Source: Pirellulales bacterium (GTDB lineage Bacteria > Planctomycetota > Planctomycetia > Pirellulales > DATAWG01). From it: a DNA stretch of 43,139 bases. Positions 1 through 43,139 of the stretch are shown one piece after another. Position numbers and translations under genes: made by a program. The stretch lies in assembly GCA_035939775.1 (NCBI GenBank), contig DASZFO010000110.1, forward strand, positions 1 to 43,139, in the 5' to 3' direction. The notes under the pieces were generated by a model, which worked only from the letters and a program-made list of their open reading frames with translations, made no database searches and was not told the DNA's origin. Numbering within the stretch: the first letter of the stretch is position 1; every line of letters begins with the position of its first letter.

Positions 1-2
1 CG

Positions 3-1190
3 CCGGCGCTCGTCGATGAACTGGGAAACCCGCCCCCAATGAGAAACCGTCCGGGAGTTAACCTGAGCCCCGCAGTCGCGCCAGAGCTGTCTGACTCCCT
101 CGAATCCGAGGGCAGCTACGGCGCTGGCGTCGGCGGGTGGAGCGATTCGAGCGCCGTGTCAGGCGCAGCGCGCGGCGCGCTCGGCGACGCCGCTGGGATC
201 GATATTCCGCGGGCCGGGTTCGTGGCCTGGATGCTGGCCGCGTATCTCGTCGTGTTGGTGCCCGTGAATTGGGGGCTGTTCAAAACGTTGCGGCGCGTGG
301 AATGGGCCTGGATCGCGGTGCCGCTGATCGCGCTGGCCGGGGCAGTCGTCGTGACGAAAGCGGCGAATCTCAATATCGGCTTCGCCCGCTCGCAGACGGA
401 AATCGGTGTGCTCGAATTGCATTCGGGCTATCCTCGCGGACATCTCACGCGCTACACGGCGCTCTACACATCGCTTTCAACGAGCTACGACGTGCGGTTC
501 AACGATCCGTATGCTCTCGTGCGGCCAATGGTGCTCGAAAGCCAGGTGCGGCCCGGAGCGACTTGGGAACCGACGACCTACACGATCCGCCAGGAGGCCG
601 ATCTGCGGCTGGGAGGTTTCGGCGTCTCGTCGAATTCGACCGCGATGCTCCACAGCGAGCAGATGCTGGACCTGCCCGGAGCGCTTTTCTATTCCTCGGC
701 CGACGGTCCGCCGATGGTTTACAATCGAACCGGCCTGACATTCGATCAAGGAGGCGTGGTCCGCTTGGCGCCGAGCGGAGAATTGCAAACTGCCTGGCTC
801 GGCCCATTCGCGCCGGGCGAAGCGGGCCGGCCGTTGGAATTCCATACCGTGCCGGCGGAGACGCCGCCGCTGCCGCAATGGCACGACGACCCAGCGGCCG
901 CGCCTGGCATACCGCCCCTGAGACTGAGAAAGCTCGCGGCGATGGTCGTAGATCGAAACGGTTTGAAACCTGGAGAGATGCGATTGGTCGCGTCGCTCAG
1001 TCAGCCGCTAGGCGGAATGGAAGTTGATCCGGCGGCATCGCAAACGACCCGCGCCGCCGTGCTGGTCGTCGCCCATTTGCACTACGCGCCTCTCGACGAG
1101 CCGCTAGCCGATCGCAATTCGCGTCAAGAGCCGGTGCCGTCAATCCGCGAGGAACCGCTCGACCCCGACGCTCCCCCCGCGGGTTTATAG
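3..1190 (+). CDS. Membrane protein, C-terminal part (5' end outside window)
   Basis: The reading frame is open from base 3 to a TAG at 1188-1190, so the gene most likely begins upstream; the ATG at 39 is only the first in-frame Met. Around residues 60-110 (counting from that ATG) there are two hydrophobic segments, the second followed by a long soluble beta-rich tail with no motif I recognise. The ABC transporter ATPase gene begins 163 bases downstream on the same strand, so this could be a membrane or accessory partner of that transporter, but that rests on position only. The family is not identified. Confidence 0.6.
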   Translation, partial: PALVDELGNPPPMRNRPGVNLSPAVAPELSDSLESEGSYGAGVGGWSDSSAVSGAARGALGDAAGIDIPRAGFVAWMLAAYLVVLVPVNWGLFKTLRRVEWAWIAVPLIALAGAVVVTKAANLNIGFARSQTEIGVLELHSGYPRGHLTRYTALYTSLSTSYDVRFNDPYALVRPMVLESQVRPGATWEPTTYTIRQEADLRLGGFGVSSNSTAMLHSEQMLDLPGALFYSSADGPPMVYNRTGLTFDQGGVVRLAPSGELQTAWLGPFAPGEAGRPLEFHTVPAETPPLPQWHDDPAAAPGIPPLRLRKLAAMVVDRNGLKPGEMRLVASLSQPLGGMEVDPAASQTTRAAVLVVAHLHYAPLDEPLADRNSRQEPVPSIREEPLDPDAPPAGL

Positions 1191-1353
1191 GGTGACGGAG
1201 TGGCAGATTGAAAAGGTGACAAATTATCCTCATCATCATGGCGACGACCAGCCACACTGCGCCGCGTAAACGCGGCGGCTAACGATTGTCGCTCGCGGTT
1301 CTGTTCCGTTTCGTACTTCGTCCTTCGCACTTCTCTAACCCCTCGCCCATTCC

Positions 1354-2280
1354 GTGATCGAGCTGCGCGACTTCTCGAAGCGCTACGGCGATTTCAAGGC
1401 AGTTGACAAACTGAACTTGAAGATCGAGGCCGGGGAAATGTTCGGCTTCATCGGGCCCAATGGGGCCGGCAAGAGCACGACGATCCGCTTTCTCGCCACA
1501 CTGCTCAAGGCCAGCCACGGCGAAGGGATAGTGAACGGTCACAGCGTCACGCGTGATCCGCTCGGCGTGCGGCGGAGCGTCGGCTACATGCCCGACAACT
1601 TCGGCGTCTACGACGGGATGAAGGTTTGGGAGTTTCTGGATTTCTTCGCCGTGGCCTATCAGATTCCGCGGGCGCGGCGGAAGCAAGTGATCGCCGACGT
1701 GCTCGAGCTGCTCGATCTGGTTCACAAGCGCGACGACTTCGTCAACGGCCTATCGCGCGGCATGAAGCAGCGGCTCTGCCTCGCCAAGACCCTCGTCCAC
1801 GATCCGCCCGTGCTGATCCTCGACGAGCCCTCGAGCGGACTCGATCCGCGGGCGCGGTTGGAATTCAAAGCCCTGATGAAAGAGCTGCGGCGGATGGGCA
1901 AGACGATCCTGATCTCGAGCCACATCTTGAGCGAATTGGCCGACTGCTGCACGTCGATCGGGATCATCGAGCGAGGTCAGCTTTTGATGCACGGCCCGAT
2001 TGAGGATGTCTATCGCCGAATTCGCCGCAACCGGCTGATCGAAATCAAATTCGTCGACCGGATGGACGTCGGCCTTTCGATCGTCCGCAGCATGCCGGAA
2101 ACGCGCGACGTGCGCGTCGAAGACCACCGGGCCACGATCGAGTTGGAAGGGGACGATGCCAAGGTGGCCCAGCTTCTCGACATGCTCATGCAGCAAGGGG
2201 TGCGGCTGCGGAGCTTCAACGACAAAGACCCGACGCTGGAAGATGTTTTCATGCTGGTCACCAAGGGGCTGGTGACGTAG
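1354..2280 (+). CDS. ABC transporter ATP-binding protein
   Basis: A 308-residue ABC ATPase that should couple ATP hydrolysis to a membrane permease at the cytoplasmic face. Walker A is GPNGAGKST (residues 34-42), the signature is LSRGMKQ (133-139) and Walker B is LILDEP (154-159), followed by a D-loop SGLD. The C-terminal 90 residues form the extra domain typical of the CcmA/NatA-like subfamily used in multidrug, Na+ or copper-maturation type exporters. The GTG start is chosen because the protein begins with the usual IELRDFSKRYG strand. No permease is visible; the upstream membrane protein or a gene outside the window may supply it. The substrate cannot be read from the sequence. Confidence 0.93.
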   Translation: MIELRDFSKRYGDFKAVDKLNLKIEAGEMFGFIGPNGAGKSTTIRFLATLLKASHGEGIVNGHSVTRDPLGVRRSVGYMPDNFGVYDGMKVWEFLDFFAVAYQIPRARRKQVIADVLELLDLVHKRDDFVNGLSRGMKQRLCLAKTLVHDPPVLILDEPSSGLDPRARLEFKALMKELRRMGKTILISSHILSELADCCTSIGIIERGQLLMHGPIEDVYRRIRRNRLIEIKFVDRMDVGLSIVRSMPETRDVRVEDHRATIELEGDDAKVAQLLDMLMQQGVRLRSFNDKDPTLEDVFMLVTKGLVT

Positions 2281-2292
2281 GCCAAAAAATTG

Positions 2293-2321
2293 TTGTGTTT
2301 GCCGTAGCGCGTAGGTATAGT
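2293..2321 (+). promoter_or_regulatory. Candidate sigma70-type promoter for the PEP-CTERM gene
   Basis: TTGTGT at 2293-2298 and TATAGT at 2316-2321 are separated by 17 bases and lie 54 bases before the ATG at 2375. This is a match by eye to the housekeeping consensus. Confidence 0.4.
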
Positions 2322-2374
2322 GCGGTCAAGCTCGTCCCCTTTGCGACGCACCTTTTGATTGAAGCGAGCCGCTA

Positions 2375-3361
2375 ATGAACCGACGCACCGGCGTAGTATT
2401 TTATCGTTTGCGGCGGCGCCGTCTTGCGATGGCATTTCTTTCGGCCGCGCTTTGGATTGGCGCGAGCGCCCGAGCACACGCGGGCCTCATCATCACTCCC
2501 GCGTTCGATAGCACCATCACCAGCGATCCCAACAAGGCGGCGATCGAAGGGGTGATCAATCAGGCAATCGGCGTGTACGAAACCCATTTCACCGATCCGA
2601 TCATAGTCTCGATCGACTTTGCGGAAATGACGAGTGGACTGGGCCAAAGCAGTTACACCGTCTATAAGATTTCCTACCAGCAGTTCATCAACCAGCTTGT
2701 TGCCGACGCGAAAACGAGCGACGACGCCACGGCGCTTGCTCATCTGCCCAAGGGCGCGAACAACCCCGTCAACAACTCCACGAGCATCAACGTGAAGCCC
2801 GCCAACGCGAGGGCCATTGGAATCTCGCTCGGCGGCGGGTTCGACGGCACCGTTAAGCTCAATACGCACATCACCGATATTGGGAGTCCCGGCACGAGCG
2901 GCCAATACAGTTTGTCGGCAGTGGCCGAGCATGAAATCGATGAGGTCCTCGGCCTCGGCTCGGACGCGGGGGGCACCGGCTTCTTCACCGATCCCACTCC
3001 CGAAGATCTCTTCCGCTACACATTGGGCCCCGGCGGCGTCCGTAGCTACACGAACACGGGCGACAACGCCTATTTTTCCATCGATGGCGGCACAACCGAC
3101 TTGGCGCGGTTCAACCAGGGCAACAATGCCGGCGGCGATTACGGCGACTGGTGGAGCAACAACGGCGGCGGCAATCCGGGAACGAATCCTCCGGCTCGCG
3201 TGCAAGACGCCTTCGCCTATCCCAATCGACATCCAGTCCTCGGCGTTGAGCTGCGAGCGCTGGACGTCATTGGATACAACTTTGTTCCTGAGCCCGGCTC
3301 GGTCACTCTGCTCATCCTGGGATTGGCTTGCTTCGCCCTGCGCTTCGCTAGCAAGCGGTAG
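2375..3361 (+). CDS. PEP-CTERM sorted putative metalloprotease-like secreted protein
   Basis: A 328-residue exported protein. A basic N-terminus and hydrophobic stretch (residues 17-36) form a signal peptide. The last 25 residues are VPEPG, a hydrophobic helix and a terminal FASKR, the PEP-CTERM signal recognised by exosortase systems that process and anchor proteins at the outer surface. Residues 186-190 read HEIDE followed by VLGLG, at the place where related PEP-CTERM proteins carry a zincin-type HExxH. Here the second His is Glu, so catalytic activity is uncertain. It ends 7 bases from the convergent M14 gene. No exosortase gene is in the window. Confidence 0.85.
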   Translation: MNRRTGVVFYRLRRRRLAMAFLSAALWIGASARAHAGLIITPAFDSTITSDPNKAAIEGVINQAIGVYETHFTDPIIVSIDFAEMTSGLGQSSYTVYKISYQQFINQLVADAKTSDDATALAHLPKGANNPVNNSTSINVKPANARAIGISLGGGFDGTVKLNTHITDIGSPGTSGQYSLSAVAEHEIDEVLGLGSDAGGTGFFTDPTPEDLFRYTLGPGGVRSYTNTGDNAYFSIDGGTTDLARFNQGNNAGGDYGDWWSNNGGGNPGTNPPARVQDAFAYPNRHPVLGVELRALDVIGYNFVPEPGSVTLLILGLACFALRFASKR

Positions 3362-3368
3362 ACCCAGT

Positions 3369-5318
3369 CTACGGTCTGCTTCGTTCGTCGCTTCCTCCCT
3401 TATACGACTGTACCTTCACGGTGAACGGCCCGGCGCCCCCAACGATCCAGCGGACGTACATTGCCCCCATGCTGGGAATTGTGTCTAGGCGGATCGCGCT
3501 CGGCCGGCGTTTTTGCTCCTTGGCGTTCTCGAAGAACTGATCGGTCGCGTTCAAGGCGGCCAGCACCTTGAGTTTCGGTCCCGAGAGTGTGACCAGATCG
3601 GGCGGGGTGATCTTGTTGGCCACGTCGGCCGCGGAGTGGGTCGGGATCATCCGCTCGTTCGAGATTACGGCCGTCACTTGTGACAAACCGCCAGCGAGCG
3701 GTTTCACTTCGATCTTCTGCACCTTCACCAGCGGCAGTTGGTCAGCGTGATACAGCGAGAATGCCATGTTGCGGTGGCATTCCTCCTCCAACAGAAACGA
3801 CGGGGGCTGGCGGAGCCAGTTCTTTTTCAGCCCGCCGACCTCGATCCACCCATAGAGCGGATGCTCGACTTCGTGCCAGGGGACGATGCCGTCGCGCATG
3901 AGCAGATCGCGATTGAATTCGTGCAGTTTGTCGTCGCCGCCAGAAAAGGTGTCTTCGCTGGATGCGCGCCGATAAAAGTTGAACGGCGTGAACAACTCGT
4001 TCGTCAGCGCGAATACACCCCGCAGCTTATAAAGCCAATCGATCTCGCAGCCGTAACATTCATAGAGATCTTTGGCGACGTTCATGTATTTGTAGCCGGG
4101 GAGCATTTTTTCGCCGCGATGGCCGATCGCGTCGAAGACCTCCAGATCCGCCGACTCGTACGAATCTCCCTTAACGCCCGGCCCGCAGAGAATCATCCCG
4201 CCGGAATTGTGATATGACTGGGCGCCGGCGATGTTGAGGTGGTCGATGATGAAATCGGCGACCATCCGATTCTCGAGGACCGAAAACGGATAGCGATACG
4301 CGCCGCTCTGGACGTAGTCCGGCTCCCAATGCCAGCCCCAATCGCGATTGGGATCGTAATAGTCGCGCCGGGCGCGATAGACCTTTCCTTCTCCGGGCCG
4401 ATCGTATCGCTCTTGGCCGAGCAGCGTGTAGTCTCCTTTCTCGTCCGGCTTGGCGGGGACCATCATCTCGGGAAAACCCGGATCGGGCTTGTAGCGGCCG
4501 TTCGGATCGCGGACGCGCATCTCGGTCAGGTTGCCGTCCTTGTCCAGATCGTCGCGCGGGTCGTCGCGCACCGCCCCCTCGCGATCGTCACCGACCGGGC
4601 GCTGGCCTGGCCTCGGGCTGTGCGTGCTGTTCGGCCGGTACATGTGGGCGTCGCGCGAGTCGGGGCTCATCATCGACATCAGGTAGAAAGTCCGATCGTC
4701 CACTAACTGACGGACAAACGGCACTCGGTCGTACATCTCCAGGAGATACCAGGCGGTGTAGAGCACGACTTCGCTGGCTTGAATCTCGTTGGCATGGATT
4801 CCGCCGTCGATCCAGAAAGCGGGCTTGTCCGCATCATTCCCCTTGCGGAAGTTGGTGATGGTGAGCACCCACATCTCGCGGCCGCCGAAGGATTTTCCGA
4901 GGATCGAGAGCCGCGCGCGCTCGGGAAACGCCTTGGCCAATTGCTGGAGCAGCTTGCTTGCGGCCGCATGATCGTGATAGCGGTCCCAATGCGCCTCGAC
5001 CTTGGGAGTGGCCGTCGCGCCTTGCGGCTGATAGGGAACTACGCCTTCGAGCGATGGATGGCTTACCGCTGTCGATGGCGCGTCAGCAGACGCCGGTGAA
5101 TTGTCCGATGGTTTGTCTTCGCCGTGAGCAGGTAGAGCAGAATTAACGATCGAGCCCAACAGCAACGAAGCGAGGAGTAACAAATCCGGCCTGAAAGGCC
5201 GAAGGAGCCCAGCCCAGGGTGCAGTCCGCCGCGGCGGACGGAGCCCTGGGATCGAATCCCCCGGGCGCGCTGCGGCCTGAAAGGCCGCTCGGGGTCCAGC
5301 ATCAAGCCATTTTGCCAT
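3369..5318 (-). CDS. Secreted M14-family zinc carboxypeptidase
   Basis: A zinc-dependent exopeptidase-like enzyme, probably exported. The metal site is intact: H175-A-N-E178 and H370 (in SYHNSGG), with the likely catalytic Glu at E441 (LTNELF). The segment LLLLASLLLGSIV then AHGED (residues 46-67) is the signal peptide. The 45 residues before it are encoded by a palindromic repeat block (5180-5460), so the ATG at 5318 may not be the true start. A TTG at the beginning of the hydrophobic segment, near 5183, is an alternative. A degenerate paralogue lies just upstream on the same strand. Confidence 0.85.
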   Translation of the reverse strand: MAKWLDAGPRAAFQAAARPGDSIPGLRPPRRTAPWAGLLRPFRPDLLLLASLLLGSIVNSALPAHGEDKPSDNSPASADAPSTAVSHPSLEGVVPYQPQGATATPKVEAHWDRYHDHAAASKLLQQLAKAFPERARLSILGKSFGGREMWVLTITNFRKGNDADKPAFWIDGGIHANEIQASEVVLYTAWYLLEMYDRVPFVRQLVDDRTFYLMSMMSPDSRDAHMYRPNSTHSPRPGQRPVGDDREGAVRDDPRDDLDKDGNLTEMRVRDPNGRYKPDPGFPEMMVPAKPDEKGDYTLLGQERYDRPGEGKVYRARRDYYDPNRDWGWHWEPDYVQSGAYRYPFSVLENRMVADFIIDHLNIAGAQSYHNSGGMILCGPGVKGDSYESADLEVFDAIGHRGEKMLPGYKYMNVAKDLYECYGCEIDWLYKLRGVFALTNELFTPFNFYRRASSEDTFSGGDDKLHEFNRDLLMRDGIVPWHEVEHPLYGWIEVGGLKKNWLRQPPSFLLEEECHRNMAFSLYHADQLPLVKVQKIEVKPLAGGLSQVTAVISNERMIPTHSAADVANKITPPDLVTLSGPKLKVLAALNATDQFFENAKEQKRRPSAIRLDTIPSMGAMYVRWIVGGAGPFTVKVQSYKGGSDERSRP

Positions 5319-5455
5319 CGGTCGATACGCTCTCGCGCCCTTTCAGGGCTTCTCGCTTTGGGGGCATCGCAACCCAGGGTTGCACTCGCCGTCCTTCCGG
5401 ACTGCTTCGTTTCACCCTGGGCTTGGTTCCGCCGGCCTTTCAGGCCGAAGTCACT
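5180..5455. repeat. Block of CCTGAAAGGCCG-type palindromic repeats
   Basis: Several copies and inversions of CGGCCTGAAAGGCCG-like words surround inner inverted words such as CCCAGCCCAGGGTGCA and GCAACCCAGGGTTGCA, with a perfect TCCGCCGCGGCGGA palindrome between. The block spans the gap between the two M14 genes and overlaps the annotated N-terminus of the downstream one. Confidence 0.75.
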
Positions 5456-5479
5456 TGTGCCCAATTGATTAATCTGAAG

Positions 5480-7207
5480 TCACTTCAATTCAACGGTCGT
5501 GCTGTCCGAGCCGACCGCCGGGGCGGAGACCGTGATTTTGGCTTCTCCCGGCTTACCGTCGGGCGTGCGGATGAGCCAGGCCCACTCAGTCTTCTCGCCG
5601 CCGCGGAGGCGATCGAGTTCTTTCTGTGGCGTTCCCTTGAGGTACGTGCTTCCCTTCTGGGCTTCCAATTTGAGCAATAGCGGCCAGATTTCGCCGGTGA
5701 TCCGACCCATCTCCGAAGCCGTGGGAAGATAGCCGGTGTTCGCCACGCTGACGGTGATTCGCTGGATGCCGTCGCCAAGCGGTTCGACCTTGGCCTCGTG
5801 AATCTTGATCCGCGGCAAGAGGCGAGCCAGCTCGAGCAAGAAATCAGTGTGCTTCTCGGCCAGCGGATCGAGTTGTTCCGCGGGTGGATTCAAGAGCAGA
5901 AATGGCTTAAAGCCTCCGACTTCGACCGTCCGATTTGGGAAGTCGGGATGCTTGATGGGGTTCCACGAAACAAAGCCGTCGATCTTCTGCCGCTCGAACC
6001 AGCGCAGGGCGTTCACAGAATCCGCGCCACGCGTCTCCTCCGGCTTCTTCTCTTCGCTCTTCTTCGCCTCGGCGGTTTTGTCATCCGCGGATTTCTCCAT
6101 TGCGATTGCGATCTTCGGAATCCACCAACCGCGGGCGGCAAACGACCAGCGGCCAAATTGAAAGTAGGCCCATTCGGAGAACGAGCCTGCGCCGTTGGGA
6201 GACGGCGGCGCGTCGCTGCCCCCGTGCAGCTTGCGATACTTCTCGGCGATGAATTCGTATTCGGCCAGGTCGTCGCGCTGGACGTGGGTTTTGACCCTCC
6301 CCTCCTTGTCGTCGGGTTTCCAGAGGTGCATCATGTTGTCTTCCGGTGAAAAGCAGAAGACGACGGCGATGTTGTGGTGGTCAAACGCAAAATCGGCCAC
6401 CGCCCGGGTTTCGACTTCCGAGACGGCATTCGGCCCGGCGCCCGGTTTGAAGTACGGGTAGCGAAACGGGAAGTTGCGGTTGAACGCCACGCCGCCTCCG
6501 CGTGCCGGACGATCGGCATCATCGTCGTCGTGCCGCCCCTCGACGTACAGGTCATACGTACCGTGCTCGTTCTTCAGCGGGTCCGCCTCAATCAGCACGC
6601 GCGGGTCGCCGGGGTGCGGCAGGTAGAGGCCGGTCGGATCGGCCACCCGCATCATCGTGATCCAGCCATCGCCGTTGAGATCTTCGGCCTCGTCGCCGCG
6701 GCCGGCATCGGGGTCGCGCTCGTCGGCCGCCTTTCGCAGATTTCCCTCGCGCTCGCGAAATGGCTTCTGGAAAAAGGCCTCGCTCGCATCGGGGCTGGGG
6801 CGCGGGATGATGTAAATCGTCAACTGGTCGAGCAGCACTTTCACCTCCTTGTCGGCGGCGGAGCGCTCGATGAGCCTCCGCGCCATCCGCACAGCCAACT
6901 CGCTCCCTACAAGTTGCGGAGCATGCACATTTCCGACCACCAGGATCGCCGGCTTTTCCGCCGTCTTGCCGGCGCCGATCGTGATCGCCAAAATCTTGCG
7001 GCCGCCGAGCGTCGTGCCGAGCGACGAAACTTCGGCGACTCCGTGTTTCGTCAGCGCTTCGACTTGGCGCGCGAATTCAGAATAATCGGCGTAGCCCTCG
7101 ATCGCGCCCTGCGCAGCGCGCGCGTTTGTCGGCGCGAACGCGAGCAGTAGGATCGAGACGGCGCAAGTCGAGAACCAAACCTGCCGCCCGATTGCGATGA
7201 ATAACAT
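5480..7207 (-). CDS. M14 carboxypeptidase-like protein lacking metal ligands (probable pseudoenzyme)
   Basis: Counted from the ATG at 7207, which opens a clean signal peptide (residues 1-32, ending NARAAQG), the protein has 575 residues. It aligns along its length with the M14 protein next door. The zinc motif H-A-N-E is H95-A-P-Q98 here, the third ligand His is S287 (CFSPEDN), and the position of the catalytic Glu reads W361 (RGWW). All three changes argue against zinc peptidase activity, while the fold and surrounding blocks (DLNGDGW, FNRNFPF, DHHNIA) are conserved. The frame remains open to 7423, but that would run into the next gene and a repeat. The role may be binding rather than cleavage. 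Confidence 0.85.
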   Translation of the reverse strand: MLFIAIGRQVWFSTCAVSILLLAFAPTNARAAQGAIEGYADYSEFARQVEALTKHGVAEVSSLGTTLGGRKILAITIGAGKTAEKPAILVVGNVHAPQLVGSELAVRMARRLIERSAADKEVKVLLDQLTIYIIPRPSPDASEAFFQKPFREREGNLRKAADERDPDAGRGDEAEDLNGDGWITMMRVADPTGLYLPHPGDPRVLIEADPLKNEHGTYDLYVEGRHDDDDADRPARGGGVAFNRNFPFRYPYFKPGAGPNAVSEVETRAVADFAFDHHNIAVVFCFSPEDNMMHLWKPDDKEGRVKTHVQRDDLAEYEFIAEKYRKLHGGSDAPPSPNGAGSFSEWAYFQFGRWSFAARGWWIPKIAIAMEKSADDKTAEAKKSEEKKPEETRGADSVNALRWFERQKIDGFVSWNPIKHPDFPNRTVEVGGFKPFLLLNPPAEQLDPLAEKHTDFLLELARLLPRIKIHEAKVEPLGDGIQRITVSVANTGYLPTASEMGRITGEIWPLLLKLEAQKGSTYLKGTPQKELDRLRGGEKTEWAWLIRTPDGKPGEAKITVSAPAVGSDSTTVELK

Positions 7208-7308
7208 GATGCCTGAGTCCTTGCATTGCGACTGTCCGCAATTCCGACTCTGCTTTGCCCATGCGAGAAAAGCAAGCCCCGCGGCTTGATTTGCGGGGAT
7301 TCGAAGAG

Positions 7309-7364
7309 TGTAGTCCTCACGCTCCGCCGTGAGGTTTGTCCTCACGGCGGAGCGCGAGGAGCCC
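7309..7364. repeat. Palindromic repeat CTCACGCTCCGCCGTGAGG
   Basis: CCTCACGCTCCGCCGTGAGG is followed after a TTTGT by its near-complement CCTCACGGCGGAGCG, making a long hairpin between two minus-strand genes. It has no U-tract, so it is read as a dispersed repeat rather than a terminator. Confidence 0.65.
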
Positions 7365-7365
7365 G

Positions 7366-7917
7366 CTACTCGATCATGAACGGCTTGCCTGGCCGGTCGC
7401 CGTCTTGATCGCGGCGTTCCCATTCGCGGCGGACTTCGCCCAGCCCGTAGACGCAGAGTTCGAATTCGTGGCTCAACCGTTCGAGCAGAGCGTTTTCGTC
7501 GAGCTTGTCGTCGCTCGTCGGGATCGTGCTGGCGATGTAATATGCCCGCTTGCCATGCTCGCAGTAGTCGAGGAAGAAATCCTTCCGCGGGCCGCGCTGG
7601 AAATACTCGAGCGCCTCAGGATAGAGTCCGGTCCAAAACAGCGTGAAATCGCCGATGTGCCGGTGGACCGCGCGGCGGGCCTCGCCCACGCGGGCCTCCG
7701 CCTCGGCCAGCATGTCGGCCACGGCATCGAGCCGCCGCCCGCGGAGATTGCGGACGCTGAAGACCGCGTCGTTGCGGACGAAGCGCGTCAGCAGGTCGCC
7801 GAGATACTCGACCAGCGCCGGATCGGCCACGCCCAACCGCGTGCCGAAGGCGTATTCGGTCAAGCCGGCAAAAAAACGCCGCAGATTTCCCGGCTGACTA
7901 TTCGCTGACGGATACAT
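7366..7917 (-). CDS. Conserved hypothetical protein
   Basis: A soluble protein of 183 residues, mostly predicted helical and rich in Arg, Glu and aromatic residues, with no signal peptide or membrane segment. I do not recognise a named domain. The ATG at 7917 has a GGAG 8 bases upstream and is preferred over an in-frame GTG at 7929. It precedes the two M14 genes on the same strand but is separated from them by a palindromic repeat and about 160 bases, so co-transcription is unclear. Confidence 0.7.
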   Translation of the reverse strand: MYPSANSQPGNLRRFFAGLTEYAFGTRLGVADPALVEYLGDLLTRFVRNDAVFSVRNLRGRRLDAVADMLAEAEARVGEARRAVHRHIGDFTLFWTGLYPEALEYFQRGPRKDFFLDYCEHGKRAYYIASTIPTSDDKLDENALLERLSHEFELCVYGLGEVRREWERRDQDGDRPGKPFMIE

Positions 7918-8191
7918 CGCCCTCTCCACATCTACCGGCCGAAACGGTTAGCGCTACCGCTCGGGCTTTCGCAATCGCGCTCGTCCGCCAATTGCAACTT
8001 ATCGGCTGCTCGCGTGGTCATTCTTTGGAACAATTCGCCCAAGGAGGTCTTTTGATGGTGGAGCCGGGTCAAGTTGGGAGCTTGGATGCTGCTCCGCATG
8101 ACTCAGAGCACCACTGTCGCACTCTCCGCCAGCGAGTCGTGTTACACTACTTTGATTGTAATTCGACGACGCGAGAAGTGAACAACGTTCC

Positions 8192-9643
8192 ATGACTGAA
8201 ATTCAGCTCTTTGCCAGTTCGGACGCCGACGCCTTGCTTCAGGCATTGCGGCATCTGAATCTCGAAAGCATCCTTCTGCCGGTGCTCTTTCAACTGGCGA
8301 TCATCGTGCTCGCCGCCCGCCTCTTTTTCGTGCTGTTTCGCAAGTTGCGGCAGCCGGGCGTGGTCGGGGAGATTGTGGCCGGATTGGTCCTCGGTCCATC
8401 GGTGCTCGGCTATTTTTGGCCGGGTGCGGAGGCGGCCATTTTCCATCCGAAGGTCGCGGGAGTCGATCCCCAGATCTTCGATATCGTCTTGCAGCAGACA
8501 TTTTCGATGATGGCTCAATTGGGGCTGATCTTCCTCCTGTTTTTGATTGGCCTGGGCTTCGATTTCAGTCATTTACGGCGGCAGGGGCGGGCGGCGGCGG
8601 CAATTTCGGCGGCCGGAGTAGCACTGCCGTTTCTCTTGGGCCTGGCGCTCGTGCCGCTGCTCATGCCGCACCTCGAACTGCATCCGGAGGGCGGGCCGGT
8701 TCCTCCGCTTGGCTTAGCGCTTTTTCTCGGGACGGCGTTATCGATCACGGCAGTCCCCGTGCTCGGGCGGATCATGATCGAATTGGGCATCACACGAACG
8801 CAGCTCGGCGCCGTCACGATCTCCGCCGCCGCGATCGATGACGCCGGCGGGTGGATTCTGCTTTCCACCGTGGCGGCGATCGTGGCGGGACGGTTCGAGA
8901 TCGGCAGCGTCCTGCTGCGCGTCGGATTAACGGCTGGTTTCGCGATCGCGATGGTATTCGTCGCCCGGCCGCTGTTGTTGAAGTGGACTGCCGGCGCCAT
9001 GCGTCGCGGCGGCGGCGATCTCGGCCTCAACGATTTGGCCCTGCTCATCGTCCTGATCCTCCTGGCATCGCTGGCCACCAGCTTGATCGGAATCTCGGCC
9101 GTGTTCGGGGCGTTTTTCGCGGGGGCGGTCCTGTCGAGCGACGAGCCATTCCGCGAGGCGGTAACTCGCCGGCTCAGCGATTTCATGACGGTCTTCTTCT
9201 TGCCGATCTTTTTCACTTATACGGGGCTGCGGACCGACATCGGCTCTCTGCATTCACTTTGGATGTGGATGCTGTGCTTGCTGGTGATCGCCGCGGCAGT
9301 CGTCGGCAAGCTCGTCGGCTGCGGCCTGGCGGCACGGTTGAGCGGGTTCTCGGCCCGCGAGTCGGGCTGCATTGGCGCGATGATGAATGCCCGCGGTTTG
9401 GTCGAGTTGATCGTGATCAACCTGGGCTACGAAATGCGTGTGATCCCCAAGAGCGTTTTCTGCATGTTGGTGCTGATGGCGGTCGTGACCACAATAATGA
9501 CCACTCCGATCTTGCTGCGGCTGATGCGCGGGACCGAGTTGGAGCCGTACATCCTGCGCTCGGGATTCCTGGCGAAGACGGTCGCATCGCCAGAGGAGCG
9601 CGCCCCACATACTCCCTCTCCCTCTGGGAGAGGGCCGGGGTGA
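8192..9643 (+). CDS. Cation/proton antiporter, CPA2 family (KefB/NapA-like)
   Basis: A polytopic inner-membrane protein of 483 residues with about 12 hydrophobic segments. It carries the CPA2 block with GEIVAGLVLGPSVLG near the N-terminus and the DDAGGW segment mid-protein, where the family's ion-binding acidic residues lie. It should exchange Na+ or K+ for protons. There is no C-terminal TrkA-N/RCK nucleotide-binding domain, unlike KefB/KefC. The last dozen residues (from APHTPSPS) are encoded by a dispersed palindromic repeat, which also supplies the stop codon. Confidence 0.92.
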   Translation: MTEIQLFASSDADALLQALRHLNLESILLPVLFQLAIIVLAARLFFVLFRKLRQPGVVGEIVAGLVLGPSVLGYFWPGAEAAIFHPKVAGVDPQIFDIVLQQTFSMMAQLGLIFLLFLIGLGFDFSHLRRQGRAAAAISAAGVALPFLLGLALVPLLMPHLELHPEGGPVPPLGLALFLGTALSITAVPVLGRIMIELGITRTQLGAVTISAAAIDDAGGWILLSTVAAIVAGRFEIGSVLLRVGLTAGFAIAMVFVARPLLLKWTAGAMRRGGGDLGLNDLALLIVLILLASLATSLIGISAVFGAFFAGAVLSSDEPFREAVTRRLSDFMTVFFLPIFFTYTGLRTDIGSLHSLWMWMLCLLVIAAAVVGKLVGCGLAARLSGFSARESGCIGAMMNARGLVELIVINLGYEMRVIPKSVFCMLVLMAVVTTIMTTPILLRLMRGTELEPYILRSGFLAKTVASPEERAPHTPSPSGRGPG

Positions 9644-9747
9644 GGGGATGCACCGCCGGCCCTTAAGCAAACCTAAATCAAATGTGCCCTCGCACGGCCG
9701 AAGGACACTTCCCCTCACCCAACCTCTCCCAGAGGGAGAGGAGTTCG
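9612..9747. repeat. Inverted pair of CTCTCCC-AGAGGGAGAGG repeats
   Basis: Copy 1 (9612-9647) contains CCCTCTGGGAGAGGGCCGGG and ends GTGAGGGG. Copy 2 (9711-9747) is its near reverse complement, beginning CCCCTCACCC and ending in AGAGGGAGAGGAGTTCG. Copy 1 overlaps the end of the antiporter gene. Together they can form a large stem between the convergent antiporter and trpA genes. Confidence 0.8.
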
Positions 9748-9797
9748 AACAACGCTCCTTAGCGCGAAGTGAAGGTGCTCGGCGTCACGCCGGATGG

Positions 9798-10595
9798 TCA
9801 CGGATTGAGCGCCGCGAGCATCTCCGCGGCGAAGTTGCCGACATCGGCGAGCACCTCGTCGCGCGGCTTGCTCTCGGCCTCGGCAATGCGGCGGACGATC
9901 GCCGAACCGATGATCAATCCGTCCGCCACCGGGGCCAGCGTGCGAACGTGCTCCGGACGGCTGATCCCGAAGCCGATACAGATCGGCAGCGGCGTTTGCA
10001 GCCGCAGCCAGTTGACGTTGTCGATTAGATCGGGCGGCAACTGGCCGCGCTCGCCGGTGATTCCGGTGACGGAAACATAGTACAAGAAACCGGTGGACGA
10101 CTCCGCAATCCGCAGCGCCCGCTCGCGCGGCGTCGTCGGCGTGACAAGCTGAATCAAGCTGAAACCTGCCGCGCGGCAGATGCGCGCCAGTGCCGCCGAT
10201 TCCTCGACGGGCAGATCGGGAACGATTGCCCCGGCGATCCCCGCCCCACCAGCGTCCTTCACATATCGCTCCAATCCGTGGCGATAGATGATCGCATAGC
10301 TCAGCATCGTCACCAGCGGCGCCGTGAGCGCCGGCGTGACGCCGTGGGCCATACTCAGAATCTGGGCCAGCTTGACCTTATGGGCGAGGGCTCGGGTGTA
10401 AGACGCCTGAATCACCGGCCCATCCGCGATCGGATCGCTATAGGGGATGCCCAGCTCGCAAAGATGGCAGCCTCGCCCGACCAGCTCGCGCAGCAGGGCA
10501 GCCGAAAACTCGAGATCGGGATCGCCGGCCGTGATGAACGGCATCAGCGCTTTGCGACCTTCGGCTCGAAGCTGGCGAAACAGCGCATCGATCAT
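9798..10595 (-). CDS. trpA: Tryptophan synthase alpha chain
   Basis: Cleaves indole-3-glycerol phosphate to indole and glyceraldehyde-3-phosphate in the cytoplasm and passes indole to TrpB. Family blocks seen are MPFITAGDPD near the N-terminus, CELGIPYSDPIADGPVIQ (with the catalytic Glu and Asp), GIAGAIVPDLPVEES and the phosphate-binding GFGIS. Start is the ATG at 10595 (MIDALFRQL); the longer frame to 10640 is repeat sequence. Length is 265 residues, normal for TrpA. It lies 76 bases downstream of trpB, with a palindromic repeat in the gap. Confidence 0.97.
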   Translation of the reverse strand: MIDALFRQLRAEGRKALMPFITAGDPDLEFSAALLRELVGRGCHLCELGIPYSDPIADGPVIQASYTRALAHKVKLAQILSMAHGVTPALTAPLVTMLSYAIIYRHGLERYVKDAGGAGIAGAIVPDLPVEESAALARICRAAGFSLIQLVTPTTPRERALRIAESSTGFLYYVSVTGITGERGQLPPDLIDNVNWLRLQTPLPICIGFGISRPEHVRTLAPVADGLIIGSAIVRRIAEAESKPRDEVLADVGNFAAEMLAALNP

Positions 10596-10600
10596 AATTG

Positions 10601-10656
10601 TAGTAGGCACGCTCCGCGTGCCGTAACCGCCGCGGCACACGGAGTGTGCCTGCTAC
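10601..10656. repeat. Palindromic repeat, GGCACGCTCCGCGTGCC family
   Basis: GTAGGCACGCTCCGCGTGCC is followed by its inverted form GGCACACGGAGTGTGCCTGC. It sits in the trpB-trpA intercistronic gap. Related copies are at 33340-33392 and 42937-43003. Confidence 0.8.
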
Positions 10657-10671
10657 TTCAGTGAATGAGAG

Positions 10672-11901
10672 CTAATAGGAAACTCCGCGCAACCGCGCGA
10701 TCTCCGCGGCGTCTTTGTCACCACGGCCGGAGAGACAGACGACAATCACATGATCTTTCGGCCGCTCGGTAGCGAGCCGCGCCGCCTCCGCCACCCCGTG
10801 CGAGCTTTCCAGGGCCGGCAGTATTCCCTCCTTGCTGGCGACCAAATCGAACGCCGCCAAAGCGTCCACGTCGCGGCAGCTTGTGTACCGCACTCGGCCC
10901 GTGTCTTTCCAATAGCTATGTTCCGGTCCGACTCCCGGATAGTCCAATCCGGCGGAGATGGAATGCACGTCGCAGGTTTGCCCGTCTTCGTCTTGCAACA
11001 CATAGCTGAAGCTGCCGTGCAGCACGCCGGGGGATCCAAACGACAGGGGCGCGGCATGATCGCCGGACCGGTCCGAGCGGCCACCCGCCTCGACTCCCAC
11101 AAGCTCGACCCCCGGCACTTCGATGAACGGATAAAACATCCCGGCGGCGTTGCTCCCGCCTCCGACCGACGCCACGACGAGATTTGGCATCCGCCCAAGC
11201 TGGGCGCGGCATTGATCGATCGTCTCCTCGCCGATCACCGATTGGAAATCGCGGACAATCCGCGGGAACGGGTGCGGGCCGACCACCGAGCCAAGGATAT
11301 AATGAGTGGTTTCGACCGAACTCATCCAATCGCGCATGGCTTCGTTGATCGCGTCGCGCAGGGTGCGCGAGCCGCTCGTCACCGGCCGCACCTCCGCCCC
11401 GAGCAGCTTCATGCTGAACACATTCGGCTTCTGCCGCCGAATGTCTTCCTCGCCCATGTAGACGACGCATTGCAGGCCAAAGCGCGCACAGGCCGTCGCC
11501 GTGGCCACGCCATGTTGCCCAGCCCCCGTTTCGGCGATCACGCGGCGCTTGCCCATCCGCACGGTAAGCAGGGCCTGACCGAGCGTGTTGTTGATCTTGT
11601 GCGCGCCGGTGTGATTGAGGTCTTCGCGCTTAAGATAGATTTGCGCCCCACCGCAATGCTCGCTCAGCCGCTCGGCATGATAGAGTGGCGACGGCCGGCC
11701 GACGTAGTGCCGCAGCAGCCGCTTCAGTTCATTTCGAAACCGCTCGTCGCCGCGCGCCGCTTCGTATTGCGCCGCCAGTTCGTCGAGCGCTCGAGTCAAC
11801 GTTTCGGGGACAAATCGCCCGCCATAATCCCCGAACCGTCCGGCCTCGGTCGGCACATGTCTGGCGGCGGGCATGTCGGCGGCGGAGCGGGAAGGCGGCA
11901 T
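10672..11901 (-). CDS. trpB: Tryptophan synthase beta chain
   Basis: Pyridoxal-phosphate enzyme that condenses indole with serine to make tryptophan, in an alpha2-beta2 complex with TrpA. The PLP lysine lies in HTGAHKINN, and the phosphate-binding glycine loop is GGGSNAAG. N-terminal [12 protein letters not shown] and the later [13 protein letters not shown]-like block match the TrpB1 type. Length (409) is normal; the first 25 residues are a non-conserved extension. It is the first gene of a trpB-trpA pair; no other trp genes are adjacent. Confidence 0.97.
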
Positions 11902-12030
11902 TGGAAAACCCTAAGCGAGGCGAGCGCGGTGCGTAAGCCCTCCATTGTTAATCGCCCGCCGCGCCGGTCAAGCCCTGCAAGGCGCTTGCGAGCGTGCCAT
12001 TGTCGGCCCAGTCGGAATTGCCTGTCGACA

Positions 12031-12338
12031 AACTCCTCTCCCTCAGGGAGAGGCTGGGTGAGGGGAAGCGCCAAACGGCTCCACCGTCGCGTGCTTTGTT
12101 ATTTCTGCAACGGCAATTTGCTAGAATCGGAAGTCAGTCGCTCAAGCTGATTCTTCGCAGGTCAATCCATGCCGGAAAAATACCGTCTGCAATCACAACA
12201 AACCGCCGATCGTGTGCACCGACTCCGCGAACAGGCGTTCGCAGACATTCTTCTCGCATGTGGAATTGATCCAGATTCGGGGCCGCGCCGAGCGGACGCA
12301 AGGCACCCTCACCCCGCCCCTCTCCCAGAGGGAGATTC
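12031..12338. repeat. Two further CTCTCCC-AGAGGGAGAGG repeats
   Basis: Copies at 12031-12064 (CTCCTCTCCCTCAGGGAGAG) and 12305-12338 (CTCTCCCAGAGGGAGATTCG) are in opposite orientation. The second ends two bases before the mutM ATG and therefore occupies its ribosome-binding region. Confidence 0.75.
12119..12127 (+). promoter_or_regulatory. Extended -10-like element TGCTAGAAT upstream of mutM
   Basis: A TGn-TAGAAT motif in the trpB/mutM gap. The same motif occurs at 38768-38776, and TGCTAGAGT at 16260-16268, each in a gap. No convincing -35 is paired with it. Confidence 0.3.
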
Positions 12339-12340
12339 GC

Positions 12341-13189
12341 ATGCCCGAACTGCCTGAAGTCGAGACGATGCGCCGCGGCATCCTGGGGATCGTCGGTAGC
12401 CGAATCGCTGGCGTCGAGCGAGCGCGCTGCCGCCGCCGGCCGATCGCGATTGAACCCGCCCTGAATCGATTTCGGCGAACAGCGGTGGGCGCGACGATCG
12501 CGGGCATCGGGCGGATCGGCAAGCGAGTCGTCGTCCAGCTCGACCGCGACGCGGCAATTGTCTTCGAGCCGCGGATGACAGGGTTGGTGCTGCTGACCGA
12601 GCCGCCGACGCTCGAACACCTGCGGCTACGAATCAAACTGGACGCCGGTCCGGCAAAAGAGTTGCTCTATTGGGACCGCCGTGGTCTCGGTTCCGTGCGG
12701 CTGCTCTCCAATGCGGAACTCGCTGATCGCTTTGACGAATCGACCCTCGGCCCGGACGCGCTGGCAATTTCCGCCGAGCAATTGGCCGAGCGACTGGGCG
12801 CGAGTCGCCGCGCGATCAAGGTGGCCCTGCTCGATCAGCGAGCCGTCGCCGGAATCGGAAACCTGTACGCCGCCGAAATCCTGCATCGCGCCGGCATTCA
12901 TCCAGCCCGGCGCTGTGATCGATTGAAAGCCACCCACTGGCGGCAACTCCAGTCAGCCATCGTCGAGATTCTCCAAACGGCCATTCGCTTCGAGGGTTCC
13001 ACGCTTGGCGACGGCACGTATCGCAACGCCTTGAACCAGTCCGGCGGCTATCAAAACCATCATCGCGTTTACGACCGGGCCGGCGAACCGTGCGTCAACT
13101 GCGGCGCGGGCCGAATCGAGCGGATCGTGCAAGCCCAACGCGCCACCTTCTTCTGCCCCAAGTGCCAGCCCCGCCGTCAGAACGCCTAA
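12341..13189 (+). CDS. mutM: Formamidopyrimidine-DNA glycosylase
   Basis: Base-excision repair enzyme that removes 8-oxoguanine and formamidopyrimidines and nicks the strand. The start at 12341 gives MPELPEVET, where Pro2 is the catalytic Schiff-base residue and Glu3 assists. The helix-two-turn-helix block GIGNLYAAEILHRAGIHP and the C-terminal zinc finger (CVNC, then FFCPKC) are intact. At 282 residues it is full length. The TAA stop is part of a GCCTAAC repeat end, so the repeat supplies the stop codon. The frame is open for 43 codons upstream, but that part is repeat-derived. Confidence 0.97.
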   Translation: MPELPEVETMRRGILGIVGSRIAGVERARCRRRPIAIEPALNRFRRTAVGATIAGIGRIGKRVVVQLDRDAAIVFEPRMTGLVLLTEPPTLEHLRLRIKLDAGPAKELLYWDRRGLGSVRLLSNAELADRFDESTLGPDALAISAEQLAERLGASRRAIKVALLDQRAVAGIGNLYAAEILHRAGIHPARRCDRLKATHWRQLQSAIVEILQTAIRFEGSTLGDGTYRNALNQSGGYQNHHRVYDRAGEPCVNCGAGRIERIVQAQRATFFCPKCQPRRQNA

Positions 13190-13274
13190 CAAGTCCGGCG
13201 GGGACTGTCCCATTTTGCGCAGTCCGCGGAGCAAAACGGGGACTGTCCCCTTCTCCCAGCCGGATTTGTTAGGC
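13184..13274. repeat. MITE-like palindrome, GCCTAAC-ended GGGGACTGTCCCC family
   Basis: Begins GCCTAACAAGTCCGGCGGGG and ends CCGGATTTGTTAGGC, with internal GGGGACTGTCCC and AACGGGGACTGTCCCC. The termini are complementary. Related copies are at 24911-25020 and 26184-26283, and a variant is at 26289-26346. Confidence 0.85.
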
Positions 13275-13369
13275 GCCGTGAGCACCTGGTGCGAGTTATT
13301 CATTGACAAAACCGTCCTATACTTTGATTGCAAGCGGAATGCGCTCCGACCTCTAATCCCCAATTCAAT

Positions 13370-14767
13370 ATGGCAACCGACACCCTTGAGCACGCCGAAT
13401 CGCTGTTGGCGGCGTTGAAGCTCGATGATGGATTTCGCCCTCAAGAACCTCGCTCCGAGGAAGATAGTGGACTGAGTGCGACGCTGATCGAAGATCTGGC
13501 ATTGAAATACCTCTCAGGAAAAGGCGCGGCGAGCGGTCGGGCAATTGCCGACCATCTTTGCTTGCCGTTGGTCGTGCTCGAAAATCGTTATGCGGCAATG
13601 CGGACTCGGCAGGAGATTTCGCCCGTCAGCTCGGGCATGCTAGGCGACCACGTGTACCGATTGACCGACCAAGGTCGCGACAGGGCGCTGCGCGCGATTC
13701 ATGAATGTGCTTACGCCGGTCCGGCGCCGGTGCCGCTGGAAGATTATGTCAACTCGGTTCGGGCCCAAAACATTCGCAGCGAAAAGCCGCGTCGCAAGCA
13801 TTTGGAAACGGCGTTCTCCGACATTCTTGTTTCGCCAGAACTTTTGGGCCAACTTGGGCCGGCGATCAATGCGGGCAAAGGAATGTTCATCTATGGCCCT
13901 CCGGGAAACGGAAAAACGACCATTGCTCAGCGAATTACCCGTTGTTTCGGGCAAACGATCTTCGTCCCTCACGCGATCGTCGAAGACGGCCAGATCATCA
14001 AGCAGTTCGATGGCGCATGTCATCAGCAGGTCCGTTCGGCGACGGAGAGCTTGCTGAGGAACGCCGAATTCGATCGTCGTTGGGTCCGAATCCAACGGCC
14101 GACGGTCGTGGTCGGCGGCGAATTGACGATGGATAACTTGGAGTTGAAACACAACGCAGTTTCAAACGTCAGCGAAGCGTCGCTGCAACTTAAGAGCAAC
14201 TGCGGCTGCCTCTTGATCGACGACTTTGGGCGTCAGCGCGTGAACCCCGACGAGCTATTGAACCGCTGGATCGTGCCGCTCGAAAACCAGGTCGACTACC
14301 TGACGCTCGCCAATGGCAAGAAGATCGAGGTGCCGTTCGAGCAACTGATCATTTTCTCGACAAATCTTGAACCGGATAAGCTCGCCGACGATGCGTTCCT
14401 GCGCCGCATCCCTTTCAAAATCGAGATCGGGGCTCCGACCAACGAAGAGTTTCACATGCTCTGGCAATTGGTGGCAAACAAACAGCACATCGACTGCCCG
14501 CCGGAGATGGTGGATTACCTCATTCGCAAGCACTACGCGGCCTGTTCGCGCCCCTTGCGACGCTGCCATGCTCGCGATTTGCTCGAGCAAATCCAGCATT
14601 ATTGCGAATACAATGAAACGGATCCGACCGTCAACGAGCAGCATCTCGACTACGCGGTCCGCAACTATTTCACCGCGTTGCGGGGCGACCAGACCGAGCG
14701 AGCAGTCCCCGAGCAGGCAAGTGAAACTGCTATTGATCGGTGCCAGACGCTAGCTCGAACTCGTTGA
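13370..14767 (+). CDS. AAA+ ATPase with N-terminal winged-helix-like region
   Basis: A cytoplasmic P-loop ATPase of 465 residues. Walker A is GPPGNGKT (176-183), Walker B is CLLIDDFG (280-287), sensor 1 is IIFSTN (327-332) and an Arg-finger candidate is RRIPFK (345-350). Residues 35-110 look like a helix-turn-helix or winged-helix domain. The ATG at 13370 is chosen over a TTG at 13328 because it opens directly on the helical N-terminus. The last 38 bases overlap the 3' end of the opposite-strand REC-domain gene. The substrate is unknown; the neighbours suggest a part in a kinase/FHA signalling locus. Confidence 0.85.
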   Translation: MATDTLEHAESLLAALKLDDGFRPQEPRSEEDSGLSATLIEDLALKYLSGKGAASGRAIADHLCLPLVVLENRYAAMRTRQEISPVSSGMLGDHVYRLTDQGRDRALRAIHECAYAGPAPVPLEDYVNSVRAQNIRSEKPRRKHLETAFSDILVSPELLGQLGPAINAGKGMFIYGPPGNGKTTIAQRITRCFGQTIFVPHAIVEDGQIIKQFDGACHQQVRSATESLLRNAEFDRRWVRIQRPTVVVGGELTMDNLELKHNAVSNVSEASLQLKSNCGCLLIDDFGRQRVNPDELLNRWIVPLENQVDYLTLANGKKIEVPFEQLIIFSTNLEPDKLADDAFLRRIPFKIEIGAPTNEEFHMLWQLVANKQHIDCPPEMVDYLIRKHYAACSRPLRRCHARDLLEQIQHYCEYNETDPTVNEQHLDYAVRNYFTALRGDQTERAVPEQASETAIDRCQTLARTR

Positions 14768-16145
14768 CCAGCGAGCCGACGAGGAGGCTTCGAGAATCGT
14801 CCAGGGACGGTTCGTCGCTCGAGAAAGTAGCCGAATTGATCGGCTCGATGAGCGATAAGAACCCGCTGCAGGTGAGATATCCGATGGGGCGATGTTCGGC
14901 CACGACGACCATGATCAGGCAGCCTTGGGTCGAAAACGCTTCGTAGATCTCGGGAAACGCCGCATTGTGTGCGATGGTGACGGGTTGGGTGAGGGCTTCG
15001 CCTCCCTTGGAGTTCGGTTCCCACGCGGCGAATGCGTCGGTCGCCGGCGCCGGCGAGGCAACGCCGACCAATCGACCTTCGCGATCGACGAACGGCCACA
15101 CGGGCGCCCCACTGCGCCGCAGAGCGGCGAGCATCGCCTGATTCGCTGAATCGCGATCGAGCACCGCGGGAAACGGCTCCATGATGTCTTGCGCGATTAC
15201 GTTCGCAAACGGGCTGCCAGCGGCGAGTTCGTTCTGCCAACTTGATAGCTCTTGCGCAAACTCGTTTTGTTCAATGGCGCAGTCGCCGCCCGATTGCTTG
15301 GCGATCGACAACGTTTCTTGCCCCTGCTCCAAGAGTTGTTCGGAGCTGACGCCGACCCGCCACGGCACGATCGCCGTGGTCACTGATAGCCGAGCGCGCG
15401 ATTCGCGATCGACCTGAGCGGCACGAAAACCATGAGCGACTTGCTCGGCAATGACGCGGGCCGCGGCCGCCGTTCGGCCCGGCAACAAAACCTGGAAAGT
15501 TCCGTCGTCGATGTAAGCCGCAATCGCCTGGCCGCTCGCGTTGTGTTGAATCGACTTTGCCAGCGCCGCGAGCAGGCTCCGTGCGGCGGATTCACCCTCC
15601 TCGCGACAAAGTCCCGCGAAGAAATCAATCGACGTGGTGATCAAAGTGTGTCCCAAGGTGACTGATTTTCCTTCGGTTGCAAACTTGCTCAGCTTGCGCA
15701 AAAGACCACGCACGGAATACATTCCGGGCAGCCGGCTTCTGGAAGATTGGGACCGCATTCGGTTTTCGAACTCAAGAATTCGGGCGCCGGCTCGAATTCG
15801 GGCCAACAGTTCGCCTCGACTGACCGGAACGCGCAAGGCATCGTTCGCGCCGGCGGCAAACCAAGCCGTCAAATCCATGGACGCCGCCGGGTCGTACAGG
15901 AAAATCCGATAAACCGGGTTGTCCGAGCGGTGCGCAAGCGTGGCTTGCGTGGGACCGGATATCGAACGTCCGTCGAAAAGGACAAAGTCGGTTTCACCGA
16001 ATTGCCGCCATGCCGCGCTTTCACCGACGTCTTTGCTCGTTACAACCGTGTAGCCGACGGCGGTCAGCATCCAAGATAAGTCGTGCAGAACGCCTGTATC
16101 GGGGGAAACGATCACAATTCTCAAGGGGCGCGCAGGATTCGACAT
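14730..16145 (-). CDS. Receiver - degenerate GGDEF - CBS-pair signalling protein
   Basis: Residues 8-125 resemble a response-regulator receiver: the acceptor-position Asp is D58 (DFVLFDG), but the usual Lys-Pro near the end is Val-Pro (V106-P107). Residues about 165-300 align with a diguanylate cyclase fold, with the GGDEF signature reduced to DDGTF (213-217), so it should not make cyclic di-GMP. Residues 317-435 look like two CBS modules (QDIMEPFPAVLDRD, then LTQPVTIAHNAAF), which in other proteins bind adenine nucleotides. It is transcribed divergently from the FHA-kinase pair and convergently with the AAA gene. The role is inferred to be non-enzymatic signal integration. Confidence 0.75.
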   Translation of the reverse strand: MSNPARPLRIVIVSPDTGVLHDLSWMLTAVGYTVVTSKDVGESAAWRQFGETDFVLFDGRSISGPTQATLAHRSDNPVYRIFLYDPAASMDLTAWFAAGANDALRVPVSRGELLARIRAGARILEFENRMRSQSSRSRLPGMYSVRGLLRKLSKFATEGKSVTLGHTLITTSIDFFAGLCREEGESAARSLLAALAKSIQHNASGQAIAAYIDDGTFQVLLPGRTAAAARVIAEQVAHGFRAAQVDRESRARLSVTTAIVPWRVGVSSEQLLEQGQETLSIAKQSGGDCAIEQNEFAQELSSWQNELAAGSPFANVIAQDIMEPFPAVLDRDSANQAMLAALRRSGAPVWPFVDREGRLVGVASPAPATDAFAAWEPNSKGGEALTQPVTIAHNAAFPEIYEAFSTQGCLIMVVVAEHRPIGYLTCSGFLSLIEPINSATFSSDEPSLDDSRSLLVGSLVNEFELASGTDQ

Positions 16146-16259
16146 GGATTTACCTATTCAGATGCCCCGGTTTGGCCGTTTGGTCCGCTTTCAACTTTAG
16201 CATGGGACGGTCTCGTCCGCCGGAAACCGCCGTAGAATTGCGCCGGAACTCGCGCCGAG

Positions 16260-16268
16260 TGCTAGAGT
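16260..16268 (+). promoter_or_regulatory. Extended -10-like element TGCTAGAGT before the FHA gene
   Basis: A TGn-TAGAGT motif in the 182-base divergent gap between the REC and FHA genes. It resembles the TGCTAGAAT found at 12119 and 38768. Confidence 0.25.
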
Positions 16269-16327
16269 TGGATTGAGGCGTTCCACGCCTCCGCTCGAGC
16301 GACCGGGAAACTGGCCTCGCGCTAATC

Positions 16328-17557
16328 TTGCTGAACAACGATTCGGGGACGAACCAACGTGGAGTTCCCCACCGCCTCGCCAACTTCATCGGTCTAGTCG
16401 TGCCGCCAATTTCCCTTTCCAGCAGTCCGCCGTCGGCTCCGCGCCTCGAGTTCTTTCAGGACGGAAGCAGCGAGCTGCACCGCGTTACGATCGAGCATAG
16501 TCCGTTCAGAATTGGGCGATGCGAAACCTCCGATCTCAGGATCGATTCAGTCCAGGTTTCGCGCGAACATGCCCAACTTTATCAACGAGGAAACATCTGG
16601 ACCATTCGCGATTTGGGCAGCACCAATGGCACGCAAGTGAACGGTAAGTTGGTGCGAGAATCGTTCTTATCCGACGGGGATATTCTAGCGATTGCGGAAA
16701 CCGAGTTGACGTTTGTCGCCTCGTCGGTCACACCGTTCCAGAGAATGGCGACGCAGCCGATTCTACCGCGGGAGTCGAGCAGACCGCCTGCGCTCTTGCC
16801 GTCCGAAATCGCCATCATGCGCGCGTTGACGGAAGCCACGCTTTGGCAGGCGATTTCACTGCAATTGGCGATGGTCGTTTCGCTAGGAAGTGGCGAGGTC
16901 GAAGCCTGTTTCGCACAATTGGCGGAGACGGCGAGCTTCGCCCATCCCGAAATGCACTTCCACGCAGTTCATGCCCTGGGCAGACATTATCGAGAGCTTT
17001 CTCGACGCCGCGCGATCGAATTGGCCCAAGCTCAACCCACGGCGAACCGCATTTTTGTGGCCGCCGACGTCGCCGATTTCGAATCGCCGGAGCAACTGTT
17101 TTCCGATTTAGAGCCACTGCGAGATCGGATCCCGCTCGATTGCGAGCTGGGAGTTACGATCTCGTTGCCGGGCATTCTCGATCCCACGGCGCTCGACGAC
17201 GTTTATCGCGAGGTTCGCAGAGCGGAACTATTGCTGGGCTTCGTCAATTTTCAAGGCAGCACGGGTCAAGTGTTGGAACTCGAATCGTGCGCGCCGGATT
17301 ATTTGGTCTTGTCCGACACGATGTTGAAGGGCGTGACGGCAAGCAGCCAACCTCTGCGTCGGTTGGAACTGGTGCTTTCGACCTGCGAGCAGCTCGGCAT
17401 CAAGGCGGTTCTTCCGCAGTGCGCCTGCCAGAGAACGATTGCTCAATGCCGACAACTCGGTTACGAGTTTGCCGTGCAGACGATGACGGCGCACGAAAAC
17501 GCTGACCGCCGCAACGTAGTGGCCCTTGCCGGCTCGCGAGGAGACCGCAACTGGTAG
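16328..17557 (+). CDS. FHA domain - degenerate EAL domain protein
   Basis: Counted from the TTG at 16328, an FHA domain spans residues about 38-130, with GR (63-64), S78-R-E-H81 and N100-G101, the residues that bind phosphothreonine. Residues about 160-400 follow the EAL phosphodiesterase fold pattern, but the EAL signature reads EAC (in GEVEACF) and the DDFG region reads VNFQG, so cyclic di-GMP hydrolysis is unlikely. A GTG at 16400 is an alternative start just before the FHA domain. The kinase gene starts 18 bases after its stop, which implies one operon, and FHA proteins often read kinase phosphorylation. Confidence 0.75.
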   Translation: MLNNDSGTNQRGVPHRLANFIGLVVPPISLSSSPPSAPRLEFFQDGSSELHRVTIEHSPFRIGRCETSDLRIDSVQVSREHAQLYQRGNIWTIRDLGSTNGTQVNGKLVRESFLSDGDILAIAETELTFVASSVTPFQRMATQPILPRESSRPPALLPSEIAIMRALTEATLWQAISLQLAMVVSLGSGEVEACFAQLAETASFAHPEMHFHAVHALGRHYRELSRRRAIELAQAQPTANRIFVAADVADFESPEQLFSDLEPLRDRIPLDCELGVTISLPGILDPTALDDVYREVRRAELLLGFVNFQGSTGQVLELESCAPDYLVLSDTMLKGVTASSQPLRRLELVLSTCEQLGIKAVLPQCACQRTIAQCRQLGYEFAVQTMTAHENADRRNVVALAGSRGDRNW

Positions 17558-17575
17558 GGTCGGATTGGGATTGTC

Positions 17576-19912
17576 ATGACCACCAGCATTCAACCTCGTG
17601 AAGAGGTCTTTCCGGGCTATCTGCTGACGGAACGGCTAGGCTCCGGTGGCTACGCCGAAGTTTGGCGCGCGCGCGCTCCCGGCGGAATCGACAAGGCCGT
17701 CAAAATCGTCTACGGCTACTACGACGATCAACTGGCGGCGCAAGAAATGAAGGCGATGGAGCGGATCAAGGACGTCCGTCATCCGTTCGTGCTGTCGCTC
17801 GAACGATTCGAAGTGGTCGACGGCCGGCTCGCCATCTTGACCGAACTTGCCGATATGAGCCTGGAACAGCGCGCCCAGCAGTGCCGCGCTCAAGGGTTGC
17901 CGGGCATTCCCCGTGACGAGCTGTTGCGGTTCATGGCCGACACGGCCGAAGCTCTAGACTACCTGGCCCAGCGGCATAGCTTGCAACATCTCGACATCAA
18001 ACCGGCGAATTTGCTGATCTCGGGCGATCACGTGAAGGTCGCCGATTTCGGATTGGTGAAAGAGTTGGCGGCGCGCACCCAAAACTCCATGGTGGCGGGC
18101 ATGACTCCCACCTACTCTTCGCCGGAAATGTTCGACGATGCGCCGTCGCCGCATAGCGATCAATACAGCCTGGCGATCGTTTATCAGGAAATGCTGACCG
18201 GCGTCTTGCCCTTCCCCGGGCGAACGGCTGCGCAGCTTGCCAATCAACATTTGCGATCCCAGCCGCAATTGGCGGCGCTTGCCGAGAGCGACCGGCCAGC
18301 GGTAGCTCAAGCTTTGGCCAAGAATCCTGCCGAGCGATTTCCATCGTGTCGTGCATTCGTGAAGGCGTTGGTCGAAGCGGTCGATCGATCCGCCACTCCG
18401 GCCGCGGCCACAAGCCAATCGAATGAACGAACTGGGATTCGCGGTCACGATAGGTTTTGCCCGCCAATCGCGACGGTGCCGCGAGGTTCCGACCCCGTAT
18501 TGCCGTCGAGGTCCTCCGCGAGCGCCGCGACGGCCACGCAGCCGACCGAAGTGCAACCGCACGGTACGATTGACACCAAAGCGGAACTAAGATTCGCAGC
18601 CGAGGTGCGGCCCCGGGAAAAAATCGTCGACTTCGCGGCCCCCGTGGTTGCTTCGGCGGTGAAAACGACGCAGCCAACGCTGTATATCGCCGTCGGCGGG
18701 GTTGGCATTCGAATTCTTTGCCGGCTTCGCGACTTGCTGGCTCGTCGCGCAGACGCGTCGCAACGATCTTCGGCCGTGGAAATGATCGCGATTGACACGG
18801 ATCGCGCAGAACTTAAGGATGCGTGCTCGGCGAATTGGACCAACCCACTTCCAGCGACCGACGCACTCTACTTGTCGTTAAAACTGCCCCAAGAGTATCG
18901 CGACGAGGGACGAGGCAGTTTCGAATGGTTGAGCCATCGCTGGCTTTACAACATTCCGCGTTCGCTGGAAACACGAGGCTATCGCCCACTTGGCCGACTT
19001 GCGTTGGTCGATCATGTTGACAAGGCATTGTCCCTCATCGATCGAAAAGTGGAGGGATTGGCGGCGATCCACACCGACGATGTCGATCAACAAGAGCCGA
19101 CGGAAATTAGCGTCGTGTTGTTGTTGGGCATGGGGGGCGGCACGGGCGGCGGCATGGCCATCGACCTGGCAAACGCCGTACGGTCTCGCACGCAGGCTTC
19201 AGGACTCCGAGCCCAGGTTCAAGGCGTGCTGATTTGCACCTGCCTGGGAAACACCAGCGCTTCGCCATTCTCGGTCGCAAATACTTACGCTTTGCTCACC
19301 GAGCTGCAGTTCGTCTCCGTATTTGGCAATCAGGGGCCACAAGGAGAGTCAAGCGGTTTGCAGCAGTTGGAGTCGCGCAATCGGCCATTCGATCTGGTTT
19401 ACTGCGTGACGACAAAACACGGCGCGGATCAAGCCGTCGACGACGGGCTGTGGTCGATCGCGAAGCAATTGTCTTTGGCGTCAGCCGATGGCGTTCGTCA
19501 AATGCTGCAATGTTGCCAACAGGCGGCAACTCCGAAAGAACTGGGAGGGTCGGAGCCCCTATTGTTGCGAACATTTGGAAGCGCCCCGAACCCCGCATTG
19601 CAAGCGGACGCGCAGCAAACGCTCGCCAGGGCGGACGTCGATTTGCTGCAATGCGGATATGACCGACGCACTTTGATTATCGTGCCGTCAAGCGCTAAGA
19701 CGAATGAAGCGATCGACGCGTTGACCAAAGCCCGGCCGACAGCCGCGATCGTTTCCGCCGACGTCGACGAATCCGTTGTCTTTTGCGAAGGTTCGGGCAT
19801 TAGCCCATCATCGTTGGCGCGCGGATTCGAGCGGGTTTATCCTGGAATCGCCGAGGCCGCCGGCCGTCTCTTCACGCGCATCGACATTGACTGGACTGCT
19901 TGGACGTTGTGA
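17576..19912 (+). CDS. Ser/Thr protein kinase fused to a tubulin/FtsZ-like domain
   Basis: Residues 14-270 are a Hanks-type kinase: glycine loop GSGGYAEVW (22-30), Lys K43, catalytic loop HLDIKPAN (138-145, a non-RD variant), DFG 157-159 and SPE 182-184. A Pro/Ser/Ala-rich linker (271-365) follows. Residues 367-778 look like a tubulin-superfamily domain: an opening strand with GGVG (374-377), then GMGGGTGGGMAIDLANAV with the GTP-binding tubulin signature at 520-526. There is no membrane segment, unlike many bacterial receptor kinases. It is the second gene of the FHA operon. The fusion suggests phosphorylation coupled to GTP-dependent assembly, which is inference; GTP binding is supported only by the glycine loop. 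Confidence 0.85.
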   Translation: MTTSIQPREEVFPGYLLTERLGSGGYAEVWRARAPGGIDKAVKIVYGYYDDQLAAQEMKAMERIKDVRHPFVLSLERFEVVDGRLAILTELADMSLEQRAQQCRAQGLPGIPRDELLRFMADTAEALDYLAQRHSLQHLDIKPANLLISGDHVKVADFGLVKELAARTQNSMVAGMTPTYSSPEMFDDAPSPHSDQYSLAIVYQEMLTGVLPFPGRTAAQLANQHLRSQPQLAALAESDRPAVAQALAKNPAERFPSCRAFVKALVEAVDRSATPAAATSQSNERTGIRGHDRFCPPIATVPRGSDPVLPSRSSASAATATQPTEVQPHGTIDTKAELRFAAEVRPREKIVDFAAPVVASAVKTTQPTLYIAVGGVGIRILCRLRDLLARRADASQRSSAVEMIAIDTDRAELKDACSANWTNPLPATDALYLSLKLPQEYRDEGRGSFEWLSHRWLYNIPRSLETRGYRPLGRLALVDHVDKALSLIDRKVEGLAAIHTDDVDQQEPTEISVVLLLGMGGGTGGGMAIDLANAVRSRTQASGLRAQVQGVLICTCLGNTSASPFSVANTYALLTELQFVSVFGNQGPQGESSGLQQLESRNRPFDLVYCVTTKHGADQAVDDGLWSIAKQLSLASADGVRQMLQCCQQAATPKELGGSEPLLLRTFGSAPNPALQADAQQTLARADVDLLQCGYDRRTLIIVPSSAKTNEAIDALTKARPTAAIVSADVDESVVFCEGSGISPSSLARGFERVYPGIAEAAGRLFTRIDIDWTAWTL

Positions 19913-20050
19913 AGTCGTCGAGCTGTCCGGTTTAGCTTGAGCCCCCGCATTGCGGCCTGCCTTGCCGTGGTGTTTAATAACGGGTGCTTTGGCCGCCGTT
20001 GCGGCCGATGTGCCACGCGCGGCGCTGGTTCGATGAACTCTTGACCCGTC

Positions 20051-20057
20051 AGGGAGG
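20051..20057 (+). promoter_or_regulatory. Ribosome binding site of the DUF3500 gene
   Basis: AGGGAGG lies 8 bases before the ATG at 20066 and fixes this start. Confidence 0.6.
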
Positions 20058-20065
20058 CTATTGCC

Positions 20066-21160
20066 ATGTCTAAAGCCCAAACGAATCGCCCCTGTCCCGA
20101 TTGTGACGCGGAAACCGAATGGTTCAATCGCCGGGAATTCATGCGCTCTGCCGGTGTTGCGGTCGCGGCGGGTGCAGTCGGCGCCGCCATCGGCTCGTTG
20201 CCGGTGCACGTGCTTGCCGGCGAAACTGCTGGGTCGGTTCCTAGCATTTCGCAAAAACCGGAGTCGATCGTCAAGCAGCTTTACGATTCGCTCAGTGAAA
20301 GCCAAAAGGGCAAAATCTGCTTTGATTGGGATTACATGGACAAATTGCCGGGGGCGAAGAACCGCGGCCTGCTGCGAACTCGCGTGTCGAACAACTGGAA
20401 TATCACTCCCACGATGATCAATTCCGAGTTTTACACCAAAGATCAAAAACAGATGATCCGCGAGGTCTACGAAGGGATCCTCAATCCCGACTGGATCAAG
20501 CGGGTGGACAAGCAAATCGAAGACGACGCCCACGGCTACGGCGAGCAGCAGAGCATCGCCATCTTCGGGCATCCGGGCGTTGACAAGTTCGAGTTCGTGA
20601 TGACCGGCCGCCACATGACGATCCGCTGCGACGGGCATTCGGCCGATCACGTAGCCTTCGGCGGGCCGATCTTTTACGGCCATGCCGCACAAGGGTTCAA
20701 CGAAAAGGCGGACCATCCGGGCAACGTTTACTGGTATCAGGCTCTGGCCGCCAATAAGGTCTACGGGATGCTCGACGAGCGGCATCGCAAACTGGCGCTG
20801 GTCGAGAAGCTGCCCAAGGAAGAGGCCGCCGGCTTCCGCGGTCCCGACGGCCAGTATCCTGGTGTGCCGGTCACCGAGCTTTCGAGCGACCAGAAGGAAG
20901 AGCTGCAGAAAGTGCTCGGCAAGTTGGTCGAGCATTATCGCCAGAGCGATCAAGACGACGCCTTGCGCTGCCTGAAGGTCCAGGGCGGGCTCGATAAATG
21001 CTCGCTGGCCTTTTATCGCGAAGGAGACATCGGCGACGACCAGGTCTGGGATTGCTGGCGGCTCGAAGGGCCGGCCTTCGTCTGGTATTTCCGCGGCGCG
21101 CCGCACGTCCACGTCTGGGTCAACGTGGCCGACGATCCGACAATCAAGTTGAACGCCTAG
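20066..21160 (+). CDS. DUF3500 family protein with Tat signal
   Basis: Function unknown. The N-terminus has a twin-arginine motif N21-R-R-E-F-M26 followed by an Ala/Gly-rich hydrophobic stretch (29-50), so the folded protein is probably exported by Tat. A short Cys pair CPDC (10-13) precedes the signal. The mature part matches the DUF3500 family in length and in blocks such as HPGNVYWYQALAANKVY, with several conserved His and Trp residues (HVHVWVNV near the end). The following thiO and flavoprotein genes are on the same strand but are separated by a palindromic G-rich repeat. Confidence 0.85.
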   Translation: MSKAQTNRPCPDCDAETEWFNRREFMRSAGVAVAAGAVGAAIGSLPVHVLAGETAGSVPSISQKPESIVKQLYDSLSESQKGKICFDWDYMDKLPGAKNRGLLRTRVSNNWNITPTMINSEFYTKDQKQMIREVYEGILNPDWIKRVDKQIEDDAHGYGEQQSIAIFGHPGVDKFEFVMTGRHMTIRCDGHSADHVAFGGPIFYGHAAQGFNEKADHPGNVYWYQALAANKVYGMLDERHRKLALVEKLPKEEAAGFRGPDGQYPGVPVTELSSDQKEELQKVLGKLVEHYRQSDQDDALRCLKVQGGLDKCSLAFYREGDIGDDQVWDCWRLEGPAFVWYFRGAPHVHVWVNVADDPTIKLNA

Positions 21161-21162
21161 GA

Positions 21163-21275
21163 GGGGATTGGGGGCTGGGGACTGGGGGCTGGGGACTCGG
21201 GAAAAGGGACGGGAAAAACAACCGCCATCGGCGGCGTTCTTCTCCAGCCCCCAGCCCCTAGTCCCCAGCCCCTGG
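21163..21275. repeat. Inverted GGGGGCTGGGGACT runs
   Basis: Irregular tandem GGGGGCTGGGGACT words (21170-21200) face the complementary CCCCCAGCCCCTAGTCCCC (21246-21268) across a spacer holding GCCATCGGCGGC. It lies directly before thiO and in frame with it, which gives a false 43-residue extension. Confidence 0.75.
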
Positions 21276-21296
21276 CCGCTGCGGCTCCGCCGCACC

Positions 21297-22427
21297 ATGC
21301 ACGATTGCCTGATTGTCGGCGGCGGCGTAATTGGACTTTCGCTGGCCTACGAATTGGCGCGACGCGGGATGAAGGTCCGCGTGGTGGATCGGCAACTCCC
21401 CGGCCGCGAGGCCTCGTGGGCGGCCGCCGGAATCATGCCCCCAGCGCCGAGCCGGCCCGATCTCACTCCGCTCGAACGGCTGACGGCGCTGAGCATGCGG
21501 CTCCACGCCGATTGGGCCGGACGGCTCCTCGAAGAGACGGAAATCAACTACGGCTATCAGCGGTGCGGCGGATTCCAACTGGCAGACAGTGATGCCGCGG
21601 TCGCCGAACTCCAGCGGCAAGCGGCGATCTGGCGGCAAGACGGGGTTGCCGTCGAGTCGCTATCCCCCGCGGCAGTCAGCGAGTTGGAGCCGGCGCTGGC
21701 CGAGGCCGCCGAGAGTGGCTTGCTCCGCTCGGCCCTGTTGCTCCCCGATGAAGTGCAAATCCGCAATCCGCGCTTTTTGCAAGCCCTCACCTCCGCCTGC
21801 GCCGCTCGCGGAGTCGAGATCACGGCCGGGGCGGAGGTCGAGGAATTCGACTGTGATGGCGGGCGAATGCGCGCCGTGCGAACGCGCCACGGGCAGCTTG
21901 TGGCCGATCGGTTTTGCATCACCAGCGGCTGCTGGAGCGGCCTACTGTTGGCACGGCTGGGGATTCCGGTCGCCGTTAAGCCGATCCGCGGGCAGATCGT
22001 GTTGCTCTCGATGCCCGATATGATCCTGAAGCGGATCGTTTACGTCGGGCCGCATTATTTCGTCCCGCGCGACGACGGGCGGATTCTGGTCGGCTCGACG
22101 CTCGAAGACGTCGGCTTCAATCGGCAGACCACGTCGGCCGTGATTCGCGATCTGCTCGATTTGGCGATGGCTTGGGTTCCCGCCCTCCGTGAGGCCGATT
22201 TCGAGCGCTGTTGGGCCGGCTTGCGACCTGCCAGCGGTGACGGACTGCCCTATTTGGGGCGCTTGCCGGGCTTGGATAATGCCTATGTGGCCGCGGGACA
22301 TTTCCGCAGCGGGCTGATTCTCTCGCCGGCGACCGCCGTGGTGATGGCCCAGTTGATTCAAGGGCAAGAGCCGGCCGTCGATTTGCATCCTTTCCGGGCG
22401 GAAAGAGAGTTGGCGCATGGCCGTTGA
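21297..22427 (+). CDS. thiO: Glycine oxidase ThiO-like FAD enzyme
   Basis: Oxidises glycine to the imine used in thiazole formation for thiamine. The FAD-binding loop is GGGVIG (8-13 from the ATG at 21297), followed by a Glu/Asp-ended strand (VRVVD) and the family blocks ASWAAAGIM near residue 45 and GHFRSGLILSPATA at the C-terminus. Length (376) fits ThiO and related DAO-type oxidases. The next flavoprotein gene overlaps its last 11 bases, indicating translational coupling. No other thi genes are in the window, so a related D-amino-acid oxidase role cannot be excluded. Confidence 0.85.
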   Translation: MHDCLIVGGGVIGLSLAYELARRGMKVRVVDRQLPGREASWAAAGIMPPAPSRPDLTPLERLTALSMRLHADWAGRLLEETEINYGYQRCGGFQLADSDAAVAELQRQAAIWRQDGVAVESLSPAAVSELEPALAEAAESGLLRSALLLPDEVQIRNPRFLQALTSACAARGVEITAGAEVEEFDCDGGRMRAVRTRHGQLVADRFCITSGCWSGLLLARLGIPVAVKPIRGQIVLLSMPDMILKRIVYVGPHYFVPRDDGRILVGSTLEDVGFNRQTTSAVIRDLLDLAMAWVPALREADFERCWAGLRPASGDGLPYLGRLPGLDNAYVAAGHFRSGLILSPATAVVMAQLIQGQEPAVDLHPFRAERELAHGR

Positions 22428-23664
22428 CACGCCTGCCCGAATCGCGATCCTGGGGGCCGGGCCGATCGGGCTGGAAGCGGCGCTCTACGCTCGATACTTG
22501 GGCTACGACGTCGATCTTTACGAGCGCGGCCGGGTCGCGGAGCATCTGCGGCAATGGGGGCACGTCCGGCTGTTTACGCCGTTTTCCGCAAACTCCTCTC
22601 CGCTCGGCGTAGCCGCTCTGGCGGCACAAGACACCGATTGGAAGCCGCCCGCTGCCGACGCGCTCTTGGCTGCCCGCGAGTTGGTCGAGCGCTATCTCGT
22701 GCCGCTCGCGCTATCCGATCTGCTGGCCGATTGTCTTCACGAGCGGAGCGAGATCGTGACAGTCGGGCGCGGCGCTTTGCTCAAGGGAGACCTCTCGGGC
22801 GAGGAGCGCGCGGAGGCCGATTTTCGCTTGCTGCTGCGATCGCACGGCGCGGCCGGCGAGCCGCTCGGCGATCGATTCGCCACGGCCGACGTGGTGATCG
22901 ACGCGACTGGCGTTTTTTGTCAGCACAATTGGCTAGGACAAGGTGGCCTTCCGGCGATCGGCGAATCGGCCGCCGCGCCCCACATCGAGTACGGCCTGCC
23001 AGATATCTTGGGGCGCGATCGCGAGCATTATGCGCATCATCATACGCTGGTCGTTGGCGCCGGCCACTCGGCGGCGGCGGCGGTTGTCGCGCTGGCCCGA
23101 TTAGGACACGAAGCGCCATACACCAGAGTGACCTGGGTGGTGCGGCGCGACAGCGAGGCTGATGGCGGTCCGATTCGCCGGATCGCCGGCGATCCGTGGA
23201 TCGAGCGCGATCGTTTGGCTTGCTCCGCGAATCAGTTGATCGGCGGCGAGATCGGACATCTGTCGTTTTTGCCCGGCACCGCGGTCGAGCAGATCACGTG
23301 GCATGGCAGCGGCCATCCGTTTCAAGTTCGCCTCGCCGGCCGGCAAGCCGTCGAGATGGAGGTGGACCGGATCGTGGGGAACGTTGGATTCCGCCCGAAC
23401 GGCCAGATTTATGCCGAATTGCAAGTGGCCGAGGATCCGGCAACGGCGGCGCCGACTCGCTGGTTTGCGGAGCAAGAACCGGCAGCGCTCGTGACCGCGG
23501 AGCCGGATTTTTACGTTCTGGGCGCGAAGAGCCTCGGCCGAGTTTCGCAGTTCACGATCGCCGACGGGCTGAAGCAAATCCGCCAGTTGTTCACGATCAT
23601 CGGGGATCGTCCGGATTTGGATTTGTACTCGGGCCAAAGGCTGGCAGCTTATGTCCGAAGGTAG
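22417..23664 (+). CDS. FAD/NAD(P)-dependent oxidoreductase, unassigned
   Basis: A 415-residue two-dinucleotide-fold flavoprotein. The first loop is GAGPIG (13-18) with a downstream acidic residue (VDLYERG), and a second Rossmann loop VVGAGHSAAA lies near residue 210, as in pyridine-nucleotide disulfide-type or flavin monooxygenase-like enzymes. There is no redox CxxC. The end (DFYVLGAKSLGRVSQFTIADGLKQI) resembles the FAD-binding C-terminus. It overlaps thiO, so a linked amine or thiamine-related reaction is possible, but the substrate is not known. Confidence 0.8.
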   Translation: MAVDTPARIAILGAGPIGLEAALYARYLGYDVDLYERGRVAEHLRQWGHVRLFTPFSANSSPLGVAALAAQDTDWKPPAADALLAARELVERYLVPLALSDLLADCLHERSEIVTVGRGALLKGDLSGEERAEADFRLLLRSHGAAGEPLGDRFATADVVIDATGVFCQHNWLGQGGLPAIGESAAAPHIEYGLPDILGRDREHYAHHHTLVVGAGHSAAAAVVALARLGHEAPYTRVTWVVRRDSEADGGPIRRIAGDPWIERDRLACSANQLIGGEIGHLSFLPGTAVEQITWHGSGHPFQVRLAGRQAVEMEVDRIVGNVGFRPNGQIYAELQVAEDPATAAPTRWFAEQEPAALVTAEPDFYVLGAKSLGRVSQFTIADGLKQIRQLFTIIGDRPDLDLYSGQRLAAYVRR

Positions 23665-23824
23665 GTCGTGCGATGCACGCCGTGGCCGACGCTGCCAGCG
23701 TCGGCGAAAACCCGATGCCAGAGCCAGTTTTCACGTCTTGATTCGCATTCGTCTAAGAGGGAAAATCAGATAAGAGTTCTCGCTATGCGATAGTTTTGAG
23801 ATCAAGCCGAAGAGGAGGCTGACC

Positions 23825-24886
23825 ATGCTGGCTCCAAACCGGAATCCGACGTGGATAGGCGTCGTAATCGCGAGTATTGCCGCCTTTGGCGCGCTTTCGC
23901 TCACCCGCGCCGACGACGCCCCGCCGACGGAAAAGAAAGACGCGGCCAAGTCGCAGCCATCGCGGGCCGAGATTGGGCAGTGGATCAAGGACCTCGATAG
24001 CGACACCTTCGCCACTCGTCAGACCGCGGCCGAGATGCTCTATCAGACCGGGAAGCCGGCGATCGAGCCGGTCGCCGAGGCCTCCGTCGGCAGGAGTCTT
24101 GAGGTGACGATGCAGGCGATCAATATCCTCCACCGGCTGTCGCAATCCGCCGACAAAGAAACCCATGATGCGGCCAAAGACGTGCTCGAGCGGCTGGCGA
24201 AGAGCGAAAGCGCCGCGGCCGCTCCGGCTAAGCAAGCGCTCGCCCCGCCCCCCGCGGCCAATCCACCGATGGCAAACCCGGCCGTCGTTCGCGGCTTCGG
24301 CGGTTTCGGCGGCGGCTTCGGCGGAAACATCCAGATCATGCCCGGCGGCGCGATTCCCGCTGGCGGAATGCAGGTGTTTCGCATTCAAGCCAACGGGGCC
24401 AACGCCCATCGCGTCTCCGATGTGAACGAAAACGGCAAGCGCACCCACATCGAGGAAGACCAAAACGGGATCGAGGTCAAGGTGACGGAGAAGGTCAATG
24501 GGCAAGAAAAGACCGACACGTTCAAGGCCAAGGATGCCGACGAGCTGAAGAAGAAATTCCCCGAGGCACATAAGCTTTACGAGAAGTATATGAATGGTCC
24601 CGGCATCCAGATCCAAGCTCAGGCGATTCCAATCCAGATTGGCGGCCTCTTCCCACCCGGTGCTCTTCCGCCCGGATTCGCTCCTCCAGCCGCGCAAAAC
24701 ACCGAGGCGCAAAGACAAGCCGCGCGCGCGATCGCCGAGGCGCAGAAGCGGATCGCCGAGGCGACCGAGAAGCTGAGGAAGAACACCGGCTCGGCGCCCA
24801 ACGCCGGCGAGTTGAAGCGAGCGGCCGATCAACTCGACGAGGCCCGCAAGCGCCTCGACGAAGCCCGCGACAAACTTGGCGACTAA
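23825..24886 (+). CDS. Secreted HEAT-like / Gly-rich / coiled-coil protein
   Basis: A signal peptide (residues about 10-29, ending LTRADDA) is followed by a short helical repeat region (47-125) of HEAT type, a Pro/Ala linker, a Gly-Phe-rich patch (GGFGGGFGG), a small charged domain and a C-terminal coiled coil rich in Ala, Glu, Lys and Arg (300-353). An AGGAGG about ten bases before the ATG supports this start. No enzymatic motif is seen. Similar architectures occur among planctomycete exported proteins of unknown role. Confidence 0.75.
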   Translation: MLAPNRNPTWIGVVIASIAAFGALSLTRADDAPPTEKKDAAKSQPSRAEIGQWIKDLDSDTFATRQTAAEMLYQTGKPAIEPVAEASVGRSLEVTMQAINILHRLSQSADKETHDAAKDVLERLAKSESAAAAPAKQALAPPPAANPPMANPAVVRGFGGFGGGFGGNIQIMPGGAIPAGGMQVFRIQANGANAHRVSDVNENGKRTHIEEDQNGIEVKVTEKVNGQEKTDTFKAKDADELKKKFPEAHKLYEKYMNGPGIQIQAQAIPIQIGGLFPPGALPPGFAPPAAQNTEAQRQAARAIAEAQKRIAEATEKLRKNTGSAPNAGELKRAADQLDEARKRLDEARDKLGD

Positions 24887-24910
24887 CGCCCCGCAACCCA
24901 GCCGAAGAAC

Positions 24911-25020
24911 GGCTAACCGATCCGGCGGGGAGAAGGGGACAGCCCCCGTTTTGCTGCGCCGACCATCGCGGCGATGGTGCCCTCGCAAAAGGGGGACAGT
25001 CCCCGCCGGATTGGTTAGGC
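24911..25020. repeat. MITE-like palindrome, second copy
   Basis: Begins GGCTAACCGATCCGGCGGGG and ends CCGCCGGATTGGTTAGGC, with an inner palindrome ACCATCGCGGCGATGGT. It fills the gap between convergent genes and ends 3 bases before the DUF502 stop codon. Confidence 0.85.
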
Positions 25021-25023
25021 GTT

Positions 25024-25920
25024 CTACACGCGCGATTCGTCGATCGCCGCTTTCGGTTTCCCTGGTATCTGCTGCGGCGGGAGCACCACGCCAAAGCTGA
25101 TGATATAGTGCACCGCTTGATCGACCGTCATGTCGAGATCGAGCACCTGGCTCTTGGGCACGAGGCGAACGTAGCCGCTCACGGGAACGGGGTTCACGTG
25201 CACCAGCACGGCGAGCACCGGTTCGCCGGCCAGCTCGCGGACCTCGCGCAGCCCTTCGCTGGCGACGAAGCCGATCTGCCATTGTCCCCGCGAAGGGTGC
25301 TCGAAGGCGATCACCCGTTTGAACTCCAGTTCCTTCTCCGTGAACATGTAGTCGGTCACTTGTTTGGCGGCGCCGTACACGCTGCGGACGACCGGAAGCT
25401 GCGTGATGCCATACTCGAAATGATCCCAGAATACTCGCCCCACGCCGGCCGCGAATAGGCTGCCGAGCACATACATCACCGCGACGAACACGATCAGAAA
25501 GATCGGCACGACGAACACCGGCCGTAGATAAACGATCTCGACATAGCGGCGATAAAACTCGCCGCCGCTCGTCGGCGGAGTCGCCGAGCCGAGCCCCTTG
25601 AGCACCGTGGTGTAGACGGCTAGCGGAATGAACTGGCCGTTTTCAAGCTGGCGGTATGACGTCGAATCCAAGACGAACACGCCCGGCTCATCCCCCGGCT
25701 TGGCGCCGGGCAGCTCATCCCGCACGTCGGCCAGCTTGAGCGCCAGCAGATTCCGAGTTTCCGTCGTCACCGGCTCGAGGACGTAACCCTTCACGGTCTG
25801 CCAAATCCAGACAAGGATCACGATCGTCAACAACGGCGGCAACAGCACGCCGAGGCCGCTGAGCAACGCGCTGCGAAACGGCCGCAGGCGACGCACCGGA
25901 ATGGCAGGTTGATCGGGCAC
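25024..25920 (-). CDS. DUF502 family membrane protein
   Basis: Two hydrophobic segments (about 18-42 and 133-157) anchor the protein in the inner membrane. The region after the second (GVGRVFWDHFEYGITQLPVVRSVYGAAKQVTDYM) and the later GFVTSE-like block (IGFVASEGL) are typical of DUF502. The family has been proposed as membrane-associated with no settled function. Start MPDQPAIPVRR; a GACGAAGGACGAA-type repeat lies just upstream. The end abuts a palindromic repeat. Confidence 0.85.
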   Translation of the reverse strand: MPDQPAIPVRRLRPFRSALLSGLGVLLPPLLTIVILVWIWQTVKGYVLEPVTTETRNLLALKLADVRDELPGAKPGDEPGVFVLDSTSYRQLENGQFIPLAVYTTVLKGLGSATPPTSGGEFYRRYVEIVYLRPVFVVPIFLIVFVAVMYVLGSLFAAGVGRVFWDHFEYGITQLPVVRSVYGAAKQVTDYMFTEKELEFKRVIAFEHPSRGQWQIGFVASEGLREVRELAGEPVLAVLVHVNPVPVSGYVRLVPKSQVLDLDMTVDQAVHYIISFGVVLPPQQIPGKPKAAIDESRV

Positions 25921-26059
25921 GAAACAAATTCGAAGTACGAAGGACGAAGGACGAAAACGGGAACTGCACTCAGCTTATATTACGGCTTGCTTCGAGGGGA
26001 GCGAAAGGGTAAGACACAGGTCGAAAGCTTATCGGGAAACACTTTTTGGGAGATCGACG

Positions 26060-26179
26060 ATGCGCACCCGTCCTCGCACCGAACGGGCCAAGGGCCTCAA
26101 GCGGCGCCGCTGCCCGAAATGCCACGCCCTCTTGCACCCGCAACGCAAGCGCTGCAAGAAATGCAGCAAAGAACTCTAG
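26060..26179 (+). CDS. Small basic zinc-ribbon protein (39 residues)
   Basis: ATG at 26060, TAG at 26177-26179. The protein is about one third Arg and Lys and contains CPKC, then 10 residues, then CKKC (residues 18-34), the spacing of a four-Cys zinc ribbon. A GGGAG lies about 7 bases upstream. A basic zinc ribbon of this size suggests RNA or ribosome binding, but that is inference. It stands alone between the divergent DUF502 gene and a repeat block, and the repeat begins 4 bases after its stop. Confidence 0.6.
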   Translation: MRTRPRTERAKGLKRRRCPKCHALLHPQRKRCKKCSKEL

Positions 26180-26183
26180 GAAC

Positions 26184-26346
26184 GCCTAACAAATCCGGCG
26201 GGGACTGTCTCCCTTTTGTGCGGGCACCATCGTCACGATGGTCGGCGGAGCGAAACGGGGACTGTCCCCTTCTCTCAGCCGGTTTAGAGCCTATCCGAAT
26301 TCCGCCGGGGACTGTCCCCCTCTCCGCAGGCGGTATTCGGATAGGC
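26184..26346. repeat. Tandem MITE-like palindromes (two types)
   Basis: 26184-26283 is a third copy of the GCCTAAC family with the inner palindrome ACCATCGTCACGATGGT. 26289-26346 is a variant with perfect 12-base ends GCCTATCCGAAT and ATTCGGATAGGC around the same CCGCCGGGGACTGTCCCC core. Confidence 0.85.
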
Positions 26347-26362
26347 ACTTAGTTATGTGCTC

Positions 26363-27568
26363 TTAGCGCCTCACCACGACGCGGGAGCCCATCGATAGGA
26401 TGTCGTAGACATCCTCGGCATCGCGGCTGTTGAGGTTCAGCCCGGCCGGGTGGATCGAGGCCGCGTCGGAGGTGCCGACGATCCCCATGTTGTTCCCCAG
26501 TCCGATCCAATGATGGATCGGCGAATTGGCTGCGCGGCTGGCGGCGCCGTTGCCGCCCGACCGGCCATCGAGCGATTTCTCGCCCACCTCGAAGTTTCCG
26601 TCCAAGCTGCGAGCCATTTCGCCGACCGCGACCAGGCTGAATCGCCCCGCGTAGCAATCTTCGACGATCAACGTAAGCTGCCTCTTTTCGAGATCGACAA
26701 TCGCCGTGAACGGGCCGCGGACCACTTTCAATTCATCCCCCGGAACCAGCCGGTTTGGATCGTCGATCCCGTTGATCTTCGCCAAGAGCTGCCACGGGAC
26801 CTTATACTGTGCGGCGATCGTCTCGAGCCGATCGCCCGCCTGTATCTTGTACGCCGGTTGCAGGAGGTGCTGGCGCGAATAGACCACCGTGCCCGCGAGC
26901 TGGCTCAGCAATTCGTTGAGCTGTCGAGAGTCTTCGGGGCTGAGCTGCGGGCTGTTGTACCACTTGGTCAACTTGCGAAGCGATTCGACGAGTTTGCCGT
27001 CGTTGAGCATCCCCTTCGCGCTCTCGAGCGCAGCGGCGAACGATTCTTGCGCCGGGGCAGGGGCCTTCATCGGGTCGCCGCGCGGCGTGAAGACCGCAGC
27101 CGGATCGGGCGGCTGTTGCGAGAACGGTCCTGCCGGCGCGCCTGCCGCGTCGTTTCGCGGCGCCTCGTTCCTCGACGCGTCCCCCTGGTGGAAAGGATCG
27201 CCCGCTGAGGGTTTCGACGGGTATCGCGCCGGCGCTTGCGAGACAGCCGGCGCGGCGAATTCGCCTCTGGAATCCGCGGCAGCGGAAGCGTCGGAGTTCG
27301 GCCGGCCGTAGGGATCCGATCCGGCCGCGTCCGTCCGCTCGCCGGGACGAGACATGGTCATCGGCGACTGACCGACTCGTGAGTCGTCAGCTTCGCCAGG
27401 TTGTATACCGACCGGCTTGGTCCAATCCCGGCCCGCGCCGGCCGGCGGCTCGGGCGCCGGACCTTTGTTGAGCACGACGTACACGCCGTACAAGATCGCG
27501 CCCAGCACAACCATCAGCATCATCGGTTTGAGCCAGCTCACAACCTCTCTCCTTGACAGCTTCACCAC
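26363..27568 (-). CDS. Membrane-anchored LysM - YkuD-like protein without catalytic Cys
   Basis: One N-terminal transmembrane segment (15-33), a long Pro/Ala/Asp linker, a helical region (174-225), a LysM peptidoglycan-binding module (240-284, YKIQAGDRLETIA) and a C-terminal L,D-transpeptidase-like domain (286-401). Active YkuD enzymes have GIHGT and SHGCIR. Here the matching positions read GIVGT (362-366) and HPAGLNLN (373-380), and the only Cys in the protein is C305. Cross-linking activity is therefore unlikely; a cell-wall-binding or regulatory role is inferred. No partner gene is adjacent. Confidence 0.8.
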   Translation of the reverse strand: MVKLSRREVVSWLKPMMLMVVLGAILYGVYVVLNKGPAPEPPAGAGRDWTKPVGIQPGEADDSRVGQSPMTMSRPGERTDAAGSDPYGRPNSDASAAADSRGEFAAPAVSQAPARYPSKPSAGDPFHQGDASRNEAPRNDAAGAPAGPFSQQPPDPAAVFTPRGDPMKAPAPAQESFAAALESAKGMLNDGKLVESLRKLTKWYNSPQLSPEDSRQLNELLSQLAGTVVYSRQHLLQPAYKIQAGDRLETIAAQYKVPWQLLAKINGIDDPNRLVPGDELKVVRGPFTAIVDLEKRQLTLIVEDCYAGRFSLVAVGEMARSLDGNFEVGEKSLDGRSGGNGAASRAANSPIHHWIGLGNNMGIVGTSDAASIHPAGLNLNSRDAEDVYDILSMGSRVVVRR

Positions 27569-27750
27569 GGGCCAAAACCTGAAAAAGCGGCGGAATCATA
27601 GGAAAACCCGCCGCCTTATGCTATGCCAGTTGCCCTGAAATTAGAGTGCCAATGCGGCAGTTCAGGGCATTTGCGCTGGTGGGCAGCGCGGGCGGCAGTT
27701 GATCGACATCGGCGATGCGAAGGACGATTCGCGCGGTTGTCACCCTCGTT

Positions 27751-28284
27751 CTAGCAATCAACCCCTAGAATCAGAACTGGGATGTCGATGTCGGCGACCC
27801 CTCGCGTGTCCAAATCCCAAACGAACTGCTCGAAATAGGAGACGCCAGTCGACATTTCCTGCGAGAACGCTTTGACCGGAACGATTTCGACTCCGCAGTC
27901 GATATAGCCGAGTTTGTGGAAGATTGTCATCTTTGCGCACATGCTACAGATCATATGGACGTCGGTTTTAAATTGGACTTCCACCGCCAGTTTTCTCTTT
28001 ACAAACTCGAATTCACGAAATGCACCGCCGTTTGGAGCATCGCATGCGACGCGAACGGTCTTCCAATCGGAAAACGAATCAAACTCCTTCTTGAGCGACC
28101 GACTCAATGATTGCGGATCGTACGGATTGCGTTGGGACGGCGCGCTGCCGTCGCCACTACCCTTGCGATGCTCGGATGCGGCCACGCGCGCGACCGCGTG
28201 ATTCACCTCCGACAATAGGTCCGGGTAACGACGGGCGATCTCTTCTTTCCCATGCTTGAACGAATAGGTGCCAGCGAGTCGCAT
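27751..28284 (-). CDS. BglII/BstYI-family type II restriction endonuclease-like protein
   Basis: A 177-residue protein. The active-site strand reads AVEVQF, matching the Glu-x-Gln of the BglII family, followed by AKMTIF, IDCGVEIVPVKAF and MSTGVSYFEQ, all hallmark blocks. The Asp expected nine residues before the catalytic Glu is Glu here (FEFVK). It should cut GATC-cored sites such as AGATCT or RGATCY; specificity cannot be read. The gene for a matching DNA methyltransferase is not in the window. A companion gene lies 50 bases upstream, and the region looks less GC-rich than its surroundings. Confidence 0.8.
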   Translation of the reverse strand: MRLAGTYSFKHGKEEIARRYPDLLSEVNHAVARVAASEHRKGSGDGSAPSQRNPYDPQSLSRSLKKEFDSFSDWKTVRVACDAPNGGAFREFEFVKRKLAVEVQFKTDVHMICSMCAKMTIFHKLGYIDCGVEIVPVKAFSQEMSTGVSYFEQFVWDLDTRGVADIDIPVLILGVDC

Positions 28285-28334
28285 CGAAATCCTCCCATGT
28301 ACGCGAGCAATTCAGCGGAAACGAAGTCGATTGT

Positions 28335-29279
28335 CTAATCTGTGTCTGCTGCCCCGTCACCGGCGAGGCGCCTCCACCAGTCAAAAACATTGGCGTACTC
28401 AAGAAACGTGCATAGCTCGGCAAGGCCGCTGGTCCGGAAAGTCGGCCGATTGACCTGACGCACAAACAGTGATCGCCGCGCATCATTGGAGACAACTGAG
28501 AATCTCGGGCGTATCGTCGGGAGCGTGAGGTGAAAGTCATTGAATCGCAAAAGACCTGAATATACCGGAGTCGAATGCTCGACCTCGAAGAGCGCCGCAA
28601 TGTCGCCGGAGCCGCGCTTCATCCAAATAACGTCGACTTCGCAAAGAACGTCGGCAATCGGCGTCGAGATTGCAGGCAACTCACCGCGAATTGCGAATGG
28701 GCTCGCAAGGCCCCAGTCAAGCTTCGCGCGGTCGCTTGCGGGCACCCAGATGTCGTTGCCCTTGCGCGTGCCGATTGCGCCCAAGAGCGTTTGAACTTGC
28801 GAGTGCGAAAGCTGAAGTGCCGCAGCCGAGGCTTCCTGACTTGCGCGACTGCTAAGTTCATTCCAACCGAAATAGCTCTCGACATTAAACCGCCCTGCCT
28901 TGACGAGATACAACTCCGCGCCTTCGGGTTGTAGATAAACTTGGGCCTTGAATTGACCGTCGTCGGCAGGAGCCACGGTCTGAAACACGTCTTCAAAATC
29001 CGCGAACGGCACGAGCAGGGGTTCGCTCTGACCATCCCAAAGAAAACAGATCGTTGAATTATGTCCCTCAAGTTGCAACAGGTCGGTCTTGCGAAGGCCG
29101 TAGAATGTCCTTCGCCCAGGATGAACTTTTGAATACCGAATATATACGCGGCCGTTCCCGCCACCGAGATCGTACAGCGATTGGCTGTCCGGCAACTTTT
29201 TCGCCGACGGAAACCGTGATAACAAATCGGCGAGGAATTGCGTCTTTATGTCGTTTGGCATATCGGACTTGGCCAGCAT
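28335..29279 (-). CDS. Companion protein of the BglII-like enzyme, possible PD-(D/E)XK fold
   Basis: About 315 residues with no signal or membrane segment. The C-terminal half has VDVIW, then after 14 residues LFEVEHS, an Asp...Glu-x-Glu arrangement like a PD-(D/E)XK nuclease core. The N-terminal half is well ordered (YIRYSKVHPGRRTFYGLR, ICFLWDGQSEPLLVPF). The frame extends to 29324; starts at 29324, 29279 and 29261 (MPNDIKTQF) are all possible, with no clear ribosome binding site. Its place beside the restriction enzyme suggests a second nuclease or specificity subunit; this is inference. Confidence 0.6.
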   Translation of the reverse strand: MLAKSDMPNDIKTQFLADLLSRFPSAKKLPDSQSLYDLGGGNGRVYIRYSKVHPGRRTFYGLRKTDLLQLEGHNSTICFLWDGQSEPLLVPFADFEDVFQTVAPADDGQFKAQVYLQPEGAELYLVKAGRFNVESYFGWNELSSRASQEASAAALQLSHSQVQTLLGAIGTRKGNDIWVPASDRAKLDWGLASPFAIRGELPAISTPIADVLCEVDVIWMKRGSGDIAALFEVEHSTPVYSGLLRFNDFHLTLPTIRPRFSVVSNDARRSLFVRQVNRPTFRTSGLAELCTFLEYANVFDWWRRLAGDGAADTD

Positions 29280-29352
29280 CACCGCGACATGGCGGCCGAA
29301 TAGCAGCAGCCGCGAGCGTGGCATCGCTCGCGAGATTCGACCGATGATACGT

Positions 29353-29390
29353 GCGACCTCGTCAATTCATCATCGGCCGACGTACCGCCC
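29353..29390. repeat. Duplicated remnant of the serpin gene 3' end
   Basis: GCGACCTCGTCAATTC at 29353-29368 is identical to 29775-29790, and the following 22 bases are close up to the shared TACCGCCC (ending 29390 and 29813). The downstream copy covers the last codons of the serpin gene, so a short direct repeat brackets about 390 bases. Confidence 0.7.
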
Positions 29391-29483
29391 CGCATTTTGG
29401 CGATATGGGTCTGATCATCCCCAGCACGGGTCGGGTTGCAACGTCGGGTTCGATCCGCCGACAGAGTGGACGCGTGGAGTGTC

Positions 29484-29648
29484 TCATACATCGACATTCC
29501 GGTTTTGATTGTCGGGGTCGATTGCGAGAAGCGCCAAAGCCTCGTCAATCGCCAGTCGCGTCTCATCTTCCATATCGTCCATGTTTAGTTCCGTCGTGTC
29601 CAATAAGCGACGAAGGCACTTCTCAAGCTGGTTTTCGCGCGATTCCAT
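29484..29648 (-). CDS. Small acidic protein, possibly part of the restriction island
   Basis: Fifty-four residues from the ATG at 29648, acidic and helical, with no known motif. The frame is open further upstream to 29750. It lies between the two copies of the duplicated serpin tail and upstream of the companion and restriction genes on the same strand. It may be a small regulator or an unused frame. Confidence 0.35.
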   Translation of the reverse strand: MESRENQLEKCLRRLLDTTELNMDDMEDETRLAIDEALALLAIDPDNQNRNVDV

Positions 29649-29783
29649 TCCGCCATCTTGCCGGCGCCAAATTGGCGAGTCAATAGGCGCCACAAGCCAT
29701 TTCAACTCAAAACAAAAGACAATATCGCATCCGAAATCCCGGTCCATCATTGCCGGAGGCAGGCGATCGTTCGCGCGACCTCG

Positions 29784-31019
29784 TCAATTCGTCGTCGGTC
29801 CCGTGTACCGCCCGAGGAACAGGATGCTGCCGGAATTCGTGTCGCGGATCAGGAAGATGAACGGATGATCGGCGACGAATCGCTCCGGCTCGCGGCGAAC
29901 CGGCATCGCCATCACCCCGGCGACGATGCCCGTCGCCGCGGCCGCCTCGGTCCCCTTTTCGTCCACCTCGACGTACGCTTTGTGGATCACGGCCGAGATG
30001 AACAGGTCGTTGCCGCCGTTCATGCCCGAGAAATCTGCGCTGCCGGGCGTGAACGCCAGCGGCATGCCCATCGCCGAGAGGACATGCGACAACTCGACCT
30101 CGCGCGTGACCTTGTATTTGGGCATCGACACCACGACGGATTGATTCTTCAGCCCGCCGATCCATTTCCGAAGGTTTTCCGACGAGAGCGACTTTTCCAA
30201 GTCGGCCAGGCCATCGACCTTCGCCGGCAGAAGCACGATCATCGCCAAGTCGCGTCCCTTGTACGGCATCGCGAGGACTTGCAGGTCGGTGAGCCGCTGG
30301 TAGCCGAAGCTCGATTGATGGTGCATCATCTGCACATCGGCCGTCTTCGCGGCTGAAACGTGGAACGGTTGGGCGGAAGTGGCTTCCTTCCCGAACGGCG
30401 TCTGCCAATCTCCCTTGAAATAGATCGCGTTGGTGAGGACCAGCCGCGTGTCGGCGCCGACCGCGCTGGCGGGAATGAGGTCCTTGATCTTGTCGTTGGT
30501 TTGCTTCTCGACCCAAGCGTTGATCGTCTGCCGCGCCGCTTCGGTCTGCCGCGCGAAATCCACTTGGGCCAGCTCCGCGCCGAACTGCTCGCGCGTGACC
30601 GTCAGAAACGCGTCGAGAAACTTGTAGCCCTGCTGCGCCCAGAGCCGGTTGGCGATGCTGAGTTGGTACTCGTGCTTGGCGCCCCCGGAGTTCAACTGTT
30701 TGAGGATCGTCGCGAACGAGGCATTAAGCTGCTCGGCCGGTTGAGTGAAGTGCATCGTCTGGGCCATTTGTTCGGCCGTTTGACCGCGGGCGCCGGCGTA
30801 CGTCATCGCCACGGCGAGCGAAATGCTCTCCGGCGAAACGAACACGTCGCCGCTCGATTCGGCCGACAGAAGTCGATACAAGTCGATCGCGAACTGATTG
30901 TTTCCCTCGACCAGTGGCGACGGCGCGCCGGCCGGCTTGGCAACCGCCCCCTGTACGCGGGCATTCCAGACAGCGCCAAAGACGCACGACGCTACGAGTA
31001 GGACAACGAGGACTTTCAT
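29784..31019 (-). CDS. Secreted serpin (serine protease inhibitor)
   Basis: A 411-residue protein with a signal peptide (1-24) and a complete serpin fold: NAIYFKGDWQTPF, MPKYKV, and the hinge VDEKGTEAAAATG that precedes the reactive-centre loop, closed by FVADHPFIFLIRD and SILFLGR. The intact small-residue hinge (TEAAAATG) is the sign of an inhibitory serpin that traps target proteases. The scissile bond would lie in the VAGVMAMPVRR stretch; which residue is P1 is not clear. Exported, so targets are envelope or external proteases. Its last bases are duplicated at 29353-29390. Confidence 0.93.
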   Translation of the reverse strand: MKVLVVLLVASCVFGAVWNARVQGAVAKPAGAPSPLVEGNNQFAIDLYRLLSAESSGDVFVSPESISLAVAMTYAGARGQTAEQMAQTMHFTQPAEQLNASFATILKQLNSGGAKHEYQLSIANRLWAQQGYKFLDAFLTVTREQFGAELAQVDFARQTEAARQTINAWVEKQTNDKIKDLIPASAVGADTRLVLTNAIYFKGDWQTPFGKEATSAQPFHVSAAKTADVQMMHHQSSFGYQRLTDLQVLAMPYKGRDLAMIVLLPAKVDGLADLEKSLSSENLRKWIGGLKNQSVVVSMPKYKVTREVELSHVLSAMGMPLAFTPGSADFSGMNGGNDLFISAVIHKAYVEVDEKGTEAAAATGIVAGVMAMPVRREPERFVADHPFIFLIRDTNSGSILFLGRYTGPTTN

Positions 31020-31039
31020 GGGATGCTCCGTGGTAAAGG

Positions 31040-31093
31040 GTGCGGATTCTTCGATTTTGGATTTGCGATTTTGGATTTTGGATTTGCTCGCAT
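31040..31093. repeat. Tandem-like GATTTTGGATTT words
   Basis: Irregular repeats of GATTTTGGATTTGCGATTTT lie directly upstream of the small Cys-rich gene and in frame with it. They belong to a class of low-complexity word runs seen elsewhere in the window. Confidence 0.6.
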
Positions 31094-31139
31094 TGGCATT
31101 ATAGGCAATCTCCGCGGGCTTTGGCTTCTATTGCGGCGG

Positions 31140-31454
31140 ATGGGTGTTGAGGCTAATTATTGTTGCGGCCGTCGATCGAATAGTAAGAAAAGGAACTTGA
31201 GCGATCTGCGGAGTTTGACCGTGGCGGGCGAGAATCTCGATCTATCGAGCGACGCATCGCGAGAAGCGGGTGAAAGCACTCGCCGGCGGCGGCCGTACGT
31301 CGGCATTCACTTCGCCTGCTGCGGCGTCTACGCCCATATCTCGCTGAATCGCGAGAAAACGGCCTATCTGGGCCACTGCCCGCGATGCCTCAAAAAGGTC
31401 GAAATCAAGATCGGCCCCGGCGGCACCGACGCCCGGTTTTTCACGGCCCACTAG
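31140..31454 (+). CDS. Small Cys-rich conserved hypothetical
   Basis: About 104 residues from the ATG at 31140. The conserved-looking core is RPYVGIHFACCGVYAHISL, then GHCPRC, ending GGTDARFF, with two Cys pairs (ACC and CPRC) that could bind zinc. A GTG at 31219 is an alternative start that would give a 78-residue protein consisting of little more than this core. Upstream sequence is a repeat, so the longer frame to 31023 is not used. No function is assigned. Confidence 0.6.
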   Translation: MGVEANYCCGRRSNSKKRNLSDLRSLTVAGENLDLSSDASREAGESTRRRRPYVGIHFACCGVYAHISLNREKTAYLGHCPRCLKKVEIKIGPGGTDARFFTAH

Positions 31455-31563
31455 AGACCAGAGGCCGGAGGCTAGGGGCCAGAGAGAAGCACGCGGACCT
31501 GCGGTCCGCCGCCCCAGCGCATATTGAGCGGATTTCGCGTTTCGCGTACCATCCGCAACCCGA

Positions 31564-32124
31564 ATGATCCGCTCCGTGCGGTTCCGCGTCTGCGTGCCCT
31601 CCTCTCGAGTCCCGAGCCCCCAGTCCCGAGCCCCGTTCTTGGACTTCGACGTTCAACGCTTCACCCGATGCTGCATCGTCTCCGGCCGAGAACTCGCGCC
31701 GGGAGAGACGTTCTATTCCGCGCTGATCCCGTCGGGCGCGAAGGTGGTGCGGCACGACTATTCGGTCGAAGCCTGGCAGGGTCCGCCCGCCGATGCGCTC
31801 GGCTGGTGGAAGTCGCAGGTGCCCACCGCCGAGACGAAGAAGTCGCAGTGGGCGCCGAACGACGTGATGCTCGATCTGTTCGACGAGCTGGCCGACCAGC
31901 CGGATCGGGCCGACATGCGCTACGTGCTCGCACTATTGCTCATCCGCCGTCGCGTGCTGCGTCTGGAAGAGACCGAGAAGGACGAGCAGCAGCGCGAAAC
32001 GCTGCTCGTCTATTGCCCGCGGCGCGAAACGGATTACAAGGTGCCGGTCGTCCTGCCCGACGCCGCACGGGCCGGCGAAATCCAGCAGACGCTGGCCCAC
32101 CTGTTGTTTCGCGCCGCCGCGTGA
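31564..32124 (+). CDS. Conserved hypothetical protein
   Basis: A 186-residue frame. The ordered part begins near residue 28 (FDVQRFTRCCIVSGRELAPGETFYSAL) and continues with WQGPPAD, GWWKSQVP and a helical C-terminus. Residues 1-27 are encoded by a repeat (CTCGAGTCCCGAGCCCCCAG-like words), so the true start is uncertain. No known domain is recognised. It precedes a probable lipoprotein gene on the same strand and may be co-transcribed with it. Confidence 0.65.
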   Translation: MIRSVRFRVCVPSSRVPSPQSRAPFLDFDVQRFTRCCIVSGRELAPGETFYSALIPSGAKVVRHDYSVEAWQGPPADALGWWKSQVPTAETKKSQWAPNDVMLDLFDELADQPDRADMRYVLALLLIRRRVLRLEETEKDEQQRETLLVYCPRRETDYKVPVVLPDAARAGEIQQTLAHLLFRAAA

Positions 32125-32136
32125 CTTCAGCAACGA

Positions 32137-32282
32137 TCAAAATGACGAATGTCGAATGACGAATGTCTAAAGAATGCCTAATGACGAATGACCGAATGGG
32201 GAAACGGCCACGCGCCGCTCGCGATTCGTCATTAGTGCTTCGTCATTCCTTAGACATTCGTCATTCGTCATTCGGCATTCTC
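32137..32282. repeat. Inverted runs of GACGAATGTC / GACATTCGTC words
   Basis: GACGAATGTCGAATGACGAA and relatives (32142-32190) face the complementary TTCGTCATTCCTTAGACATT and following words (32225-32282), forming a 140-base imperfect hairpin. The right arm and loop are translated as the N-terminus of the next gene. Confidence 0.8.
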
Positions 32283-33332
32283 CCAAAACCGGCGATTACC
32301 CTCGCGACGCTGCTCTTGCTCTTCACCGCCAGCGGCTCAGCCTGCCCCTGGATGCGGACTGGTGGCGAGATTCTGCCGGTCACGCTCCCCGACACCGCCA
32401 CTCTCGATCAGCTCACCGCCGCCGTGAACGACAACACAGCCCGAGTTCAGTCGCTCTTGGCGACCCAGGCGACGATTTCGCTGCCGGGCGCTCCTACGCT
32501 TCCCGTGAGTTTGGCGCTCGAGCCGCCGTTGCGATTCCGATTGCGAGCGAGCATCGCACTGATTGGCCCGGTGGTCGATCTGGGGAGCAACGACGAGCTG
32601 TTCTGGCTCTGGATCAAGCAGAGCCAGCCGCCGGCGCTGTATTACTGCCGGCACGATCAGTTCGCCGGCAGCGCCGCCCGCCGGCTCATGCCGGTCGAGC
32701 CGGAGTGGATCGTCGAGGCGCTAGGGCTAGTGCGGTTCGATCCGGCCGACCTGCCGCAGGGACCGACGCCGGTGGGGAGCGGCCGCGTACAGATTCGCTC
32801 CGTTCGGCACAGCTCGGTCGGCGAGTTGACGAAGATCACGGTCGTCGATCCGGCTCGCGCGATCGTGCTCGAGCAAGACCTGTACGATGTTCGCGGACAA
32901 CTCGTCGCCTCCGCGCGCACCAGTGCGCATCGCCGCGATCCCGTGACCGGCGCGATCCTGCCACGGCACATCGAGATCGACTACCCGGGCGCTCAGTTGA
33001 CGATGAAGATCGACATCGCCGATTTGCAGGTGAACGCGCTCGGGCCGCAGAACGCCCAGTATTGGATCAAGCCGGAATATGCCGGCTTTCCCGACATGAA
33101 CCTGGCCGACCCGAACATCCTTGCCCAGCCGGGCGGATTCGCGCCGCAGCCCAGTGGATTCGCGCCGCAGCCAGGCCCGACGCCTTTGCCCGGCGCACAG
33201 TTCGGTCCGCCGTCGTCCGTGCCCGCCTGGCAACCATCGGCGCCGCCGACCTCCGGCTATGCTCCGCCGCAGGGCTCAACTCCGGCGACGCCAACCGGCT
33301 ATCGCAGCCCGCGCTTCGCGCCCTATCCGTGA
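32163..33332 (+). CDS. Probable lipoprotein, LolA/DUF4292-like beta protein
   Basis: A hydrophobic segment (ITLATLLLLFTASGSAC, residues 45-61) ends in a Cys that resembles a lipobox. The body is a beta-rich region with alternating strands (LEPPLRFRLRASIALIGPVVDLG, ELFWLWIKQ) like LolA or DUF4292 proteins that bind lipid moieties, and the tail (310-389) is Pro/Gly-rich low complexity. The first 40 residues derive from a repeat, and there is no ATG, GTG or TTG after it and before the signal, so the start codon lies inside the repeat. The start given is provisional. Confidence 0.65.
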   Translation: MSKECLMTNDRMGKRPRAARDSSLVLRHSLDIRHSSFGILPKPAITLATLLLLFTASGSACPWMRTGGEILPVTLPDTATLDQLTAAVNDNTARVQSLLATQATISLPGAPTLPVSLALEPPLRFRLRASIALIGPVVDLGSNDELFWLWIKQSQPPALYYCRHDQFAGSAARRLMPVEPEWIVEALGLVRFDPADLPQGPTPVGSGRVQIRSVRHSSVGELTKITVVDPARAIVLEQDLYDVRGQLVASARTSAHRRDPVTGAILPRHIEIDYPGAQLTMKIDIADLQVNALGPQNAQYWIKPEYAGFPDMNLADPNILAQPGGFAPQPSGFAPQPGPTPLPGAQFGPPSSVPAWQPSAPPTSGYAPPQGSTPATPTGYRSPRFAPYP

Positions 33333-33339
33333 CGTGGGG

Positions 33340-33392
33340 TTACGGCACACGGAGCGTGCCTACTACGTAGCACGCACACTCCGCGTGCCGTC
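33340..33392. repeat. Palindromic repeat, GGCACGCTCCGCGTGCC family, second copy
   Basis: TACGGCACACGGAGCGTGCC is followed by its inverse GCACGCACACTCCGCGTGCC. It resembles the copy between trpB and trpA. Confidence 0.75.
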
Positions 33393-33405
33393 CGCCGCGA
33401 CGGGG

Positions 33406-33592
33406 TAGCACTCGCCAGCGCAGTCGGCCAGTGCCGGGGCCAGCCGAGCGGTGGCACTGGCCAGCAGCGTCGGCCAGTGCTGAATCTCCATGCAACGTCG
33501 GCCGGACCCAACCCTGTCGAGGTGCGGCAATCCATTAGGTCGTTAATTGGGGTGGGGGCCCGGCACTGGCAGACTGCGCTTGCCAGTGCCAC
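33406..33592. repeat. Cluster of GGCACTGGCC-AGCGCAGTC-GGCCAGTGCC hairpins
   Basis: Copies at about 33406-33435, 33452-33480 and 33561-33592; further copies are at about 34770-34800 and 36266-36297. They fill the gap between the convergent lipoprotein and sigma-factor genes. Confidence 0.75.
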
Positions 33593-33604
33593 CCGCCGCT
33601 CGCA

Positions 33605-34216
33605 CTACCCGATCGCCGGATCGACCCCCGCTCGGCGCATCTTTTGGCGGGCCCGCGAGAGGGTCGGGCCGATGCTGTTTTCCGGCATCCCGACCAGCGA
33701 ACTGATCTCTTGATACGTCTTCCCTTCGAGGTGGTACATTCGCACCACGTCGGCCTCGGGCCGCTCGAGTTCTTGCATCAGGCGGGCGATTTCCTCGCGA
33801 TCGTGAAGCCGCTCGATTTCATCCGAAGCGCCGCCGTGATTCGAGGCCCCGCCGTGATTGGAGTCAAGGCCGTGGTTCGCGTCGACGGCGGTATCGTTCA
33901 GCCGCGAGGCCGATTTGCGCTTGAGCAGGTGATGCACCACCGCCCGCCGGCTGACGACCGTCAGATACGTCGCCAAGCTGCTCTCACCGCGAAAATGGCG
34001 GAGCACGGCAAAATCGTCGCGCACCAAAGCCAGAAACACCTCGGCACAGAGATCTTCGCGGTCTTCAGACGAAAGCCGGATCGAGCGCGATTGGGCGGAG
34101 TGGTTGATCACATGGATCACCAAGCCCATGAACCGATCGACGAAATCTTCCCAAGCACGAGGCTTTCGGGCCAGGCAACGAGCCAGTAGGTTGCGATCAA
34201 TTTCGGAAAGCGCCAC
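33605..34216 (-). CDS. ECF-type RNA polymerase sigma factor
   Basis: A 203-residue sigma70-family regulator that should direct RNA polymerase to a special promoter set. Region 2 is seen in EDLCAEVFLALVRDD and RGESSLATYLTVVSRRAVVHHL, and region 4 in YQEISSLVGMPENSIGPTLSRARQKMR, a helix-turn-helix. The linker holds a short tandem peptide repeat (NHGGAS twice plus a variant). The GTG at 34216 has GGGGG about ten bases upstream and fits ECF length; the frame is open to 34375. No anti-sigma gene is adjacent, so its signal is unknown. Confidence 0.85.
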   Translation of the reverse strand: MALSEIDRNLLARCLARKPRAWEDFVDRFMGLVIHVINHSAQSRSIRLSSEDREDLCAEVFLALVRDDFAVLRHFRGESSLATYLTVVSRRAVVHHLLKRKSASRLNDTAVDANHGLDSNHGGASNHGGASDEIERLHDREEIARLMQELERPEADVVRMYHLEGKTYQEISSLVGMPENSIGPTLSRARQKMRRAGVDPAIG

Positions 34217-34704
34217 GGTGTCGATTCCCCCTTGCCCGGTAACTCCGGGGGGCAGGTCCGTGCCCGACTGGTATGATCCCCTGCGCGCACGCCGATTAAC
34301 GGCGAACCGTTCAGATGCTGGCCAGCATCCGTCATAGAACCCTCTGATTTTACGCTCCCCCGCAGTTTGAAGCAAGACCGGAGAAGCAGGAGGCAGGCGG
34401 CAGCGCGGAGACGGGAGTCTGAATTGCGAACGTATGCGTGCGGCTTACGCCACGTAGCCTTTGCCCCAACGGGGCTACGTCCTCCAGCCCAAGGGTTTTC
34501 CGCCGCCGGCGGGCTACCCTGGGACACCGAAGCAAATCGCTACGTCGACCCCAAGGGGGTTGCGCCCGCGCCGCGCGCCACTTCGGCGCAACTCCATTGG
34601 GGTAGGAAAAAGAGTTTGACGTGATCGCGGACCCAGGGTAGGCCGCTGGTGCGGCCAACCCTTGGGCTGGAGGGCGCAACGCCTTTGGCGTAGGAACGCG
34701 GCGC
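34217..34704. repeat. Large nested palindromic element between sigma factor and DUF1559 genes
   Basis: Left arm CCTCCAGCCCAAGGGTTTTC (34481-34500) with GGGCTACCCTGGG, right arm CCCAGGGTAGGCC with CCAACCCTTGGGCTGGAGG (34631-34673); inside it, CCCCAAGGGGGTTGCGCC faces GGCGCAACTCCATTGGGG. The element spans roughly 34438-34704. I see no gene in the 34217-34831 gap. Confidence 0.7.
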
Positions 34705-34738
34705 AAAAAAAACTGCCCCGGAGCGAACTCCGGGGCAG
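34705..34738 (-). terminator. Rho-independent terminator of the DUF1559 gene
   Basis: On the minus strand CTGCCCCGGAG, a TTCG loop and CTCCGGGGCAG form a perfect 11-base-pair stem followed by eight T. It lies about 95 bases after the stop codon of the DUF1559 gene. Confidence 0.85.
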
Positions 34739-34831
34739 CGATGGGTTCAAGATACATTGCACTCATGGCGGGCACTGGCCGACTTCGCTGGCCAGTGCCA
34801 CACAACCGACGCTGGCAGCGTCGGCAACGCA

Positions 34832-35998
34832 CTAGTTGATCTTCGTATCGTCGATCGCTTCCGAGCCGTTGCGGGTGACCAGGCCGAGGTAGGTTTGCCC
34901 GTCGCATTGGTCGGTGATGCCTTGGGTGTGGATATCGGCGAACACATGGCTGACGATGCCGCTGCCGTGGTCGCTCGACGGTCCCCACCATTCATCGTTC
35001 TGCAGCGTGATCGCCGTCGGGACCTTGGCCTTCGCCAAATAGGGCACGTTGGGAATGGCGCCACCCGAGGGGATCGACGGATTATAGCCCTTGTTGATGG
35101 CGATATTCGGCGTGGTCCAAGGAGCGGTGTCCACGTTGTTGATCGGGGCGTTGCCGGTCCCTGGAGCAACCGCGTTCGGGTCGTTCCCCACCAGCCAGCA
35201 CATGGTGCCGTCGTACCAAGAGGCGTAGCCCGATTCCTTCGTCTCGGCGACGAGGATGGTCTTCGAGGTGCCGTCGGCGAAAGCTCCGTAGGTCAAGCCG
35301 CTGGCGGCGGTCAAGGCGAAGCCGCCGTTCTCCTTGATCACCTTGTTGTTGATGTGGGTGCCGAGCATCGCCTTGTAGTTCGTCGGGGCGACCTTGCCCT
35401 TGTAGGCGTTCTGGCCGGTGCCGGGCTGGTTCGAATCGATGTTTGCATATTCCGGAGCACCGTAGTTGGCGGGAGCGCCGCCGGCGGTGCCGATATCAAT
35501 GGTCGTGTTCGAATTCGTGTAACCGTCGCCCGCCCACGAGGGGCAGACGAATGCCGGCAGCGTCACGCACGAGACGTGCTGATAGGTCGCGTTGCCGTTA
35601 ACAATCGGCGGGTCGAAGGGACCGTTCGTGTCGGTAAAGCGGCTCGAGTTCTGGGAAATGGCCGAGTAGAGGTTATTCTCTTCGAGCTGGGGCAGGATGG
35701 AAACAATCCAGCTATAACCGGCCACGGTGGCGGCCGACTTGCTGGCCGGGAGCGACTTGAGCGGATTGAACGTGGGAATCTTGCTCATGCTGGCCAGGGG
35801 AAACTGCTTCTTGCCGCTCTCGAAATTGCTCAGGGCCAAACCGATCTGCCGCAACTTGTTCAAGCACGAATTGCGGTTGGCCGCCTCGCGCGCCGCCTGA
35901 ATGGCGGGCAACAGCAGGGCGATCAGGATGCCGATGATGGCGATCACCACCAGCAGCTCGACGAGGGTAAACCCTCGCTTGACGTTACGCGTGGACAT
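34832..35998 (-). CDS. DUF1559 protein with type IV pilin-like N-terminus
   Basis: A 388-residue member of the large planctomycete DUF1559 family. The N-terminus has the prepilin processing site [25 protein letters not shown], cleaved after Gly and methylated on Phe in type II secretion and type IV pili; the rest is the family domain ([35 protein letters not shown]-type block). Role in the envelope is unknown. The ATG at 35998 has TAGGAGGTGG six bases upstream; an ATG at 36031 is less likely. It has a strong promoter and a terminator, so it is a single-gene unit that should be well expressed. Confidence 0.95.
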
Positions 35999-36137
35999 AA
36001 TCCACCTCCTAGGAAAGAAAGAATGAGACAAGATGCGGCAACGCGCCGCTTCGGACTCAATAGATAAGAAACTCCCGCCAGTAGCAACAGATTGCGGCGG
36101 ATGCCTCTCCGCCTATGTTCCCTCAAGGTCGGACGCC

Positions 36138-36166
36138 AGTCTATCGGTTAATCCGGGGATTGTCAA
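36138..36166 (-). promoter_or_regulatory. Strong sigma70-type promoter of the DUF1559 gene
   Basis: On the minus strand TTGACA (36161-36166) and TAGACT (36138-36143) are separated by exactly 17 bases. Transcription would begin near 36131, leaving a 5' untranslated region of about 130 bases. Confidence 0.7.
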
Positions 36167-36498
36167 CAATTTGCGATGATTTTCCCAAAGGAGGGGAAAA
36201 CCGCGGCGGAGATCGTGGGAGGCGGTCCAGCCGCCCAATGGCGGCCCTTGCGGAGGTCAATGTGTGGCACTGGCCAGCGCAGTCGGCCAGTGCCGAGGCG
36301 GCTGATATACTGCCGGCTGCGAACCACGGTCCATCTCGTCGCCCTTCGGGTCTGAGCCTCTCTTCGAGCCTGAGCCTCAGAGCCGAAGGCAGGGTCGAGT
36401 ACAAGCGACGGGGCTAACGAGGCCGACTTCCGACATCCGACCTCCGACTTTCCGGCAACATTTCATACTTCGTACTTGCTACTTCGTACTTCACGCCC
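36167..36498. other. Gap between the DUF1559 promoter and the tRNA nucleotidyltransferase gene
   Basis: Contains a GGCACTGGCC-type hairpin (36266-36297), a GAGCCTGAGCCTC-like run (36350-36380) and, at 36424-36495, a run of GACTTCCGAC and TTCGTACTTC words. The last is the reverse complement of sequence inside the downstream gene. No coding sequence is seen. Confidence 0.6.
36424..36495. repeat. Word-run repeat, inverted copy of the insertion at 37213-37291
   Basis: Reverse-complemented, it begins GTGAAGTACGAAGTAGCAAG and goes on to GAAATGTTGCCGGAAAGTCG. The internal copy begins GTGAAGTATGAAGTGCGAAG and continues GAAACGTTGCCGGAAGTGGG, so the two match over about 70 bases. Confidence 0.8.
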
Positions 36499-37932
36499 AT
36501 GCCCCTCATTCCCGCCAAGCAGCGGCAATTTGCCGTCGAAGTCGTCGCCGAGCTGCGGTCCCAAGGGTTTGCCGCCTATTGGGCTGGGGGGTGCGTGCGC
36601 GATCAGCTTTTGCACCGCATTCCCTGGGACTACGACGTGGCGACCGACGCCAAGCCGGACGATGTCCGCCGCGTGTTCGGCCGCCGCCGCACGCTGGCGA
36701 TCGGGGCGGCCTTCGGAGTGATTGCCGTGCTCGGGCCGAAAGAGGCCGGGCAGGTCGAGGTGACCACCTTCCGCCGCGACGATGCCTATAGCGACGGCCG
36801 GCATCCCGACCACGTCACCTTCAGCTCGCCCGAGGAAGACGCCCGCCGCCGCGATTTCACGATCAACGGCATGTTCTACGATCCGGTCGCCGAGCAGGTC
36901 ATCGATTTCGTCGGCGGAGCGGACGATCTGCGCGCGGGGATCGTGCGCGCGATCGGCGCGCCGACCGAGCGATTTCGCGAAGACAAATTGCGGATGCTGC
37001 GAGCGGTGCGGTTCGCGGCCATCTTCGACTTTCAACTCGAATCGGCCACGCGGGCGGCGATCCACGAAATGGCCGCCGAGATCACGATCGTCAGCGCCGA
37101 GCGGATCGCCGCCGAGATCGAGATCATGCTGGTGCATTCCAGCCGAGCGCGGGCCGTGCGGCTGCTCGACGAGACGGGCCTGCTGGCGGCGGTGTTGCCG
37201 GAGGTCGGAGACGTGAAGTATGAAGTGCGAAGTACGAAGTATGAAACGTTGCCGGAAGTGGGAGGTCGGGGGGCGGAGGTCGGGGGTCGGAGAATTCTCC
37301 CTCTCCCAAAGGGAGAGGGGACCGACAACGCCAACGATTCGAATTCCTGGCAGCGCACGCTCGCGATTCTGGATCGCTTGCGCGAGCCCACATTCGCGCT
37401 GGCGCTGGCGGTGCTGCTGGGCCCCAAAAAAGGGGTCGGGAGTCATTTGTGGTTGGACGCCGGCAGAGTCAGGCCGTTCCATAAAATGACTCCCGACCCC
37501 TTTTTTCGGGCCCGCCAGGTCGGCGCGCGGTGGAAGCTGGCGAAGAAAGATTCCGAGCGGGCGGCTTGGCTGCTCGAGCATTGGGGCGCGCTCGCCGATG
37601 CGCGGCGGATGCCGTGGTCGCGGTTGCAGCCGCTGTTGATCAGCGACGGCATCGCCGAATTGCTCGCGCTGCACGACGTGCTCGCGGCGATCGGCGAAAT
37701 CGATCCGGCCGAGATCGCCTATTGCCGCCAGCGGCTCGCGCTGCCGCCGGACGAATTGAACCCACCGCCGCTCGTGACCGGCGCCGACTTGATCGCGCTG
37801 GGCATTCCGCGGGGCAAGATCTATGCGCGAATCCTGCGCGAGCTTCGCGCCGTCCAGCTCGATGCTCAAGTGCAGACGCAGGAAGAAGCGCTGCGATTGG
37901 CGGAGAAGATGTGGCGCGAGCAGGAGGAGTGA
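36499..37932 (+). CDS. tRNA nucleotidyltransferase / poly(A) polymerase family (CCA-adding) with repeat-derived insertions
   Basis: Class II nucleotidyltransferase that adds or repairs the 3' CCA of tRNA, or adds poly(A). Motifs: GGCVRD (30-35), metal-binding DYD (44-46), RRDFTING near 128 and the basic EDKLRMLRAVRFA block. Two segments are not family sequence: residues about 237-274, encoded by word-run and CTCTCCC repeats, and residues about 308-338, encoded by a palindrome with AAAAAAGGGGTCGGGAGTCA arms. Both are in frame, with no stop, in the C-terminal helical part. Length (477) exceeds the usual 400-440 accordingly. CCA versus poly(A) function cannot be decided. Confidence 0.9.
   Translation: MPLIPAKQRQFAVEVVAELRSQGFAAYWAGGCVRDQLLHRIPWDYDVATDAKPDDVRRVFGRRRTLAIGAAFGVIAVLGPKEAGQVEVTTFRRDDAYSDGRHPDHVTFSSPEEDARRRDFTINGMFYDPVAEQVIDFVGGADDLRAGIVRAIGAPTERFREDKLRMLRAVRFAAIFDFQLESATRAAIHEMAAEITIVSAERIAAEIEIMLVHSSRARAVRLLDETGLLAAVLPEVGDVKYEVRSTKYETLPEVGGRGAEVGGRRILPLPKGEGTDNANDSNSWQRTLAILDRLREPTFALALAVLLGPKKGVGSHLWLDAGRVRPFHKMTPDPFFRARQVGARWKLAKKDSERAAWLLEHWGALADARRMPWSRLQPLLISDGIAELLALHDVLAAIGEIDPAEIAYCRQRLALPPDELNPPPLVTGADLIALGIPRGKIYARILRELRAVQLDAQVQTQEEALRLAEKMWREQEE
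37213..37320. repeat. Repeat insertion 1 inside the tRNA nucleotidyltransferase gene
   Basis: A run of GAAGTATGAAGTGCGAAGTA words, then GGAGGTCGGGGG words, then a CTCTCCCAAAGGGAGAGG palindrome (37297-37320). All are families that occur in gaps elsewhere in the window. Confidence 0.85.
37421..37512. repeat. Repeat insertion 2 inside the tRNA nucleotidyltransferase gene
   Basis: Left arm CCCCAAAAAAGGGGTCGGGA then GTCATTT (to 37447); right arm AAAATGACTCCCGACCCC then TTTTTTCGGGCC (37483-37512). The arms are nearly perfect complements around a 35-base loop. Confidence 0.85.
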
Positions 37933-38086
37933 CGGTTGTAAGAATGAAGGCGGAAGGATAAAGGCTGAATGTGCTGCCGCGACTCGTTTGACAGTCGTGA
38001 CCGAATGCTCCAAACTTGCGGCTCGTCACCTGCTTCGTCGTGCTTCATCCTTCATCCTTCCTATTTCATCCTTCATCGTTCTCCCC

Positions 38087-38602
38087 ATGGACTTCCTCGC
38101 TCTCCTCTTCCGCTGGCTGCACATTCTGGCCGCGATCGCGGCCCTGGGCGGACCGATGTTCATGCGGCTGGCGCTCATTCCGGCCGCGGCCGAATTGCCG
38201 CCGGAGCAACGGCAGGCGCTCAACGAAGGGATCCGCCGGCGATGGTCGAAGGTGGTGATGGCGGCGATCCTGTTGCTGCTCGTGACCGGGCTCTACAACT
38301 TCATCTGGTTCGTCAAGCTCTCACACACGTGGGGTCCGGCCTGGGAAACCGGCTCGGACAACGCGACGCTGTACCAAGCCTTATTCGGCGTGAAGTTTCT
38401 GCTCGCGTTGGCGGTCTTCTTCATCGCCAGCGCCCTCGTCGGGCGGAGCGCGGCGCTGGCGCGGTTTCGAGAACAGGCGCGATTCTGGGTCACCGTGAAT
38501 CTCCTGCTCGGGATCCTTGTCGTGTGCATCGCCGGGCAAATGCGGATGATGCACGCCGGGCCGAACAGACCGCCGCCGGCGATCGCGACCGAGAAGGATT
38601 AA
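38087..38602 (+). CDS. CopD/DUF2269-like four-helix membrane protein
   Basis: A 171-residue inner-membrane protein with four hydrophobic helices, starting RWLHILAAIAALGGPMFMRL; the first helix carries a His (LHILAA) as in CopD-type proteins, and RRWSKVVMAAILLLLVTGLYNF follows. The ATG at 38087 comes directly after a CTTCATCCTTCATC repeat; longer frames read through that repeat. A copper- or heme-related role is suggested by family resemblance only. It may share a transcript with the nucleotidyltransferase gene 155 bases upstream. Confidence 0.75.
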   Translation: MDFLALLFRWLHILAAIAALGGPMFMRLALIPAAAELPPEQRQALNEGIRRRWSKVVMAAILLLLVTGLYNFIWFVKLSHTWGPAWETGSDNATLYQALFGVKFLLALAVFFIASALVGRSAALARFREQARFWVTVNLLLGILVVCIAGQMRMMHAGPNRPPPAIATEKD

Positions 38603-38640
38603 AAAAAATGCCCCCGGAAAGGCCGGGTCCCAGGGGGGCA
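38601..38640 (-). terminator. Rho-independent terminator reading leftward, with no protein gene upstream
   Basis: On the minus strand TGCCCCC (38634-38640) pairs with GGGGGCA (38609-38615), followed by eight T. No minus-strand coding sequence precedes it, which suggests an untranslated minus-strand RNA ending here. Confidence 0.55.
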
Positions 38641-38642
38641 AA

Positions 38643-38958
38643 GGACACCATCCTTTTCCGGGAGCGATTGGACGCTCGCGAGTGATCGATCGGCGGGCCA
38701 TAGATTGCCCGCCGAGTGCCAGCCGATTCTCCTCCTTGAGCCGCGCGAGCCATGACGCTGGCGCGGTTGCTAGAATCCCGCCCGGAAGCCCCTCACTCGT
38801 TGTAATCGAAGCGTGCGGCATGCATCCTTGCCGCCGACACGGCTTCGCTGGTCCGCAGGCAGTCGCAAGCGACTCCCAGAGGCAGACCCATCCACGTGTG
38901 GATACGCTCGTGTGCTGTGGTCGTGAAACGGCCCGATTTGTCGGGCCGTTGCACATGT
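38643..38958. ncRNA. Candidate structured non-coding RNA region (strand uncertain)
   Basis: Four consecutive hairpins with clean stems: CGAAGC/GCTTCG enclosing GCGGCA/TGCCGC (38807-38847); GGTC/GACC enclosing GTCG/CGAC (38850-38888); ATCCA/TGGAT (38890-38903); and a perfect 10-pair AACGGCCCGA/TCGGGCCGTT (38927-38950). A further GGCGGGC/GCCCGCC stem lies near 38693-38714. Plus-strand reading: TGCTAGAAT at 38768-38776 would start an RNA of about 175 bases ending at the last hairpin. Minus-strand reading: an RNA of about 350 bases ending at the T-tailed terminator at 38601-38640. I could not match it to tmRNA, RNase P or 6S RNA. No credible protein is encoded. Confidence 0.4.
38768..38776 (+). 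promoter_or_regulatory. Extended -10-like element TGCTAGAAT
   Basis: Identical to the motif in the trpB/mutM gap. It lies about 30 bases before the first hairpin of the structured region. No -35 is evident. Confidence 0.3.
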
Positions 38959-39050
38959 CGTGGCGGGAAGATATGAGAATCGCCGGAGCGGGTCAAGGGC
39001 GGTTTTGGGCGATTTTTCGGCACTGTTCGAGTTGAGTGGCTTGAAGGAGA

Positions 39051-39137
39051 GAACCACGGATTTCACCGATAAGATCGTGCCTGAAATGGAGCTAGCCCAG
39101 TTCAAAAAATCCGTGTCATCCGCGATATCCGTGGTTT
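39051..39137. repeat. Inverted repeat GAACCACGGATTTCACCGAT
   Basis: The left arm at 39051-39070 and right arm ending in GATATCCGTGGTT (39125-39137), with ATCCGTGTCATCC inside, form a long imperfect hairpin upstream of the transporter gene. Similar hairpin elements are common in several bacterial phyla. Confidence 0.7.
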
Positions 39138-39240
39138 GCCGCATTCGGCTAATGAGTTACGATCTGTTAAGGCTTGAGGGCTATCCTCTGCCCCGAGTCA
39201 TCTCAACTTCCTCACCATCGATCCGGAGCTTCTCACCGTT

Positions 39241-40359
39241 ATGAAAGGCCTGCTTTCCGTCGTTCTCTCGATTCTTCTGACGGTCATCTGCTGGGGACTC
39301 TACGGGCCGGTCTTGAAGCTTGGCCAAGACGCGTTTTCACCTTCGCCCGCGGTGCATGGCGGCGGACTGCTTTCGTTCATTTGCGTTGGGTTGGCCTATT
39401 TCGTCATTGCCGTCGTCGCCCCCATTGTCATGCTTAAGTCGACGGGCGAAAAAGGACACTGGAGCGCGACGGGATTGTTCTGGAGTATTTTGGCCGGAGT
39501 TGTGACCGCGGTCGGTGCGCTCGGGATCATCCTGGCCTTCACGTTTCACGGCAGCCCGGTCTATGTCATGCCGCTCGTATTTGGCGGGGCGCCGGTCGTC
39601 AATACGTTCGTGACGATCCATTTCGCGCGAGCGTACAAGCAGATCGGCCCGATCTTCGTCGCCGGATTGATTTTAGTGGTTGCCGGCGCGATTACCGTCA
39701 TGCTTTCCGCTCCGCATCCGACACCTCCTGCGGCAACCACTGCCGCCGCGCAGCCGGATGCAAAGATTGCGACCCCCGCGGTTGCGCCGTCGCACGAATT
39801 TCGCGACAAGGCATTGGTGATCCTGTTTACGCTGATGACTGCGGTTTGCTGGGGCATCTACGGGCCGACGCTGCACAAGGGCCAAATGGCGATGGCCGGC
39901 AGTCGCTTGCGGCCATTTCTCTGCGTCGGACTGGCCTACTTTCTAATCGCCGTGATCGTGCCATATCTCCTTCTCGCGATCGCGCCCGATCTCGATCCGG
40001 GAAGATGGAGTGCGAGCGGCGTATTCTGGAGCCTGGCTGGAGGCGCCGCCGGCGCGTTCGGAGCGCTGGGCGTCATCCTGGCATTCAACTTCGGCGGCAA
40101 ACCGATATACGTGATGCCGCTCGTATTCGGCGGCGCCCCGGTCATCAACACGTTTGCCGCGCTCACCAAGAGCGGCATGGTCAGCCAGATCGGACCCATA
40201 TTTGTCGCTGGGCTGATTCTGGTCGCCGCCGGGGCTGTTACCGTGCTCATCTTTGCCCCACGAGCGCCGGCGCACGCCCCGCCCCATGCCGAGGAGTCGG
40301 CGAAGAAACAGAAGGAACCCGCGGCGCTCGGCTCGGGCGATCGCCCGCGAGCACAATGA
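39241..40359 (+). CDS. Internally duplicated ten-helix-type membrane transporter
   Basis: A 372-residue membrane protein made of two similar halves (about 5-160 and 182-340). Each half has CWG-Y/IYGP, CVGLAYF-IAV, LGIILAF-type and VYVMPLVFGGAPV-NTF segments followed by QIGPIFVAGLILV. The halves are joined by an Ala/Pro/Thr linker. The layout and Gly-rich helices resemble the drug/metabolite transporter superfamily, but the substrate is unknown. The last 25 residues are hydrophilic and Ala/Lys/Glu-rich. Its 3' end faces the truncated vapC, and the fusion point seems to lie in or just after this tail. Confidence 0.8.
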   Translation: MKGLLSVVLSILLTVICWGLYGPVLKLGQDAFSPSPAVHGGGLLSFICVGLAYFVIAVVAPIVMLKSTGEKGHWSATGLFWSILAGVVTAVGALGIILAFTFHGSPVYVMPLVFGGAPVVNTFVTIHFARAYKQIGPIFVAGLILVVAGAITVMLSAPHPTPPAATTAAAQPDAKIATPAVAPSHEFRDKALVILFTLMTAVCWGIYGPTLHKGQMAMAGSRLRPFLCVGLAYFLIAVIVPYLLLAIAPDLDPGRWSASGVFWSLAGGAAGAFGALGVILAFNFGGKPIYVMPLVFGGAPVINTFAALTKSGMVSQIGPIFVAGLILVAAGAVTVLIFAPRAPAHAPPHAEESAKKQKEPAALGSGDRPRAQ

Positions 40360-40619
40360 TCGATTCCCCTCCGGAACAGTGCTTCGCCGTGAGGAATGAT
40401 CAGATGCTCGGGATTCGCTTCGAGGTCGCGCAATAGTCGGCGGACGAGGTGCCGCTGGGGAGTCCGGACAAGTCCGTCGGCGAATTCGACAAGCACCCAA
40501 GCCGTCGTAAGCAGGGGGCCGTGATTCTGCTGAGAATAACGGATTGCTCGCTCATGGACGGCGTCATTTGGATTGAGCAGGGCGAAGAAGTCAAACGAAT
40601 CGGCGAATACGCGGCTCAT
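40345..40619 (-). pseudogene. Truncated PIN-domain toxin (vapC-like)
   Basis: The N-terminal two-thirds of a PIN domain is clear: FADSFDFFALLNPND with the first acidic residue and TAWVLVEFADGL with the second. After FRRGIDHCARG the sequence departs from the family, and the C-terminal acidic block (normally near LTDC) is missing. The frame then runs on opposite the transporter gene to 39936. About 90 of the usual 130-140 residues remain, so RNase activity is not expected. Confidence 0.75.
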
Positions 40620-40828
40620 CGCTTCGCCGCTCCGTGAACGTAATGGTCGTGCTGTTCAGCCATGTCGGGGGGCAGATCAGTCGCCTTGCCGATCACATCG
40701 GCGAACTGGTCCGCAAGTGATTTCGCCAAAGGCGGAATCGGTTCCACCCGCACTTCCATTCCATCGGGAAGCGCGACTGAATCATCAAATACCACGACGC
40801 CATTTTGTACGTGTCCGCGATAGGTCAT
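40616..40828 (-). CDS. VapB-like antitoxin
   Basis: A 70-residue protein from the ATG at 40828. MTYRGHVQNGVVVFDDSVALP and DGMEVRVEPI match the short antitoxins that sit before PIN toxins. Its stop overlaps the toxin start by 4 bases (ATGA arrangement), the usual coupling. The C-terminal half (LADQFADVIGKATDLP) would wrap the toxin. With the toxin truncated, the pair is probably a decaying remnant. Confidence 0.75.
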   Translation of the reverse strand: MTYRGHVQNGVVVFDDSVALPDGMEVRVEPIPPLAKSLADQFADVIGKATDLPPDMAEQHDHYVHGAAKR

Positions 40829-40974
40829 TGCCGGTTCCCGTTTCCGTTGCGGAGTTTGATGCGTCCCACACGAATTACAACATGCAGGACGGACTCGCAC
40901 ATGCCGGCGTAGGTAGACTTTGTTCGGCGCATGGGGTTGCGATTAACTACGTGCACGTAATGGTCGCCCCCCGG

Positions 40975-41811
40975 TCACGTGCCGCGGGCATATCCGTACC
41001 ACTCGATCTGCCGCCGCGGGCAGAAGCAGAATCCACGCTCGGTGCAAAGCGGCTCGAGCCAAATGCTTCTCTCGGCCAGCGATTCGCAATCGGTTCCTTG
41101 CGGCATCAGCAGCACGCGGCTGCGGTCCGCCTCGGGGAATTCATGGAGATACGCTTCGACTTCGTCGCAATCGGCCGGCGCGTCGATCACGAATTTTATC
41201 TGATAGGCGTGGTCCGCCAACAGCCGATGCACGACCTCGGGCACGTAACGCGATTGCTCATGTCGCTCGTGCCAGCGCGGATCGCGCTCGGCCGAGGGGG
41301 TCGAGTTCGAGAGCTTCGGGCTGATCGACATCAGATCGCACTCGACCGGCAGATGCAGCGTGCCGGCCGTTTCGATCGTGATGTGAAAGCCCAGGCAGTG
41401 CAACTGGTGCGTGAGAGGAATCAGTTCAGCGAACAACATCGGCTCGCCGCCGGTCAGCACGGCATGGCGGAGGTCGGAGGTCGGAAGTCGGAGGTCAGAA
41501 GTCGGAGGTCGGTCGGCGGAGCACGCAGGACGTCCGTTAGCCGGTTCGCTTGCGAACCGAAGTGTTGGACTCCAGCCATCAGGCTGCTCGTAGCAGGCTA
41601 AAGCCTGAACTCCAACAGTCGGCCGCAACTCGGCCACGCGACGCATGATCTCGTCGACCGACAGATCCTCTCCTTCCGGCTTCCAGGAGGCATACGGCGT
41701 GTCGCAGAACCAGCAGCGCAGATTGCAGCCGCTGGCGCGAACAAACACGCTCGGCGTGCCGGTCAGCAGACCTTCCCCTTGCAGCGATTGGTAAATCTCG
41801 ACAACTCTCAT
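40975..41811 (-). CDS. queE: 7-carboxy-7-deazaguanine synthase with repeat-derived insertion
   Basis: Radical SAM enzyme that converts carboxy-tetrahydropterin to 7-carboxy-7-deazaguanine in queuosine synthesis. The 4Fe-4S motif is C29-x3-C33-x2-C36 (CNLRCWFC), the opening is EIYQSLQGEG, and the SAM-binding GGEP is at 121-124. Residues about 64-116, between MRRVAELRP and HAVLTGGEP, are encoded by dispersed repeat sequence (a GGCTTTAGCCTG palindrome and GGAGGTCGGAAGTCGG words), absent from normal QueE. The frame is kept, so the enzyme may still fold. It lies 9 bases after queC on the same strand. Confidence 0.92.
   Translation of the reverse strand: MRVVEIYQSLQGEGLLTGTPSVFVRASGCNLRCWFCDTPYASWKPEGEDLSVDEIMRRVAELRPTVGVQALACYEQPDGWSPTLRFASEPANGRPACSADRPPTSDLRLPTSDLRHAVLTGGEPMLFAELIPLTHQLHCLGFHITIETAGTLHLPVECDLMSISPKLSNSTPSAERDPRWHERHEQSRYVPEVVHRLLADHAYQIKFVIDAPADCDEVEAYLHEFPEADRSRVLLMPQGTDCESLAERSIWLEPLCTERGFCFCPRRQIEWYGYARGT
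41464..41615. repeat. Repeat insertion inside queE
   Basis: GGAGGTCGGAGGTCGGAAGT words (41464-41510) are followed by TTCGCTTGCGAA-type (GGTTCGCTTGCGAACC) and GTAGCAGGCTAAAGCCTGAA palindromic words. In the coding direction the first part reads PPTSDLRLPTSDLR. Confidence 0.85.
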
Positions 41812-41820
41812 CGGGTCAAT

Positions 41821-42519
41821 TCACAAACATTTCTCACTTCGATCCAGCGGATCGACTTGCCCGGCCTCGGCGAAGCCTTGGCGGCGAAGCAGGCAAGAAT
41901 CGCAGCTTCCGCAGGGGCGGCCGGATGGATCGGGATCGTAACAACTGTGAGTCAGGCCGTAATCGACACCGAGATCCGTGCCGCGGCGGATGATCTGGGC
42001 CTTGGTCATCTGGACCAGCGGGGCGTGGACCTTGAATTGTAGCGAGCCTTCAACTCCTGACTTCGTGCCCAGATTTGCCAGCCGCTCGAAAGCCGCGATG
42101 AACTCCGGCCGGCAATCGGGATAGCCGCTGTAATCGACGGCGTTCACTCCGACGAAGATGTCGGCCGCGCCGAGCACCTCCGCATAGCCCAAAGCGAGAG
42201 CGAGAAAAATCGTATTGCGGGCCGGAACGTACGTGATGGGAATCCCCGCCTCCATCTCCTCGCGCGAGCGGGCCTTCGGCACGTCGATCGGCGCGGTGAG
42301 CGCGCTGGCCCCGAATTGCGTCAGATCGATCTTGAGCGTCACATGCCGCTTCACCCCGAGCGCCGACGCCACCCGCGCGGCCGCTTCCAGCTCCTGGCGA
42401 TGCCGCTGCCCATAGTCGATCGTCAGCGCGCACAACTCAAACCCCTCGGCGCGCGCCACAGCCGCGGCCGTCGCCGAATCCAACCCGCCGGACAAAAGCA
42501 CCACCGCAGGTTTTGACAT
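41821..42519 (-). CDS. queC: 7-cyano-7-deazaguanine synthase
   Basis: ATP-dependent enzyme that turns 7-carboxy-7-deazaguanine into preQ0. The PP-loop is SGGLDS (10-15 from the ATG at 42519), and four Cys near the C-terminus ([18 protein letters not shown]) form the zinc site. Length of 232 residues is normal. It is followed by queE 9 bases downstream and is divergent from queF, 55 bases away, so three steps of preQ1 synthesis share this locus. queD is not in the window. Confidence 0.97.
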
Positions 42520-42562
42520 AGCTTCCCTCGTTCCTATCATGGCACAATGAGGTTTTCGCGAA

Positions 42563-42568
42563 AAGGAG
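42563..42568 (+). promoter_or_regulatory. Ribosome binding site of queF
   Basis: AAGGAG, 6 bases before the GTG at 42575, which decides that start. Confidence 0.6.
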
Positions 42569-42574
42569 CTAGTC

Positions 42575-42931
42575 GTGCCCGCCGAGTTCCGCGCCGCGCT
42601 CGAGACGTTTGAGAATCAGTATCCCGGCCGGGATTATACGATCGAAATCGTGTGCCCGGAGTTCACTTCCGTCTGTCCGAAGACCGGGCAGCCGGATTTC
42701 GGCACGCTGACGATCCACTACGTGCCCGCTGCTCGCTGCGTCGAACTGAAAAGCCTAAAGCTCTATCTTCAGCAATTCCGCAGCGAGGGGATTTTTTACG
42801 AGCACGCGACGAATCGGATTCTGGATGACCTCGTGGCCGTGCTTCAACCGCGCTCGATAACGCTCGTTGCCGCCTTCACGCCGCGTGGCGGGATCACGAC
42901 GACAGTGACCGCACGGCACGAGGCCAAGTGA
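42575..42931 (+). CDS. queF: NADPH-dependent 7-cyano-7-deazaguanine reductase
   Basis: Reduces preQ0 to preQ1, the base inserted into tRNA by Tgt. The nucleophile is C34 in [13 protein letters not shown], with the catalytic Asp D41, and the QueF motif ELKSLKLYL follows. At 118 residues it is a short unimodular QueF. It is transcribed away from queC-queE, with the two transcription units sharing a 55-base gap. Confidence 0.95.
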
Positions 42932-42936
42932 AATGG

Positions 42937-43003
42937 TAGGGCACGCTGTGCGTGCCGGCATCGGCGCGTCATGTATCCGGCGCGGCACGCGCAGCGTGCC
43001 CTT
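42937..43003. repeat. Palindromic repeat, GGGCACGCTGTGCGTGCC family
   Basis: TAGGGCACGCTGTGCGTGCC (42937-42956) faces CGGCACGCGCAGCGTGCCCT in the right arm. It lies just after queF. The remaining bases to the window end show no gene. Confidence 0.75.
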
Positions 43004-43139
43004 CTATGAAAGCTCGTTGCGTGTCAACTACTGCATTTTCAGAATTCGAATCAGTGTAAGTCCATTCTTCTATCCGAGCATAGCGCCGGGGGCGCGTAGC
43101 CCATGTGGGTGTTTCGAAATTGGGGGAAGACTGCCCCAT

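Follow-up and report, generated by a model that had tools for sequence, protein, structure and literature searches.

FtsZ-like proteins of the FtsZl1 type that carry an N-terminal serine/threonine kinase were described in Planctomycetes by Makarova and Koonin (2010; PMC2875224), and the kinase domain on Planctomycete FtsZl1 was noted again in PMC9871819 (2023); the tubulin-like domain has since been reported to be the most frequent of the associated domains exclusive to cytoplasmic kinases of Planctomycetota (PMC11032199; 2024). For FtsZl1 in general, genes for vWA, GTPase, and OmpA proteins are a frequent, though not universal, context. The DNA analyzed here (hereafter the window) is a stretch of 43,139 nucleotides from a Pirellulales bacterium, and its preliminary description knew of no described system with a kinase–tubulin fusion. 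That statement does not stand: because the three papers above report such fusions, the one in the window belongs to an already described family. Among the kinase-fused FtsZl1 (Tubulin_2) proteins of Planctomycetes, it represents a rare short form. As in the kinase-fused members of PMC2875224, which occur in relatives of Rhodopirellula and Blastopirellula too, an N-terminal Ser/Thr kinase is joined to an FtsZ-like domain with a GGGTG loop. However, most kinase-fused relatives carry an insert of 170–424 residues where the window copy has 18; the extended coiled-coil and helical C-terminal region that forms the majority (not strict) architecture of FtsZl1 is absent from the window copy; and the place of the vWA, GTPase, and OmpA neighbors is taken by AAA, FHA-EAL, and REC-GGDEF-CBS genes. 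The non-fused FtsZl1 proteins associated with vWA proteins have the Tubulin_2 domain in common with the window fusion, but neither a fused kinase nor AAA and FHA-EAL neighbors. The fusion and its parts are located as follows:

17576..19912, + strand: kinase–tubulin fusion protein, 778 aa, short form (ORF; Pfam; fused in relatives too)
17624..18376, + strand: Ser/Thr kinase domain, residues 17–267 (Pfam; residue alignment)
18398..18601, + strand: disordered Ser/Thr/Pro-rich linker, residues 275–342 (pLDDT about 30; composition)
18671..19909, + strand: tubulin/FtsZ-like domain, residues 366–778 (PF13809; model; Foldseek)
18695..18706, + strand: GGVG, T1-type loop, residues 374–377 (G374 in 89/89 and G375 in 84/89 relatives)
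19127..19153, + strand: GMGGGTGGG, T4 GTP-binding loop, residues 518–526 (strict GGTG[SGTA]G in 52/89 relatives)
19589..19609, + strand: predicted S7–H9 loop, residues 672–678 (insert lengths; strands and helices of the model)

The open reading frame at 17576–19912 (+) encodes 778 aa in one frame without interruption. Pfam matches to Pkinase (residues 17–267; E 1.3e-30, 107 bits vs. a cut-off of 31.7) and Tubulin_2, PF13809 (residues 369–622; E 1.2e-27, 97.6 bits vs. a cut-off of 27), both far above threshold, bear out the earlier proposal of a kinase and a tubulin-superfamily domain in one polypeptide, as well as the suggestion of PF13809 as the tubulin-like family. PF00091 scored 25.1 bits on the fusion, below its cut-off of 33, and no C-terminal family (FtsZ_C or Tubulin_C) was matched in Pfam. 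The glycine loop, lysine, glutamate, catalytic aspartate, asparagine, and DFG aspartate of Hanks-type kinases are all present (K43; E57; HLDIKPAN at 138–145, with HLD140 and N145; DFG at 157–159, with D157; SPE at 182–184); the kinase core is complete, as the preliminary description had it, and GGVG lies at residues 374–377 as claimed. The GMGGGTGGG motif was also correctly recognized but misplaced: it spans residues 518–526, while the interval originally given, 520–526, corresponds to GGGTGGG. The possibility raised at that stage of two genes joined by a frameshift, or of an otherwise artefactual fusion, is excluded because the same fusion recurs in essentially all relatives fetched; the two kinase-less matches among these are cut by contig ends.

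Sequence searching of the PDB with the tubulin domain returned no match, and fold comparison was therefore needed. The full-length AlphaFold2 model (29 sequences; mean pLDDT 79.7, with disorder at 275–342) recovered kinases only among the Foldseek matches listed, and the C-terminal domain was therefore modeled alone (51 sequences in the alignment; pLDDT 91.5, pTM 0.93). The best PDB match of this second model was CetZ (3zid; E 1.1e-11, TM 0.57/0.67), and further whole-length matches were to CetZ2, tubulins, TubZ, and FtsZ. In tubulin and FtsZ the elements of the C-terminal domain follow the order S7-H9-S8-H10-S9-S10; the model has a Rossmann part and then a beta-alpha-beta-alpha-beta-beta part whose order agrees with this, so that both domains of the tubulin fold expected in the preliminary description are found. 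The fold thus matches that of CetZ, TubZ, FtsZ, and tubulin, C-terminal domain included, at 9–16% identity. Elements from T6-H7 onward were reported as not identifiable by sequence in the FtsZl1 family (Makarova & Koonin, PMC2875224); our model suggests that they exist, though diverged. In contrast to FtsZ and tubulin, the window protein has a fused kinase and no recognizable FtsZ_C, and the T7 catalytic motif is not conserved; matches to the FtsZ-type pattern NxDxx[DE] are scattered over a broad region in 9/89 relatives.

Residue retention differs between the two halves of the protein. K43, E57, D140, N145, and D157 occur together in 88 of the 89 relatives, the remaining one having gaps, and HLD replaces HRD (an R to L change) in 88/89, with one gap. 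In the T1 loop, G374 is kept in all 89 relatives and G375 in 84; strict T4 loops occur in 52, and the other 37 are substituted there (A, S, V, C, and others). Most GTP-loop glycines and the acidic residues D407 and D409 are strongly kept, as is the family signature RRWLYNIPRSLxTxGxRPLGRLA, and the kinase domain is much better conserved among relatives than the tubulin-like domain. No common phosphorylation motif was found among relatives in the linker (275–342), which is a possible autophosphorylation region.

The large length variation of the family is confined to a single site, corresponding to window residues 672–690. It comprises 17–18 residues in five proteins, including the window copy (18), about 170–260 in a middle group, and 314–424 in most relatives. 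Judging from the topology of the model, this site would lie between S7 and H9, at the M-loop position of tubulin. Because L080, the closest relative with 59% identity over 727 columns, has 227 residues there, the window lineage probably lost its insert; the four other short forms belong to the same clade as the window copy, elsewhere within it.

Eighty relative loci were gathered by family-specific motifs. Titles of 78 of these refer to Planctomycetota or a planctomycete group; the exceptions, a "Nealsonbacteria" bin and a "bacterium" bin, are, we would guess, due to misbinning. Every tubulin-like gene in loci gathered in this way that is not truncated at a contig end has the kinase fused to it. 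PF13809 also occurs without a kinase elsewhere in the phylum, and two such loci that were checked (L161 and L044) adjoin vWA genes; L044 also belongs, with L038 and L043, to loci with a common neighborhood whose PF13809 proteins, about 700 aa long, are very diverged and differ from the kinase-fused type, and the vWA gene of L044 lies beside this diverged gene. The genome from which the window derives has a second kinase–tubulin copy (G000:C96:1-12000; L033), truncated by the contig start, which lies next to AAA and divergent FHA-EAL genes of its own. In the window itself, three genes lie upstream of the fusion:

13328..14767, + strand: AAA ATPase (weak AAA Pfam matches; family comparison; remote PDB match to AFG2/Cdc48-type AAA)
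14730..16145, − strand: REC-GGDEF-CBS-type protein, GGDEF motif lost (GGDEF 5.4e-6; other domains sub-threshold)
16328..17557, + strand: FHA and degenerate EAL protein (FHA E 1.8e-17; EAL 0.021, below cut-off)

Only four families recur widely in these neighborhoods, namely the AAA ATPase, REC-GGDEF-CBS, FHA-EAL, and kinase–tubulin proteins, and the REC-GGDEF-CBS member is limited to one lineage. Within the fetched stretches, and counting the window, FHA-EAL genes occur at 69/79 kinase–tubulin loci and AAA genes at 53/79, where some of the loci without one or the other end at contig ends. Gene order varies (FHA-EAL may lie upstream or downstream of the fusion gene, or be divergent from it), but the set remains clustered, and neighboring genes are often tens of bases apart; the FHA-EAL gene of the window stops 18 bases upstream of the fusion gene on the same strand. 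No earlier account of the AAA, FHA-EAL, and kinase–tubulin set was found in the open literature searched (the supplement of PMC2875224 excepted), and the set is apparently undescribed. The AAA ATPase is its most conserved member; what similarity the family has to Cdc48/AFG2-type AAA and to IetA is remote, and the N-terminal part, judged by eye, resembles a winged helix. Four copies occur in the window's genome (in the window and at G000:C308/L077, G000:C325/L078, and G000:C96/L074), two of them apart from any kinase–tubulin gene; because paralogs occur away from these genes, the AAA ATPase may have a wider role. Relatives of the REC-GGDEF-CBS protein score clearly for all three domains, while the window copy is above threshold for GGDEF only. 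Assignment of the locus to a defense system was rejected, as PADLOC gave only generic kinase and weak AAA matches. Elsewhere in the window, tandem related genes at 3369–5318 and 5480–7423 (−) encode zinc carboxypeptidases (M14) of about 648 aa.

The EAL catalytic motifs divide the FHA-EAL proteins into two classes: the window copy retains 0/6, whereas the other class, with 35 relatives, retains 6/6. None of the 35 loci with an intact EAL has an adjacent REC-GGDEF-CBS gene; this gene is present in 27 of the 30 with a degenerate EAL, the rest being one exception (L127) and two loci whose contigs are too short for a decision. The mutual exclusion of intact EAL and GGDEF neighbor yields a Fisher p of 2.7e-14, a value that overstates independence because one ancestral change fits: on the tree, no more than three changes are required to explain both classes, and a single split is not rejected (AU p 0.81), the constrained tree scoring even better. 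The switch probably happened once, in an ancestor; repeated, independent EAL loss co-evolving with the GGDEF gene was considered and set aside, since a single ancestral event explains the classes no less well. The GGDEF site of the window protein reads IDDGTF, with no GGDEF or GGEEF signature, and the signature is lost in 23 of the 24 rows of the REC-GGDEF-CBS family; the exception is a GGEEF paralog in L097, where REC-GGDEF-type genes lie in tandem (2803–6153), one with intact GGEEF and one degenerate. This pair is a possible intermediate of the switch. At three loci of another order, a GGDEF protein with an intact motif lies near or adjoins the gene set, which ties the set to cyclic-di-GMP. 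The FHA core residues (GR, S..H, STN) are kept in both EAL classes, including the window's lineage, in which the EAL site is lost.

Bacterial Ser/Thr kinases of the PknB type have FHA partners, such as those of the GarA/OdhI and FhaB types, and the gene set of the window resembles these systems in its logic of a kinase plus an FHA reader; its FHA protein scores against the FhaB and OdhI models, though below their cut-offs. It departs from them in that FHA is fused to EAL, the kinase is fused to tubulin, and the kinase has HLD, not HRD; no PASTA match was found in the kinase fusion.

Our preferred reading, held tentatively and at somewhat less than an even chance, is that the fusion is a phosphorylation-signaling hub, in which the FHA protein acts as reader and the tubulin-like domain as a platform for nucleotide-dependent assembly or regulation. 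The fusion would be the core of a small cytoplasmic signaling module, in which an active kinase would phosphorylate itself (in the linker) and/or its partners. The tubulin-like domain would bind guanine nucleotide in most members and, by nucleotide-dependent self-association or regulation, concentrate or gate the kinase. The FHA protein may dock on phosphothreonine of the fusion, its EAL domain coupling the hub to an input of the cyclic-di-GMP type; in the window's lineage, EAL and GGDEF domains that have lost their catalytic motifs may act as a scaffold or a sensor. Remodeling or resetting of the assembly would fall to the AAA ATPase, and the output could be some envelope, surface, or membrane process, with general cell division unlikely. 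The fusion, the fold (by model), the gene set, and the retention or loss of motifs are shown by the data; we infer the active kinase, FHA reading, platform role, AAA resetting, and cyclic-di-GMP history; gene neighborhood is no proof of physical interaction between members of the set. The complete kinase core with its catalytic residues kept in relatives, the tubulin fold, the recurrence of FHA-EAL and AAA genes (69 and 53 of 79 loci), and the retention of FHA core residues where the EAL site is lost argue for this reading; against it, a real polymer-former would equally have a tubulin fold this close to complete and T1 and T4 loops that are mostly intact, and no conserved phosphorylation motif was found in the linker.

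Such a polymer-former is a serious rival, if a somewhat unlikely one, in line with the preliminary description: a phosphorylation-controlled cytoskeleton, with dynamic GTP-dependent filaments for membrane remodeling or cell shape whose assembly is under the control of the attached kinase. Consistent with filaments, the domain matches CetZ, tubulin, TubZ, and FtsZ, all of them polymer-forming, in structure along its entire length, the T1 glycine is kept throughout (89/89), and the T4 glycines are mostly kept; FtsZl1 has been proposed as a membrane-remodeling component (Makarova & Koonin, PMC2875224). However, the T7-type motif is not conserved (9/89 by any match), the GTP loop is strict in only 52/89, and in most relatives the loop predicted to make lateral contacts carries a large insert; retention of the kinase above that of the GTP loop, together with the unconserved T7, favors the tubulin part as a platform or regulator. 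The loop substitutions in 37/89 relatives and the much better conserved kinase could indicate a passive dimerization or docking module without nucleotide function, in which only the kinase matters; the strong retention of most glycines, D407, D409, and the family signature makes this unlikely.

That the fusion runs cell division as a replacement for FtsZ appears extremely improbable, despite its tubulin fold and the absence of a detectable FtsZ from the window's genome. That absence, which the preliminary description had raised, was found with two profiles (no PF12327 and no PF00091 match; 13/14 control genomes were positive in both). Yet all Planctomycetota are described as lacking FtsZ (PMC11032199), while PF13809 occurs in only 112/297 genomes of the order searched and 22/392 sampled across the phylum, the other genome examined from the window's own family having no match to the domain; moreover, FtsZl1 is found alongside FtsZ in other organisms. 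It is this distribution over order and phylum that makes a general FtsZ substitute unlikely.

Planctomycetes have unusual membranes and divide without FtsZ, which makes a widespread, kinase-wired tubulin homolog an obvious object of study. In the 16 years since such fusions were described, no partner set has been defined for them in the literature reached; concrete partners and constructs for tests of function now come from the module of four genes, from the short form, and from the change of EAL and GGDEF from intact to dead, and the short form, as a single compact tubulin fold, is suited to crystallography and polymerization assays. The family may, though this is unlikely, represent a complete tubulin system coupled to phosphorylation and cyclic-di-GMP in an FtsZ-less host, with large inserts accepted at the lateral-contact (M-loop) position, a dedicated FHA reader, and an AAA ATPase for disassembly; if so, the state of the kinase, and not GTP hydrolysis alone, would set filament assembly.
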